Shown here: positions 1 to 45,088 of the stretch, one piece after another
Layout: every line of letters starts with the position of its first letter
Position numbering within the stretch: the stretch's first letter is position 1
Position numbers and translations under genes: made by a program
Notes under the pieces: model-generated
Told to the model about the DNA's origin: nothing
Database searches by the model: none
The model's input: only the letters and a program-made list of their open reading frames with translations
Source of the DNA: Acidimicrobiia bacterium
GTDB taxonomy: Bacteria > Actinomycetota > Acidimicrobiia > Acidimicrobiales > MedAcidi-G1
Length of the DNA stretch: 45,088 bases
Reading direction: 5' to 3'
Assembly (NCBI GenBank): GCA_012961035.1
Contig: DUAC01000020.1
Coordinates: 1-45,088, forward strand

Positions 1-393
1 TTCCTGTTCCAGGCCTGCCTACCCCACCTGCTGGTCTCCGACCACGCAGCGGTGGTCAACGTGATCTCGGCCGGAGCCTTCCTGAACACCCCCGGGACAT
101 CCATGTACGGGGCGGGCAAGGTCGCCCTGCTGCACTTCACCAGGTCGATGGCCGCCGAGTACGCCTCGCGTGGCATCCGTGTCAACGCCCTGGCTCCGGG
201 GCCGGTGGATACGACCATGGTCCGCAACACCGGGCCCGAACGCACCGCCAGCATGGCCCGGTCCAACTACATGAAGCGGCTGGGCGAGCCCGACGAGATG
301 GTCGGGGCGGTCCTGTACATGGCGTCGGACGCGGGTAGCTTCATGACCGGCCAGTGCCTCACCGTGGATGGCGGGATGGTGCCGGCGCGCTGA
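1..393 (+). CDS. SDR-family oxidoreductase, C-terminal part (cut by window edge)
   Basis: The reading frame is open at base 1, so only the last 130 residues are present. It shows the C-terminal half of a short-chain dehydrogenase/reductase: the YxxxK catalytic pair in MYGAGKVAL, the following RGIRVNALAPGPVDT strand-loop, and the family-typical ending GQCLTVDGGMVPAR. Such enzymes oxidise or reduce hydroxy/keto groups with NAD(P). The cofactor-binding N-terminus lies outside the window. It is followed by two more SDR genes in the same direction, one of them ipdF, so a role in steroid or related alicyclic catabolism is likely by context only. The substrate cannot be read from this fragment. Confidence 0.85.
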   Translation, partial: FLFQACLPHLLVSDHAAVVNVISAGAFLNTPGTSMYGAGKVALLHFTRSMAAEYASRGIRVNALAPGPVDTTMVRNTGPERTASMARSNYMKRLGEPDEMVGAVLYMASDAGSFMTGQCLTVDGGMVPAR

Positions 394-480
394 GGGCTGC
401 CGGCCGGACGGCTCCGGAGCCGTGACCACCGACCTGCTGGTTCCGCTTCTCCGACCGGGTTCGGGGATGGGGTCCGCCGC

Positions 481-512
481 TAGGGTTGCCACTTGATCTG
501 ACGGACCGTCAG
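481..512 (+). promoter_or_regulatory. Promoter -10 box and 15-bp palindromic operator before the left SDR genes
   Basis: A -10-like TAGGGT lies at 481-486. At 498-512 is CTGACGGACCGTCAG, a perfect inverted repeat of 7-bp arms around one base. A second overlapping repeat (ACGGACC, 4 nt, GGTCCGT, 501-518) extends it. If transcription starts near 493, the operator sits just downstream of +1, where a bound repressor would block the polymerase. Palindromes of this size are typical of TetR-family regulators, although no regulator gene is in the window. A near-identical palindrome lies at 9143-9157 before ipdA. Confidence 0.6.
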
Positions 513-555
513 GTCCGTTCACCACCCCTGATCGCACTACCACCGGGAGCAGACC

Positions 556-1482
556 ATGGCCGGCCATCTGGCAGGAAAGAACATCGCCGTCACCGGTGCC
601 GGGAACGGGATCGGCCGGGGCATCGCCCTGGCCTGCGCCGCCGAGGGCGCCAAGGTCGTCGTCGCGGACTACGGGGTGACCATGGACGGCAGCGATCCGT
701 CCAGCGAGGTCGCCGACGTCGTGGTGGACGAGATCCGGGCGGCGGGTGGCACGGCCATAGCGGTGGCCGGTGACGTGTCGGAGATGGCGGTCGGACAGCG
801 CATCGTCGACACGGCGGTCCAGAACTGGGGGACCATCGACGGCGTGGTCTGCGTCGCCGGCATCGTGCGGGAACGGATGCTGTTCAACATGAGCGAGGAG
901 GAATTCGACCACGTGGTCGGCGTCCACCTGAAGGGCCACTTCACGCTCTACCGGGCCGCCTCGGCGGTCATGCGAAAGCAGGAGACGGGCGGCAGCCTGG
1001 TCGGGTTCACCTCCGGCGCCTTCGTGGCCTCGACGGCCCAGGCCAACTATTCGGCGGCCAAGGGCGGGATCGTGTCGCTCACCCGCAGCGCCGCCTTCGC
1101 CCTGCGGCGCTACGGCATCAACGCCAATTGCATCGCCCCGGCTGCGATGACCCGCATGTCGGAGAACGTGCCGTTCGAGATCGAGGCCGGCGGACCCGAG
1201 GCGATCGCCCCCCTGGCCGTCTACCTGCTCTCGGACGCCGCCCGGGATACGACGGCCCAGATCTACACCTGTACCGGGAAGCGGATCGCCGTCTGGAACC
1301 AGCCGGAGGAACTGCGGCACATGTCGGCCGACGACGGCGAGATGTTCACGGTGGACGAGATCGCCGAGAGGCTCCCGACCGCCATCGGCGCCGAGGAGAT
1401 GCCGATGTTCGCCGACCTGGAACGGCGCATGAAGGAGATGGCCGAGAGGAAGGCCGCCTCCGAGGCCGGCACGGCGTCCTAG
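556..1482 (+). CDS. SDR-family dehydrogenase with C-terminal extension, steroid-locus type
   Basis: This 308-residue protein starts with the Rossmann signature TGAGNGIG (residues 13-20) and carries Y165 and K169 (YSAAK) as the catalytic pair. It is about 50 residues longer than a minimal SDR. The tail contains a VDEIAERLP segment and a Lys/Glu-rich end. This longer SDR type, with an acidic loop after the second beta strand (VVADYGVTMDGSDP), resembles Rv3548c of the mycobacterial KstR2 regulon as I remember it; that assignment is inference. The ATG at 556 has a GGGAG ribosome site 6 nt upstream. ipdF follows 31 bp downstream. The substrate is probably a CoA-thioester intermediate of steroid ring C/D breakdown, but the sequence alone does not prove it. 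Confidence 0.85.
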   Translation: MAGHLAGKNIAVTGAGNGIGRGIALACAAEGAKVVVADYGVTMDGSDPSSEVADVVVDEIRAAGGTAIAVAGDVSEMAVGQRIVDTAVQNWGTIDGVVCVAGIVRERMLFNMSEEEFDHVVGVHLKGHFTLYRAASAVMRKQETGGSLVGFTSGAFVASTAQANYSAAKGGIVSLTRSAAFALRRYGINANCIAPAAMTRMSENVPFEIEAGGPEAIAPLAVYLLSDAARDTTAQIYTCTGKRIAVWNQPEELRHMSADDGEMFTVDEIAERLPTAIGAEEMPMFADLERRMKEMAERKAASEAGTAS

Positions 1483-1513
1483 CCGTCGCCGCCGAAGCGC
1501 CTACCCTCCTGCC

Positions 1514-2290
1514 ATGACCGCTCCCCCCTATGTCGAGGGCCACAGCCTGCTGGACGGCCGGATCGTGGTCGTCACCGCTGCGGCCGGCGCCGGCATCGGC
1601 TTCGCCGTAGCCAGGCGGGCGGTCGAGGAGGGCGCCACGGTCGTCATCTCGGATGTCCACGAGCGACGACTGGCCGAGGCTGCCGACGCGCTCGAGGCCA
1701 TGGCCGGGTCGAGGCCCCTCGCCCTGATCTGCGACGTCCGCCACGAGGCTGACGTGCAGGGCCTCATGGATGCCGCTGTGGCCCAGCACGGTCGAATCGA
1801 CGTGCTGGTCAACAACGCAGGCCTGGGTGGTGACACCCTCCTCGTGGACATGCCCGACGAGGAGTGGGACCGGGTGCTGGACATCACCCTCACCGGCACC
1901 ATGCGCTGCACCCGGGCGGCCCTGCGGATCATGGAGGCCCAGGGCCACGGGGTGATCGTGAACAACGCCTCGGTGGTCGGATGGCGGGCCCAGACAGGCC
2001 AGACCCACTACGCGGCGGCCAAGGCGGGCGTGATGGCCCTCACGCGCTGTTCCGCCATGGAGGCGGCCGGGTCCGGGATCCGGATCAACTGCGTGTCGCC
2101 GAGCCTCGCCATGCACCCGTTCCTGGCCAGGACCAGCAGCGATGAGCTGCTGGAGTCCCTGGTGGGTGGCGAGGCATTCGGCCGGGCCGCCGAGCCGTGG
2201 GAGGTTGCCAACGTGATCGTGTTCCTGGCCAGCGACTACTCGTCGTACATGACCGGCGAGGTCGTCTCGGTCTCCAGCCAGCACCCGTAG
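1514..2290 (+). CDS. ipdF: IpdF-like SDR, steroid ring C/D degradation
   Basis: The 258-residue SDR closely matches Mycobacterium IpdF (Rv3559c) as I recall it. It shares the unusual cofactor loop VVVTAAAGAGIG instead of the usual TGxxxGIG, a DVHERR segment, VNNASVVGWRAQ, catalytic Y166 and K170 in HYAAAKAGVMALTRCSA, GEAFGRAAEPWEVA, and the C-terminal DYSSYMTGEVVSVSSQHP. In the known pathway IpdF acts on the 5-hydroxy/5-oxo group of the HIP/HIC-CoA intermediates left after steroid rings A and B are removed. A TACCCT box at 1502-1507 lies 6 nt before the ATG, and no Shine-Dalgarno is visible, so a leaderless transcript is possible. It is convergent with the minus-strand hydrolase gene, 19 bp away. 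Confidence 0.87.
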   Translation: MTAPPYVEGHSLLDGRIVVVTAAAGAGIGFAVARRAVEEGATVVISDVHERRLAEAADALEAMAGSRPLALICDVRHEADVQGLMDAAVAQHGRIDVLVNNAGLGGDTLLVDMPDEEWDRVLDITLTGTMRCTRAALRIMEAQGHGVIVNNASVVGWRAQTGQTHYAAAKAGVMALTRCSAMEAAGSGIRINCVSPSLAMHPFLARTSSDELLESLVGGEAFGRAAEPWEVANVIVFLASDYSSYMTGEVVSVSSQHP

Positions 2291-2309
2291 TCGGACCCGT
2301 CAGGGTTCC

Positions 2310-3272
2310 TCAGGCCAGGCGCCAGTCGGCCTTCCAGTCCGATTCATCGCCGTCGGCGAGGCTCTCCACCCGACCCGCCCGCGACAGGGCCAGCAGGTGT
2401 GCGTACACGGAGGCTCCGGCGGCCATGTGCAGCTTCGGGTCGATGTCGGCGTAGAGCTCCTCCACGATCGAGATGATGCCGCGTGGGCCGCCGGCCAGGG
2501 CGTCCACGATCTGACGCTCCCGCATCCTGCGATGTTCGATGAGCGCCGTCACGTAGGGGATGGGATCGGTGATGGCCGGCCCGTGCGTCGGCCGGTAGGT
2601 CGTCTCAGGGCGGTCCAGGAGGCGTTCCAGGTTCTCCAGGTAGTCGTTCAGGTCACCGTCGGGAGCCGGGACCACCGAGGTGGACCAGCCCATGACGTGG
2701 TCGCCTGTGAACAGCGTGGCCTCCTCCCGGAAGGCGAAGCAGAGGTGGTTGGAGATGTGGCCCGGCGTGTGGAGCGCCTCGAAGGTGAAGCCCGCACCGG
2801 TGATCACGTCACCATCGGTGGTCACCACGTCGGGGACGAAGTCCCGGTCGCCCGATCCCTCACCGTCCTCGGACTCCGGTTCCTCGCCTGCCTCGATGGC
2901 GCGACGGACCCGCTCGTCATGCGCCCGGATGGCCTCGGCGGGGTGCGGGCCGAATCCGTGGGTGACCGCTCCCGTGGCCGCCTTCACGGCGGCCGCAGCG
3001 GGGGAGTGGTCGGGGTGGGTGTGGGTGATCAGCAGGTGGGTGACGCTCTGGCCCTCCACGGCCCGCAGTAGGGCGGACACGTGGTCGTCGTCGGCAGGGC
3101 CCGGGTCGATGATGGCGACGTCACCGCCGGTGGCCGGGCCGACGATGAACGTGCCCGAACCGTGGTAGGTGAACCTGGACGGGTTGTTGGCCACCACCCG
3201 ACGCACGAGGGGCGACAGTTGTTCCACCTCGCCGTAGGGCGGGGTCTCTTCGGTGCGGAACTCAGGGGCCAT
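2310..3272 (-). CDS. MBL-fold metallo-hydrolase (LACTB2-like)
   Basis: The protein has about 320 residues from the ATG at 3272, which has AGGA 7 nt upstream. Longer starts would run back into the sulfite reductase gene. The zinc-binding signature THTHPDHS, a later GDHVMGW aspartate and a THGP histidine define the metallo-beta-lactamase fold. An acidic insertion (EEPESEDGEGSGD) and a C-terminal helical, winged-helix-like region (QIVDALAGGPRG... VYAHLLALSRAGRV) match the LACTB2/hydroxyacylglutathione-hydrolase-like branch, which includes hydrolases and nucleases. It is the last gene of the minus-strand sulfur block, 61 bp after sulfite reductase. A link to sulfur metabolism, for example a persulfide or thioester hydrolase, is only positional. 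Confidence 0.85.
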   Translation of the reverse strand: MAPEFRTEETPPYGEVEQLSPLVRRVVANNPSRFTYHGSGTFIVGPATGGDVAIIDPGPADDDHVSALLRAVEGQSVTHLLITHTHPDHSPAAAAVKAATGAVTHGFGPHPAEAIRAHDERVRRAIEAGEEPESEDGEGSGDRDFVPDVVTTDGDVITGAGFTFEALHTPGHISNHLCFAFREEATLFTGDHVMGWSTSVVPAPDGDLNDYLENLERLLDRPETTYRPTHGPAITDPIPYVTALIEHRRMRERQIVDALAGGPRGIISIVEELYADIDPKLHMAAGASVYAHLLALSRAGRVESLADGDESDWKADWRLA

Positions 3273-3333
3273 GATGGGATCCTGCCCCATGGGCGGAGCC
3301 ACCGTCGCTATGGGCGACACCGGTGGCTGCGGA

Positions 3334-5124
3334 TCAGGTGGCGCACTCCGACTCGCCGATCTCGGCAACGTATGGGCCGGTCTCGTCGTAGTCCACGTAG
3401 AACTCGGGCCCCTCGTCCGGTGTCGGGAACTCGTCCAGGTCCTTCAGGCCGGCGGCCACTCCGCTGGCACCGCCTGAGCGTTCCAGCCAGTCGATGAACC
3501 GCTCGCCCGCCGCCCGCTCCCCGGCGAACCTGCTGACCACCCGTACCGTGGCCTCGGCAGCGTTCTTGGCGGGCAGCCGCAGCGCCTTCTTCCCGAAGTG
3601 GATCCGTTCCTGACCCACGTAGCCACCCAGCAGCATCTGGTAGCCGGGAGCCGACTGGCCATGCGCTCGACGTTCGGCACCGAAGAAGCCGATGTCGGAC
3701 GTGTGGTGCTGGCCGCAGCTGTTGGTGCAACCCGAGATGTTCACCCTCAGGCCACCCACCTCGGCCAGGCCGGCCTCGTCCAGGGCGGCTCCGATGGCGC
3801 TGGCCAGGCCACGGCTCTGGGTCACGGCGAGGTTGCAGGTGTCGGCACCGGGGCAGGCCACGACGTCGCGTGACAACTCGGCGCCCGGGCGGGCCATGTC
3901 GGCTGCCACGAGCCGCTCGTAGAGGGCCGGCAACTGCTCCTCGCTGAGGTCCCGTAGGACCAGGTTCTGCCGGTTGGTGACCCTCACGTCCACGTCGAAC
4001 CCACGGATGATGGATGCGACGGCCCGGAACTGGCTGGACGTGACGTCGCCCAGCTCGCACCAGGCGTACGCCGAGACGGTGCCGTTGGCGGCGCCCCGGA
4101 CCACGTTGGCCTCCACCCACCGGTCGTAGTCGCTCAGGGCGCCGAGGGTCACGGGGGTTCCCTGGCCCATGGCGGTGGGGGTCACGCCGTCGGCCACACC
4201 GGCCGGCTCGTCGCCCCATTCGGTGACCACCGTGGGGATGCCCCCGGGCCAGGTGGCCGAGGCGGGCAGCAGCTTGCGGATGGCCAGCACCCGGCGTCGG
4301 ACCTCGTCGATGCCCAGCTGGTCCACCACCCACTTGAGGCGTGCCCTCAGCTTGTTGTCCCGGTTGCCGGTCTGCTCGAAGACCCGCAGGACCGCTTCGA
4401 TGGTGGCCAGGAGGTCCTCCTTCGGGGTGAAGTCCTCCAGGGCCAGCGCCGGGAACGGTGTGGTGCCGAGGCCGCCCGCTATGTAGACCCGGAATCCCCG
4501 TTCCACGCTGCCGTCCTCGAAGGTGCGGGTGGCTCCGATCACGCCGACGTCGTTGAACATGGCCTGGCCGCAGTCGGTGTCGCAGCCGGAGAAGTTGATC
4601 TTGAACTTCCGCGGTAGGCGCTGGGCCAGCGGGTTGCGGACGAAGTGCCGGTAGGCGGCCTCGGCCCACGGGGTGATGTCCAGGACCTCCAGCGGGCAGG
4701 CGCCGGCCAGGTGGCAGCCCTGCACGTTTCGCACCGTGTCACCGCAGGCTTCACGGGTGGTCAGACCCACCTCGGCCATCCTGCGCATGACCGTGGGGAT
4801 CTCGGCCAGCTCCACGAAGTGGAACTGGATGTTCTGGCGGGTGGTGATGTGGCCCCATCCCCGGCTGTGGTCGTCGACCACGTCGGCCAGGAGGTCCAGC
4901 TGGTCTGCGGTCATGGCGCCGTACGGAACCTTCACCCGCACCATCTGGCTGGTGCCGCCCTGGCGTTGGCCGTAGATGCCGTTGTTCAGCCGGAACACCC
5001 GGAACACGTCCTCCGGGATGCGGCCGGCCTGGTAGTCGGCCAACATCTCCTCGAACTTGGTGATGTCGGCTTCCATCTCGGGATGGATCGGCGACACGTC
5101 GGTCGGGTCGGTGAGCTGTGTCAT
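3334..5124 (-). CDS. sir: Assimilatory sulfite (nitrite/sulfite) reductase, ferredoxin type
   Basis: This 596-residue siroheme/[4Fe-4S] reductase has the two diagnostic cysteine pairs: CPGADTC (C424, C430) and CTNSC (C466, C470). The two-fold repeated ferredoxin-like half domains are recognisable from RVKVPYGAMTADQLDLLA, HITTRQNIQFHF and RVTNRQNLVLRDL. The family reduces sulfite to sulfide or nitrite to ammonia with six electrons. The operon (APS reductase and siroheme synthesis) argues for sulfite. No flavoprotein partner is encoded nearby, which fits a ferredoxin-dependent enzyme like mycobacterial SirA. The ATG at 5124 begins 38 nt after the stop of the uroporphyrinogen methyltransferase gene. 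Confidence 0.93.
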   Translation of the reverse strand: MTQLTDPTDVSPIHPEMEADITKFEEMLADYQAGRIPEDVFRVFRLNNGIYGQRQGGTSQMVRVKVPYGAMTADQLDLLADVVDDHSRGWGHITTRQNIQFHFVELAEIPTVMRRMAEVGLTTREACGDTVRNVQGCHLAGACPLEVLDITPWAEAAYRHFVRNPLAQRLPRKFKINFSGCDTDCGQAMFNDVGVIGATRTFEDGSVERGFRVYIAGGLGTTPFPALALEDFTPKEDLLATIEAVLRVFEQTGNRDNKLRARLKWVVDQLGIDEVRRRVLAIRKLLPASATWPGGIPTVVTEWGDEPAGVADGVTPTAMGQGTPVTLGALSDYDRWVEANVVRGAANGTVSAYAWCELGDVTSSQFRAVASIIRGFDVDVRVTNRQNLVLRDLSEEQLPALYERLVAADMARPGAELSRDVVACPGADTCNLAVTQSRGLASAIGAALDEAGLAEVGGLRVNISGCTNSCGQHHTSDIGFFGAERRAHGQSAPGYQMLLGGYVGQERIHFGKKALRLPAKNAAEATVRVVSRFAGERAAGERFIDWLERSGGASGVAAGLKDLDEFPTPDEGPEFYVDYDETGPYVAEIGESECAT

Positions 5125-5162
5125 TGTCGGCTCTCCTCTGGCGGGTGGTTGGTCGGGGTGGG

Positions 5163-5930
5163 TCAGTGGGGTGAGGGTTCGGTCAGGGCGGCATCGGCGG
5201 CGAGTCGTTCCAGCCCGGCCTCGTCCGTCACGTCGAGGCCGGCGACGGTACCGATCACCAGGACGGCCGGTGCGTTGACGACCTGGCCGTCAAGTTCGGC
5301 GAGGGTGGTCCGCAGCGTCCGCTGGGCGGCGGTCGTGGCCGATTCGATTGCGGCCACGGGGGTGTCGGGAGCCATCCCGCCTGCGAGCAGGCGTTCGGCG
5401 ATGGCAGCGGTGCGCGATGCGCCCATCAGCACGATCAGGGTGGTTCCCAGGCGCGCCAGGGCGTCCCAGTCCAGGTGGCGTCCTGCGATCGGGTCCTCGT
5501 GGCCTGTCACCACCGTGAAGCCGCTGGCGTGGCCACGCATCGTGACCGGGATGCCTGCGGCGGCGGGCCCGGCCACCGCCGAGCTGATTCCGGGGACGAC
5601 GGTCACCTGGACACCGGCCCGGCGGAGTGCCTCGGCCTCCTCGCCGCCGCGTCCGAAGACGAACGGGTCGCCGCCCTTCAGGCGTACGACGGTGTCAGCC
5701 CGCCTCGAGGCGTCCACGAGCACGTCGTGGATCCGGTCCTGTGCGTCGGCCGGTCCGCCGGGGCGCTTGCCGACGTCGATCACTTCTGCCCAGGGGGCGA
5801 TCAGGTCAAGGATCCGTGGGTCCACCAGCCGGTCGTGGATAACCACGTCGGCGGCCTCCAGCAGCTTCAGTGCCCGCACGGTGAGCAGGTCGGGATCGCC
5901 GGGTCCGGCTCCCACGAGGTGGACGGTCAC
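5163..5930 (-). CDS. cobA: Uroporphyrinogen-III C-methyltransferase
   Basis: The protein has 255 residues with all family hallmarks: the N-terminal VHLVGAGPGDPDLLTVRAL loop, VIHDRLV, the VRLKGGDPFVFGRGGEEAEAL SAM-binding segment (spanning roughly residues 82-102) and VVPGISSAVAGPAAAGIPVTMRG. It adds two SAM-derived methyl groups to uroporphyrinogen III to give precorrin-2, the first committed step to siroheme and cobalamin. The GTG start at 5930 overlaps the stop of the upstream dehydrogenase gene (GTGA). In many bacteria the two activities are fused as CysG; here they are separate but translationally coupled. The siroheme made here is the prosthetic group of the sulfite reductase encoded next. 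Confidence 0.95.
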   Translation of the reverse strand: MTVHLVGAGPGDPDLLTVRALKLLEAADVVIHDRLVDPRILDLIAPWAEVIDVGKRPGGPADAQDRIHDVLVDASRRADTVVRLKGGDPFVFGRGGEEAEALRRAGVQVTVVPGISSAVAGPAAAGIPVTMRGHASGFTVVTGHEDPIAGRHLDWDALARLGTTLIVLMGASRTAAIAERLLAGGMAPDTPVAAIESATTAAQRTLRTTLAELDGQVVNAPAVLVIGTVAGLDVTDEAGLERLAADAALTEPSPH

Positions 5931-6589
5931 AGCACGGCCTCGTCCACGAGGGGGTCCTCGAGGCCGACTGCGGTCCGGATGCGGTGGCGGGCGGCGTCCA
6001 GGTCGCCAGACCGGACGAGGTCCAGGAGGTTGTCGTCCAGCGCCGCTTCCCAGCCGGCTGACTCGCTGGTGCCTGCGGTTGCCCGGAGCTCGGTGCGTAC
6101 CTCGGAGGCCAGCGTCAGGACGGTTGCGTGCTCGGGGCCGATGGCTCCGTCGATGGTGCGGCGCAGCCAGGCTGCGACGGCGGGGCTGCGACCGTTGGTG
6201 GACACGGCTACCTGGAGGTCGTTGTGGGTGGTGACCGCCGGGAGGGTGAAGGAGCAGTGCTCGGGGTCGTCCGCGCTGTTCAGCCAGACGTCCGCTGCCT
6301 CGGCGTCCCAGTAGACCTGTCCGTCGACCGTGGGGTCGCCGGTGGCGGTGATGGCCAGCCTGTATGAGGCCACCTCACCGCGTCGGTAGGGGCGCTGGTG
6401 CCAGCGGACCCTGTGCTCCTCGCTGATCTCGACGACGGCAACAGGTGCCACCACGGTGACCTGTGCTCCGGCGGCCAGCAGTCCGCGGACCTTTCGGGCG
6501 GCGACGTTGCCGCCGCCCACTACGAGGGCACGGCGACCGTTCAGGTCCAGGTTCACGGCATATGGCGATGTGGTGGGGGAGACGGTCAC
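5927..6589 (-). CDS. Precorrin-2 dehydrogenase / sirohydrochlorin ferrochelatase
   Basis: The protein has 220 residues from a GTG at 6589 that overlaps the cysH stop as GTGA. An upstream ATG at 6604 is possible but lies inside cysH. The N-terminal NAD-binding motif LVVGGGNVAARK and the downstream TLPAVTTHNDLQVAVSTNGRSPAVAAWLRR match CysG N-terminal, Met8p and SirC proteins. The enzyme oxidises precorrin-2 to sirohydrochlorin with NAD and may insert iron to make siroheme. The C-terminal helical part is complete, so this is a stand-alone enzyme and not a broken CysG. Whether it also has chelatase activity cannot be told from sequence. Confidence 0.9.
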   Translation of the reverse strand: MTVSPTTSPYAVNLDLNGRRALVVGGGNVAARKVRGLLAAGAQVTVVAPVAVVEISEEHRVRWHQRPYRRGEVASYRLAITATGDPTVDGQVYWDAEAADVWLNSADDPEHCSFTLPAVTTHNDLQVAVSTNGRSPAVAAWLRRTIDGAIGPEHATVLTLASEVRTELRATAGTSESAGWEAALDDNLLDLVRSGDLDAARHRIRTAVGLEDPLVDEAVL

Positions 6590-7290
6590 AGGTGGAGTCC
6601 GCATTCGGTCTTGGCCGATCCGGCCCAGCGGCCGCTCCGGGGGTCCGCTCCGGCGGAGGGTCGCTCGGTGCACGGCCAGCAGCCTACGGAGGTGTAGCCG
6701 TCGGCGAAGAGGGGGTTGCGGATCACGTCATGGCTCTGGACGTAGGCGTCGGCGTCGTCGGCCGACCAGGCGGCCATCGGGTTCACCTTGACGAGGCCAC
6801 GGCGGTCCACCTCGAGGATCCGTGACGAGGCGCGGTCCCCACCGTCATCGCGTCGCAGTCCCGAGAGCCAGGCCACCTTCCCTGCCAACGCACGGTCCAG
6901 GGGGTCCACCTTGCGTGCGGCGCAGCAGGCTTCCTGGCCGTTGGCCCAGACGTCGGCGGCATCCGGTTCGGGCCGTTCCACCCGCAGGTGCAGCGAGTAG
7001 CGGGACTGGGCCCGTCGCAGCACGTCCAGTGTCTCGGCGAAGTGGAACCCGGTGTCGAGGAACACGACCTCGATCTCCGGGTCGACCGATACGGCGAGGT
7101 CCACGAGCAGGGTGTCCTGGAAGGAGGTGGTGAGGCAGAGGGAGTCGCCGAACATGGCGACCGCCCAGCGGATCACCTCGACCGGGTGCGCCGATTCGAA
7201 GCGGGCGTTGAGGCGATCCAGGTCCGGGATCGCCGGATGTACGGGCGTGTTCCGGCGGGAGAGGAGTACGGGGGTGGTGGTCATCGTCAC
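6586..7290 (-). CDS. cysH: Adenylyl-sulfate (APS) reductase, thioredoxin-dependent
   Basis: This 234-residue PAPS/APS reductase carries both iron-sulfur cysteine pairs, CC at 122-123 and CWPC at 204-207. These mark the [4Fe-4S] APS-reducing type rather than the cluster-free PAPS enzyme. The C-terminal KTECGLHL contains C230, the active-site cysteine that forms the S-sulfo intermediate. SLCLTTSFQDT (residues 50-60) takes the place of the nucleotide loop and VFLDTGFHFAETL is typical. The product, sulfite, feeds the sulfite reductase of the same operon. Start: a GTG at 7290 with AGGA 7 nt upstream is preferred over the ATG at 7284. No sulfate adenylyltransferase genes are in the window. Confidence 0.94.
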   Translation of the reverse strand: MTMTTTPVLLSRRNTPVHPAIPDLDRLNARFESAHPVEVIRWAVAMFGDSLCLTTSFQDTLLVDLAVSVDPEIEVVFLDTGFHFAETLDVLRRAQSRYSLHLRVERPEPDAADVWANGQEACCAARKVDPLDRALAGKVAWLSGLRRDDGGDRASSRILEVDRRGLVKVNPMAAWSADDADAYVQSHDVIRNPLFADGYTSVGCWPCTERPSAGADPRSGRWAGSAKTECGLHL

Positions 7291-7305
7291 GGGTGAATCC
7301 TGATA

Positions 7306-7390
7306 AATCCGATAGGTATGGTCGGGATTAGGATCAACATACAGAGGTCCATCCGTGAATCAACATTATTCCGATCGGATTAGTCGGGAT
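7306..7390 (-). promoter_or_regulatory. Twin 23-nt imperfect palindromes (candidate sulfur operator) before cysH
   Basis: Two 23-nt sites, 7306-7328 and 7368-7390, lie 62 bp apart, about six helical turns. Read on the minus strand both begin ATCCCGAC and end ATCGGATT or ATCGGAAT, giving an AT-n-CCGA...TCGG-n-AT palindrome that resembles Rrf2/IscR-type operators. On the plus strand 19 of 23 bases agree in the slightly shifted frame 7308-7330 versus 7370-7392. Possible minus-strand promoter elements TTGATT, 16 nt, TATGTT lie between them. A third copy lies on the promoter of the rhodanese-ThiF gene (41618-41640). The regulator itself is not in the window. Confidence 0.6.
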
Positions 7391-7434
7391 TACGGGACCC
7401 GGCCCGGACGGAGCGGGTGGGCCAGACTCGCCGG

Positions 7435-7698
7435 ATGCGACGCTCCATCGACGATTACCCGTTCCAGGCCTCCGACTATCCACCCGACTATGAGGAGGAC
7501 GAGCTCACCCCCATCTCGTGGGCCGTCGGCATCTGTGACGACTACGCGGACGCTGAGCCGCGCGTGATGCTCACCTTCGAGGAGGTGGGTCGAGCCGGCC
7601 AGGGCCTTGTCGGGCACCTCTCACCCGAGATCGCCAGACGGCTGCGGGTCGCCATCCGCGACGCCCTTGCAGAGATCGGCCAGGACGTGGGCGCCTGA
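7435..7698 (+). CDS. Small acidic protein of unknown function
   Basis: The predicted protein has 87 residues from the ATG at 7435. A CAGACT box at 7423-7428 lies 6 nt upstream, as in several leaderless starts in this window. A GTG at 7417 would add six residues. I do not recognise it. The N-terminal third is acidic and aromatic (DDYPFQASDYPPDYEEDEL). The C-terminal third is a likely amphipathic helix (LSPEIARRLRVAIRDALAEIG). No cysteine motif, signal peptide or membrane segment is visible. It is divergent from cysH and convergent with the SET-domain gene, with a 10-bp gap. Codon pattern is the same as its neighbours, so it is likely a real gene. Confidence 0.6.
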   Translation: MRRSIDDYPFQASDYPPDYEEDELTPISWAVGICDDYADAEPRVMLTFEEVGRAGQGLVGHLSPEIARRLRVAIRDALAEIGQDVGA

Positions 7699-7708
7699 TC
7701 GGTTCCGG

Positions 7709-8227
7709 TCAGCCCCCGGTCGAAAGGCCCCGGATCTTCTCGGCCACGTACTCCACGAAGTAGCCCTCGTAGCGTGCCTGGAGCTCCGGCAGGCGCCAGT
7801 CCCCACCGGTCACCGTGCCGCGGCAGAGGTCGGTGCCGCACCCGCACTCCAGGCGGTATGCATCGGTGCGGTCCATGGCGTAGTCGTGGCAGAGCTCCTC
7901 GTCCACGGCGATGTCCCTCATCGCCACGTAGATGACCTGGCCCCGGAAGCCCACGTTGGCGTCACACGAGTGGTTGATGCGGATGGCCGTCTCGTCCACC
8001 TCGTCGGCGGTACGCGGTGAGAGGTACAGGTCGTCGTGGATCTGGAGGCTCTGGTCGCCGATCTCGGCGGTCAGCCTGAGGACCTCCTCACGGTGCACGA
8101 TGTGTCCGGCCTTCACGGCCACTATCAGGCCGGCCTGGATGGGCCGGACCGCGAACACCCCGCGGTCTGCCACCGCACCATCTCGGACCTCGATCCTTGG
8201 CGAACGCCAACTCCGGATGGGCGCCAC
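7709..8227 (-). CDS. SET-domain protein (putative protein lysine methyltransferase)
   Basis: The protein has about 172 residues from the GTG at 8227, just after the upstream SDR stop. Earlier in-frame starts would overlap that gene. The SET core is clear: RGVFAVRPIQAG near the N-terminus, RINHSCDANV (NHSC at 85-88, pseudoknot), ELCHDYAM (CHDY at 113-116), and a cysteine-rich post-SET segment CGCGTDLC (128-135) that would share a zinc ion. SET enzymes transfer methyl from SAM to protein lysines. Bacterial examples are scattered and their targets are mostly unknown. It is codirectional with the Rv3549c-like SDR, with 13 bp between them. It could modify a neighbour's product, but nothing here shows a target. 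Confidence 0.8.
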   Translation of the reverse strand: MAPIRSWRSPRIEVRDGAVADRGVFAVRPIQAGLIVAVKAGHIVHREEVLRLTAEIGDQSLQIHDDLYLSPRTADEVDETAIRINHSCDANVGFRGQVIYVAMRDIAVDEELCHDYAMDRTDAYRLECGCGTDLCRGTVTGGDWRLPELQARYEGYFVEYVAEKIRGLSTGG

Positions 8228-8240
8228 GTTCCCGACCTGC

Positions 8241-9065
8241 TCAGCCGTCGGTGGCGCGATCGGCGAGGCCCAGGTAGGCCGGGCCCTCCCCGCCACCGTG
8301 GACCTCGACGCTCGTGCCGGTCACCCAGCGCGCCAGTGGCGAGGCCAGCACGAGGCACATGTCTGCCACCTCGGACGGGTCGCCGAGGCGCTTCATGGCG
8401 AGGTTTCCGGCAACAGCGGCCCGGCCGGTGGCGTCTCCGTAGAACTGCTCCGACTCCTCGGTCAGGATCAGGCCGACCGTCACCGTGACGACGCGCACCT
8501 CCGGCCCCCACTCGTGGGCCAGTGTCCGGCCCATGTTCTCCAGCCCGGCCTTCGCCGCCCCGTAGGCCACGCCCTGCGGGTTGGGGCGGCTTCCGCTGAC
8601 CGACGAGATGTTCAGGATCACGCCACCGCCAGACGGGCTGGATGGTTCCACCATGGCCCGCCTGGCCGCCTGGCTGAACGTCATCGGGCCGGTCAGGTTG
8701 AGGGCCAGGATCTTCTCGTTGAAGCGGGGCGAGACCGTGGCCGAGTCGGCCGGGGGCGCACCGCCGGCGTTGTTCACCAGCACGTCCAGGCGCCCGTTGG
8801 CCTCCACCGTGGCGGCGACCACCGCCGACACCTGGTCCGGTTCGCGTACGTCCGCGGCCACGAACATGGCGCTTCGTGCACCGTCCGATGAGGTGACCGG
8901 GGAGTCGGGCGCGTTGCGGGCACAGACGACCACGTCGGCGCCGGCATCCAGGAAGGTCCCGGCGATGACCCTGCCCAGGCCCCGGGTCCCGCCGGTCACG
9001 ATGACCGACCTGCCTGTGAAGTCGAGGGGGTCTGCGGGGGACCGGGTGGTGCTCACGGGGGGCAC
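8241..9065 (-). CDS. SDR-family oxidoreductase, Rv3549c-like
   Basis: This 274-residue SDR has the nucleotide motif TGGTRGLG (24-31), LVNNAGGAP, the serine strand ILNISSVSGSRP, and Y168/K172 (YGAAKAGLENM). As I recall the sequence of Rv3549c, a KstR2-regulon SDR of Mycobacterium, the two share NNAGGxP, NISSVSG/ICSVSG-RP, AYGAAKAGLEN, TERSELFYGDA-type residues and the ending EVHGGGE-PAYL. That supports a role in steroid ring C/D catabolism; the exact step is unassigned. The GTG at 9065 is used as start; a second GTG at 9056 is equally possible. The gene is divergent from ipdA and shares the intergenic operator at 9143-9157. Confidence 0.85.
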   Translation of the reverse strand: MPPVSTTRSPADPLDFTGRSVIVTGGTRGLGRVIAGTFLDAGADVVVCARNAPDSPVTSSDGARSAMFVAADVREPDQVSAVVAATVEANGRLDVLVNNAGGAPPADSATVSPRFNEKILALNLTGPMTFSQAARRAMVEPSSPSGGGVILNISSVSGSRPNPQGVAYGAAKAGLENMGRTLAHEWGPEVRVVTVTVGLILTEESEQFYGDATGRAAVAGNLAMKRLGDPSEVADMCLVLASPLARWVTGTSVEVHGGGEGPAYLGLADRATDG

Positions 9066-9142
9066 GCTACCCGTGGCACCGACGGGCGTCCGTTCCGGTG
9101 CCTGGAGGCCGGCGGGCGACGGGACGTGACCGATTCCACAAT

Positions 9143-9157
9143 CTGACGCTCCGTCAG
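9143..9157. promoter_or_regulatory. 15-bp palindromic operator between the divergent SDR and ipdA genes
   Basis: CTGACGCTCCGTCAG is an inverted repeat with 6-bp arms and a 3-nt centre. It differs at only two central positions from the site at 498-512 (CTGACGGACCGTCAG). It is placed between the divergent SDR (start 9065) and ipdA (start 9197), so one bound repressor could control both. This is not the AAGCAAG..CTTGCTT-type KstR2 box known from mycobacteria, so a different regulator is implied. A TetR-family protein is my inference from palindrome size and target genes. Confidence 0.6.
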
Positions 9158-9183
9158 GACTAGCCGTCGGGTCCCACCTCGCC

Positions 9184-9189
9184 TACCGT
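9184..9189 (+). promoter_or_regulatory. -10 box of the ipdA operon
   Basis: TACCGT ends 7 nt before the ipdA ATG. Transcription would start at or within a base or two of the A of the start codon, giving a leaderless mRNA. No purine-rich ribosome site precedes the ATG. The operator at 9143-9157 would lie immediately upstream of the -35 region. Confidence 0.5.
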
Positions 9190-9196
9190 CGGGCCC

Positions 9197-10093
9197 ATGC
9201 CGGACAAGTTGATGACCGAGGACGAGGTGGTGGCGCAGCTCGAGAGCTCGATGACCATAGGTATCGGCGGCTGGGGCTCCCGACGCAAGCCCATGTCGCT
9301 GGTCCGGGCCATCGCCCGATCGGACCTGCGGGACCTGACCATCGTCAGCTACGGGGGGCCGGACATCGGCATCCTGTGCGCCACCGGCAAGGTCCGCCGG
9401 GCCGTCTACGGATTCGTCTCGCTGGACTCGATCCCGCTCGAGCCCCACTTCCGACAGGCCCGCCAACAGGGCACCATCGAGTTCACCGAGCTGGACGAGG
9501 GCGCCTTCTACCTGGGCCTGCTGGCGGCCGCCCACCGGATGCCCTTCTACCCGACCCGGGCCGGCCTGGGTAGCGACATGCTGACCATGAACCCGGAGCT
9601 CAGGACCGTGGCCTCGCCCTACCCCGACGCCGACGGCGAGATGGAGGAGTTCGTGGCGATCCCGGCCCTACGACTGGACGTCTCCCTCATCCACATGAAC
9701 CGGGCCGACAAGGGCGGGAACGGACAGTTCCTCGGACCCGACCTCTACTTCGACGACCTGTTCGCCAAGGCCGCCGATCGCACCTTCATGTCCTGCGAGA
9801 AGGTCGTCCCGACGGAGTCGCTGCTGGACGAGGGAACGTTCCACACGCTGAAGATCCCCCGGCTCTTCGTGGACGGCGTGGTAGAGGCACCGCGGGGAGC
9901 CCACTTCACCGAGTGCCCACCCGACTACGAACGCGATGAGGCGTTCCAGCGGGAGTACGCGGCGACGGCACGTGACCCGGAGGCCTGGGCGGCATTCGCC
10001 GACCGGTTCGTGAACGCGCCCAGCCACGCCGAGTACCTGAAGCGGGTGGACCAGCGGACCGCCGAACGCGCCGCCGAGGGGGCCACGCCATGA
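9197..10093 (+). CDS. ipdA: IpdA, alpha subunit of the steroid ring-C-opening COCHEA-CoA hydrolase
   Basis: The 298-residue protein belongs to the class I CoA-transferase fold and is strikingly like mycobacterial IpdA (Rv3551): MTIGIGGWGSRRKPM, SDLRDLTIVSYGGPDIGIL, GKVRRAVYGFVSLDS, LDEGAF, RAGLGSD, the TVASPYPD region, YFDDLF, and VEAPRGAHFTECPPDY. IpdAB does not transfer CoA; it uses the fold to hydrolyse ring C of COCHEA-CoA in steroid degradation. The glutamate in LDEG (E101) aligns, by my reading, with the glutamate reported as essential in IpdA. First gene of a tight plus-strand operon; ipdB overlaps it by ATGA. Confidence 0.93.
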   Translation: MPDKLMTEDEVVAQLESSMTIGIGGWGSRRKPMSLVRAIARSDLRDLTIVSYGGPDIGILCATGKVRRAVYGFVSLDSIPLEPHFRQARQQGTIEFTELDEGAFYLGLLAAAHRMPFYPTRAGLGSDMLTMNPELRTVASPYPDADGEMEEFVAIPALRLDVSLIHMNRADKGGNGQFLGPDLYFDDLFAKAADRTFMSCEKVVPTESLLDEGTFHTLKIPRLFVDGVVEAPRGAHFTECPPDYERDEAFQREYAATARDPEAWAAFADRFVNAPSHAEYLKRVDQRTAERAAEGATP

Positions 10094-10863
10094 GCGCAGT
10101 GACCGGTCCGGCCACGCTCGACGAGATCTGTGCCGTGGCCATCGCCGAGACCTTCCGCGGTGACGGTGAGATCCTCTGCAACCCGATAGGCACCACGCCG
10201 ATCATCGGCGGTCGGCTGGCCCGCGCCACCTTCGAACCCGACATGGTCATGACCGACACGGTGGCCTTCCTGGCGGCCAACACCCTGCCCGTCGGGGATC
10301 CCGATGCCGAGCGGCTCATCGAGGCCTGGATGCCGTACCGGGACATCTTCGACCTGCTCTGGTCCGGTCGACGCCACGTGGTGATGGGCGCCAGCCAGAT
10401 CGACGCCAGCGGCAACCAGAACCTGGCCGCCATCGGGGACTGGCGTAGGCCCAAGGCCCAGTTGCTGGGCCTTCGGGGCGCCCCCGGGAACCTGGTCAAC
10501 CACGTCACCAGCTACTGGGTGCCCAACCACTCCACCCGGACGTTCGTGCCGGCCGTCGACGTGGTCTCAGGGCCGGGCTACGACCGGGTGGCCGGCCTCT
10601 CCGCCACCGTGCGCGCCAACCACGAGGTGCGCCGGGTCGTCTCGAACCTGGGCGTGTTCGACTTCGCCAACGACGAGCGCCGCATGCAGGTCGTCTCGGT
10701 CCACCCCGGCGTCACCCTCGACCAGGTGGTGGAGGCCACCGGGTTCCAACTGGTGGTGGGCGACACGGTCGACGAGACCCGGTTGCCCACCGACGACGAG
10801 CTCCGGCTGATACGCGAGGTCATAGACCCACGGGGCCTGCGCCGCGCCGAGTTCGGCGGTTGA
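10090..10863 (+). CDS. ipdB: IpdB, beta subunit of the steroid ring-C-opening COCHEA-CoA hydrolase
   Basis: The 257-residue beta chain shares with Rv3552: GEILCNP, LARATFEPDMVMTDT, IEAWMPYRDIFD, RRHVVMGASQID-GNQN, LRGAPGNLVNHVTSYWVPNH, VDVVSGPGYD, RRVVSNLGVFDF, VSLHPGV-type residues and the ending LPTDDELRLIREVIDP. The ATG at 10090 overlaps the ipdA stop (ATGA), so the two subunits are translationally coupled, as expected for a heterocomplex. The known function is hydrolytic opening of the last steroid ring, which yields MOODA-CoA for beta-oxidation. The order ipdA-ipdB-ipdC is the same as in mycobacteria. The preceding echA20 of that cluster is not here. Confidence 0.93.
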   Translation: MSAVTGPATLDEICAVAIAETFRGDGEILCNPIGTTPIIGGRLARATFEPDMVMTDTVAFLAANTLPVGDPDAERLIEAWMPYRDIFDLLWSGRRHVVMGASQIDASGNQNLAAIGDWRRPKAQLLGLRGAPGNLVNHVTSYWVPNHSTRTFVPAVDVVSGPGYDRVAGLSATVRANHEVRRVVSNLGVFDFANDERRMQVVSVHPGVTLDQVVEATGFQLVVGDTVDETRLPTDDELRLIREVIDPRGLRRAEFGG

Positions 10864-10871
10864 GGCCCGAG

Positions 10872-11957
10872 ATGACCGACCCCACTCCGGTCGCATCCGA
10901 CCCCCGACTGCACACCCGGTTCTGCGACCTGGTCGGCGTCCGCCATCCGATCGTCCAGACGGGCATGGGCTGGGTTGCCGGATCCCGGCTCACGGCGGCC
11001 ACCGCACGGGCCGGGGGCCTGGGCATCATCGCCGCCGCACCCATGACCTTCGACCAGATGGTCACCGCCATCGACGAGGTGAGGGCGGCCACCGACCAGC
11101 CGTTCGGGGTGAACCTGCGTTCCGACGCCGGCGACATCGACCGCCGGGTGGAGCACCTCGTCACGGCCGAGGTGCGCGTCGCGTCCTTCGCCCAGGCGCC
11201 CGACCGTCGGACCGTGGACACGTTGAAGGCGGCCGGGGTGGTGGTCATCCCCACGATCGGCGCCCGCCGCCACGCCGAGAAGGTGGCCGAGTGGGGCGTG
11301 GACGCCGTCATAGCCCAGGGTGCCGAGGGAGGCGGGCACACCGGCGTCGTACCCACCTCGCTGCTCATTGGCCAGGTCCTGGATGCCATCGACATCCCGG
11401 TCATCGCCGCCGGCGGCTTCACCGACGGCCGGGGCCTGGCCGCAGCCCTGGCCTGGGGCGCCGACGCCGTGGCCATGGGCACCCGGTTCCTGCTCACCAG
11501 CGACAGCGACGTACCGGATGCCATCAAGGCCATCTACCTGGCCACCCCGGTGACAGGAACCGTGGTCACCCGGGCCGTGGATGGCGCCCCGCAGCGCGTC
11601 GTCGCCACGCCCATGGTCGAACGCCTGGAGCGCTCCCGACTGTTCGCCTTCCCGCGCTCTGCGCGCAACGCCCTGAGGTTCCGCAGCCTCACCGGCACGC
11701 CGATGCGCGACCTCCTGGCCGAGGGCGTCCGCATGAAGCGCAGCGGAGGCCTGACATGGGGACAGGTGGCGATGGCGGCCAACGCCCCGATGCTCACCCG
11801 GGCCACCATGGTCGACGGCCACCCCGAGGTGGGCATCCTGCCCACCGGCCAGGGTGTCGGCTCGATCCACGAGCTGCCCAGCTGCGCTGAGCTGATCGGG
11901 CGGACCGTGGCCGAGGCCGGCGCGGCGCTGGATCGCCTCTGCGGTCCCCGGAAGTAG
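10872..11957 (+). CDS. ipdC: IpdC, nitronate-monooxygenase-family flavoprotein of steroid ring C/D degradation
   Basis: The protein has 361 residues from the ATG at 10872, with GAGG 6 nt upstream. A TTG overlapping the ipdB stop is a weaker choice. The (beta/alpha)8 NMO/2-nitropropane dioxygenase fold shows in HPIVQTGMGWVAG, the phosphate loop GAEGGGHTG with H156, IPVIAAGGFTDGRGLAAAL, and GADAVAMGTRFLLT (FMN binding). Position directly after ipdAB identifies it as IpdC (Rv3553 equivalent), which is thought to introduce the ring double bond that gives HIEC-CoA before ring D is opened. The family also includes enoyl-reductase-like and true nitronate monooxygenases, so the name rests on the operon as well as the sequence. 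Confidence 0.88.
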   Translation: MTDPTPVASDPRLHTRFCDLVGVRHPIVQTGMGWVAGSRLTAATARAGGLGIIAAAPMTFDQMVTAIDEVRAATDQPFGVNLRSDAGDIDRRVEHLVTAEVRVASFAQAPDRRTVDTLKAAGVVVIPTIGARRHAEKVAEWGVDAVIAQGAEGGGHTGVVPTSLLIGQVLDAIDIPVIAAGGFTDGRGLAAALAWGADAVAMGTRFLLTSDSDVPDAIKAIYLATPVTGTVVTRAVDGAPQRVVATPMVERLERSRLFAFPRSARNALRFRSLTGTPMRDLLAEGVRMKRSGGLTWGQVAMAANAPMLTRATMVDGHPEVGILPTGQGVGSIHELPSCAELIGRTVAEAGAALDRLCGPRK

Positions 11958-11960
11958 CCG

Positions 11961-13127
11961 GTGGACCTTCGCTTCACCCCTGCCCAGCAGGCCTTCCGCG
12001 AGGAGGTCCGCGGCTGGCTGGCAGCGAACATCCCGGCGGAACCGTTGCCGTCGATGGACACCCCCGAGGGGTTCGAGCGGCACCGTGACTGGGAGCGGGT
12101 GCTCCACGATGCCCGCTGGTCGGTGGTGGCGTGGCCGGAGGCCTACGGCGGCCGTGGTGTGGGGCTCGTGGAGTGGCTGGTCTTCGAGGAGGAGTACTAC
12201 CGGTCGGGTGCTCCTGGTCGGGTCAGCACCAACGGGATCTCCCTGCTGGGACCCACCCTGTTCGCCTATGGCACCGATGAACAGAAGGACCGCTTCCTGC
12301 CCCGGATGGCGTCCGGAGAGGATCTCTGGTCCCAGGGCTGGTCCGAGCCGAACGCCGGAAGCGACCTGGCCTCCATCACCACCCGGGGGGTCAGGGACGG
12401 CGAGTGGTTCGTCCTGGACGGCCAGAAGACCTGGTGCACGCGCGGTGCCTGGGCCGACTGGCTGTTCTGCATCGTGCGCACCGACCCGACCTCGCAGCGC
12501 CACAGCGGCCTCTCCTACCTGCTGGTGCCGGCCGACTCAGAGGGCCTGGAGCGCAGGCCGGTGGGGCGCCTGGACGGCGAGCCGGCGTTCGCTGAACTGT
12601 TCTTCGACGGCTGCCGCGTGCACGAGTCCAACCTCCTGGGTGCCGAGGGCCAGGGCTGGAACGTGGCCATGGCGACGACGTCCAGCGAACGGGGGCTGAA
12701 CCTCCGGGCGCCCGGACGCTTCCTGGCTGCGGCGGACCGCCTCGCAGGGCTCTATCGGGAGCTTGCCGATGACGGAACCGCCGACCGGTCCCTGCTGGAC
12801 GAGGTGGTCCGGGCCTGGACGGGTGCCCAGGCCTACAGGTGGCAGACGTACGGCACCGCCGCGAGGCTCATGGGCGGTGGGGAGCTCGGATCGGCCTCAT
12901 CGATGATGAAGGTCTTCTGGTCGGAGCTGGACGTCGAGCTTCACGCCACGGCGCTCCGACTACTCGGCGACCGGGGTGAGCTGGTGGCCGCGGCGCCGGA
13001 TGCCGTGGACGGTGGCTCGTGGATGGCGGGCTACCTCTTCGCCCTCTCGGGTCCGATCTACGCCGGCACCAACGAGATCCAGCGCAACATCATCGCCGAG
13101 CGGGTGCTCGGCCTCCCCCGGAAGTGA
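11961..13127 (+). CDS. Acyl-CoA dehydrogenase, catalytic-type subunit (FadE30/31-like)
   Basis: The 388-residue FAD-dependent acyl-CoA dehydrogenase has WSEPNAGSDLASI, WFVLDGQKTWCTRGAWADW, the C-terminal IYAGTNEIQRNIIAERVLGLPR and GLSYLLVP. The glutamate of the usual YEGT motif is alanine here (YAGT). E243 in SSERG occupies the helix-G position used as catalytic base in isovaleryl-/long-chain-type enzymes, so activity is likely kept. Steroid-pathway FadE proteins work as alpha2beta2 pairs with a second, shorter dehydrogenase; the next gene fits that partner. GTG start, 3 nt after the ipdC stop. It resembles FadE30/FadE31, so the exact substrate (side-chain propionate or ring-opened acid) is open. 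Confidence 0.85.
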   Translation: MDLRFTPAQQAFREEVRGWLAANIPAEPLPSMDTPEGFERHRDWERVLHDARWSVVAWPEAYGGRGVGLVEWLVFEEEYYRSGAPGRVSTNGISLLGPTLFAYGTDEQKDRFLPRMASGEDLWSQGWSEPNAGSDLASITTRGVRDGEWFVLDGQKTWCTRGAWADWLFCIVRTDPTSQRHSGLSYLLVPADSEGLERRPVGRLDGEPAFAELFFDGCRVHESNLLGAEGQGWNVAMATTSSERGLNLRAPGRFLAAADRLAGLYRELADDGTADRSLLDEVVRAWTGAQAYRWQTYGTAARLMGGGELGSASSMMKVFWSELDVELHATALRLLGDRGELVAAAPDAVDGGSWMAGYLFALSGPIYAGTNEIQRNIIAERVLGLPRK

Positions 13128-13142
13128 TGGCCGGGTAGCTCG

Positions 13143-14183
13143 ATGGACTTCACCTTCTCCGAGGACCAGCGGCTCTTCGCCGGGACCCTGCGCGACATCC
13201 TCTCGGCCGACTGCCCGCCGGAGGCCGTCCGCGCCTCCTGGGAGGATCCCGACGCCCGGGTGCCCGGCCTCTGGGAGACCCTGGGCGGAACCGGCCTGCT
13301 GGGCCTCACGGCACCCGGGTCCCACGAAGGCCTGGGCATGGATGCCGTGGACCTTGTCCTGCTGCTGGAGGAACTCGGCCGGGCCGCCTCTCCCGAGCCG
13401 GTGGCAGAGCACGTGGCCGTGGCCGTTCCGCTCATCCGGGACCACGGATCGGCGGTCTTGAGGGACACCTGGCTGGGCCGTGCCGCCACCGGCGATGTCG
13501 TCCTCACGGCAGGCTCACCGGTGGATGACCTGGTGCTGGCCGCCGGTCGGGCCGACCTCTCGCTGCTGGGGGTGGACGGTGCCCTGCATGCCGTGCCCGC
13601 CGAGCAGATGACCTGCACGGGGCAGCAGAGCGTGGATGCTTCCCGCCGCCTCGCCCGGGTGGAGTGGACCCCGTCGGACGACACCCTCCTCTCCGATGAT
13701 CCGGCGGTGCTCGAGGAGTGGCTGGACCGCGGGGCCTGGGCGACAGCCGCACAGGCCGTGGGCGTGGCCCAGAGGCTGCTGGACATGACCGTGGCCTACG
13801 TCGCCGACCGGGAACAGTTCGGGAGGCCGGTGGGGGCCAACCAGGCGGTCAAGCACCACTGCGCGAACGTGGCCATCGACCTGGAGTTCGCCCGCCCAAT
13901 GGTGCAGGTGGCGGCCTGGTCCCTGGCCGCCGGTGGGAGCCCCACCGACGGTGGGTCGGTCTCTATGGACGTCTCCATGGCCAAGTCCCTTGCGTCGGAT
14001 GTGGTGGACCGGGCCTGTCGTGTCGCCCTCCAGTGCCACGGCGCCATCGGCTACACGATCGAGTACGACCTCCAGTTGTGGCTGAAGAGGGGCTGGGCGC
14101 TCGCCGCCTCCTGGGGCGACGGCCGCCTGCATCGTCGGCGGATCGCAGCCGGCCTGGGCCTGGCCACGGGCCGCCGGGCCTGA
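13143..14183 (+). CDS. Acyl-CoA dehydrogenase, second subunit (FadE32/33-like)
   Basis: This 346-residue acyl-CoA dehydrogenase homologue is shorter and more divergent in its middle domain than its neighbour. The FAD-contact motif YVADREQFGRPVGANQAVKH is kept. The catalytic-glutamate region is replaced by WALAASWGDGRLHRRRIA, so it probably has no base of its own. Chains of this kind (FadE32, FadE33, FadE27, FadE29) form heterotetramers with a catalytic chain and complete its FAD site. The gene lies 15 bp after the FadE30/31-like gene in the same operon. That pairing is inference from the family; the sequence shows two unequal chains in tandem. Confidence 0.83.
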   Translation: MDFTFSEDQRLFAGTLRDILSADCPPEAVRASWEDPDARVPGLWETLGGTGLLGLTAPGSHEGLGMDAVDLVLLLEELGRAASPEPVAEHVAVAVPLIRDHGSAVLRDTWLGRAATGDVVLTAGSPVDDLVLAAGRADLSLLGVDGALHAVPAEQMTCTGQQSVDASRRLARVEWTPSDDTLLSDDPAVLEEWLDRGAWATAAQAVGVAQRLLDMTVAYVADREQFGRPVGANQAVKHHCANVAIDLEFARPMVQVAAWSLAAGGSPTDGGSVSMDVSMAKSLASDVVDRACRVALQCHGAIGYTIEYDLQLWLKRGWALAASWGDGRLHRRRIAAGLGLATGRRA

Positions 14184-14247
14184 CCGGACTCCAGGGGGGC
14201 GGGACGGTCTGCACAGGACGGCCGGCCAGCCGCCAGAATGCAGCCCC

Positions 14248-14940
14248 ATGAGCGACCGGCGCAGTGACGAGGAGGCCACCCGTAGGGCCGGCCTGGACCT
14301 GGCCGACGAGGTCAGGGCCCTCATCGCCGACGTGAATCGGTCGGCGCCGGACGTCGGCGCCCTGGAGGAGGCACGGGTACACGTGGCCGCGGCCCGGGCG
14401 GCACTGGCGTCGCCTGACAGGCGCCGCTGGTACGAGGTTCCCCTCGACGAGATCGACGAGGACACGACCATCCGGTTGCGTGAGGAGGCTGGTGACCACA
14501 GCATGTTCAGGGGCGGCCGCAACCCCCTGGCACCACCCTTGAGGGTCTCGACGGGCGTGGACTCCGACGGTGAACCCGTGGTGGTCGGCGAGGTCCACCT
14601 GGACAGGTCCAGGGAGGGACCGCCCGAGCGTGTCCACGGTGGCATGGTGGCCGGCATCTTCGACGACGTCCTGAGTGGCGCTCCGGGGCTGGTGGACGCC
14701 GGCCCGGTCGTCACCGCACGGTTGTCCATCCGCTACCGGCTGCCCACCCCGCTGGACGTCCAACTCCGGTTCGAGGCCCGGGTGGTCCGGCACTCCGGTC
14801 GCCGCCTGGTCGCCAGGGCCCGGTGCCTGGCGCCGACGACCGATGGCGGGACGGAGGTCACCGCCGAGGCCGAGGCGCTGTTCGTCGCCATCCCCAGACG
14901 CTCCCAGGATGGCACCGCCGACCCGGCGGCCGAAGGGTGA
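14248..14940 (+). CDS. PaaI/THEM4-like hotdog thioesterase
   Basis: The 230-residue protein has a C-terminal hotdog domain. The helix motif VHGGMVAGIFDDVLS and the following TARLSIRYRLPTPL strand match PaaI/THEM4-type acyl-CoA thioesterases. About 90 residues precede the domain, with helical segments (LADEVRALIADVNRSAP... VHVAAARAALAS) and no recognised motif. It likely releases CoA from acyl-CoA intermediates. Position after the ipd-fadE genes suggests a salvage role when CoA is trapped in steroid metabolites, but this is inference. A CAGAAT box ends 8 nt before the ATG, so it may have its own promoter. The stop overlaps the next gene's GTG. Confidence 0.78.
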   Translation: MSDRRSDEEATRRAGLDLADEVRALIADVNRSAPDVGALEEARVHVAAARAALASPDRRRWYEVPLDEIDEDTTIRLREEAGDHSMFRGGRNPLAPPLRVSTGVDSDGEPVVVGEVHLDRSREGPPERVHGGMVAGIFDDVLSGAPGLVDAGPVVTARLSIRYRLPTPLDVQLRFEARVVRHSGRRLVARARCLAPTTDGGTEVTAEAEALFVAIPRRSQDGTADPAAEG

Positions 14941-15464
14941 GCGGGGCGAGCGCTGTGCCGCCGACCATCTGCTTCATCTGCACCGGCAACGCGGCCCGTT
15001 CGGTGATGGCCCGTGCGATGTTCGCCGACCGGGCACCCGGCTACCGGGCTGTCGGCGCCGGCACCCTCGTGCTGGAAGGGCTGCCGATGAGCAGTCGGAC
15101 CCGCAACGCCATGGCCGACCTGGGCCTCGCCGATCCCGACCATCGCAGTTCCCAGTTCGGCAAGGGGCACGTCACGGCCGACCTGGTAGTGGCCATGGAG
15201 CCCAGCCACGTGGCGTGGATCCGTCGGCACCATCCAGCCGTCGCCGCCCGGACCGCCACCCTGCCCCGGCTGGTCAGGGACCTTCCTCCAGACGGACCTC
15301 TGGCCGAGCGTGTGGCCTCGCTGGGCCTGTCCACCGTCGAGGTCGGGACCTGGGAGGAGGTGGTCGACCCCGCCTCGGGGGAACAGGCCGACTTCGATGC
15401 CTGCGCGGCCACGCTCGACGACCTGGTCGGCAGGCTGGTGGAACTGCTGGGACCCGCGTGCTGA
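14937..15464 (+). CDS. Low-molecular-weight protein-tyrosine-phosphatase family protein
   Basis: The protein has 175 residues from a GTG that overlaps the thioesterase stop (GTGA). The P-loop CTGNAARS, with C15 as nucleophile and R21 as phosphate binder (CX5R), opens the chain after a short beta strand, as in LMW-PTPs and arsenate reductases of the same fold. The general-acid aspartate is probably in VVDPASGEQ near the C-terminus, where the family has a DP motif. Substrates could be phosphotyrosine, phosphoarginine or an exopolysaccharide kinase. The operon (thioesterase upstream, AzlC transporter downstream) does not say which. Confidence 0.85.
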   Translation: MSGASAVPPTICFICTGNAARSVMARAMFADRAPGYRAVGAGTLVLEGLPMSSRTRNAMADLGLADPDHRSSQFGKGHVTADLVVAMEPSHVAWIRRHHPAVAARTATLPRLVRDLPPDGPLAERVASLGLSTVEVGTWEEVVDPASGEQADFDACAATLDDLVGRLVELLGPAC

Positions 15465-16168
15465 ACCCCCGGAGGATGCCACCGCACCGCCGGGACGGCT
15501 TTCTCCTGGCAGCGGCCTGCTTCCTCATCGGGATCACCTTCGGGGTGTTCGCCGACAGCGCCGGCCTGAGCCTCGGGAAGGCATCGGCTCTCTCGCTCCT
15601 GACGTTCACCGGGGCGTCGCAGTTTGCTGCCGTGTCGGTCGTGGCCGGTGGTGGCACGACGGTCGCCGCCGTGGGAGGTGCGGTGCTCATCGGCGCCCGC
15701 AATGCCCTCTACGGGCCGGTGGTCGGCCCGATGCTTAGGGGTGGACGCCTCCGGCGTGCCCTCGGCGCCCACTTCGTGATCGACGAGACCACCGCCATGG
15801 CCAGCACCCAGGATGGTGTCGACGTGGCACGCGATGCCTTCTGGTTCACCGGGCTGTGGCTGTTCGTCTTCTGGAACGTCGGAACGGTGCTGGGCGTGGT
15901 GGTGGGAGGTGCCTTCGATGATCCCGGGGCCCTCGGCCTGGATGCGGCGTTCCCCGCCGCCTTCCTGGCCATGCTGGCCCCCCACCTGCGTACCCGTCCC
16001 GGACTGGTGGCGGCCATCGGTGGGGGAGCCATTGCCCTGGTCGCCGTGCCGACCACGGCGGCCGGCGTCCCCATGCTCCTGGCCGCCCTGGCCATCCTGC
16101 CGGGGTTGTGGATCCAGCGGCGTGGTGGTTCCCGGACCCGCGACGATGGTGCGGGGTCGGCCTCGTGA
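15458..16168 (+). CDS. azlC: AzlC-family branched-chain amino acid exporter, large subunit
   Basis: The protein has 236 residues from the GTG at 15458, which overlaps the phosphatase stop by 7 bp; an ATG at 15476 is an alternative. It has five to six hydrophobic segments. The AzlC signature is clear: FLIGITFGVFADSAGLS, LSLLTFTGASQFAAVSVVAGGG, IGARNALYGPVVGPML, HFVIDETTAMAS. With AzlD it exports branched-chain amino acids or analogues. The downstream azlD overlaps by GTGA, so the two subunits are coupled. A link to the leucine genes of this window is possible but only by shared substrate. Confidence 0.9.
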   Translation: MLNPRRMPPHRRDGFLLAAACFLIGITFGVFADSAGLSLGKASALSLLTFTGASQFAAVSVVAGGGTTVAAVGGAVLIGARNALYGPVVGPMLRGGRLRRALGAHFVIDETTAMASTQDGVDVARDAFWFTGLWLFVFWNVGTVLGVVVGGAFDDPGALGLDAAFPAAFLAMLAPHLRTRPGLVAAIGGGAIALVAVPTTAAGVPMLLAALAILPGLWIQRRGGSRTRDDGAGSAS

Positions 16169-16461
16169 CCTGGACTGCGGTGCTGGCGATCTCCGGTGGC
16201 GCCTACCTCTTCAAGCTGGTCGGCCTGATGGCCGGGAACCGCTTCGCCGCGACCCTCGAGCCTGTGGCCGGCCTGGTCCCAGCGGCCCTCTTCTCGGCGA
16301 TCATCGCCATCATGACGGCGGCTGATGGCACGTCCCTGGTCCTGGATGCCCGCCTCGCGGGCGTCGGGCTGGCGGCCGTGGCCGTCTGGCGACGGGCCCC
16401 GTTCGTCGTCGTCGTGCTCGTGGCCATGGCGGCCACCGCACTGGTCCGCCTGCTGTCCTGA
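16165..16461 (+). CDS. azlD: AzlD-family transporter small subunit
   Basis: This 98-residue membrane protein has three to four hydrophobic segments (WTAVLAISGGAYLFKLVGLM, VPAALFSAIIAIMTAAD, LAGVGLAAVAVWRRAPFVVVVLVAMAATALVRLL). Its length and the RRAPFVVVVLVAMAATAL end match AzlD. GTG start overlaps the azlC stop (GTGA). It forms the exporter with AzlC in the cytoplasmic membrane. It is the last gene of the thioesterase-phosphatase-azlCD run; 74 bp without features follow. Confidence 0.88.
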   Translation: MTWTAVLAISGGAYLFKLVGLMAGNRFAATLEPVAGLVPAALFSAIIAIMTAADGTSLVLDARLAGVGLAAVAVWRRAPFVVVVLVAMAATALVRLLS

Positions 16462-16535
16462 GGTCGGACCGTCAACCGGATGCGATGGAGCCGCCCGTCT
16501 CCTCGGGAACGGCGTGGCCCATCTAGGTTCGGGTC

Positions 16536-17240
16536 GTGACACGGGCCGAACCACCACAGGACGCAACCCCGGACCTGGCTGGCGTGTCGGCCTCGGTGAG
16601 GAGGTCCCTGCTCCTGCCAAGGCCCCGTTGGCGCGGGGTGATGCACCGGGTGGCCGTTCCCTCCACCGTCGTGGCGGGCATCTGGCTGGTGGCCCGGGCT
16701 CCGGCTGGAGCCGACAGGCTGGGAGCCGCCATCTTCGCCTGCGGAGCGCTCCTCATGTTCGTGGCCAGCAGCCTCGTCCACCTGAGGCGCTGGTCGGTAC
16801 CGGTCTTCGAGGCGCTCTTCCGCTTCGACCACGCGGCGATCTTCCTGCTCATTGCCACCAGCGCCACCCCCGTAGGCATCAGCGCGCTCAGCGGTCGGTC
16901 CGCCACCTTGCTGCTCTGGGCGGTGTGGATCGGGGCGGCCATCGGCATCGGACTCCGCCTGCTGCCGTTCCACCCCCCGAAGGGGTTGATGAACTCGCTG
17001 TTCCTGGGCCTCGGCTGGGTGCCGATAGTGGTCGCGCCGGACCTCTTCCGGGCGTTGGAACCGGTGGCGATCCTCCTGGTGGTGGTGGAGGGCCTCCTCT
17101 ACAGCGGGGGCGCCCTGATGCTGGGCGCTAGGTGGCCCGACCCGTCGCCACGGCTCTTCGGGTACCACGAGGTCTGGCACACGTTCGTGACCATTGCGGT
17201 GGCCGTCCACTTCGTCGTGGTCGCCATCGTCGTGGTCTGA
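16536..17240 (+). CDS. HlyIII/PAQR-family membrane protein
   Basis: The 234-residue protein has seven predicted membrane segments. Family marks are RGVMHRVA before the first helix, SSLVHL in the second, FDHAAIFLLIATSATP in the third, and FGYHEVWHTFV at the last helix. The histidines of SSLVH and HEVWH and the aspartate of FDH form the zinc site in PAQR proteins. Named after hemolysin III, but in bacteria most members are thought to be membrane hydrolases or lipid-homeostasis proteins; the function here is unknown. TAGGTT at 16524-16529 ends 6 nt before the GTG, so the transcript may be leaderless. Confidence 0.87.
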   Translation: MTRAEPPQDATPDLAGVSASVRRSLLLPRPRWRGVMHRVAVPSTVVAGIWLVARAPAGADRLGAAIFACGALLMFVASSLVHLRRWSVPVFEALFRFDHAAIFLLIATSATPVGISALSGRSATLLLWAVWIGAAIGIGLRLLPFHPPKGLMNSLFLGLGWVPIVVAPDLFRALEPVAILLVVVEGLLYSGGALMLGARWPDPSPRLFGYHEVWHTFVTIAVAVHFVVVAIVVV

Positions 17241-17277
17241 CCGGGGCGGCCGGGGCGACGGCGGTACGGTCGGTCCC

Positions 17278-17691
17278 GTGATCGGTCGGCCCAGCATTCT
17301 CCCTCGGTGGGAGTGGCGACCGGTGGCCTGCGTGGTGGTGACGGTTGCCCTGCTGGGAGCCGGCTGTGGTGCCGACCGGGTGACCGACCCGGCGCGGGCC
17401 ACCACGTGCATCGAGCTGGTGGATGCGGGGCGGGCCACCGCCGAGAAGGTCCTGGCTCGTCTGGGCGACCGGACACTGGCGGAGTTTGAGGCCGAGGATC
17501 CGTCCGAGCCGTTCGGTGGGCTGGACCCGCTCCTGAGGCCTGACGTGTTCGCCGCGCGGGCCGTCGAGCTGGGCTGCGGCGAGGACGAGTTGGCCAGCCT
17601 GGCCTGCACCGCCTATCAGGGCCTGGCGCACCTCGCCCGGAGCGACGTCGCACGGTCCTACCTGGCGCCCTACTTCGCAGCCTGCGACTGA
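17278..17691 (+). CDS. Putative secreted lipoprotein, unknown function
   Basis: The protein has 137 residues from the GTG at 17278. Residues 14-29 form a hydrophobic signal segment (RPVACVVVTVALLGAG) followed by C30, a likely lipid-modified cysteine, although the lipobox is weak (GAGC). The mature part has several cysteines (CIELVD, LGCGEDEL, LACTAY, the final AACD) that could form disulfides outside the cell. I do not recognise the family. A TACGGT box ends 7 nt before the start, which supports this GTG and a leaderless mRNA. Upstream in-frame starts would overlap the HlyIII gene. Confidence 0.72.
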   Translation: MIGRPSILPRWEWRPVACVVVTVALLGAGCGADRVTDPARATTCIELVDAGRATAEKVLARLGDRTLAEFEAEDPSEPFGGLDPLLRPDVFAARAVELGCGEDELASLACTAYQGLAHLARSDVARSYLAPYFAACD

Positions 17692-17736
17692 CTCCCGAGG
17701 AGCGGGATCGTCGGGCTGTACGGGATACTGGCCTAC

Positions 17737-19254
17737 ATGGTCGATGGATCGGTGCCCGGGGGAGAGGCCGGCTGGGAGCCCCTGTTGGACGACCTCGAGG
17801 ACCGTCGGCGGGCCGCCCGGGCCATGGGCGGCCCCGAGAAGCTCGCCCGTCGCCGCGACGAGGGTGGCCTCGACGCCCGGGCACGCATCGCGCACCTGCT
17901 GGACCCCGGTTCCTTCGTGGAGATCGGAACCCTCGTGGGTTCGGTGCCGGCCGATGGCCTCGTAGCCGGGTCCGGGACCATCCAGGGTCGACACGTGATG
18001 GTCGGAGCGGAGGACTTCACGGTCCTGGGCGGGTCCATCGGTGCCGGTAGTTCTGCCAAGCGGTTCCGCATCAGCGAGCTGGCCGAGCTGGACCGCATCC
18101 CGCTGGTGATGCTGCTGGAGGGTGCCGGTCACCGTCCGCCCCTGCCCGACGAGCCGGCTCCGGGTCGTGCCCCCACCGACCTGATCCAGCAGGCCCGGCT
18201 CTCCGGAAGGGTGCCGTTGGTGACCGGCGTGCTCGGGGCCTCGGCCGGGCACGGGGCGCTCGTGGCACCCATCTCGGACTTCTCGGTGATGACCCTTGAC
18301 GCCAGCATCTTCGCCGCTGGGCCACCGGTGGTGAAGGCCTCGTTGGGCGAGGACGTGTCGAAGCAGGACCTGGGTGGTCCCGGGGTGGCCGTGGCCAGCG
18401 GCCTCGTCCACAACGTGGCGGCCGACGATCGGGCGGTACTGGATGACATCCGGACCTACCTGTCGTACTTCCCGAGCAGCGCCTGGTCCCACCCGCCGCG
18501 GCGCGACGGAGGCGACACGGGGCCGCGCAGGTTGGACGACATCCTGGGCGTCGTGCCCCGTGACTCCTCGACGCCGTACGACGTCAGGCTGGTCGTCAGC
18601 ATGCTGGTGGACGAGGGTCGGTTCTTCCAGGTCCAGCCCGACTTCGGGTCCTCGATGGTCTGCGCCCTTGCCCACCTCGGGGGAGAGCCGGTGGCCGTCG
18701 TGGCCAACCAGCCACAGGTCATGGCGGGGGCGATCGACGCCGATGCGGCCGAGAAGGCCGCCCACTTCGTGACGGTGGCCGATTCGTTCCACCTTCCGCT
18801 GGTCTTCCTGACCGACAATCCCGGGATGCTCGCCGGAACGGCCTCGGAACAGGCCGGAATCCTGCGGGCCGGCGCCCGGATGTTCGCCGCCCAGACCCAG
18901 GCCCGGACGGTCAAGCTCCAGGTGGCGTTGCGCAAGGCGTACGGCTTCGGGTCGCTGGCCATGTCGATGGTGTCGTTCGATCGCCAGACGGCCTCCTACG
19001 CCCTCCCGGGCGTGACGCTCGGTGCCATGGGTTCCCGCGGGGCCGCTGACGCCGTGGGTGCCGACGCCGGGACCGCCGAGGCGCTACGCCAGGCCGAGGC
19101 GGGGGCCGTCTACCGATCAGCGGGTCGTCTCGGATTCGACGAGGTGATCGATCCGCGGGACCTCCGGGATGTGCTGCTGGCGGCCCTGTCGCGCGGCCTC
19201 TCCCGCCGTCAGGCGGCTCCTCTACCGGCCGCCCGGGTGGGCATCACGCCCTGA
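17737..19254 (+). CDS. Acyl-CoA carboxylase carboxyltransferase (beta) subunit
   Basis: The 505-residue protein has the two crotonase-like halves of PccB/AccD-type carboxyltransferases: N-terminal [34 protein letters not shown], then [28 protein letters not shown], and in the second half [54 protein letters not shown]. It moves CO2 from carboxybiotin to an acyl-CoA (acetyl-, propionyl- or a longer acyl-CoA). No biotin carboxylase/BCCP alpha gene is adjacent, so it must use one encoded elsewhere. Steroid breakdown yields propionyl-CoA, so a link is plausible but unproven. GATACT ends 7 nt before the ATG. Confidence 0.88.
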
Positions 19255-19367
19255 CTCCCAGCGGTGCCGGTTCGCCGGACCTGCGGCACTCCGGATTCCG
19301 GTCGCTGATCGGCTCCGATGGTGGCAGGCTGCCGGGTAGCCCAGAGCCCACCAGATGGAGCCCCACG

Positions 19368-20567
19368 TTGTCCACCGAACGCCTCTCCCGTCGAATCAGC
19401 GCCATCGCCGAGTCGGCCACCATGGCCGTCGACGCCAGGGCCAAGGCCCTCAAGGCGGCCGGCCATCCGATCATCGGCTTCGGTGCCGGCGAGCCCGACT
19501 TCGCCACCCCGCGCCACATCGTCGAGGCGGCGGTGGCGGCATGCATCGACCCGGCCAACCACAAGTACACGCCGGCCGGTGGCCTCCCGGCCCTGAAGGA
19601 GGCGCTGGTCGTCAAGACCCAGAGGGATTCCGGCTGGCGGCCTGAGGTGTCCCAGGTGCTGGTTACCAACGGTGGCAAGCACGCCGTCTACAACACCTTT
19701 GCGGCGCTGCTGAACCCCGGTGACGAAGTCCTGCTGCCCGCCCCGTACTGGACCACCTACCCGGAGTCCATCGCCCTGGCGGGAGGATCCACCGTCGTCC
19801 TGGCGACCGACACGGCCTCCGGCTTCCGTGTGACCGTCGAGCAGCTGGAGGCGGCCCGCACTCCGAACACCAAGGCGCTCATGTTCGTGTCGCCATCCAA
19901 CCCGACCGGGGCCGTCTATCCGGCCGACGAGATCACCGCCATCGGCCGCTGGGCCGTCGAGCACGGCATCTGGGTCATCGCCGACGAGATCTACGAGCAC
20001 CTCACCTACGACGACAACGTCCACCATTCGATGCGAGCCCTGGTTCCGGAGATCGCCGACCACTTCGTGGCGGTCAACGGCGTGGCCAAGACGTACGCCA
20101 TGACCGGCTGGAGGATCGGTTGGATGATCGGCCCGGACGACCTGATCCGGGCTGCCGGCAACCTCCAGTCCCACGGCACCAGCAACGTGGCGAACGTCTC
20201 GCAGCGGGCCGCCCTGGCCGCCGTGTCCGGCGACCTGACGGACGTCGCCGACATGCGCGCCTCGTTCGATCGTCGTCGTCGACGCATGGTCGAGATGCTC
20301 AGGGCCATCGAGGGCGTGGACCTGCTCACGCCGCAGGGCGCCTTCTACGCCTTCCCGGACCTCACGGCCTTCCTGGGTCGGAAGGTCGCCGGCCGGGTGG
20401 CCACCACGACCTCGGAGCTGGCCACGATCATCCTGGAGGAGGCCAATGTGGCCATAGTGCCCGGCGAGGCGTTCGGCGCTCCCGGCTACGCCCGCCTCTC
20501 GTTCGCCCTGGGCGACGACGACCTGGGTGAGGGCCTGACCCGCATCGGCGAACTGCTGACCGGCTGA
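19368..20567 (+). CDS. aspC: Class I aminotransferase, aspartate aminotransferase type
   Basis: The 399-residue PLP enzyme of fold type I has [13 protein letters not shown] at the N-terminus, [52 protein letters not shown], and the PLP lysine K241 in [16 protein letters not shown], which matches the Ib aspartate/prephenate aminotransferases of actinobacteria and Thermus. The likely reaction is aspartate + 2-oxoglutarate to oxaloacetate + glutamate; prephenate could also be used. The start is a TTG at 19368 with GGAG 7 nt upstream; no ATG or GTG gives a better N-terminus. A 113-bp gap before the gene shows no clear terminator. Confidence 0.88.
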
Positions 20568-20647
20568 CGGCGTCGGCCCGACCGGTTCCCGTCCGGACGG
20601 TCCGAGCGCCCCGGCGACCGTCATTCCACGGCACTCAGGACCGACCC

Positions 20648-20653
20648 TATGAT
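20648..20653 (+). promoter_or_regulatory. Possible -10 box upstream of the S9 peptidase gene
   Basis: TATGAT stands out in the otherwise GC-rich 228-bp gap between the aminotransferase and the peptidase. No convincing -35 was found. The transcript would have a leader of about 135 nt, which carries a 27-codon reading frame at 20725-20808 that I do not call a gene. Confidence 0.3.
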
Positions 20654-20795
20654 CGCCCCGACCACTGCCCGGGCGACCCCGCTCGAACGGGTGGTGGTGA
20701 CAGCGTCGACCAGAGGTCAGGTCCATGGCAGGTGAGGAACCCCGTCTGCGGTCGATGGGACAGGTGGGTACCGGTCGGCGTGGCGCCGTCCCCGG

Positions 20796-22772
20796 GTGGA
20801 AGTCATAGGCACCTCCGACCGTCGGGCCAGCCCCTACGGGAGCTGGTCGTCGCCAATCACCGCGGAGGTGGTGGTGGCGGGCGCAGCCGGCCTGGGCGAG
20901 GTGGTCGTCGACGGCGACGACGTCTGGTGGGCCGAGTCCCGGCCCGACGAGGGAGGACGCACGGTGGTGGTGCGACTTTCGCCCGACGGCACCGTGGTGG
21001 ACATGGTGTCGTCGGGGGTCGACGTGCGGACCGGCGTCCATGAGTACGGCGGGGGCGCCTGGTGGGTGGCCGGAGGGGTGCTGGTCCACTCCGACCGGGC
21101 CGACGAGCGCCTCTACCGACGCGACGCCGATGGAGTCCCCGTCGTGCTCACCCCGGCCCCGGGTGGCCCACGGGCCCTGCGGTACGCCGACGGCAGGACC
21201 ACCCCTGACGGCCGGTGGTACGTGTGCGTCCGGGAGGCGCACGCCACCGGAGGGGAACACGCCGAACCTTCCAACGAGCTGGTAGCCGTCGCCATGGACG
21301 GCTCAATGCAGGTAGACGTGCTGGTCACCGGTCCCGACTTCGTGGCGGCCCCGCGGATCTCGTCTGATGGGCTGCGGCTGGCCTGGATCCAGTGGGACCA
21401 CCCGGAGCTGCCCTGGGACGACACCGAACTCTGGGTGGCCGACCTGACCATGGGACCGGACGGGTGCGCCCTGTCCGGCCGGCGGTGCGTGGCCGCCGAG
21501 GGCGAGTCGTTCTTCCAGCCCGAATGGCGGCCCGACGGCGTGCTGCACGTGGTCACCGACCGGGGCGGCTGGTGGCACCTCCACCGGGTCGACACCGGTA
21601 CCGGGGCCCTGCATCCGTTGACCTCCGGTGAGTTCGAGGTGGCCACGCCGCAGTGGGTGTTCGGCCTGTCCCGCTATGCCTTCGTCGGGGACGACATCTG
21701 GTTCGCACGACGGGAGGTGGGCGTTGACCACCTGGCCGTGCGGCGGGCCGACGGCACGACGCAGCAGGTCCCCATTCCGGTGGAGGGCGGTTCGGCCACC
21801 TCGATCGGTTCCGTGGTGGCGACCGGCGACGGGATCGTCGCCGTGGCCGCCGGTTGGACCTCCGAGCCGGCCGTGGTCGCAGTCGAACCCGCCGGTGTCC
21901 GAATCCTGCGCCAGCCGCGGGACCTCGGGATTGACGCCGGCTGGTTCCCGCAACCCGAGGCGCTCACCTTTCCCACGTCCGGCGGTGAGGTGGCGTATGC
22001 CGTCGTCCACCCGCCGACCAGCCCCGACCACGGGGGACCCGACGGCGAGCTGCCGCCGTTGCTGGTGCTGGCCCACGGAGGTCCGACCGGCTCGGTCCGG
22101 ACCCAGCTCCAGCTGGCCATCGCCTACTGGACCAGCCGCGGCTTCGCCGTGGCCGACGTCGACTACCGGGGCTCCACCGGCTACGGCCGCCCCTACCGCC
22201 ACCGCCTGCGGGGCGGTTGGGGGGTCCTCGACGTGGACGACTGCGTAGCCGTCGCCAATCACCTGGTGGACGCCGGCCGGGTCGACGGCGGGCGCCTGGC
22301 CATCAAGGGTGGCAGCGCCGGTGGCTTCACGGTCCTGGCCGCGTTGACCTTCCACGACGTCTTCACCGCCGGCGCCAGCCGCTACGGGGTCGCTGACCTG
22401 GCTGCGTTGGCTGCCGACACCCACAAGTTCGAGGCCCGCTACCTGGACCGGCTGGTCGGCCGCTGGCCGGAGGACGAGGCCATCTACCGGGAGCGGTCGC
22501 CCATCCACCACGTGGACCGGCTGTCCACGCCGATCCTGCTGCTCCAGGGTTCCGAGGACGCCGTGGTGCCACCGGCCCAGGCGCACCTCATGGCCGATGC
22601 CCTGCAGAGCCGGGGCGTACCGTTCGCCCTCATCGAATTTCCGGACGAGGGCCACGGGTTCCGCAGGGCCGCCAACGTGGTGCGGGCACTCGAGGCCGAG
22701 CTGTCGTTCTTCTCCGACCGGTTCGGCTTCCAACCCGCCGACGAACTCCCGCCGCTGGCCATCCGGCGCTGA
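20796..22772 (+). CDS. S9-family (prolyl oligopeptidase-like) serine peptidase
   Basis: The 658-residue protein has an N-terminal beta-propeller of about 380 residues (repeated strands such as RLAWIQWDHPELPWDDTELW) and a C-terminal alpha/beta-hydrolase domain. The catalytic triad is visible: S507 in KGGSAGGF, D588 in GSEDAVVPP, H620 in DEGHGFR. LAHGGPTGSVRTQ and GYGRPYRHRLRGGWG are typical of dipeptidyl/acylaminoacyl peptidases of this family. It lacks a signal peptide, so it acts in the cytoplasm on short peptides. The GTG start at 20796 is the first usable codon in frame; it has only a weak ribosome site. Confidence 0.9.
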   Translation: MEVIGTSDRRASPYGSWSSPITAEVVVAGAAGLGEVVVDGDDVWWAESRPDEGGRTVVVRLSPDGTVVDMVSSGVDVRTGVHEYGGGAWWVAGGVLVHSDRADERLYRRDADGVPVVLTPAPGGPRALRYADGRTTPDGRWYVCVREAHATGGEHAEPSNELVAVAMDGSMQVDVLVTGPDFVAAPRISSDGLRLAWIQWDHPELPWDDTELWVADLTMGPDGCALSGRRCVAAEGESFFQPEWRPDGVLHVVTDRGGWWHLHRVDTGTGALHPLTSGEFEVATPQWVFGLSRYAFVGDDIWFARREVGVDHLAVRRADGTTQQVPIPVEGGSATSIGSVVATGDGIVAVAAGWTSEPAVVAVEPAGVRILRQPRDLGIDAGWFPQPEALTFPTSGGEVAYAVVHPPTSPDHGGPDGELPPLLVLAHGGPTGSVRTQLQLAIAYWTSRGFAVADVDYRGSTGYGRPYRHRLRGGWGVLDVDDCVAVANHLVDAGRVDGGRLAIKGGSAGGFTVLAALTFHDVFTAGASRYGVADLAALAADTHKFEARYLDRLVGRWPEDEAIYRERSPIHHVDRLSTPILLLQGSEDAVVPPAQAHLMADALQSRGVPFALIEFPDEGHGFRRAANVVRALEAELSFFSDRFGFQPADELPPLAIRR

Positions 22773-22872
22773 CCGAACTGGCGACACGCTGGCCGTCGTA
22801 TCGGCACGGGTCGCGTCAGATGTCACACGCAACCGGCTTTGAGCACGCCGGTCGGCAGGCCACCATGGGGGC

Positions 22873-24441
22873 ATGGCACGGATACTGGTCACCGAGGAGA
22901 TCGCCGAGGCTGGCCTCGGGCGGCTACGGGCGGCCGGCCATGAGGTGGACATCTGCCTGGGGCTGGACGACGAAGGGCTCCTGGACGCCCTGCAGGGCGC
23001 AGCGGCCCTGATCATCAGGTCGGCCACCCGGGTCACCGCCGAGGTCCTGGACGCAGTCGACGGCCTGCTGGTGGTCGGCCGGGCCGGAATCGGCCTCGAC
23101 AACGTGGATGTCCGGGCCGCCACCCGCAACGGCGTGATGGTGGTCAATGCCCCGCTCTCCAACTCGGTGTCGGCCGCTGAGCACACCATGGCCCTACTGC
23201 TGGCCCAGGCCCGCAACATCCCGCAGGCCCACGCCGACCTGGTGGCCGGCCGGTGGAACCGTTCGCAGTGGGCGGGCGTGGAGCTGGCGGACAAGACCCT
23301 CGGCATCATCGGCCTGGGGCGCATCGGGCGAATGGTCGCCAGGCGTGCCGCGGCGTTCGGCATGCGCTGCATAGCGCACGATCCGTTCGTGGCCGAGGAG
23401 AGTGCGCTGCGGGCCGGCGTCGAGATGCGGTCCCTGGAGGACCTCATGGCCGAGTCCGACTTCGTGACCCTGCACCTGGCGCGCACCCCGGAGACCATTG
23501 GCCTGCTGGACGCCGAGATGCTGAAGCGATCCAAGCCCGGCCTCCGCCTGGTGAACGTGGCCCGGGGCGGGATCGTGGACGAGGAGGCGCTGGCCGAAGC
23601 GGTCCGGGTCGGCATCGTGGCCGGTGCCGCCATCGACGTGTTCGCCGAGGAGCCCACCACCGTGTCGCCGCTCTTCGGGTTGCCCGGCGTGATCGTCACC
23701 CCGCACCTGGGGGCCAGCACCGTGGAAGCCCAGGACAAGGCGGGCATCACCATCGCCGAGCAGGTGGAGCTGGCGCTGGCGGGTGACTACGTACCGTTCG
23801 CCGTGAACGTCGACGTGGGTGAGGCCCCGGACGAGATCAGGCCGTTCGTGCCGCTGGCCGAGCAGTTGGGCGCCATCTTCGGGGCCCTGGTGGAGAGCCT
23901 CCCCGAACGCCTGGACGTCGAGTTCCGCGGTGCCATCGGAGGGGTGGACGACCGGTTGGCCACCCTGGCGGTGGTCAAGGGCCTGCTGGACCGGGTGGTG
24001 GCCGAGGCGGTCACCTATGTGAACGCGGGTGACATGGCCACGGAGCGCGGCATGGAGGTGCGGACCATCTCGACCGTGGAATCCTCCGACTTCCTGAACC
24101 TCATCACGCTGCGTTCCGGGTCGCATGCCCTGGCCGGCACGCTGGTCGGGATCCGGTCCGAGCCGCGGATCGTGATGGTCGACGACCACGCCATCGACCT
24201 GCCTCCCTCGGACCACATGGTGGTCGTTCGCAACGAGGACCGACCCGGGATGATCGGCGTCGTGGGCACGGCGCTGGGCGACGCCGGCGTCAACGTCGCA
24301 GACATGGCGGTGGGCCACGTCGGCGACGGGCACTCGGCGATCATGGTGCTCTCCACCGGTGGTCCGGTGTCGGTGGAGGTGCTTGACGATCTCAGGCGTC
24401 GACCGGGAATCATCTCCGTCCGGGCCCTGGACCTGGTCTGA
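22873..24441 (+). CDS. serA: D-3-phosphoglycerate dehydrogenase
   Basis: The 522-residue type I enzyme includes the allosteric-substrate-binding and ACT domains. The dehydrogenase part shows VVGRAGIGLDNVDVRAATRNG, the NAD motif LGIIGLGRIGRMVA, LHLARTPETIGL, E259-E260 in VFAEEP and the catalytic H278 in PHLGASTVEAQ. The last ~75 residues, after PSDHMVVVRNEDRPGMIGVVG, are an ACT domain that binds L-serine in mycobacterial SerA and inhibits the enzyme. It commits 3-phosphoglycerate to serine, and so to cysteine synthesis with the sulfide made in this window. CACCAT at 22861-22866 lies 6 nt before the ATG. Confidence 0.96.
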   Translation: MARILVTEEIAEAGLGRLRAAGHEVDICLGLDDEGLLDALQGAAALIIRSATRVTAEVLDAVDGLLVVGRAGIGLDNVDVRAATRNGVMVVNAPLSNSVSAAEHTMALLLAQARNIPQAHADLVAGRWNRSQWAGVELADKTLGIIGLGRIGRMVARRAAAFGMRCIAHDPFVAEESALRAGVEMRSLEDLMAESDFVTLHLARTPETIGLLDAEMLKRSKPGLRLVNVARGGIVDEEALAEAVRVGIVAGAAIDVFAEEPTTVSPLFGLPGVIVTPHLGASTVEAQDKAGITIAEQVELALAGDYVPFAVNVDVGEAPDEIRPFVPLAEQLGAIFGALVESLPERLDVEFRGAIGGVDDRLATLAVVKGLLDRVVAEAVTYVNAGDMATERGMEVRTISTVESSDFLNLITLRSGSHALAGTLVGIRSEPRIVMVDDHAIDLPPSDHMVVVRNEDRPGMIGVVGTALGDAGVNVADMAVGHVGDGHSAIMVLSTGGPVSVEVLDDLRRRPGIISVRALDLV

Positions 24442-24454
24442 TCCGGAATCGGAG

Positions 24455-24485
24455 TTGCTCCCTACCGGGCGTAGGTGTCTACACT
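24455..24485 (+). promoter_or_regulatory. Promoter of the leuA leader
   Basis: TTGCTC (24455-24460) and TACACT (24480-24485) are separated by 19 nt, a little long for a sigma-70-type promoter. Transcription would start near 24491-24494, which is the start codon of the leader peptide, so the leader would be translated from a leaderless mRNA. Confidence 0.45.
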
Positions 24486-24493
24486 GGATGGTG

Positions 24494-24529
24494 ATGCGAC
24501 CGATCCTCAACCTCGAGCTGCTGACCTAG
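24494..24529 (+). CDS. Leucine leader peptide of the leuA attenuator
   Basis: An 11-residue reading frame encodes MRPILNLELLT followed by TAG. Four of eleven codons are Leu (CTC, CTC, CTG, CTG). It sits right before a hairpin and an intrinsic terminator ahead of leuA. The stop codon touches the first base of the hairpin, so ribosome position would decide which RNA structure forms. In-frame GTG at 24491 could also start it. Regulatory Leu-rich leaders before leuA are known in actinobacteria; this instance was recognised by its position and codons. Confidence 0.7.
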   Translation: MRPILNLELLT

Positions 24530-24598
24530 GGCGAACGCTCCACATACGCGTTCGCCCGAACCTCCTGCCCCCACCGGGCCAGGAGGTTCTCTGGTTTT
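24529..24598 (+). terminator. Attenuator: hairpin plus intrinsic terminator before leuA
   Basis: First hairpin: GGGCGAACGC (24529-24538) pairs perfectly with GCGTTCGCCC (24548-24557). Second hairpin: GAACCTCCT (24558-24566) pairs with AGGAGGTTC (24581-24589), continues after a bulged C with GCCC/GGGC and a 5-nt loop, and is followed by TCTGGTTTT (24590-24598), an intrinsic terminator. A competing short pairing GTTC/GAAC (24550-24561) bridges the 3' arm of the first and the 5' arm of the second. Expected logic: leucine shortage stalls the ribosome on the leader and prevents the terminator. The exact antiterminator is inference; a pseudoknot is possible. Confidence 0.75.
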
Positions 24599-24658
24599 CG
24601 GGAACGGTCCGCACGGGGTGGATCGCAGCCGGCAGCCGGGGCAGGGCACCATCGCACC

Positions 24659-24701
24659 GACAAGACAAGACAAGACAAGACAAGACAAGACAAGACAAGA
24701 C
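24659..24701 (+). repeat. Pentanucleotide microsatellite, 8 x GACAA, in the leuA leader
   Basis: Eight perfect tandem copies of GACAA run from 24659 to 24698, followed by a partial GAC. The tract lies between the attenuator terminator and the leuA start, 18 nt before the ATG at 24719. It is unlike the GC-rich surroundings. Its unit is not a multiple of three, and it is outside the leuA frame. In one other frame it would encode a QDKTR repeat, which I do not believe is translated. Slippage here would change the leader length in 5-nt steps. Confidence 0.9.
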
Positions 24702-24718
24702 CCAGAATGGAACCAGCC

Positions 24719-26293
<1,575 letters not shown>

Positions 26294-26345
26294 GCAGCCC
26301 CGGCCGGTTCACCGCCACGGTGGGGTGACCGTTAGGTTGCGCCCC

Positions 26346-26750
26346 ATGGCGGTCGATACCGGTGCGGAGGGCTACGACGCGTTTCCCCTCCGGTCGTTCC
26401 TCGAGTTCGATATCCGGGATGGTCCGGACGGGGCCGCCGTCGCGTTCCTGGACGTGGACGACCGGCACCTGAATCCGAACGGGATCGTGCACGGTGGGGT
26501 GGTCTTCACACTGGCCGACACGGCCATGGGTCGGGCCACGATGGCGGTGCTGGGAGACGGGCAGATCTGCGCCTCCATCGAGGTGTCGGTCCGCTACCTG
26601 CGACCCATCCCCGGGGGACGACTCGTCGCCACCGCCTCGGTACTGAGGGCTGGACGCCGGATCGTGCATCTGGAGTGCAGCGTCACGATCGACGGTGACG
26701 ACCGGCCGGTAGCAGTGCTTCAGGGGTCGTTCGCCGTGCTGGAGGCCTGA
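26346..26750 (+). CDS. PaaI-family hotdog thioesterase
   Basis: The 134-residue single hotdog domain has NPNGIVHGGVVFTLADTAMGRATMA as the helix with the active-site segment and ASIEVSVRYLRPIPGG as the following strand, typical of PaaI-type acyl-CoA thioesterases. It hydrolyses a medium or aryl acyl-CoA in the cytoplasm; the substrate is not readable. TAGGTT at 26333-26338 ends 7 nt before the ATG at 26346, which favours this start over a GTG at 26325. It is convergent with the beta-propeller gene, with a 39-bp gap and no strong hairpin. Confidence 0.85.
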   Translation: MAVDTGAEGYDAFPLRSFLEFDIRDGPDGAAVAFLDVDDRHLNPNGIVHGGVVFTLADTAMGRATMAVLGDGQICASIEVSVRYLRPIPGGRLVATASVLRAGRRIVHLECSVTIDGDDRPVAVLQGSFAVLEA

Positions 26751-26789
26751 ACCCTGCTCGGAGCCTCCGGGGTGCTGTCCGGGTCGGCT

Positions 26790-29105
26790 CTAGGACCCGA
26801 CCTGCAGGTCGACGACCTGTAGGCGTGCGAGGCCCTCCAGGGAGTTCTCCTGGAGGCGCTGGCGTGAGTAGGACCAGAGGCCGTCGCCGATGACGAGGGT
26901 TCGCTGGATTGGCTGCACGTAGTCGCCATCCGGCCGGCAGGCCAGAAGGTCCTGATCCTCCGGAATGGCCTCCGGATCAATGCCGAACTCCTCGGCGAAC
27001 CCGTTCCCCCTTGGCATGCGCTCGCACCAGTGGCCCTTCATGGTGGCGTCCACGCCCTTCTCACAGAACATGACGACTACGCCGCCCATCATCTCCTCCA
27101 GGCGACCGGAGTCACTGGTCAGCTCGTCCAGGTCCACCACGGGGCACGGTGGCACCGGCTCGGCGCCCGGCTCGTCGGCGTGGTCGATGCGGCCCACCTC
27201 GGCCAGCGTGTCGTCGCCCACCCTCAGGACGACCGCACCGTTGTTCTCGGACCGCCAGTCGTTGAATGGCAGGACGGCCAGGTCCTTCCAGGCCAGGAAC
27301 GCCCGATGGTCCCATTCCACGCCGCTATTGCCGCCCTTCATGGACCAGGTGGCCAGGTCACGTGGTGCGTCCAGGTCCGACACGTCGAACAGGGTGACCT
27401 TGGTGCCGGTGGTGCGTCCCTCGGCGGTGGCCTCCTGGCCGATGCCCAGCACCCGGTCGGGCCCGATCGGATGCAGGTAGCCGCTGTACCCGGTGATCTT
27501 CAGCTCGCCGCGCACGACGGGTGCCGTCGGGTCGGAGAGGTCCACGGTGTAGAAGGGGTCGGTCTGGCGGAACGTCACCACATAGGCCACGTCGCCCACG
27601 TAGCGGACGGCGAAGATCCGCTCGCCCCGTCCCATGTCGCCGACCTGGCCGACCACGTCCAGGGTTGCGTCGTTGCGGGCCAGCACGGTCACCATCGACT
27701 CGGCGTCCTCGTCGAAGCGCCACGGGCCGCCCGTGGTGGTGGCCACCCGCAGGTGGCCCTCGTGCTCGGACAGGGAGAACTGGTTCAGGAGGTGCCCCGG
27801 CACGACGCCGGAGGCCAGGTAGGTGGTGGCGGCCGGGTCGGTCACGTCGAACTGGTGGACGGCCGTGTCCCATCTGTCGTTCCACCAGGCCACGCGCGAC
27901 TCGTCGGCCATCTCCTCGGGGTCCACCCATGCGTTGGTCGTCACGTACAGGTTCTCGTGGCCCGCGTAGACGGTCGAGCCCTCGGCCAGCACAGCGGTGG
28001 TGGCCGGGGCGGCCAGCGGCCGGTCCAGCGGCACGGTCAGGACCGTCAGGGTCGAGAAGCCGGCGAACTCCACCGGTCGGGACACGTCGGTGCAGGCGTT
28101 CAGCTGGCCTTCGGCCAGGACCTCGCCGCCTGACTCCAGGACGAAGTCGGGCATCCAGTTCGACAGCACGGTCTCGGCCACCACCTCGCGGTTGAACCGC
28201 TCGGCCCGTTCCTCGCCGGCCGGGCTCACCGGGTAGACGAACGGCAGCTCGCTGGGCGTGGTGGCCACGACGATGCGGGCCGAACCGCCCACCACCCGAC
28301 TGGAGACGTGCCGGCCCTGCACTGTCAGCACGTTGGCGACCCGGAGGTCCGTCGGGTCAGACAGGTCCACCTCGATCACGCTGGTGAGGGGGCTCCACGT
28401 CCCGGGTGGCGACAGTATGGCCAGCGCTGGTGATGTGCCTTCGCCCTCCGGCTGGCCCCCGTCGTCGCCATACGGCTCGATTCCGTGACCCTCGTCCGGG
28501 TAGGTGTCGGCGATGAGGAAGGCCCGATCGCCGGCCAGCAACAGGTCGCGGCTCCAGTGGCCCTCCAGGCGCAGCGTGCCGGTCAGCACCGCTGTCGGGC
28601 CTGTGACGTCCACCAGGTGCAGCCGGTCGTCCTCGATGACCAGGATGCGGTGACCGTCTGTCTTGAGGAGGTCCGGCTCGTCGATGCCCAGCTCCTGCAC
28701 GTTGGTCCCCGAGAAGTCGACGCCCTCTTCCATGGACCGGGCCATGCCCGCCGTCGGGGCTGCCATGGCGACGTCGGTCGTCGCAACGCCCATCTCGAGC
28801 ATGACGGGTCCTCCGAACCAGCCACCCCCCAGGCCGTACGGGCCGACGCGTTCCACGGCCTCGGCCCGCAGGTGGAGGAGCAGCTCGTCGCACTTGGTGA
28901 AGGCGACGAGGCCGGCCACCAGCTGGGTTCCCGACACGTCCACCACGCCGGTGGTGGACACCACCGGCGGCTGGCCGGAGAAGCCGGGCCCCTCGGCGTC
29001 CGTGCCGCACCCGGCGGCCAGGACCGCCAGGGCTGCCAGCAGCGCTGCGGCCAGGCGGCCGAGGGGCATGTGTGGCGGAGCGGTCATGCGGCGGCCGTGC
29101 CTCAT
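26790..29105 (-). CDS. Beta-propeller-domain lipoprotein (secreted)
   Basis: The protein has about 771 residues from the ATG at 29105, which overlaps the leuD stop as ATGA. An N-terminal Arg-containing stretch, a hydrophobic segment (LAAALLAALAVLAAG) and C33 give a lipoprotein signal. The sequence FSGTNVQELGIDEPDLLKTDG and the following RLHLVDVTGP-type repeats match the secreted C-terminal beta-propeller family (Pfam Beta_propel). Repeats continue to the C-terminus (for example VTLFDVSDLDAPRDLATW and LYVTTNAWVDPEEMAD). The family's function is unknown; extracellular sensing or hydrolase scaffolding has been suggested. Coupling to a leucine biosynthesis gene is unexpected and may reflect only operon compactness. 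ATGs at 29087 and 29069 are alternatives. Confidence 0.8.
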   Translation of the reverse strand: MRHGRRMTAPPHMPLGRLAAALLAALAVLAAGCGTDAEGPGFSGQPPVVSTTGVVDVSGTQLVAGLVAFTKCDELLLHLRAEAVERVGPYGLGGGWFGGPVMLEMGVATTDVAMAAPTAGMARSMEEGVDFSGTNVQELGIDEPDLLKTDGHRILVIEDDRLHLVDVTGPTAVLTGTLRLEGHWSRDLLLAGDRAFLIADTYPDEGHGIEPYGDDGGQPEGEGTSPALAILSPPGTWSPLTSVIEVDLSDPTDLRVANVLTVQGRHVSSRVVGGSARIVVATTPSELPFVYPVSPAGEERAERFNREVVAETVLSNWMPDFVLESGGEVLAEGQLNACTDVSRPVEFAGFSTLTVLTVPLDRPLAAPATTAVLAEGSTVYAGHENLYVTTNAWVDPEEMADESRVAWWNDRWDTAVHQFDVTDPAATTYLASGVVPGHLLNQFSLSEHEGHLRVATTTGGPWRFDEDAESMVTVLARNDATLDVVGQVGDMGRGERIFAVRYVGDVAYVVTFRQTDPFYTVDLSDPTAPVVRGELKITGYSGYLHPIGPDRVLGIGQEATAEGRTTGTKVTLFDVSDLDAPRDLATWSMKGGNSGVEWDHRAFLAWKDLAVLPFNDWRSENNGAVVLRVGDDTLAEVGRIDHADEPGAEPVPPCPVVDLDELTSDSGRLEEMMGGVVVMFCEKGVDATMKGHWCERMPRGNGFAEEFGIDPEAIPEDQDLLACRPDGDYVQPIQRTLVIGDGLWSYSRQRLQENSLEGLARLQVVDLQVGS

Positions 29106-29695
29106 GCCGTGGTCGGCATCCACGCCGGCCGGGTGGTCTCGAAGACGGCAATGTCGTCCTCGTGTCGCAGCGAGATCCCGATGTCGTCCAGACCCTGCAG
29201 GTACCGCTCACGGGTGGCCGGGTCCATCGGGAAGGAGCATGAGATTCCGGCGTCGGGTGCCTCCAGCGTCAGGTTGGCCACGTCCACGGTGATCACCAGG
29301 TCGGGGTCGGCCTCCACTGCATCCAGCAGCGCCTCGCCCACCTCGGGTGTCACCTCCACGGGAACCAGGCCGTTCTTCGTGCAGTTGTTCCTGAAGATGT
29401 CGGCGAAGCGTGGAGACACCACGGCACCGAACCCGTACTGCTGGATTGCCCAGACGGCGTGCTCACGTGACGAACCGGTGCCGAAGTTGGGGCCGGCGAC
29501 GAGCACCACGGCATCGGAGTAGCGCTCGTTGTTCAGGACGAAGTCGCGGTCGTCGCGCCATTCCGAGAAGAGGCCCTTCTCGAAGCCGGTGCGCTCTACG
29601 CGCTTCAGCCAGTCGCTGGGGATGATCTGGTCGGTGTCCACGTCCGAGCGACGCAGCGGTACCGCTGTACCGGAGACGATCTGTACGGCTTCCAT
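29102..29695 (-). CDS. leuD: 3-isopropylmalate dehydratase small subunit
   Basis: The 197-residue LeuD starts with VSGTAVPLRRSDVDTDQIIPSDWLKRV and carries the swivelling-domain motifs VLVAGPNFGTGSSREHAVWAI and SPRFADIFRNNCTKNGLVPV. It pairs with LeuC to isomerise 2-isopropylmalate to 3-isopropylmalate. It begins 9 nt after the leuC stop, with a GGAG-like site in that gap. Length matches proteobacterial and actinobacterial LeuD proteins (about 195-205 residues). Confidence 0.96.
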   Translation of the reverse strand: MEAVQIVSGTAVPLRRSDVDTDQIIPSDWLKRVERTGFEKGLFSEWRDDRDFVLNNERYSDAVVLVAGPNFGTGSSREHAVWAIQQYGFGAVVSPRFADIFRNNCTKNGLVPVEVTPEVGEALLDAVEADPDLVITVDVANLTLEAPDAGISCSFPMDPATRERYLQGLDDIGISLRHEDDIAVFETTRPAWMPTTA

Positions 29696-29704
29696 GTTCG
29701 CTCC

Positions 29705-31108
29705 TCAGTCCAGGTCGGCAGGCGTGGCGAACCTGCCGGCGATGGCGGTGGCGGCTGCAACGGCGGGCGAGACGAGATGTGTGCGGCCGCCGCGGCCCTG
29801 TCGTCCCTCGAAGTTCCGGTTGCTGGTGCTGGCGCAACGCTCGCCGGCGGTGAGCTTGTCGGGGTTCATGGCCAGGCACATGGAGCATCCGGGCTCCCGC
29901 CAGTCGAAACCGGCTGCGATGAACACCTCGGGCAGGCCCTCTGCCTCGGCCTGGGCCTTCACCATCCACGAACCGGGAACGATCAGGGTGCGTATGCCGT
30001 CGGCTACCCGCCGACCCCTGGCCACGTCTGCCACCGCCCGGAGGTCCTCGATGCGGCCGTTGGTGCACGAGCCGATGAAGACGGTGTCGATGGCCACCTC
30101 GCGGATCGGGGTACCGGCAGCGAGGCCCATGTAGTCCAGTGCCCTCTGGGCCGCCTCCCGCTGGCTGGGCTCCTCGAACGAGCCGGGGTCGGGGATCGCC
30201 GAGTCCATCCGCATCACCTGGCCGGGGTTGGAACCCCATGACACGTGGGGGACGATGTCGGCACCGTCCATGACGATCTCGGCGTCGAACACGGCGTCGT
30301 CATCGGTGGCCAGAGTCCTCCAGTCGGCCACCGCCGCATCCCAGTCGTCGCCCGTCGGGGCATGGTCCCGGCCCTCCAGGTACTCGAAGGTGGTCTCGTC
30401 CGGGGCGATCAGCCCGGCCTTGGCGCCGGCCTCTATCGACATGTTGCAGACGGTCATCCGGCCCTCCATGGAGAGGTTCCGGATCACCTCGCCGCGGTAT
30501 TCGATGATCGAGCCGATCCCGCCGCCTGTGCCGAGGCGCCCGATGATCGCCAGGATCACGTCCTTGGCGGTGGAACCCTCCGGCAGGGTGCCGTTCACCG
30601 TCACCGCCAGGGTGCCGGGGCGCTGCTGGGGGAGGGACTGGGTGGCCAGCACGTGTTCCACCTCGCTGGTGCCGATCCCGAAGGCCAGGGCGCCGAACGC
30701 CCCGTGGGTGCTGGTGTGGCTGTCACCGCACACGACGGTCATGCCGGGCAGCGTCAGGCCCTTCTCCGGGCCGATGACGTGAACGATTCCCTGGCCGGGA
30801 TCGCCCATCGGGTAGAGGCGCACGCCGAACTCGTCGCAGTTGGAGCGAAGGGTCTCGATCTGGATGCGGCTGACGGGGTCGGCGATGGGCTGGTCGATGT
30901 CGACGGTCGGCACGTTGTGGTCCTCGGTGGCCACCGTCAGTTCCGGGTGGCGGACCTTCCGACCGGCCATGCGGAGGCCGTCGAAGGCCTGCGGGGAGGT
31001 GACCTCGTGGACCAGGTGCAGGTCGATGAACAGCAGGTCGGGCTCGCCATCGGCCGACCGCACCACGTGGCGGTCCCAGACCTTCTGGCTCAGGGTCTTC
31101 CCGGACAT
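29705..31108 (-). CDS. leuC: 3-isopropylmalate dehydratase large subunit
   Basis: The 467-residue aconitase-type protein has its [4Fe-4S] cysteines in FIGSCTNGR and in [61 protein letters not shown] spans the substrate region, and [20 protein letters not shown] is near the end. With LeuD it catalyses the second step of leucine synthesis. AGGAG lies 5 nt before the ATG, and a TATCCT box at 31140-31145 (minus strand) could be its -10. It is divergent from the lpd operon; the 78-bp gap serves both. Confidence 0.96.
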
Positions 31109-31173
31109 CGGTGCTCCTAGTGGGAATCGGGGTCCGGTCAGGATACGGGGCCGCCCCCCGATGCCAGCCGCGG

Positions 31174-31179
31174 TACCGT
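31174..31179 (+). promoter_or_regulatory. -10 box before the small membrane peptide and lpd
   Basis: TACCGT ends 7 nt before the GTG at 31187, as at ipdA. This supports transcription starting at that GTG and therefore translation of the 29-residue frame from a leaderless mRNA. Confidence 0.45.
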
Positions 31180-31186
31180 CGGCGGC

Positions 31187-31276
31187 GTGAGCACGCGCAT
31201 GTTGATCCTTTCGGCACTCGTCTGCGGGATGGGCCTACTGGTGGCCTTCACGGTCCAGGTGGTGATGGCGCCGTGA
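31187..31276 (+). CDS. 29-residue single-span membrane peptide coupled to lpd
   Basis: A GTG-started frame of 29 codons encodes four polar residues (MSTR), then a hydrophobic stretch of about 22 residues ([19 protein letters not shown] and on), ending VVMAP. It would span the membrane once. Its TGA overlaps the lpd GTG (GTGA), so it is read before lpd on the same message. I do not recognise it. It may be a real small membrane protein or a leader frame whose translation delivers ribosomes to lpd. The -10 box 7 nt upstream favours real translation. The single cysteine (VCGM) is the only reactive residue. Confidence 0.5.
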
Positions 31277-32676
31277 CAGTCCGGCACGACCTGGTGGTGG
31301 TTGGTGGCGGTCCGGCCGGCTACGCGGCGGCCCTCTACGGGGCGGCCTCCGGCCTGGACGTCGGCCTCGTCGAGGAGCGCAGCCTCGGCGGCACCTGCCT
31401 GCACGTGGGTTGCATACCGGCCAAGGAACTCCTGGAGACCGCCTCGGTGCTGCGCACCGTGCGCGATGCGGCCGGGTTCGGAGTGGTGACCGGCGGCGTC
31501 GAGCCGACCGTGGACCTGGCCGTCAGCCAGGTACGCAAGCAGAAGGTCATCGACGGCCTGGTCAAGGGACTCGGCTCGCTGCTGGCGGGGCGTGACGTCA
31601 CCGTCTACGACGGAACGGGACGCCTCGGGGTCGACCACGTGGTGACCGTCGACGGGCCGGATGGTCCGGTCGTGGTTGCGGCCGACCACGTGGTGCTGGC
31701 CACCGGCTCCACGCCGCGGACCATTCCGGGCTTCGACATCGACGGCTCCCTGGTGGTCACCAGCGACGAGTTGCTGTCCATCACCGAGGTTCCCGACCGT
31801 GTCGCGGTCATCGGGGGCGGAGCCATCGGATGCGAGTTCGCATCCATGCTGGCCGACTACGGATCGGCGGTCACCCTGCTGGAGGCCGCTACCGAGATCC
31901 TCCCGGGGTGTGACATCGACGTGGCCAAGACCGTCCGGCGTTCCTTCAGACGACGCCGCATCGACGTCCACTCAGGGGTGCCGGTCCACGGCCACGATCC
32001 CTCCGATGCAGCCACGACGGTCAGGTTCGGCGATGACTCCACGGTCGAGGTGGACCTCGTGGTGGTCGCCGTCGGACGTCGCCCCCGGGGCGACTCGGCC
32101 GGCCTGGTAGGGACCCGCGTGGTGGTCGACGAGAGGGGCTTCATCGGTGTCGACGACCGCCTCCGGACCGGCGAGCCGGGCGTCTACGCGGTGGGCGACG
32201 TCGTGCCCACCCCGCAGCTGGCCCATGTCGGCTTCGCCGAGGGGATGTTCGTGGTGAAGGACCTGCTGGGCGAGTCGCCGAGGCCGATCGACCCGACGAC
32301 CGTGCCGTGGTGCATCTACAGCCACCCCGAGGTGGCCTTCGCCGGGCTTACGGAGGCCGCGGCCATCGAGGCCGGCCACGACGTGGTGGTCAGCAGCCAC
32401 CGGTTCGCCGGCAACGGCAGGGCCATGATCATCGGCGACGTGGATGGTCTGGTGAAGGTCGTCGCCGCCAGGGACGCCGATGGGCGGGCGGGTCGCATCC
32501 TGGGCGTCCACATGGTCGGACCGTGGGTCACCGAACAACTCGGGCAGGCCTACCTGGCCGTCAACTGGGAGGCCACGGTGGACGAGGTGGCCGAGTTCAT
32601 CCAACCCCACCCGACGCTCAGCGAGCTGTTCGGCGAGACGGCCATGGCGCTCACCGGCCGAGCGCTCCACGGCTGA
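31273..32676 (+). CDS. lpd: Dihydrolipoamide dehydrogenase (E3)
   Basis: The protein has 467 residues from the GTG at 31273. FAD motif VVVGGGPAGYAAA, redox disulfide C42 and C47 in GGTCLHVGCIPAKEL, NAD motif VAVIGGGAIGCEFAS, second FAD motif GVYAVGDVVPTPQLAHVGFAEG, and the C-terminal HPTLSELFGE with the His-Glu pair are all present. Ala replaces the more usual Ser in CIPAK. It reoxidises dihydrolipoyl groups of 2-oxo-acid dehydrogenase complexes with NAD. The next two genes encode the E2 that carries the lipoyl group and the enzyme that makes the lipoyl group. Confidence 0.95.
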   Translation: MTVRHDLVVVGGGPAGYAAALYGAASGLDVGLVEERSLGGTCLHVGCIPAKELLETASVLRTVRDAAGFGVVTGGVEPTVDLAVSQVRKQKVIDGLVKGLGSLLAGRDVTVYDGTGRLGVDHVVTVDGPDGPVVVAADHVVLATGSTPRTIPGFDIDGSLVVTSDELLSITEVPDRVAVIGGGAIGCEFASMLADYGSAVTLLEAATEILPGCDIDVAKTVRRSFRRRRIDVHSGVPVHGHDPSDAATTVRFGDDSTVEVDLVVVAVGRRPRGDSAGLVGTRVVVDERGFIGVDDRLRTGEPGVYAVGDVVPTPQLAHVGFAEGMFVVKDLLGESPRPIDPTTVPWCIYSHPEVAFAGLTEAAAIEAGHDVVVSSHRFAGNGRAMIIGDVDGLVKVVAARDADGRAGRILGVHMVGPWVTEQLGQAYLAVNWEATVDEVAEFIQPHPTLSELFGETAMALTGRALHG

Positions 32677-32680
32677 TCCG

Positions 32681-33967
32681 ATGGCCGACGTCCTCCTCCC
32701 CCAGCTAGGCGAGACGGTCACCGAGGGCACCATCACACGCTGGTTCTTCGGCATCGGCGAGACGGTTCCGGCAGACGCCCCGCTCTACGAGGTCTCGACC
32801 GAGAAGGTCGACTCCGAGGTGCCGTCACCCCTGGGTGGGGTGCTGGTCGAGATCATCGCCTCCGAAGGGGCCACCATCCCCGTCGGAGCCCTCCTCTGCC
32901 GCATCGACCCCGACGACCCCTCCTCTACCTCTCCTCTGCCTACTCCTTCCGCCGTCGCCGGAGCCGGAGCCGGTGGCACGGGCTTGTCCACATCCGAACA
33001 GGGATCCGGTGTCCCTGCCGGTTCGGACGCCGTCGTAGCTTCAGCTGCGGCGGCCGGGCCGGCGGGGGCGACGGGGACCGGGGTGGAGCATCGAGGACGA
33101 GCCGGGGTGCGTCTGTTGTCTCCGGTGGTGAGGCGACTGTTGGCTGAGAATGGCCTGGACCCGGCGAGGGTTCGTGGGACCGGCCTGGGTGGCCGCCTGA
33201 CGCGTGGTGACGTGGAGACGTTCCTGCGCGACAACCCCGAGCGGGCCGAGCCGTTCAACGGCATCCGGAAGGCCACGGCCAGGCACATGGTCGGATCCAA
33301 GGCCACCTCCCCACACGTCCTGACCGCCATGGAGGTCGACTTCGATGCCGTGGACCGCCTGCGGTATGCGGAGAAGGACGCCTGGCGGGACGCCGAGGGA
33401 TCCAGCCTCACCTACCTGCCGTTCATCGTCGCCGCCCTGGCCGAGGCCCTGGCCGCCTTCCCCCGCCTCAACGCCAGCGTCGGCGACGACGAGCTGATCG
33501 TGCACGGTGACGTGAACCTGGCCGTCGCCGTGGACCTCGGGTTCGAGGGCCTGGTGGCGCCGGTCGTCCGCAAGGTGGGGGACCTGTCGATCCGGGACCT
33601 GGCCAGGTCCATCCACGAGGTGGCCGGTCGTGCCCGGGATCGCAGGCTCGTCCCCGACGACCTCTCCGGTGGGACCTTCACCGTCACCAACCCGGGCCAG
33701 TACGGCACGCTGTTCCAGTTCCCGATCATCAACCAGCCGCAGGTGGCGATCCTGTCCACCGACGGAATCGCCCGGAAGCCGGCAGTGGTCGTCGACGCAG
33801 ACGGTGTCGAGACCATCGGGGTCCGGCCCCTGGGCATCCTGGCCCTCGCCTGGGACCACCGTGCCTTCGACGGGGCGTACGCGGCGGCCTTCCTGCAGGA
33901 GCTGAAGCGGATCCTGGAGACCACCGACTGGGTCGGGCGCTGGGCCGACGAGGCCGACGGGGCGTGA
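32681..33967 (+). CDS. sucB: Dihydrolipoamide acyltransferase (E2) of a 2-oxo-acid dehydrogenase complex
   Basis: The protein has 428 residues from the ATG at 32681. One lipoyl domain (about residues 1-78) carries the lipoylated lysine K42 in STEKVDSEVPSP. An Ala/Gly/Pro/Ser-rich linker follows (~80-145), then the E1/E3-binding domain (RLLSPVVRRLLAENGLDPARV... GRLTRGDVETFL), then the catalytic domain with H393 and D397 in WDHRAFDG. This is the succinyltransferase/acetyltransferase layout. Mycobacterial-type actinobacteria use such an E2 for pyruvate dehydrogenase as well, so sucB versus a PDH E2 is not settled. No E1 gene is nearby. Stop overlaps the next GTG. Confidence 0.9.
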   Translation: MADVLLPQLGETVTEGTITRWFFGIGETVPADAPLYEVSTEKVDSEVPSPLGGVLVEIIASEGATIPVGALLCRIDPDDPSSTSPLPTPSAVAGAGAGGTGLSTSEQGSGVPAGSDAVVASAAAAGPAGATGTGVEHRGRAGVRLLSPVVRRLLAENGLDPARVRGTGLGGRLTRGDVETFLRDNPERAEPFNGIRKATARHMVGSKATSPHVLTAMEVDFDAVDRLRYAEKDAWRDAEGSSLTYLPFIVAALAEALAAFPRLNASVGDDELIVHGDVNLAVAVDLGFEGLVAPVVRKVGDLSIRDLARSIHEVAGRARDRRLVPDDLSGGTFTVTNPGQYGTLFQFPIINQPQVAILSTDGIARKPAVVVDADGVETIGVRPLGILALAWDHRAFDGAYAAAFLQELKRILETTDWVGRWADEADGA

Positions 33968-35631
33968 CCCCGGGTGGTGGCTCCCGGCCGTTCCGGACCA
34001 GGTGGCTGGGACGCGTCCGGTACCGCGACGCCCTGGCGTTGCAGCAACGCATGCACGCCCACGCCGGGTCGGTTTCCGAACCCCAGGACCACCTGCTGCT
34101 GCTCGAGCACCATGCGGTGTACACGCTCGGGGTGAGGGCCTCGATGGACAACCTGCTGCTGTCACCCGACGAGGTGGGAGCCGACCTCGTGCGTGCGGAT
34201 CGCGGCGGCGACATCACCTTCCACGGTCCCGGGCAGCTGGTCGGCTACCCGCTGCTCCACCTGCCCGGCAAGAGGGGCGGCGGCATGGCCGACACGGTGG
34301 CCTACGTGCGCTCCGTGGAGGACCTCGTCATGGACGTGTGCCGCGACCTGGGCCTCGTTGACGTGGGGCGCCTACGGCAGTTCCCGGGCGTGTGGGTGGA
34401 ACCCGATGGGCCCCGGCCCCGGAAGGTGGCGGCCATCGGGGTGAAGCTCACCCGGAGTCACACCATGCACGGCTTCGCCCTCAACGTGGACCCCGACATG
34501 GCTTTCTTCGACCGGATGGTGCCTTGCGGGATCACCGGCTACGGCGTCACCTCGCTGGCGGCCGAGGGGGTCGACGCCACCATGCGCCAGGTTGTCGACC
34601 TGGTGGCCGGGCATGCGGCCGAGCGCTGGGCCGACGGTCCGGTGGAGCGGGCCGATGTCGCCTGGGCGCACCGCACCGGGGACCTGAGTGCCTTCAGCCG
34701 TGGAGCGGGGGCGGGGGCCCGGCCGCCGGTGGGTCGCAAGCCGGAGTGGATGCGGGTGCCGCTGGAGACCGGTCCGGAGTACCTGCGCCTGAAGTCGACG
34801 ATGCGCTCGAAGCGTCTCACCACGGTCTGCGAGGAGGCGGGGTGCCCGAACGTGTTCGACTGCTGGAACGACGGCACGGCCACCTTCATGATCAACGGCG
34901 AGCGGTGCACCCGGGCCTGCGGCTTCTGCCTGGTCGACACCCGGCGCCCTGACGGCCTGGACCTGGACGAGCCCCGGCGGGTGGCCGAGGCCGTGGCCGA
35001 CATGGGCCTGCGCCATGCCGTGGTCACGGCGGTGGCCCGTGACGACCTGCCTGATGGCGGTGCGGCCGCCTTCGTGGCGACCATCGCCGCCATCCGGGAG
35101 CGGAACCCCGGGACCGCCGTGGAGGTGCTCATCCCCGACTGCAAGGGGGATCCCGACGCCCTCCAGCTCGTGTTCGATGCCCGACCGGAGGTGTTGAACC
35201 ACAACATCGAGACGGTGGCCCGCCTGCAACGCAGGGTCCGCCCGTCGGCCTCCTACGCACGCAGCCTCTCGGTGCTGGCCCGGGCCGGGTCTGCGGGCCT
35301 GACCACGAAGTCGTCGATCATCGTGGGCCTCGGGGAGACCGATGACGAGGTGGATGGCTGTCTGGCCGACCTGGCCGCCGTCGGCTGCGACATCGTCACG
35401 ATCGGCCAGTACCTGCGGCCCACCACCAGCCACCTGGAGGTGGATCGCTGGGTGGAACCTGCCACGTTCGACCGTTGGGCGGCGCTTGGTCTGGCGCTGG
35501 GGATCGGCCACGTGGAGGCCGGACCGCTCACGAGGTCCAGCTACCACGCAAGCCAGGCTGCCGACGCCGTGGGTGTCGCACCGGCGGTGGACCGGTCGGT
35601 GCAGGTGGCCCTCTTGGCCCGTCCGGCCTGA
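33964..35631 (+). CDS. lipB-lipA: LipB-LipA fusion: octanoyltransferase + lipoyl synthase
   Basis: One uninterrupted 555-codon frame encodes two enzymes. Residues 1 to about 225 are LipB: RGGDITFHGPGQLVGYPL, catalytic K154 in PRKVAAIGVKL and C188 in VPCGITGYGVTSL, which move octanoyl from acyl carrier protein to the target lysine. After a linker of roughly 40 residues (AGAGARPPVGRKPEWMRVP) comes LipA: auxiliary-cluster cysteines C289, C294, C300 (TVCEEAGCPNVFDC), radical-SAM cysteines C315, C319, C322 (CTRACGFC), and S525-S526 in TRSSYHA, which ligates the auxiliary cluster. LipA inserts two sulfur atoms. In most bacteria these are two genes. All catalytic residues are kept in both halves. 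GTG start overlaps the E2 stop. Confidence 0.93.
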   Translation: MTPGGGSRPFRTRWLGRVRYRDALALQQRMHAHAGSVSEPQDHLLLLEHHAVYTLGVRASMDNLLLSPDEVGADLVRADRGGDITFHGPGQLVGYPLLHLPGKRGGGMADTVAYVRSVEDLVMDVCRDLGLVDVGRLRQFPGVWVEPDGPRPRKVAAIGVKLTRSHTMHGFALNVDPDMAFFDRMVPCGITGYGVTSLAAEGVDATMRQVVDLVAGHAAERWADGPVERADVAWAHRTGDLSAFSRGAGAGARPPVGRKPEWMRVPLETGPEYLRLKSTMRSKRLTTVCEEAGCPNVFDCWNDGTATFMINGERCTRACGFCLVDTRRPDGLDLDEPRRVAEAVADMGLRHAVVTAVARDDLPDGGAAAFVATIAAIRERNPGTAVEVLIPDCKGDPDALQLVFDARPEVLNHNIETVARLQRRVRPSASYARSLSVLARAGSAGLTTKSSIIVGLGETDDEVDGCLADLAAVGCDIVTIGQYLRPTTSHLEVDRWVEPATFDRWAALGLALGIGHVEAGPLTRSSYHASQAADAVGVAPAVDRSVQVALLARPA

Positions 35632-35677
35632 CCGGCCTGTCGTCCCCCGCCGCCTTCCGCCCCCATAGCCTGTCGCC

Positions 35678-36784
35678 GTGTTCAGCCAGCGCATCCAGAG
35701 GGCCCGGGAATCCATGGCCGACCTCGGGGTCGACGTCCTCCTCCTCTCGCTGGGCGCTGACCTGCCCTACTTCTGCGGCTACGAGGCCATGCCGTTGGAG
35801 CGCCTCACCATGCTGGTCGTGCCACGTGACGGCGACGTCCACCTGGTGGTTCCACACCTGGAGGCGCCCCGGGTCGTCGAACGCCCCGAGGTGTTCGAGA
35901 TGGTCACGTGGCGCGACGGTGAGGACCCGATCGCCCTGGTGGCTGATCTGGTGGGTGCCTCGACCACGGCGGCCATCGGGGACCAGACCTGGGCCGGTTT
36001 CGTGGTGGACCTGGTGGCGGCCTGCCCGGGACTGGGATTTCGCCGGGCGTCCGAGGTGACGGCGCCGATCCGGATGGTGAAGGACGACGCCGAGGTGGAG
36101 GCGCTGCGCCGGGCGGGTGCGGCGGTGGACCGCATCCTGGCCGATGTCCAGGCCGGCAACGTGGCCCTGGTCGGGAGGACGGAGGCCGATGTGGCGGCCC
36201 AGATCGGCCGGCGGATCCTGGACGAGGGCCACCACAGGGTGAACTTCGTGATCGTGGCCTCAGGACCCAATGCGGCCAGCCCCCACCACGAGTCCGGTGG
36301 GCGCGTCATCCGTGCGGGCGAGGGCGTGCTGTTCGACATCGGCGGCACCATGGCCGGGCCGGACGACGTCGGCTACTGCTCGGACATAACGCGCTGCGTG
36401 CACGTCGGCGAGCCCCCGGCCGGCTTCGCCGAGCTCTACTCGGTGCTGCACGACTCGCATGCGGCCGGCGTGGCGGCGGCCACGGTGGGCACGCCGTGCG
36501 AGGACGTGGACGCTGCGGCCCGGCGGGTCATCCAGGACGCCGGCTACGGGGAGTACTTCGTGCACCGGACGGGTCACGGCATCGGCGTGGAGGCCCATGA
36601 GCACCCCAACATCGTGGCCGGCAACGACCTGCCGCTGGTGGCCGGTCATGCCTTCTCGGTCGAGCCGGGCATCTACGTGCCGGATTCCTGGGGCGCCCGG
36701 CTGGAGGACATCGTGGTGGCCACCGTCGACGGGCCCGACGCCATGAACCGGATCGACCATGGCCTCGCCGTGGTCGACGGTTGA
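35678..36784 (+). CDS. M24-family metallopeptidase (Xaa-Pro dipeptidase/aminopeptidase-like)
   Basis: The 368-residue protein has an N-terminal creatinase-like domain (about 1-130) and a pita-bread catalytic domain. The five metal ligands are visible: D220 (LFDIGG), D236 (YCSDITR), H300 (RTGHGIGVEAHE), E329 (FSVEPGIYV), E343 (RLEDIVV). The family removes amino acids next to proline from short peptides in the cytoplasm. TAGCCT at 35666-35671 lies 6 nt before the GTG, so it may have its own leaderless transcript after the lipBA gene. A specific substrate cannot be named. Confidence 0.9.
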   Translation: MFSQRIQRARESMADLGVDVLLLSLGADLPYFCGYEAMPLERLTMLVVPRDGDVHLVVPHLEAPRVVERPEVFEMVTWRDGEDPIALVADLVGASTTAAIGDQTWAGFVVDLVAACPGLGFRRASEVTAPIRMVKDDAEVEALRRAGAAVDRILADVQAGNVALVGRTEADVAAQIGRRILDEGHHRVNFVIVASGPNAASPHHESGGRVIRAGEGVLFDIGGTMAGPDDVGYCSDITRCVHVGEPPAGFAELYSVLHDSHAAGVAAATVGTPCEDVDAAARRVIQDAGYGEYFVHRTGHGIGVEAHEHPNIVAGNDLPLVAGHAFSVEPGIYVPDSWGARLEDIVVATVDGPDAMNRIDHGLAVVDG

Positions 36785-36809
36785 GCATCCGGATGCCTCC
36801 GGGCCAGGC

Positions 36810-37661
36810 GTGATCGACCTCGACGCTGCCACCTTCCTGCTCCAGTGGGCGGTCGGGGGGCTGTTCTTCATGTGGCTTACGGGTCGGCGCCGCGAGGTCG
36901 GCATCGGCTACGGCTGGACGATCCGGATCACCTTCGGCCTCATGGCCGTCGGTGGCGTGGTCGTGGGCCTGCTCTTCGACCCGGTTCCAGTCAGGGACGC
37001 CTCGGCTCTGGCCGTGGTGGTCGCCACGGTCGTCGCAATGGTCGTCTCGGTCCTGCGCCGCCGGGCCGGGGTGGCAGGCCAGCGTGGGGTGGAGGAGCGC
37101 CGGACGGCGAGGGTGGCGGCCATGACCGGCATCGACCGCGACCGGGTCGACTACGACGACGCCGTGCCCGAGTTCCCTCCGTGGCTGGACCTCGTAGCGC
37201 CCGTCGTGGGCCTCATCGGCCTGGTGGCCGGCGGAATGGCCGCAGGCGACCCGGCGCTGCTGGCCGTGGCCCGGACACTGGTCGGATCCCTGTTCCTGGG
37301 AGCGGTGACCAGCGCCATGCTGCTCGGGCACTGGTACCTGGTGCAGCCGGGGCTGGCCCGTGGGCCCCTCCTGGAGTTGGTGGCCTGGACGGGCCTGGTC
37401 TGGCCGTTCGAGTTGCTCGTCCTGCTCTGGCCGACGGGGATGCTCTCGGTGCTGGACGGGTCCATCCCCGATGGCTACAACGGCCTGCTGGGTTGGTTCT
37501 GGGTGGCCTGCACCGTGTCCACCCTGGTGCTCGTGATCGCCACCCGGGCGGCGCTCAGGGAACGGCAGTACTCGGCGGTGATGGCTGCCACCGGCCTGTT
37601 GTACCTGGCCATCCTGACCGCCTTCGGAATGGACCTCGTGGCCAGGGCGGCACTGGCTTGA
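36810..37661 (+). CDS. Polytopic membrane protein of unknown function
   Basis: The protein has 283 residues from the GTG at 36810. About seven to eight hydrophobic segments are visible, for example FLLQWAVGGLFFMWL, FGLMAVGGVVVGLLF, ALAVVVATVVAMVVSVL, VAPVVGLIGLVAGGMAA, LLELVAWTGLVWPFELLVLL and YSAVMAATGLLYLAILTAFG. A central cytoplasmic-looking loop holds RRRAGVAGQRGVEERRTARVAAMTG. LLGHWYLVQPGLARGPLLEL has a conserved look and a His that could bind a cofactor, but I recognise no family. It lies 25 bp after the M24 gene and before the cobalamin adenosyltransferase gene. Confidence 0.72.
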   Translation: MIDLDAATFLLQWAVGGLFFMWLTGRRREVGIGYGWTIRITFGLMAVGGVVVGLLFDPVPVRDASALAVVVATVVAMVVSVLRRRAGVAGQRGVEERRTARVAAMTGIDRDRVDYDDAVPEFPPWLDLVAPVVGLIGLVAGGMAAGDPALLAVARTLVGSLFLGAVTSAMLLGHWYLVQPGLARGPLLELVAWTGLVWPFELLVLLWPTGMLSVLDGSIPDGYNGLLGWFWVACTVSTLVLVIATRAALRERQYSAVMAATGLLYLAILTAFGMDLVARAALA

Positions 37662-37746
37662 GAGCCGGCCCTCCGTCCTCCGGGGTCGGGCCTGTGGGAC
37701 CACCCACGGGTAGGATCCGCCGTCTGATGGAGGGCTCGGAGCGGCG

Positions 37747-38304
37747 ATGAAGGTGTACACACGCAAGGGTGACGACGGCACGACGGGGCTGTTCCACGGC
37801 GGACGGGTGGCGAAGGACTCCCCACGACCGACCGCCTACGGCGACGTGGACGAGCTCCAGGCATTCCTGGGCCTGGCCCGTGCGGCCGCCACCGGCGAGC
37901 TGGCCGAGATCCTCGTGGGTCTGGAACGCGACCTCTGGCTGGTCATGGCCGAGCTGGCCTGCAATCCCGACCGGCTGGACCTGCTGGCCGAGTCTGGCTC
38001 GCTCTCCACGCCCGAGATGGTGGTGCGCCTGGAGGGCCTCATAGACGACGTGTCAGGTCGGTTCGAGCCGCCGACGGAGTTCGTGGTTCCCGGGGAGGAC
38101 GAGGTGGCGGCCCGCCTGGACGTGGCCCGCACGGTGTGTCGACGGGCGGAACGTTCCTCCCTGTCGGTCGCCGCCGAGGGATCCTCCGTCGTGCCGTACC
38201 TGAACCGGCTCTCGGACCTGGTGTGGACGTTGGCGCGCTGGCGCGAGGGGGTCTCGCTGGCTACCCGCTCGGTGCCGGACGGGTCGACCCCCGACCGGGT
38301 ATGA
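37747..38304 (+). CDS. Corrinoid adenosyltransferase, PduO type
   Basis: The 185-residue protein starts with MKVYTRKGDDGTTGLFHGGRV, the ATP-binding N-terminus of PduO/MMAB-type ATP:cob(I)alamin adenosyltransferases. YGDVDELQAFLGLAR, the ARTVCRRAERS segment and PYLNRLSDLVWTLARW complete the three signature regions. It makes adenosylcobalamin, the cofactor of methylmalonyl-CoA mutase among others. That fits an organism using propionyl-CoA from steroid breakdown, though the mutase genes are not in the window. GGAG lies 6 nt before the ATG, and a TAGGAT box around 37711 could be the -10. Confidence 0.92.
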   Translation: MKVYTRKGDDGTTGLFHGGRVAKDSPRPTAYGDVDELQAFLGLARAAATGELAEILVGLERDLWLVMAELACNPDRLDLLAESGSLSTPEMVVRLEGLIDDVSGRFEPPTEFVVPGEDEVAARLDVARTVCRRAERSSLSVAAEGSSVVPYLNRLSDLVWTLARWREGVSLATRSVPDGSTPDRV

Positions 38305-38355
38305 CCGGGCCGATTGCCCGTAGGACCGTGACAGATCGCTCTGGGAGGAACCCGT

Positions 38356-39810
38356 ATGCCAATCCAGTTCTCCACCGCCCGTAGGGCCCCGGCCCGTGCC
38401 GAGGTCGTGGCCCACGGTCTCACCACCGAGGTCCTGGCCGGCGACGGGCCGCTGCCGGCGGGCCTGGACCGCGGTGACCTGGGTCGCCTGGGGTTCACGG
38501 CCAAGGTGGAACAGGTGCAGGTGGTTCCCGCTGAGGGCCGCCTGGTGGTGGCCGTGGGCCTGGGTCCGGCCGACGGGGTCGACCCGGATGGCCTCAGGCG
38601 GGCATCGGCCTGCCTGGCCCGGGCGGTCAGGGGGCGGCGTTCGCTGGCCCTGGACCTGGCCTCGGCGACGGACGCGGTTCCCGGACCCGAGGCGGCCCGG
38701 GCGGTGGTGGAGGGCACGGCCCTGGCGCTCTACAGGTTCGGATACAAGTCCACGAAGGACGAGGACCGCCTTGGGAAGGTGACCCTGGTGGGGAGCACGG
38801 CGGCCGGGATCCGTACCGCCGTGGAGCATGCGATGGCGGTGGTCGAGGGCGTGAAGCTGGCCCGGGACCTGGTGAACGAACCGGGCGGCAGCCTGACACC
38901 GCCGAAGTTCGCCAACCGGGTGCGCCGGATGGCGCGCGACAGCGGCCTCACGGTGAAGGTCATGGACGAGGCGGCGATCAGGCGGGCCCGCCTGGGTGGC
39001 CTGCTGGGCGTCAGCCGTGGCTCCACCCAGCCGCCCCGCTTCGTGGAGCTCACCTGGACGCCGAAGGGGCGCCCGAAGGGCACCATTGCGCTCGTGGGCA
39101 AGGGGCTCACCTTCGATTCCGGCGGCCTGTCCATCAAGTCCGGCGTGGGCATGATGGACATGAAGATGGACATGGGTGGAGCTGCTGCCGTGGTGGGGGC
39201 CATGTCGGTGCTGCCGGTGCTGGCGCCACGGTGTCGGGTGCGGGCCTACCTGCCCATGACCGACAACATGCTCGGCGGCGACGCCACCCGCCCCGGTGAC
39301 GTGCTCACGATCCGCAACGGGAAGACCATCGAGGTCCTGAACACCGACGCCGAGGGTCGCCTGGTGCTGGCAGACGCCCTGTCGCTGGCATCCGAGGCGA
39401 AGCCGGACGCCATTGTGGACCTGGCCACCCTCACCGGCGCCTGCATGGTGGCCCTGGGTCCACGGATCGCGGGCCTCATGGGTCGTGACGACGGCTTCCT
39501 GTCCCAGGTGGAGGGCGCCTCGGCCCGTACCGGCGAGCGCGTCTGGCGCCTGCCATTGCCCGCCGACTACCGACGCATGGTGGATTCGCCGGTCGCCGAC
39601 ATGAAGAACATCGGTGGCCCCCACGGCGGGGCCATCACGGCCGGCCTGATCCTGGGTGAGTTCGTGGCCGACGGGATCCCGTGGGCCCACCTGGACATCG
39701 CCGGTCCGGCCTTCGCCGACGGCGACGACTGCGAGGTCACCCGGGGCGGTACGGGCTTCGGCGTCCGCCTCCTGGTGGACCTGGTCTGCTCCTTCACTCC
39801 CGGGGGCTGA
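38356..39810 (+). CDS. pepA: Leucyl aminopeptidase, M17 family
   Basis: The 484-residue protein has the N-terminal macro-like domain (about 1-150) and the M17 catalytic domain. The metal/active-site segments GKGLTFDSGGLSIKSG, MKMDMGGAAAVV, LPMTDNMLGGDATRPGD and NTDAEGRLVLADAL are all present. It cleaves N-terminal residues from peptides, with two metal ions, in a cytoplasmic hexamer. GGAGG lies 7 nt before the ATG. In other actinobacteria the gene often lies close to lpd and E2, as here. Confidence 0.95.
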   Translation: MPIQFSTARRAPARAEVVAHGLTTEVLAGDGPLPAGLDRGDLGRLGFTAKVEQVQVVPAEGRLVVAVGLGPADGVDPDGLRRASACLARAVRGRRSLALDLASATDAVPGPEAARAVVEGTALALYRFGYKSTKDEDRLGKVTLVGSTAAGIRTAVEHAMAVVEGVKLARDLVNEPGGSLTPPKFANRVRRMARDSGLTVKVMDEAAIRRARLGGLLGVSRGSTQPPRFVELTWTPKGRPKGTIALVGKGLTFDSGGLSIKSGVGMMDMKMDMGGAAAVVGAMSVLPVLAPRCRVRAYLPMTDNMLGGDATRPGDVLTIRNGKTIEVLNTDAEGRLVLADALSLASEAKPDAIVDLATLTGACMVALGPRIAGLMGRDDGFLSQVEGASARTGERVWRLPLPADYRRMVDSPVADMKNIGGPHGGAITAGLILGEFVADGIPWAHLDIAGPAFADGDDCEVTRGGTGFGVRLLVDLVCSFTPGG

Positions 39811-39826
39811 TCAACGCGTTGACGCG

Positions 39827-39858
39827 ACGATGCCGACGCCCGTAGGCGTCGGCATCGT
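39827..39858. terminator. Perfect 14-bp hairpin after pepA
   Basis: ACGATGCCGACGCC (39827-39840) and GGCGTCGGCATCGT (39845-39858) pair perfectly around a 4-nt loop, 17 nt after the pepA stop. There is no T-tract on either side, so it is a strong RNA stem rather than a textbook intrinsic terminator. It may stabilise the mRNA end or stop transcription from both sides. Confidence 0.65.
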
Positions 39859-39915
39859 GCCGCCCGGTGGTCGGCCCGAGAGAGGGGTCGGGTGTCGGTC
39901 CGGGCGCTGCCGTCG

Positions 39916-39948
39916 GACCAGTTCCCGGAGGGGGGCCGGTAACTGGTC
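39916..39948. terminator. Second hairpin in the convergent gap
   Basis: GACCAGTT/AACTGGTC arms (39916-39923 and 39941-39948), one mismatch, then CCGG/CCGG and a 7-nt loop. It lies 15 nt after the stop of the minus-strand unknown gene and probably ends its transcript. No T-tract. Confidence 0.45.
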
Positions 39949-39963
39949 GCGGCGAGCCTGGGC

Positions 39964-40659
39964 TCAGGCGGCGCCGTCCAGTGCGGGGCGTTCCTCCGGG
40001 TTCCGGTTGGCCGGTGGCCCGCTCGTGCCCGGTGGCCTGCTCGTGCCCGGTGGCGGGGCGGCGAGGCGGTGTCGGATGTTCCACGCCCAGCCGGCGGCGG
40101 TATCGCACAGCCCGGTGTCGAACCGCCATTCCCGGAGCTGCCTGGCCGTTGCGTCACGGTCCTCGCCGAGCTGCACCAGGGTCAGGGCCAGGCGCCGGAT
40201 CCGACGTGTCGGGTCGTCGCTGGTGATCGTCCGCTGGCCCTGCTCGGCGACGCGGGCACGGTGGCGGTCCCGCAACTCGGCGGGCAGGCGGTCCACCTGG
40301 GCGAGGGTGAGTGGCGGCAACTTGCGGCGAACCTCCAGGACCTCCGGTCCGCACTGCCGGGCCATCCGGAACTGGCAGAGCCTGCCGAGGGTCCTCAGGA
40401 ACGGCGCGTGGCGACCGCCGTTCAACCGGAGGCCGATGGCGGCAGCGGTATCCGAGAGGTCCATGTCGAAGCCGTCGGGGTCGGCGTCGAGGCCGTCGGC
40501 CATGCGGCGCAGCAGCCAGCAGGCGCTGGGACCGAGGATGCCCAGCCAGTAGGTCTCCACGTAGGTGGATCGGGGGTCGTGTCCGAGCCGATCGATGATG
40601 GGATCGTCCCACGCCTCGATGCGGAGTTGGCTGGTCGGGAAGGCGGGTTGGGTGGGCAC
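39964..40659 (-). CDS. Conserved-looking protein of unknown function
   Basis: The predicted protein has 231 residues from the GTG at 40659, which has a strong AGGAGGAG site 5 nt upstream. An ATG at 40692 would add 11 residues without a ribosome site. I do not recognise it. The N-terminal half has a compact, likely folded region (DPRSTYVETYWLGILGPSAC, then LLRRMADGLDADPDGFDMDL, then RHAPFLRTLGRLCQFRMARQ). The middle is rich in Arg and Asp helices, and the end is a Pro/Gly/Thr/Ser tail with two PPGTS repeats (18-bp DNA repeats). The helical, arginine-rich pattern could bind nucleic acid; this is speculation. It is divergent from the sirtuin gene. Confidence 0.7.
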   Translation of the reverse strand: MPTQPAFPTSQLRIEAWDDPIIDRLGHDPRSTYVETYWLGILGPSACWLLRRMADGLDADPDGFDMDLSDTAAAIGLRLNGGRHAPFLRTLGRLCQFRMARQCGPEVLEVRRKLPPLTLAQVDRLPAELRDRHRARVAEQGQRTITSDDPTRRIRRLALTLVQLGEDRDATARQLREWRFDTGLCDTAAGWAWNIRHRLAAPPPGTSRPPGTSGPPANRNPEERPALDGAA

Positions 40660-40721
40660 GGTGGCTCCTCCTGGTCTGGGTTGCGTGGCCATGGCCTGTG
40701 GACCCGGGGAAGTCGTGGTGG

Positions 40722-40751
40722 ATATTGACAGGGACTTTCAGTACCTGTCAA
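40722..40751 (-). promoter_or_regulatory. Palindromic promoter/operator between the unknown gene and the sirtuin gene
   Basis: TTGACAGG (40725-40732) and CCTGTCAA (40744-40751) form a perfect 8-bp inverted repeat with an 11-nt spacer, in an unusually AT-rich stretch. On the minus strand the upstream arm is a perfect -35 TTGACA (40746-40751) with CAATAT (40722-40727) 18 nt away as -10, so the repeat covers both promoter elements of the minus-strand gene. A protein dimer bound here would block it. A plus-strand promoter for the sirtuin gene is not clear. Confidence 0.55.
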
Positions 40752-40811
40752 CCCCTATAGGTCCGATTTTCCGCTGTGGCGCCATGAGCCGTGTGCTGCG
40801 AGGCTCCGGCG

Positions 40812-41636
40812 ATGGAGGATCTGGGGACGCCACCGGCCGGGACGCTCGAGGCGGCGGTCCTCGCAGCGGCGGACCTGGTGGCCGGTGCGGCCTCTGTCAC
40901 GGTGCTGACCGGGGCGGGCATCTCGACCGACAGTGGGATCCCGGACTTCCGTGGGCCCGAGGGGGTCTGGACGAAGAATCCCGAGGCCGAGAAGGCCTCA
41001 GACCTCCGGTACTTCATGACCGATCCGGCTGTTCGTCGGGCCCGTTGGGAGGTCCTCGCCCATGGCGGAATGTGGGACGGTGTCGAACCCAATGATGGGC
41101 ACAGGGCCCTGCGGCTGCTGGAGGTCGGCGGCCGCCTGCACACCCTGGTGACCCAGAACGTGGACGGCCTGCACGTCATGGCCGGAACCGACCCCGCCCT
41201 CGTCGTGGAGGTCCACGGCACGGTCCGCCGGGCGATGTGCCTCGGCTGTGACTGGCGTGCCGGGATCGACGTCGTCCTGGACCGGGTGCGCTCTGGTGAC
41301 CTGGACCCCCGCTGCGACGCCTGTGGCGGCCTCCTCAAGTCGGCCACCGTGAGCTTCGGCCAGGACCTGTTCGAGGGGGACATGGAACGCTCCCTGGCGG
41401 CGGCCCGGGAATGTGACGTCCTGCTCGCCGTGGGCTCCACGCTGGGCGTCTACCCGGTGGCCCTGATGGTCCCGGAGGCGGTCGACCACGGGGCGGCCAT
41501 CGTGGTGGTGAACGGCTCGCCGACCGAGATGGACCACCTGGCCACCGTCAACGTACGGGGGTCGATAAGCGAGGTCCTGCCACGGATAGTCGGCCGACAC
41601 CCGGAAGCGGTGGATGAATCCCGACCTACTTGGTAG
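40812..41636 (+). CDS. Sirtuin-family NAD-dependent protein deacylase
   Basis: The protein has 274 residues from the ATG at 40812, with GAGG 8 nt upstream; a GTG at 40791 would add seven residues. NAD-binding GAGISTDSGIPDFRG, TQNVDGLH (114-121), catalytic H135 in VHGTVRRAMC, four zinc cysteines (C143, C146, C168, C171) and GSTLGVYPVA are all kept. It removes acetyl or other acyl groups from lysines using NAD. Bacterial sirtuins commonly control acyl-CoA synthetases, a reasonable link in an organism with acyl-CoA-rich catabolism, though that is inference. Its last codons overlap the operator of the following gene. Confidence 0.93.
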   Translation: MEDLGTPPAGTLEAAVLAAADLVAGAASVTVLTGAGISTDSGIPDFRGPEGVWTKNPEAEKASDLRYFMTDPAVRRARWEVLAHGGMWDGVEPNDGHRALRLLEVGGRLHTLVTQNVDGLHVMAGTDPALVVEVHGTVRRAMCLGCDWRAGIDVVLDRVRSGDLDPRCDACGGLLKSATVSFGQDLFEGDMERSLAAARECDVLLAVGSTLGVYPVALMVPEAVDHGAAIVVVNGSPTEMDHLATVNVRGSISEVLPRIVGRHPEAVDESRPTW

Positions 41637-41640
41637 GCTT
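41618..41640 (+). promoter_or_regulatory. Third copy of the 23-nt sulfur-type palindrome, on the rhodanese-ThiF promoter
   Basis: The 23-nt site begins ATCCCGACC and ends GGTAGGCTT, matching the sites at 7306-7328 and 7368-7390 (same length, same ATCCCGAC start). It overlaps TAGGCT (41634-41639), a -10-like box 7 nt before the ATG at 41647. A bound protein would block polymerase. It lies partly inside the end of the sirtuin gene. Confidence 0.55.
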
Positions 41641-41646
41641 TCCCGT

Positions 41647-42822
41647 ATGGCTACATTCAGAGACCTCCTGGCCGATGCCCGTGCGCGCATCACCGAGACC
41701 GACCCGGCCGGGGCCGAGGCCCTGCTGGCCGACGGCCACCTCCTCCTCGACGTCCGCGAGCCGGACGAGTTCGAGCAGGGGGCGATTCCCGGCTCGATGC
41801 ACATTCCCCGGGGCAACCTGGAGTCCGGCATCGAGAACCGGGTGACCGACCGCGATCACGCCATCGTCGTGATGTGCGCAGGTGGCGTCCGTTCGGCCTT
41901 TGCCGCGGACACGCTCCAGCAGCTCGGCTACTCCAACGTGGTGTCCATGGACGGCGGCTTCAACCGCTGGAAGGACGAGGGCCGTGAGTGGCGTACGCCG
42001 CGCACCCTCACCGCCGAGCAGCGCAACCGCTACCAGCGCCACCTGCTCCTCCCCGAGGTGGGGGAGGAGGGCCAGCTCAAGCTGCTGGACGCCAGCGTCC
42101 TCCTGCTGGGTGCCGGTGGCCTCGGTTCGCCCGCCGCCATGTACCTGGCCGCCGCCGGTGTCGGCAAGCTGGGCATCGTCGACATGGACGTCGTGGACGA
42201 GTCGAACCTGCAGCGCCAGATCCTCCACAACCTGGATCGCATTGGCGACCGGAAGGTCGACTCGGCCAAGAAGACCCTCACCGCCCTGAACCCGGACGTG
42301 GACGTCGTCACCTACGACGTCCGACTGGGCGCCGACAACATCATGGAGATCCTGGACGGGTACGACGTCGTGGTGGACGGCGCCGACAACTTCCCCAGCC
42401 GCTACCTGCTCAACGACGCAACGGTGAAGTTGGGCATCCCCGTGGTCCACGGCTCGATCTTCCGGTTCGAGGGCCAGGTCACGGTGTTCGACCCCCGCAA
42501 CGGCGTCACCTACCGGGACATGCTCCCGGAGGCGCCCCCCGCCGAGTTCGCACCCAGTTGCGCCGAGGCCGGCGTGCTGGGCGTGCTGCCCGGGATCGTG
42601 GGCTCCATCCAGGCCTTGGAGGCGATCAAGCTCATCCTGGGCCTGGGCGACGGCCTCTCGGGCCGCCTCGTGGCCTTCGACGCCATGGACATGTCGTTCC
42701 GCGAGTACCGGTTGCAGCGCGACCCGTCGCTGGAGGTGACGTGGGAGAACCGCGACCGCATAGAGATCGCCGAGTTGGACGGTCTCTGCATGCCGAAGGT
42801 GACCGCACCGCCTGAGGGTTGA
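41647..42822 (+). CDS. Rhodanese-ThiF/MoeB fusion (sulfur-carrier activating E1-like protein)
   Basis: The protein has 391 residues from the ATG at 41647. Residues ~1-115 are a rhodanese domain with the sulfur-carrying C77 in MCAGGVRSA. Residues ~120-390 are a ThiF/MoeB adenylyltransferase: GAGGLGSP (155-162) binds ATP, and the conserved cysteine C305 sits in APSCAEAGVLGVLPG. The CxxC zinc pairs of E. coli MoeB are absent, as in actinobacterial MoeZ. MoeZ itself has the domains in the opposite order (ThiF then rhodanese). It activates ubiquitin-like sulfur carriers (MoaD, ThiS, CysO) and passes sulfur to them for molybdopterin, thiamine or cysteine synthesis; which carriers it uses here is unknown. 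Confidence 0.9.
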   Translation: MATFRDLLADARARITETDPAGAEALLADGHLLLDVREPDEFEQGAIPGSMHIPRGNLESGIENRVTDRDHAIVVMCAGGVRSAFAADTLQQLGYSNVVSMDGGFNRWKDEGREWRTPRTLTAEQRNRYQRHLLLPEVGEEGQLKLLDASVLLLGAGGLGSPAAMYLAAAGVGKLGIVDMDVVDESNLQRQILHNLDRIGDRKVDSAKKTLTALNPDVDVVTYDVRLGADNIMEILDGYDVVVDGADNFPSRYLLNDATVKLGIPVVHGSIFRFEGQVTVFDPRNGVTYRDMLPEAPPAEFAPSCAEAGVLGVLPGIVGSIQALEAIKLILGLGDGLSGRLVAFDAMDMSFREYRLQRDPSLEVTWENRDRIEIAELDGLCMPKVTAPPEG

Positions 42823-42903
42823 CCCGGCTGCGACCGGCGGGTCGCCCGATCGGCTGACTCTGCGGCGTCGGGGATTGCGTCGCACCATGCGAGACTCGCC
42901 ACC

Positions 42904-44184
42904 ATGGCCCGACTGGCGATAATCGGTACCGGCTACGTCGGCCTGACCACCGGCGCCTGCCTGGCCCACCTGGGCCACGACGTGCTCTGCGCCGACGTGG
43001 ACGTGGACAAGGTGGAACGCCTCAAGGCGGGCGAGGTGCCGATAGTGGAGGCCGGCCTGCCCGAGCTCGTGGCCGAGGGCCTGGCCGCCGACCGACTGGG
43101 GTTCACGGCCGACGTGGCCGGTTCGGTCGTCGACCGCCAGGTTGTGTTCCTGTGCCTGCCCACCCCGCATGCCCCGGACGGTTCCGTGGACCTCTCGTAC
43201 GTGGAGGCCGCCGCCGCATCCATTGGTGCGTCGCTGGCTGCAGGGGCCGTCGTCGTGAACAAGTCCACGGTGCCGGTCGGAACCACCGCGGTGGTGTCCG
43301 GGATCATCGGTCGCGACGACGTGTCCGTGGCGTCGAACCCTGAGTTCCTACGGGAGGGCACCGCGGTGGGCGACTTCCTGGCACCCGACCGGATCGTCAT
43401 CGGCAGCGATGATGAGCGGGCGCGTGACGTGGTGCGGGCCGTCTACGACGGGATCGACGCCCCCATGGTCCTCACCGACCCGGCGTCCGCCGAGACCATC
43501 AAGTACGCCGCCAACGCCTTCCTGGTGACCAAGCTCTCGTTCGCCAACGCCATAGCCGCCGTCTGCGAGAGCGTCGGCGCCGACATCGACGACGTCGTGC
43601 TGGCCCTCGGCTACGACCCTCGCATCGGTGCCAGCCATCTCCGGCCGGGTCCGGGCTGGGGCGGGAGCTGCTTCCCGAAGGACTCCCGGGCGCTCATCCA
43701 CCAGGCGGGACAGGCCGGGTACGACTTCGAGTTCCTGGACAGCGCCATCAAGGTGAACCGCCAGCAGTTCGACCGGATAGTCGAGAAGGTCCGGCGGGCG
43801 GTCGGGGGTGACCTGGCCGGTCGGTCGGTGGCCGTCTGGGGTCTCACCTTCAAGGCCGGAACCGATGACCTGCGGGACTCCCCCGCACTCGAGATCGTGG
43901 ATCGCCTCCTGGCTGCCGGGGCATCGGTCACCGCACACGACCCGACGGTCCAGGTCCGTCGTGCTCCCATGCCCGCGGAGCTGGTGGTGGCTGAAGGCCC
44001 GTTGGACGCCTGCGCCGGTGCCGACGTCCTGCTGGTCCTGACGGAGTGGCCCGAGTACACCGAGGTGGTTCCGTCCGACGCTGTTGCCGTCATGGCCGGT
44101 CGTGCGGTGGTCGACGCCCGGAACCTGCTGGACCCGGGCCCCTGGCGCGACCTGGGCGTGGCTTTCGTGGGCATCGGTCGCTGA
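42904..44184 (+). CDS. ugd: UDP-glucose 6-dehydrogenase family protein
   Basis: The 426-residue protein has the NAD motif IIGTGYVGLTTGACLAHLGH, LCLPTPHAPDGSVDLS, KSTVPVGTT, NPEFLREGTAVGDFL, and the catalytic C256 in GGSCFPKDSRAL, followed by the C-terminal sugar-binding domain starting VWGLTFKAGTDDLRDSPAL. It oxidises UDP-glucose twice to UDP-glucuronate for surface polysaccharide. Related UDP-N-acetyl-mannosamine/galactosamine dehydrogenases share this pattern, but the PTP-x-DGS and FLREG motifs favour the UDP-glucose branch. The next gene encodes a polysaccharide flippase, so this is likely the edge of an envelope-glycan cluster. Confidence 0.92.
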   Translation: MARLAIIGTGYVGLTTGACLAHLGHDVLCADVDVDKVERLKAGEVPIVEAGLPELVAEGLAADRLGFTADVAGSVVDRQVVFLCLPTPHAPDGSVDLSYVEAAAASIGASLAAGAVVVNKSTVPVGTTAVVSGIIGRDDVSVASNPEFLREGTAVGDFLAPDRIVIGSDDERARDVVRAVYDGIDAPMVLTDPASAETIKYAANAFLVTKLSFANAIAAVCESVGADIDDVVLALGYDPRIGASHLRPGPGWGGSCFPKDSRALIHQAGQAGYDFEFLDSAIKVNRQQFDRIVEKVRRAVGGDLAGRSVAVWGLTFKAGTDDLRDSPALEIVDRLLAAGASVTAHDPTVQVRRAPMPAELVVAEGPLDACAGADVLLVLTEWPEYTEVVPSDAVAVMAGRAVVDARNLLDPGPWRDLGVAFVGIGR

Positions 44185-44216
44185 CCGCCCGACCGGATGA
44201 CGAAGGTTCCCGACAG

Positions 44217-45088
44217 ATGCTGATGAGGATCCTGGACAGGTTGCCCGAGGGCACGGTCGCTGTCAGCGGCGGCCTGCTTGTCAACGGCCTGGCCGCCTAC
44301 ACGTTCATCACGCTTGCTTCCCGGGACCTCGGTGCCGCGGCCTACACGCCCGTCGGCCTGCTCTGGGCGCTCAGCTTCCTACTCGGGCCCGGGTTCTTCC
44401 AGCCGCTGGAGCAGGAGACGGCACGTGTCATCGCCGGGAGGTCCGCCAATGGGCTGGGGTCCGTGATCCGTCCGGCGGCCATCCTGGGTGGTTCCCTGGC
44501 CCTGGCCCTGGCGGTGGTCGCCGTGGTGGCCGCACCGTGGATCGTGGACAGCCTCTTCGCAGGCCAGGGCATCCTGTTCGTCGCACTGCTCCTGGTCCTG
44601 GTCGGGTTGGGGACCGGGCACCTCGTGCGCGGGGTGCTGGCCGGCCTGGGTCACTTCGGCGGCTACGCCCGCTACTTCATCGGTGACGGCATCGGTCGCC
44701 TGCTGCTCGTCGGGATCGGCTCGTTGGTGCTCACCGACGATGTGGCTGTGTACGGGCTGGCCGTGGGCGGCGCACCGTTCCTGGGGGTGGCCGCCGCCCT
44801 GACCGGCCGGCGCTCCGCGGCCCGTGGGTCGGAGGCGTCCCAGCCGGTGCCGGGCATCGTTGCGCCGGGCCGCCGTGCCGAGCTCGGCGCACTGGCTCCG
44901 GCCATGGGGTTCCTGCTGGTGGCATCGGTATCCACGGCGATCGTGCTGAACGTCAGCCCGCTGACCGTGGAGCTCCTGGCCGGGCCGACGCAGCGTGAGG
45001 AGGCCGGACGGTTCCTGAACGCTCTGCTCGTCGCCCGGGTGCCCCTGTTCTTCTTCCAGGCGGTGCAGGCCTCGCTGCTACCCAAGCT
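44217..45088 (+). CDS. Polysaccharide flippase-like membrane protein (runs off the window)
   Basis: The frame from the ATG at 44217 stays open to the last base; 290 residues are seen. It contains many hydrophobic helices with the paired arrangement of MOP-superfamily (Wzx/MurJ-like) flippases: GGLLVNGLAAYTFITLASRD, a polar break at GPGFFQPLEQETARVIAGRS, LVLVGLGTGHLVRGVLAGLG and LLVARVPLFFFQAVQASLLPK near the cut end. Such proteins move lipid-linked sugar chains across the membrane. It lies 32 bp after ugd. Another ATG at 44223 is possible. The C-terminal half is missing, so the exact subfamily cannot be named. Confidence 0.82.
   Translation, partial: MLMRILDRLPEGTVAVSGGLLVNGLAAYTFITLASRDLGAAAYTPVGLLWALSFLLGPGFFQPLEQETARVIAGRSANGLGSVIRPAAILGGSLALALAVVAVVAAPWIVDSLFAGQGILFVALLLVLVGLGTGHLVRGVLAGLGHFGGYARYFIGDGIGRLLLVGIGSLVLTDDVAVYGLAVGGAPFLGVAAALTGRRSAARGSEASQPVPGIVAPGRRAELGALAPAMGFLLVASVSTAIVLNVSPLTVELLAGPTQREEAGRFLNALLVARVPLFFFQAVQASLLPK

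Follow-up and report, generated by a model that had tools for sequence, protein, structure and literature searches.

A LipB-LipA gene fusion conserved among inspected Acidimicrobiia genomes

INTRODUCTION

Octanoyltransferase (LipB, EC 2.3.1.181) and lipoyl synthase (LipA, EC 2.8.1.8) work consecutively on a single lysine. In the stretch of DNA analyzed here, a contig of 45,088 nucleotides from a member of the class Acidimicrobiia (hereafter the window), a sequence-only reading had described the two enzymes as a single polypeptide. This raises the question of whether such a fusion is genuine, how widely the class shares it, and whether having both enzymes on one chain could matter for the way a lipoyl domain is modified.

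RESULTS

LipB and LipA are encoded in one uninterrupted frame

The fused lipB-lipA gene occupies positions 33964..35631 of the + strand and comprises 555 codons plus a stop, with a GTG start and a TGA stop, inside a stop-to-stop frame of 706 amino acids. It is present as a single copy in its own genome. The claim of one continuous reading frame was borne out: between its GTG and its TGA, 33964-35631 runs without interruption through two complete domains, and the region where an interruption had been envisaged (34680-34770, in the linker) holds no in-frame stop. The same uninterrupted fusion was found in two named MAGs (L031 and L032, 94% and 95% identical to the window). This confirmed that the LipB-LipA fusion is real and conserved.

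Both halves retain their catalytic residues

The LipB half spans 33991..34623 (+, about residues 10-220), with a Pfam LplA-B_cat match at residues 20-215. It scored above the cut-offs of two NCBIfam LipB models (TIGR00214, 128.7 bits, cut-off 83.55; NF010925, 184.4 bits, cut-off 155), and matched NF010921, NF010922 and NF010923 under their own cut-offs. The Cys/Lys dyad and the RGG loop are present in the fused protein as C188 (34525-34527), K154 (34423-34425) and R80-G81-G82; the roles of the corresponding residues are given for Cys176/Lys142 of Mycobacterium tuberculosis LipB and its RGG loop in the available portion of PMC9307952, and those of the pocket in the available portion of PMC8639206. 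Among 50 of 1676 Foldseek matches, the LipB half was paired with M. tuberculosis LipB (1w66, 46% identity, rmsd 2.3).

The LipA half spans 34735..35559 (+, about residues 257/258-532), with Pfam matches to LIAS_N (258-294) and Radical_SAM (313-466), and exceeded the cut-offs of the NCBIfam LipA models TIGR00510 (341.6 bits, cut-off 310.25) and NF004019 (393.5 bits, cut-off 203). It contains the auxiliary-cluster cysteines C289, C294 and C300 (CX4CX5C), the radical-SAM cysteines C315, C319 and C322 (CX3CX2C) and the terminal motif R524-S525-S526-Y527, the cluster roles and the RSSY serine being treated for LIAS in the available portion of PMC12246082. Its counterpart among the same 50 of 1676 Foldseek matches was M. 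tuberculosis LipA (5exk, 56% identity, rmsd 1.4). The sequence-only reading had stated that every catalytic residue is kept, and K154, C188, the six cluster cysteines and the terminal serine were all located in the fused protein.

This retention extends to the class. We have collected 238 fused class loci, of which 215 (208 distinct sequences) were complete by our own criterion and 23 were omitted as incomplete. None of the 215 complete loci has lost K154, C188, R80-G81-G82, H87 or any of the six cluster cysteines, and S526 is retained in 214, with the remaining row ending at a contig edge.

AlphaFold2 models of the window protein (mean pLDDT 91.6 and pTM 0.92 over the whole chain) and of the fused protein from locus L019, which carries both linker elements described below (mean pLDDT 90.8, pTM 0.92), were each built on alignments of selected rows. 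The linker had a pLDDT of 75-87 in the window model, and only residues 227-233 were under 50 in L019. For a chain of two domains, so high a pTM suggests that the halves have a defined orientation to each other. No chain long enough for both halves was present among the 50 of 1676 Foldseek matches.

The linker carries a recurrent motif

The two halves are joined by 37 codons (residues 221-257, 34624..34734, +). Compared with the window, the linker of L031 has 2 non-synonymous and 6 synonymous codon differences (0/2/6 at codon positions 1/2/3) and that of L032 has 2 and 13 (0/2/13). Since these differences are mostly synonymous, the linker evolves as coding sequence. Five more distant relatives gave 9-13 non-synonymous versus 12-14 synonymous linker codons; this near-even ratio indicates that selection is weaker on the linker than on the domains. 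By our own definition of the linker, its length ranges from 4 to 111 residues, with a median of 39 (213 loci).

The alignment of class linkers revealed a common L-x-x-F-[ST]-R-G motif, which in the window reads D240-L-S-A-F244-S-R246-G (34681-34704, +). The phenylalanine is found in 88 and the arginine in 92 of 108 genus representatives, and in 180 and 165, respectively, of the 215 complete fused class loci. Alignment A1, in which F244 and R246 are conserved at 90% or more, consists of 76 rows plus the window picked by eye from the 108 representatives; several of the 32 left out have no motif, so that the unselected figures are those for the 108 genera and the 215 loci. The strict pattern L..F[STVAN]R matched 70/108 genera versus 0.7% of shuffled linkers. 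The looser F[STVANIQRK]R and F.R each matched 87/108, versus 11.8% and 22.6% of shuffled linkers, respectively, and because such loose patterns also arise by shuffling, the strict motif alone is a strong test. Even the loose form is missing in 21/108 genera, which indicates that the motif is dispensable. The linker motif occurred in 0/20 LipB tails from outside the class, one of the 20 being the fusion L105 described below.

A second linker element resembling RLLGRLAEAGV is present in 61/108 genera versus 1.4% of shuffles, and was absent from all four genera examined in the family of the window.

The fused gene lies next to genes for an E2 and an E3

Directly upstream of the fused gene lies a gene for a 2-oxoacid dehydrogenase E2 (32681..33967, +) with a single lipoyl domain (residues 4-75) and with E3-binding and catalytic domains, whose best NCBIfam model was SucB_Actino, with a score below the cut-off. 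Its TGA stop overlaps the GTG start of the fused gene as GTGA. A dihydrolipoyl dehydrogenase (E3) gene at 31264..32676 (+, start approximate) scored above the TIGR01350 cut-off.

Among the 37 fused named loci, an E3 match lies upstream in 30, and a same-strand E2 ends at most 150 bases before the LipB match in 32 (within about 30 bases in 31). In two loci the E2 gene is more distant, by 391 bases in L055 and by 171 bases in L060, whose LipB match has a late start, and three close relatives among these 37 loci (L033-L035) have no detected E2 gene ahead of the fused gene. In L035, a dihydrolipoyl dehydrogenase gene directly precedes the fused gene. Outside the class, E2 also stands directly before lipB in L129 and L132 (order E2-lipB-lipA), a gene order that therefore probably predates the fusion.

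The likely lipoylation acceptors found in the window's own genome, which is 94% complete, are the upstream E2 and a GcvH on contig C153. The other three Biotin_lipoyl matches belong to genes of biotin-dependent carboxylases or are adjacent to such genes. Just downstream of the fused gene we have observed an Xaa-Pro peptidase-like gene (35678-36784, +), which is adjacent in many close relatives too.

Nearly all inspected Acidimicrobiia genomes carry the fusion

The class search gave matches in 364 of 395 Acidimicrobiia genomes and none in 31. We have inspected the DNA of 208 of the 364 by running the profiles of LipB and LipA against stop-to-stop frames; this sample was deliberately over-weighted to genomes with two matches or with a stop inside the match. 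The profile survey, which the sequence-only reading had proposed, placed both matches in one stop-to-stop frame in 201/208 genomes from 50 family groups, including some that are partial at a contig end, one with a stop inside LipB (G356) and two in which part of LipA is missing from the fused frame or shifted (G107 and G242). Many of the remaining 156 matched genomes have, according to the match table only, one match across both halves with no stop. The fusion is thus the rule among the inspected Acidimicrobiia genomes rather than a local oddity.

Seven of the 208 genomes are unfused as assembled. The locus is cut by contig ends in four of them (G103, G200, G221 and G234). In G191 (6% contamination), LipA lies at a contig start and the LipB frame stops on another contig, and in G215 the frames overlap and switch where LipA begins. 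G092 (locus L265, 85% complete) yielded LipB and no LipA, possibly through loss, incompleteness or a real split. Named loci, which come partly from the same genomes as the 208, are fused in 37/39 cases, and one of the two others (L068) begins at a contig end. The second, L066 (about 486-2439), from a named MAG of the Sva0996 marine group, has LipB and LipA complete in overlapping, different frames that change in the linker, which may reflect an assembly error or a true split.

Two shortcuts for scoring fusions were discarded. Reading two matches per genome as separate genes was rejected after direct inspection of the stop-to-stop ORFs. Taking an equal open-frame value for both halves as a fusion was also rejected, because this value reads through stops; G568 has a value of 557 for both halves and yet two frames.

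Outside the class, all but one of the inspected actinomycete genomes are unfused

The phylum sample comprised 396 genomes, 325 of them with a match, and 65 genomes from outside the class were looked at closer. The statement that the two genes are separate in most bacteria agreed with the data: so they are in Escherichia coli K-12, and 31/32 actinomycete genomes from outside the class with DNA inspected are unfused. The exception (L105/L289; genome G717, family f115) matches both LplA-B_cat and Radical_SAM within a frame of 712 codons. It keeps the catalytic residues, its linker has no class motif, and both a genus-mate (G696, separate frames) and a family-mate (G723) are unfused. In another genome (G697, locus L104, about 1417-3234), only one TGA interrupts the frame shared by lipB and lipA, which are thus one codon away from a fusion.

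The tree that we have built has 67 rows, of which 47 are class families, 19 are separate and one is L105. The fused/separate label required 2 changes on it versus a shuffled mean of 16.9, and none of 500 shuffles was as low; 24/64 inner branches of this tree are open, and the branch of L105 is long. The simplest reading of these sequences would be a single fusion event in the class and another in f115, L105 being apparently an independent LipB-LipA fusion.

A plasmid collection gave 214 matched records; among 60 of the 214 matches listed, six had one place that spans 80% or more of the query, and in all six the match was split in two.

DISCUSSION

Relation to known systems

The fused protein shares with the separate LipB and LipA of E. 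coli K-12 both families, the Cys/Lys dyad, the RGG loop, the CX4CX5C and CX3CX2C motifs and the RSSY end. The difference lies in the arrangement, one polypeptide here and two genes there, lipA and lipB being separated by ybeF. The NCBIfam family NF053790 (LplA_LipA_fuse, bifunctional lipoate--protein ligase/lipoyl synthase) is similar by name and profile positions, in that an attaching domain is followed by LipA. However, the fused protein scored 354.3 bits against the cut-off of 800 of that model and aligned over residues 253-531 only, and its first half is of the LipB type. The LplA-B catalytic fold of this first half also recalls the bipartite or fused LplA-LplB lipoate ligases, in which, according to the available portion of PMC10332631, the partner is the accessory domain LplB and not LipA.

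The existence of the NCBIfam LplA-LipA family means that LipA joined to an attaching enzyme is already a known kind of protein. Our literature search, which covered titles and the starts of abstracts, with subscription journals thinly represented, returned no description of a LipB-LipA fusion, and the available portions of PMC10332631, PMC3917532, PMC9307952, PMC12246082, PMC6067878 and PMC8639206 do not describe one. Within this literature, the fusion represents a variant, apparently undescribed, of a pathway that is itself known; databases may well contain automatic annotations of such proteins.

Proposed function and alternative explanations

We consider it highly probable that the fused gene encodes a single bifunctional octanoyltransferase/lipoyl synthase, which would be made beside its likely substrate; both activities are probably present, judging from the intact families and from what is known of them. 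In the LipB half, C188, partnered by K154, would accept the octanoyl group of octanoyl-ACP, which would then be passed to a lipoyl-domain lysine. The LipA half would next introduce one sulfur at C6 and another at C8, with the help of SAM and its pair of [4Fe-4S] clusters. As acceptors, the E2 encoded immediately upstream and the GcvH encoded elsewhere in the genome are likely.

That both sites act on one lipoyl domain with no release in between is speculative, and we hold it to be rather unlikely, even if direct hand-over is made somewhat likelier by the E2 linkage, by the confident model and by the recurrence of the linker motif. More doubtful still is its fullest form, a class-defining lipoyl-assembly machine in which the linker (LxxF[ST]RG, often followed by the RLLGRLAEAGV-like element) would orient both sites to one docked lipoyl domain, so that transfer and sulfur insertion would take place beside E2 without release.

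The alternative that deserves most weight accepts a bifunctional protein and denies only its benefit: a stop would have been lost once in the class ancestor, and the fusion, selectively neutral, simply inherited. The E2-lipB-lipA order of L129 and L132 and the single TGA in L104 imply that the fusion was a small step, and the 21/108 genera without even the loose motif fit this reading as well. If the fusion were neutral, though, its loss should be easy, and yet 201/208 genomes across 50 families stay fused, the candidates for re-splitting being only G215, G092, G191 and the named locus L066; the recurrence of the linker motif and the apparent second fusion in L105 also speak against neutrality. 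Neutral inheritance thus remains a serious contender, held to be short of probable.

It is improbable that the gene gives two proteins, through cleavage of the linker or an internal LipA start, and that the fusion serves only for equal dosage. In-frame starts do exist at the LipA boundary (GTG 34729 and ATG 34750), a GGAG ends three bases before the ATG, and the linker length is variable (4 to 111 residues). However, the GGAG is closer to the ATG than usual and belongs to conserved PEW codons, synonymous changes prevail in the linkers of the two nearest relatives (though the ratio is about even in the five more distant), the motif recurs (88 of 108 genera with the F, 92 with the R), and the linker has a pLDDT of 75-87 in the window model and, outside residues 227-233, is not under 50 in L019. 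An assembly or sequencing artefact, in which a lost stop or a frameshift joined neighboring genes, has a next to negligible probability. The window does come from an assembly of 212 contigs, but the same open fusion in the 201/208 class genomes and the 37/39 named loci (overlapping sets), including the single-contig G157 and G002, rules this reading out, and the linker substitutions in the nearest relatives are codon-like.

A class that keeps LipB and LipA on one chain offers natural constructs for testing the direct passing of an octanoylated lipoyl domain, and the fusion may ease structural work on LipB, the lipoyl domain and LipA together. Together with the linker motif, it looks like a candidate marker of Acidimicrobiia. 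The known chemistry is unchanged by the fusion, and the significance would be moderate unless channelling is shown.

As a minor observation, contig C57 of the window's own genome contains a contig-truncated, lipoate-protein-ligase-like frame (L285) with a weak LplA-B_cat match (45 bits), possibly a lipoate salvage enzyme.
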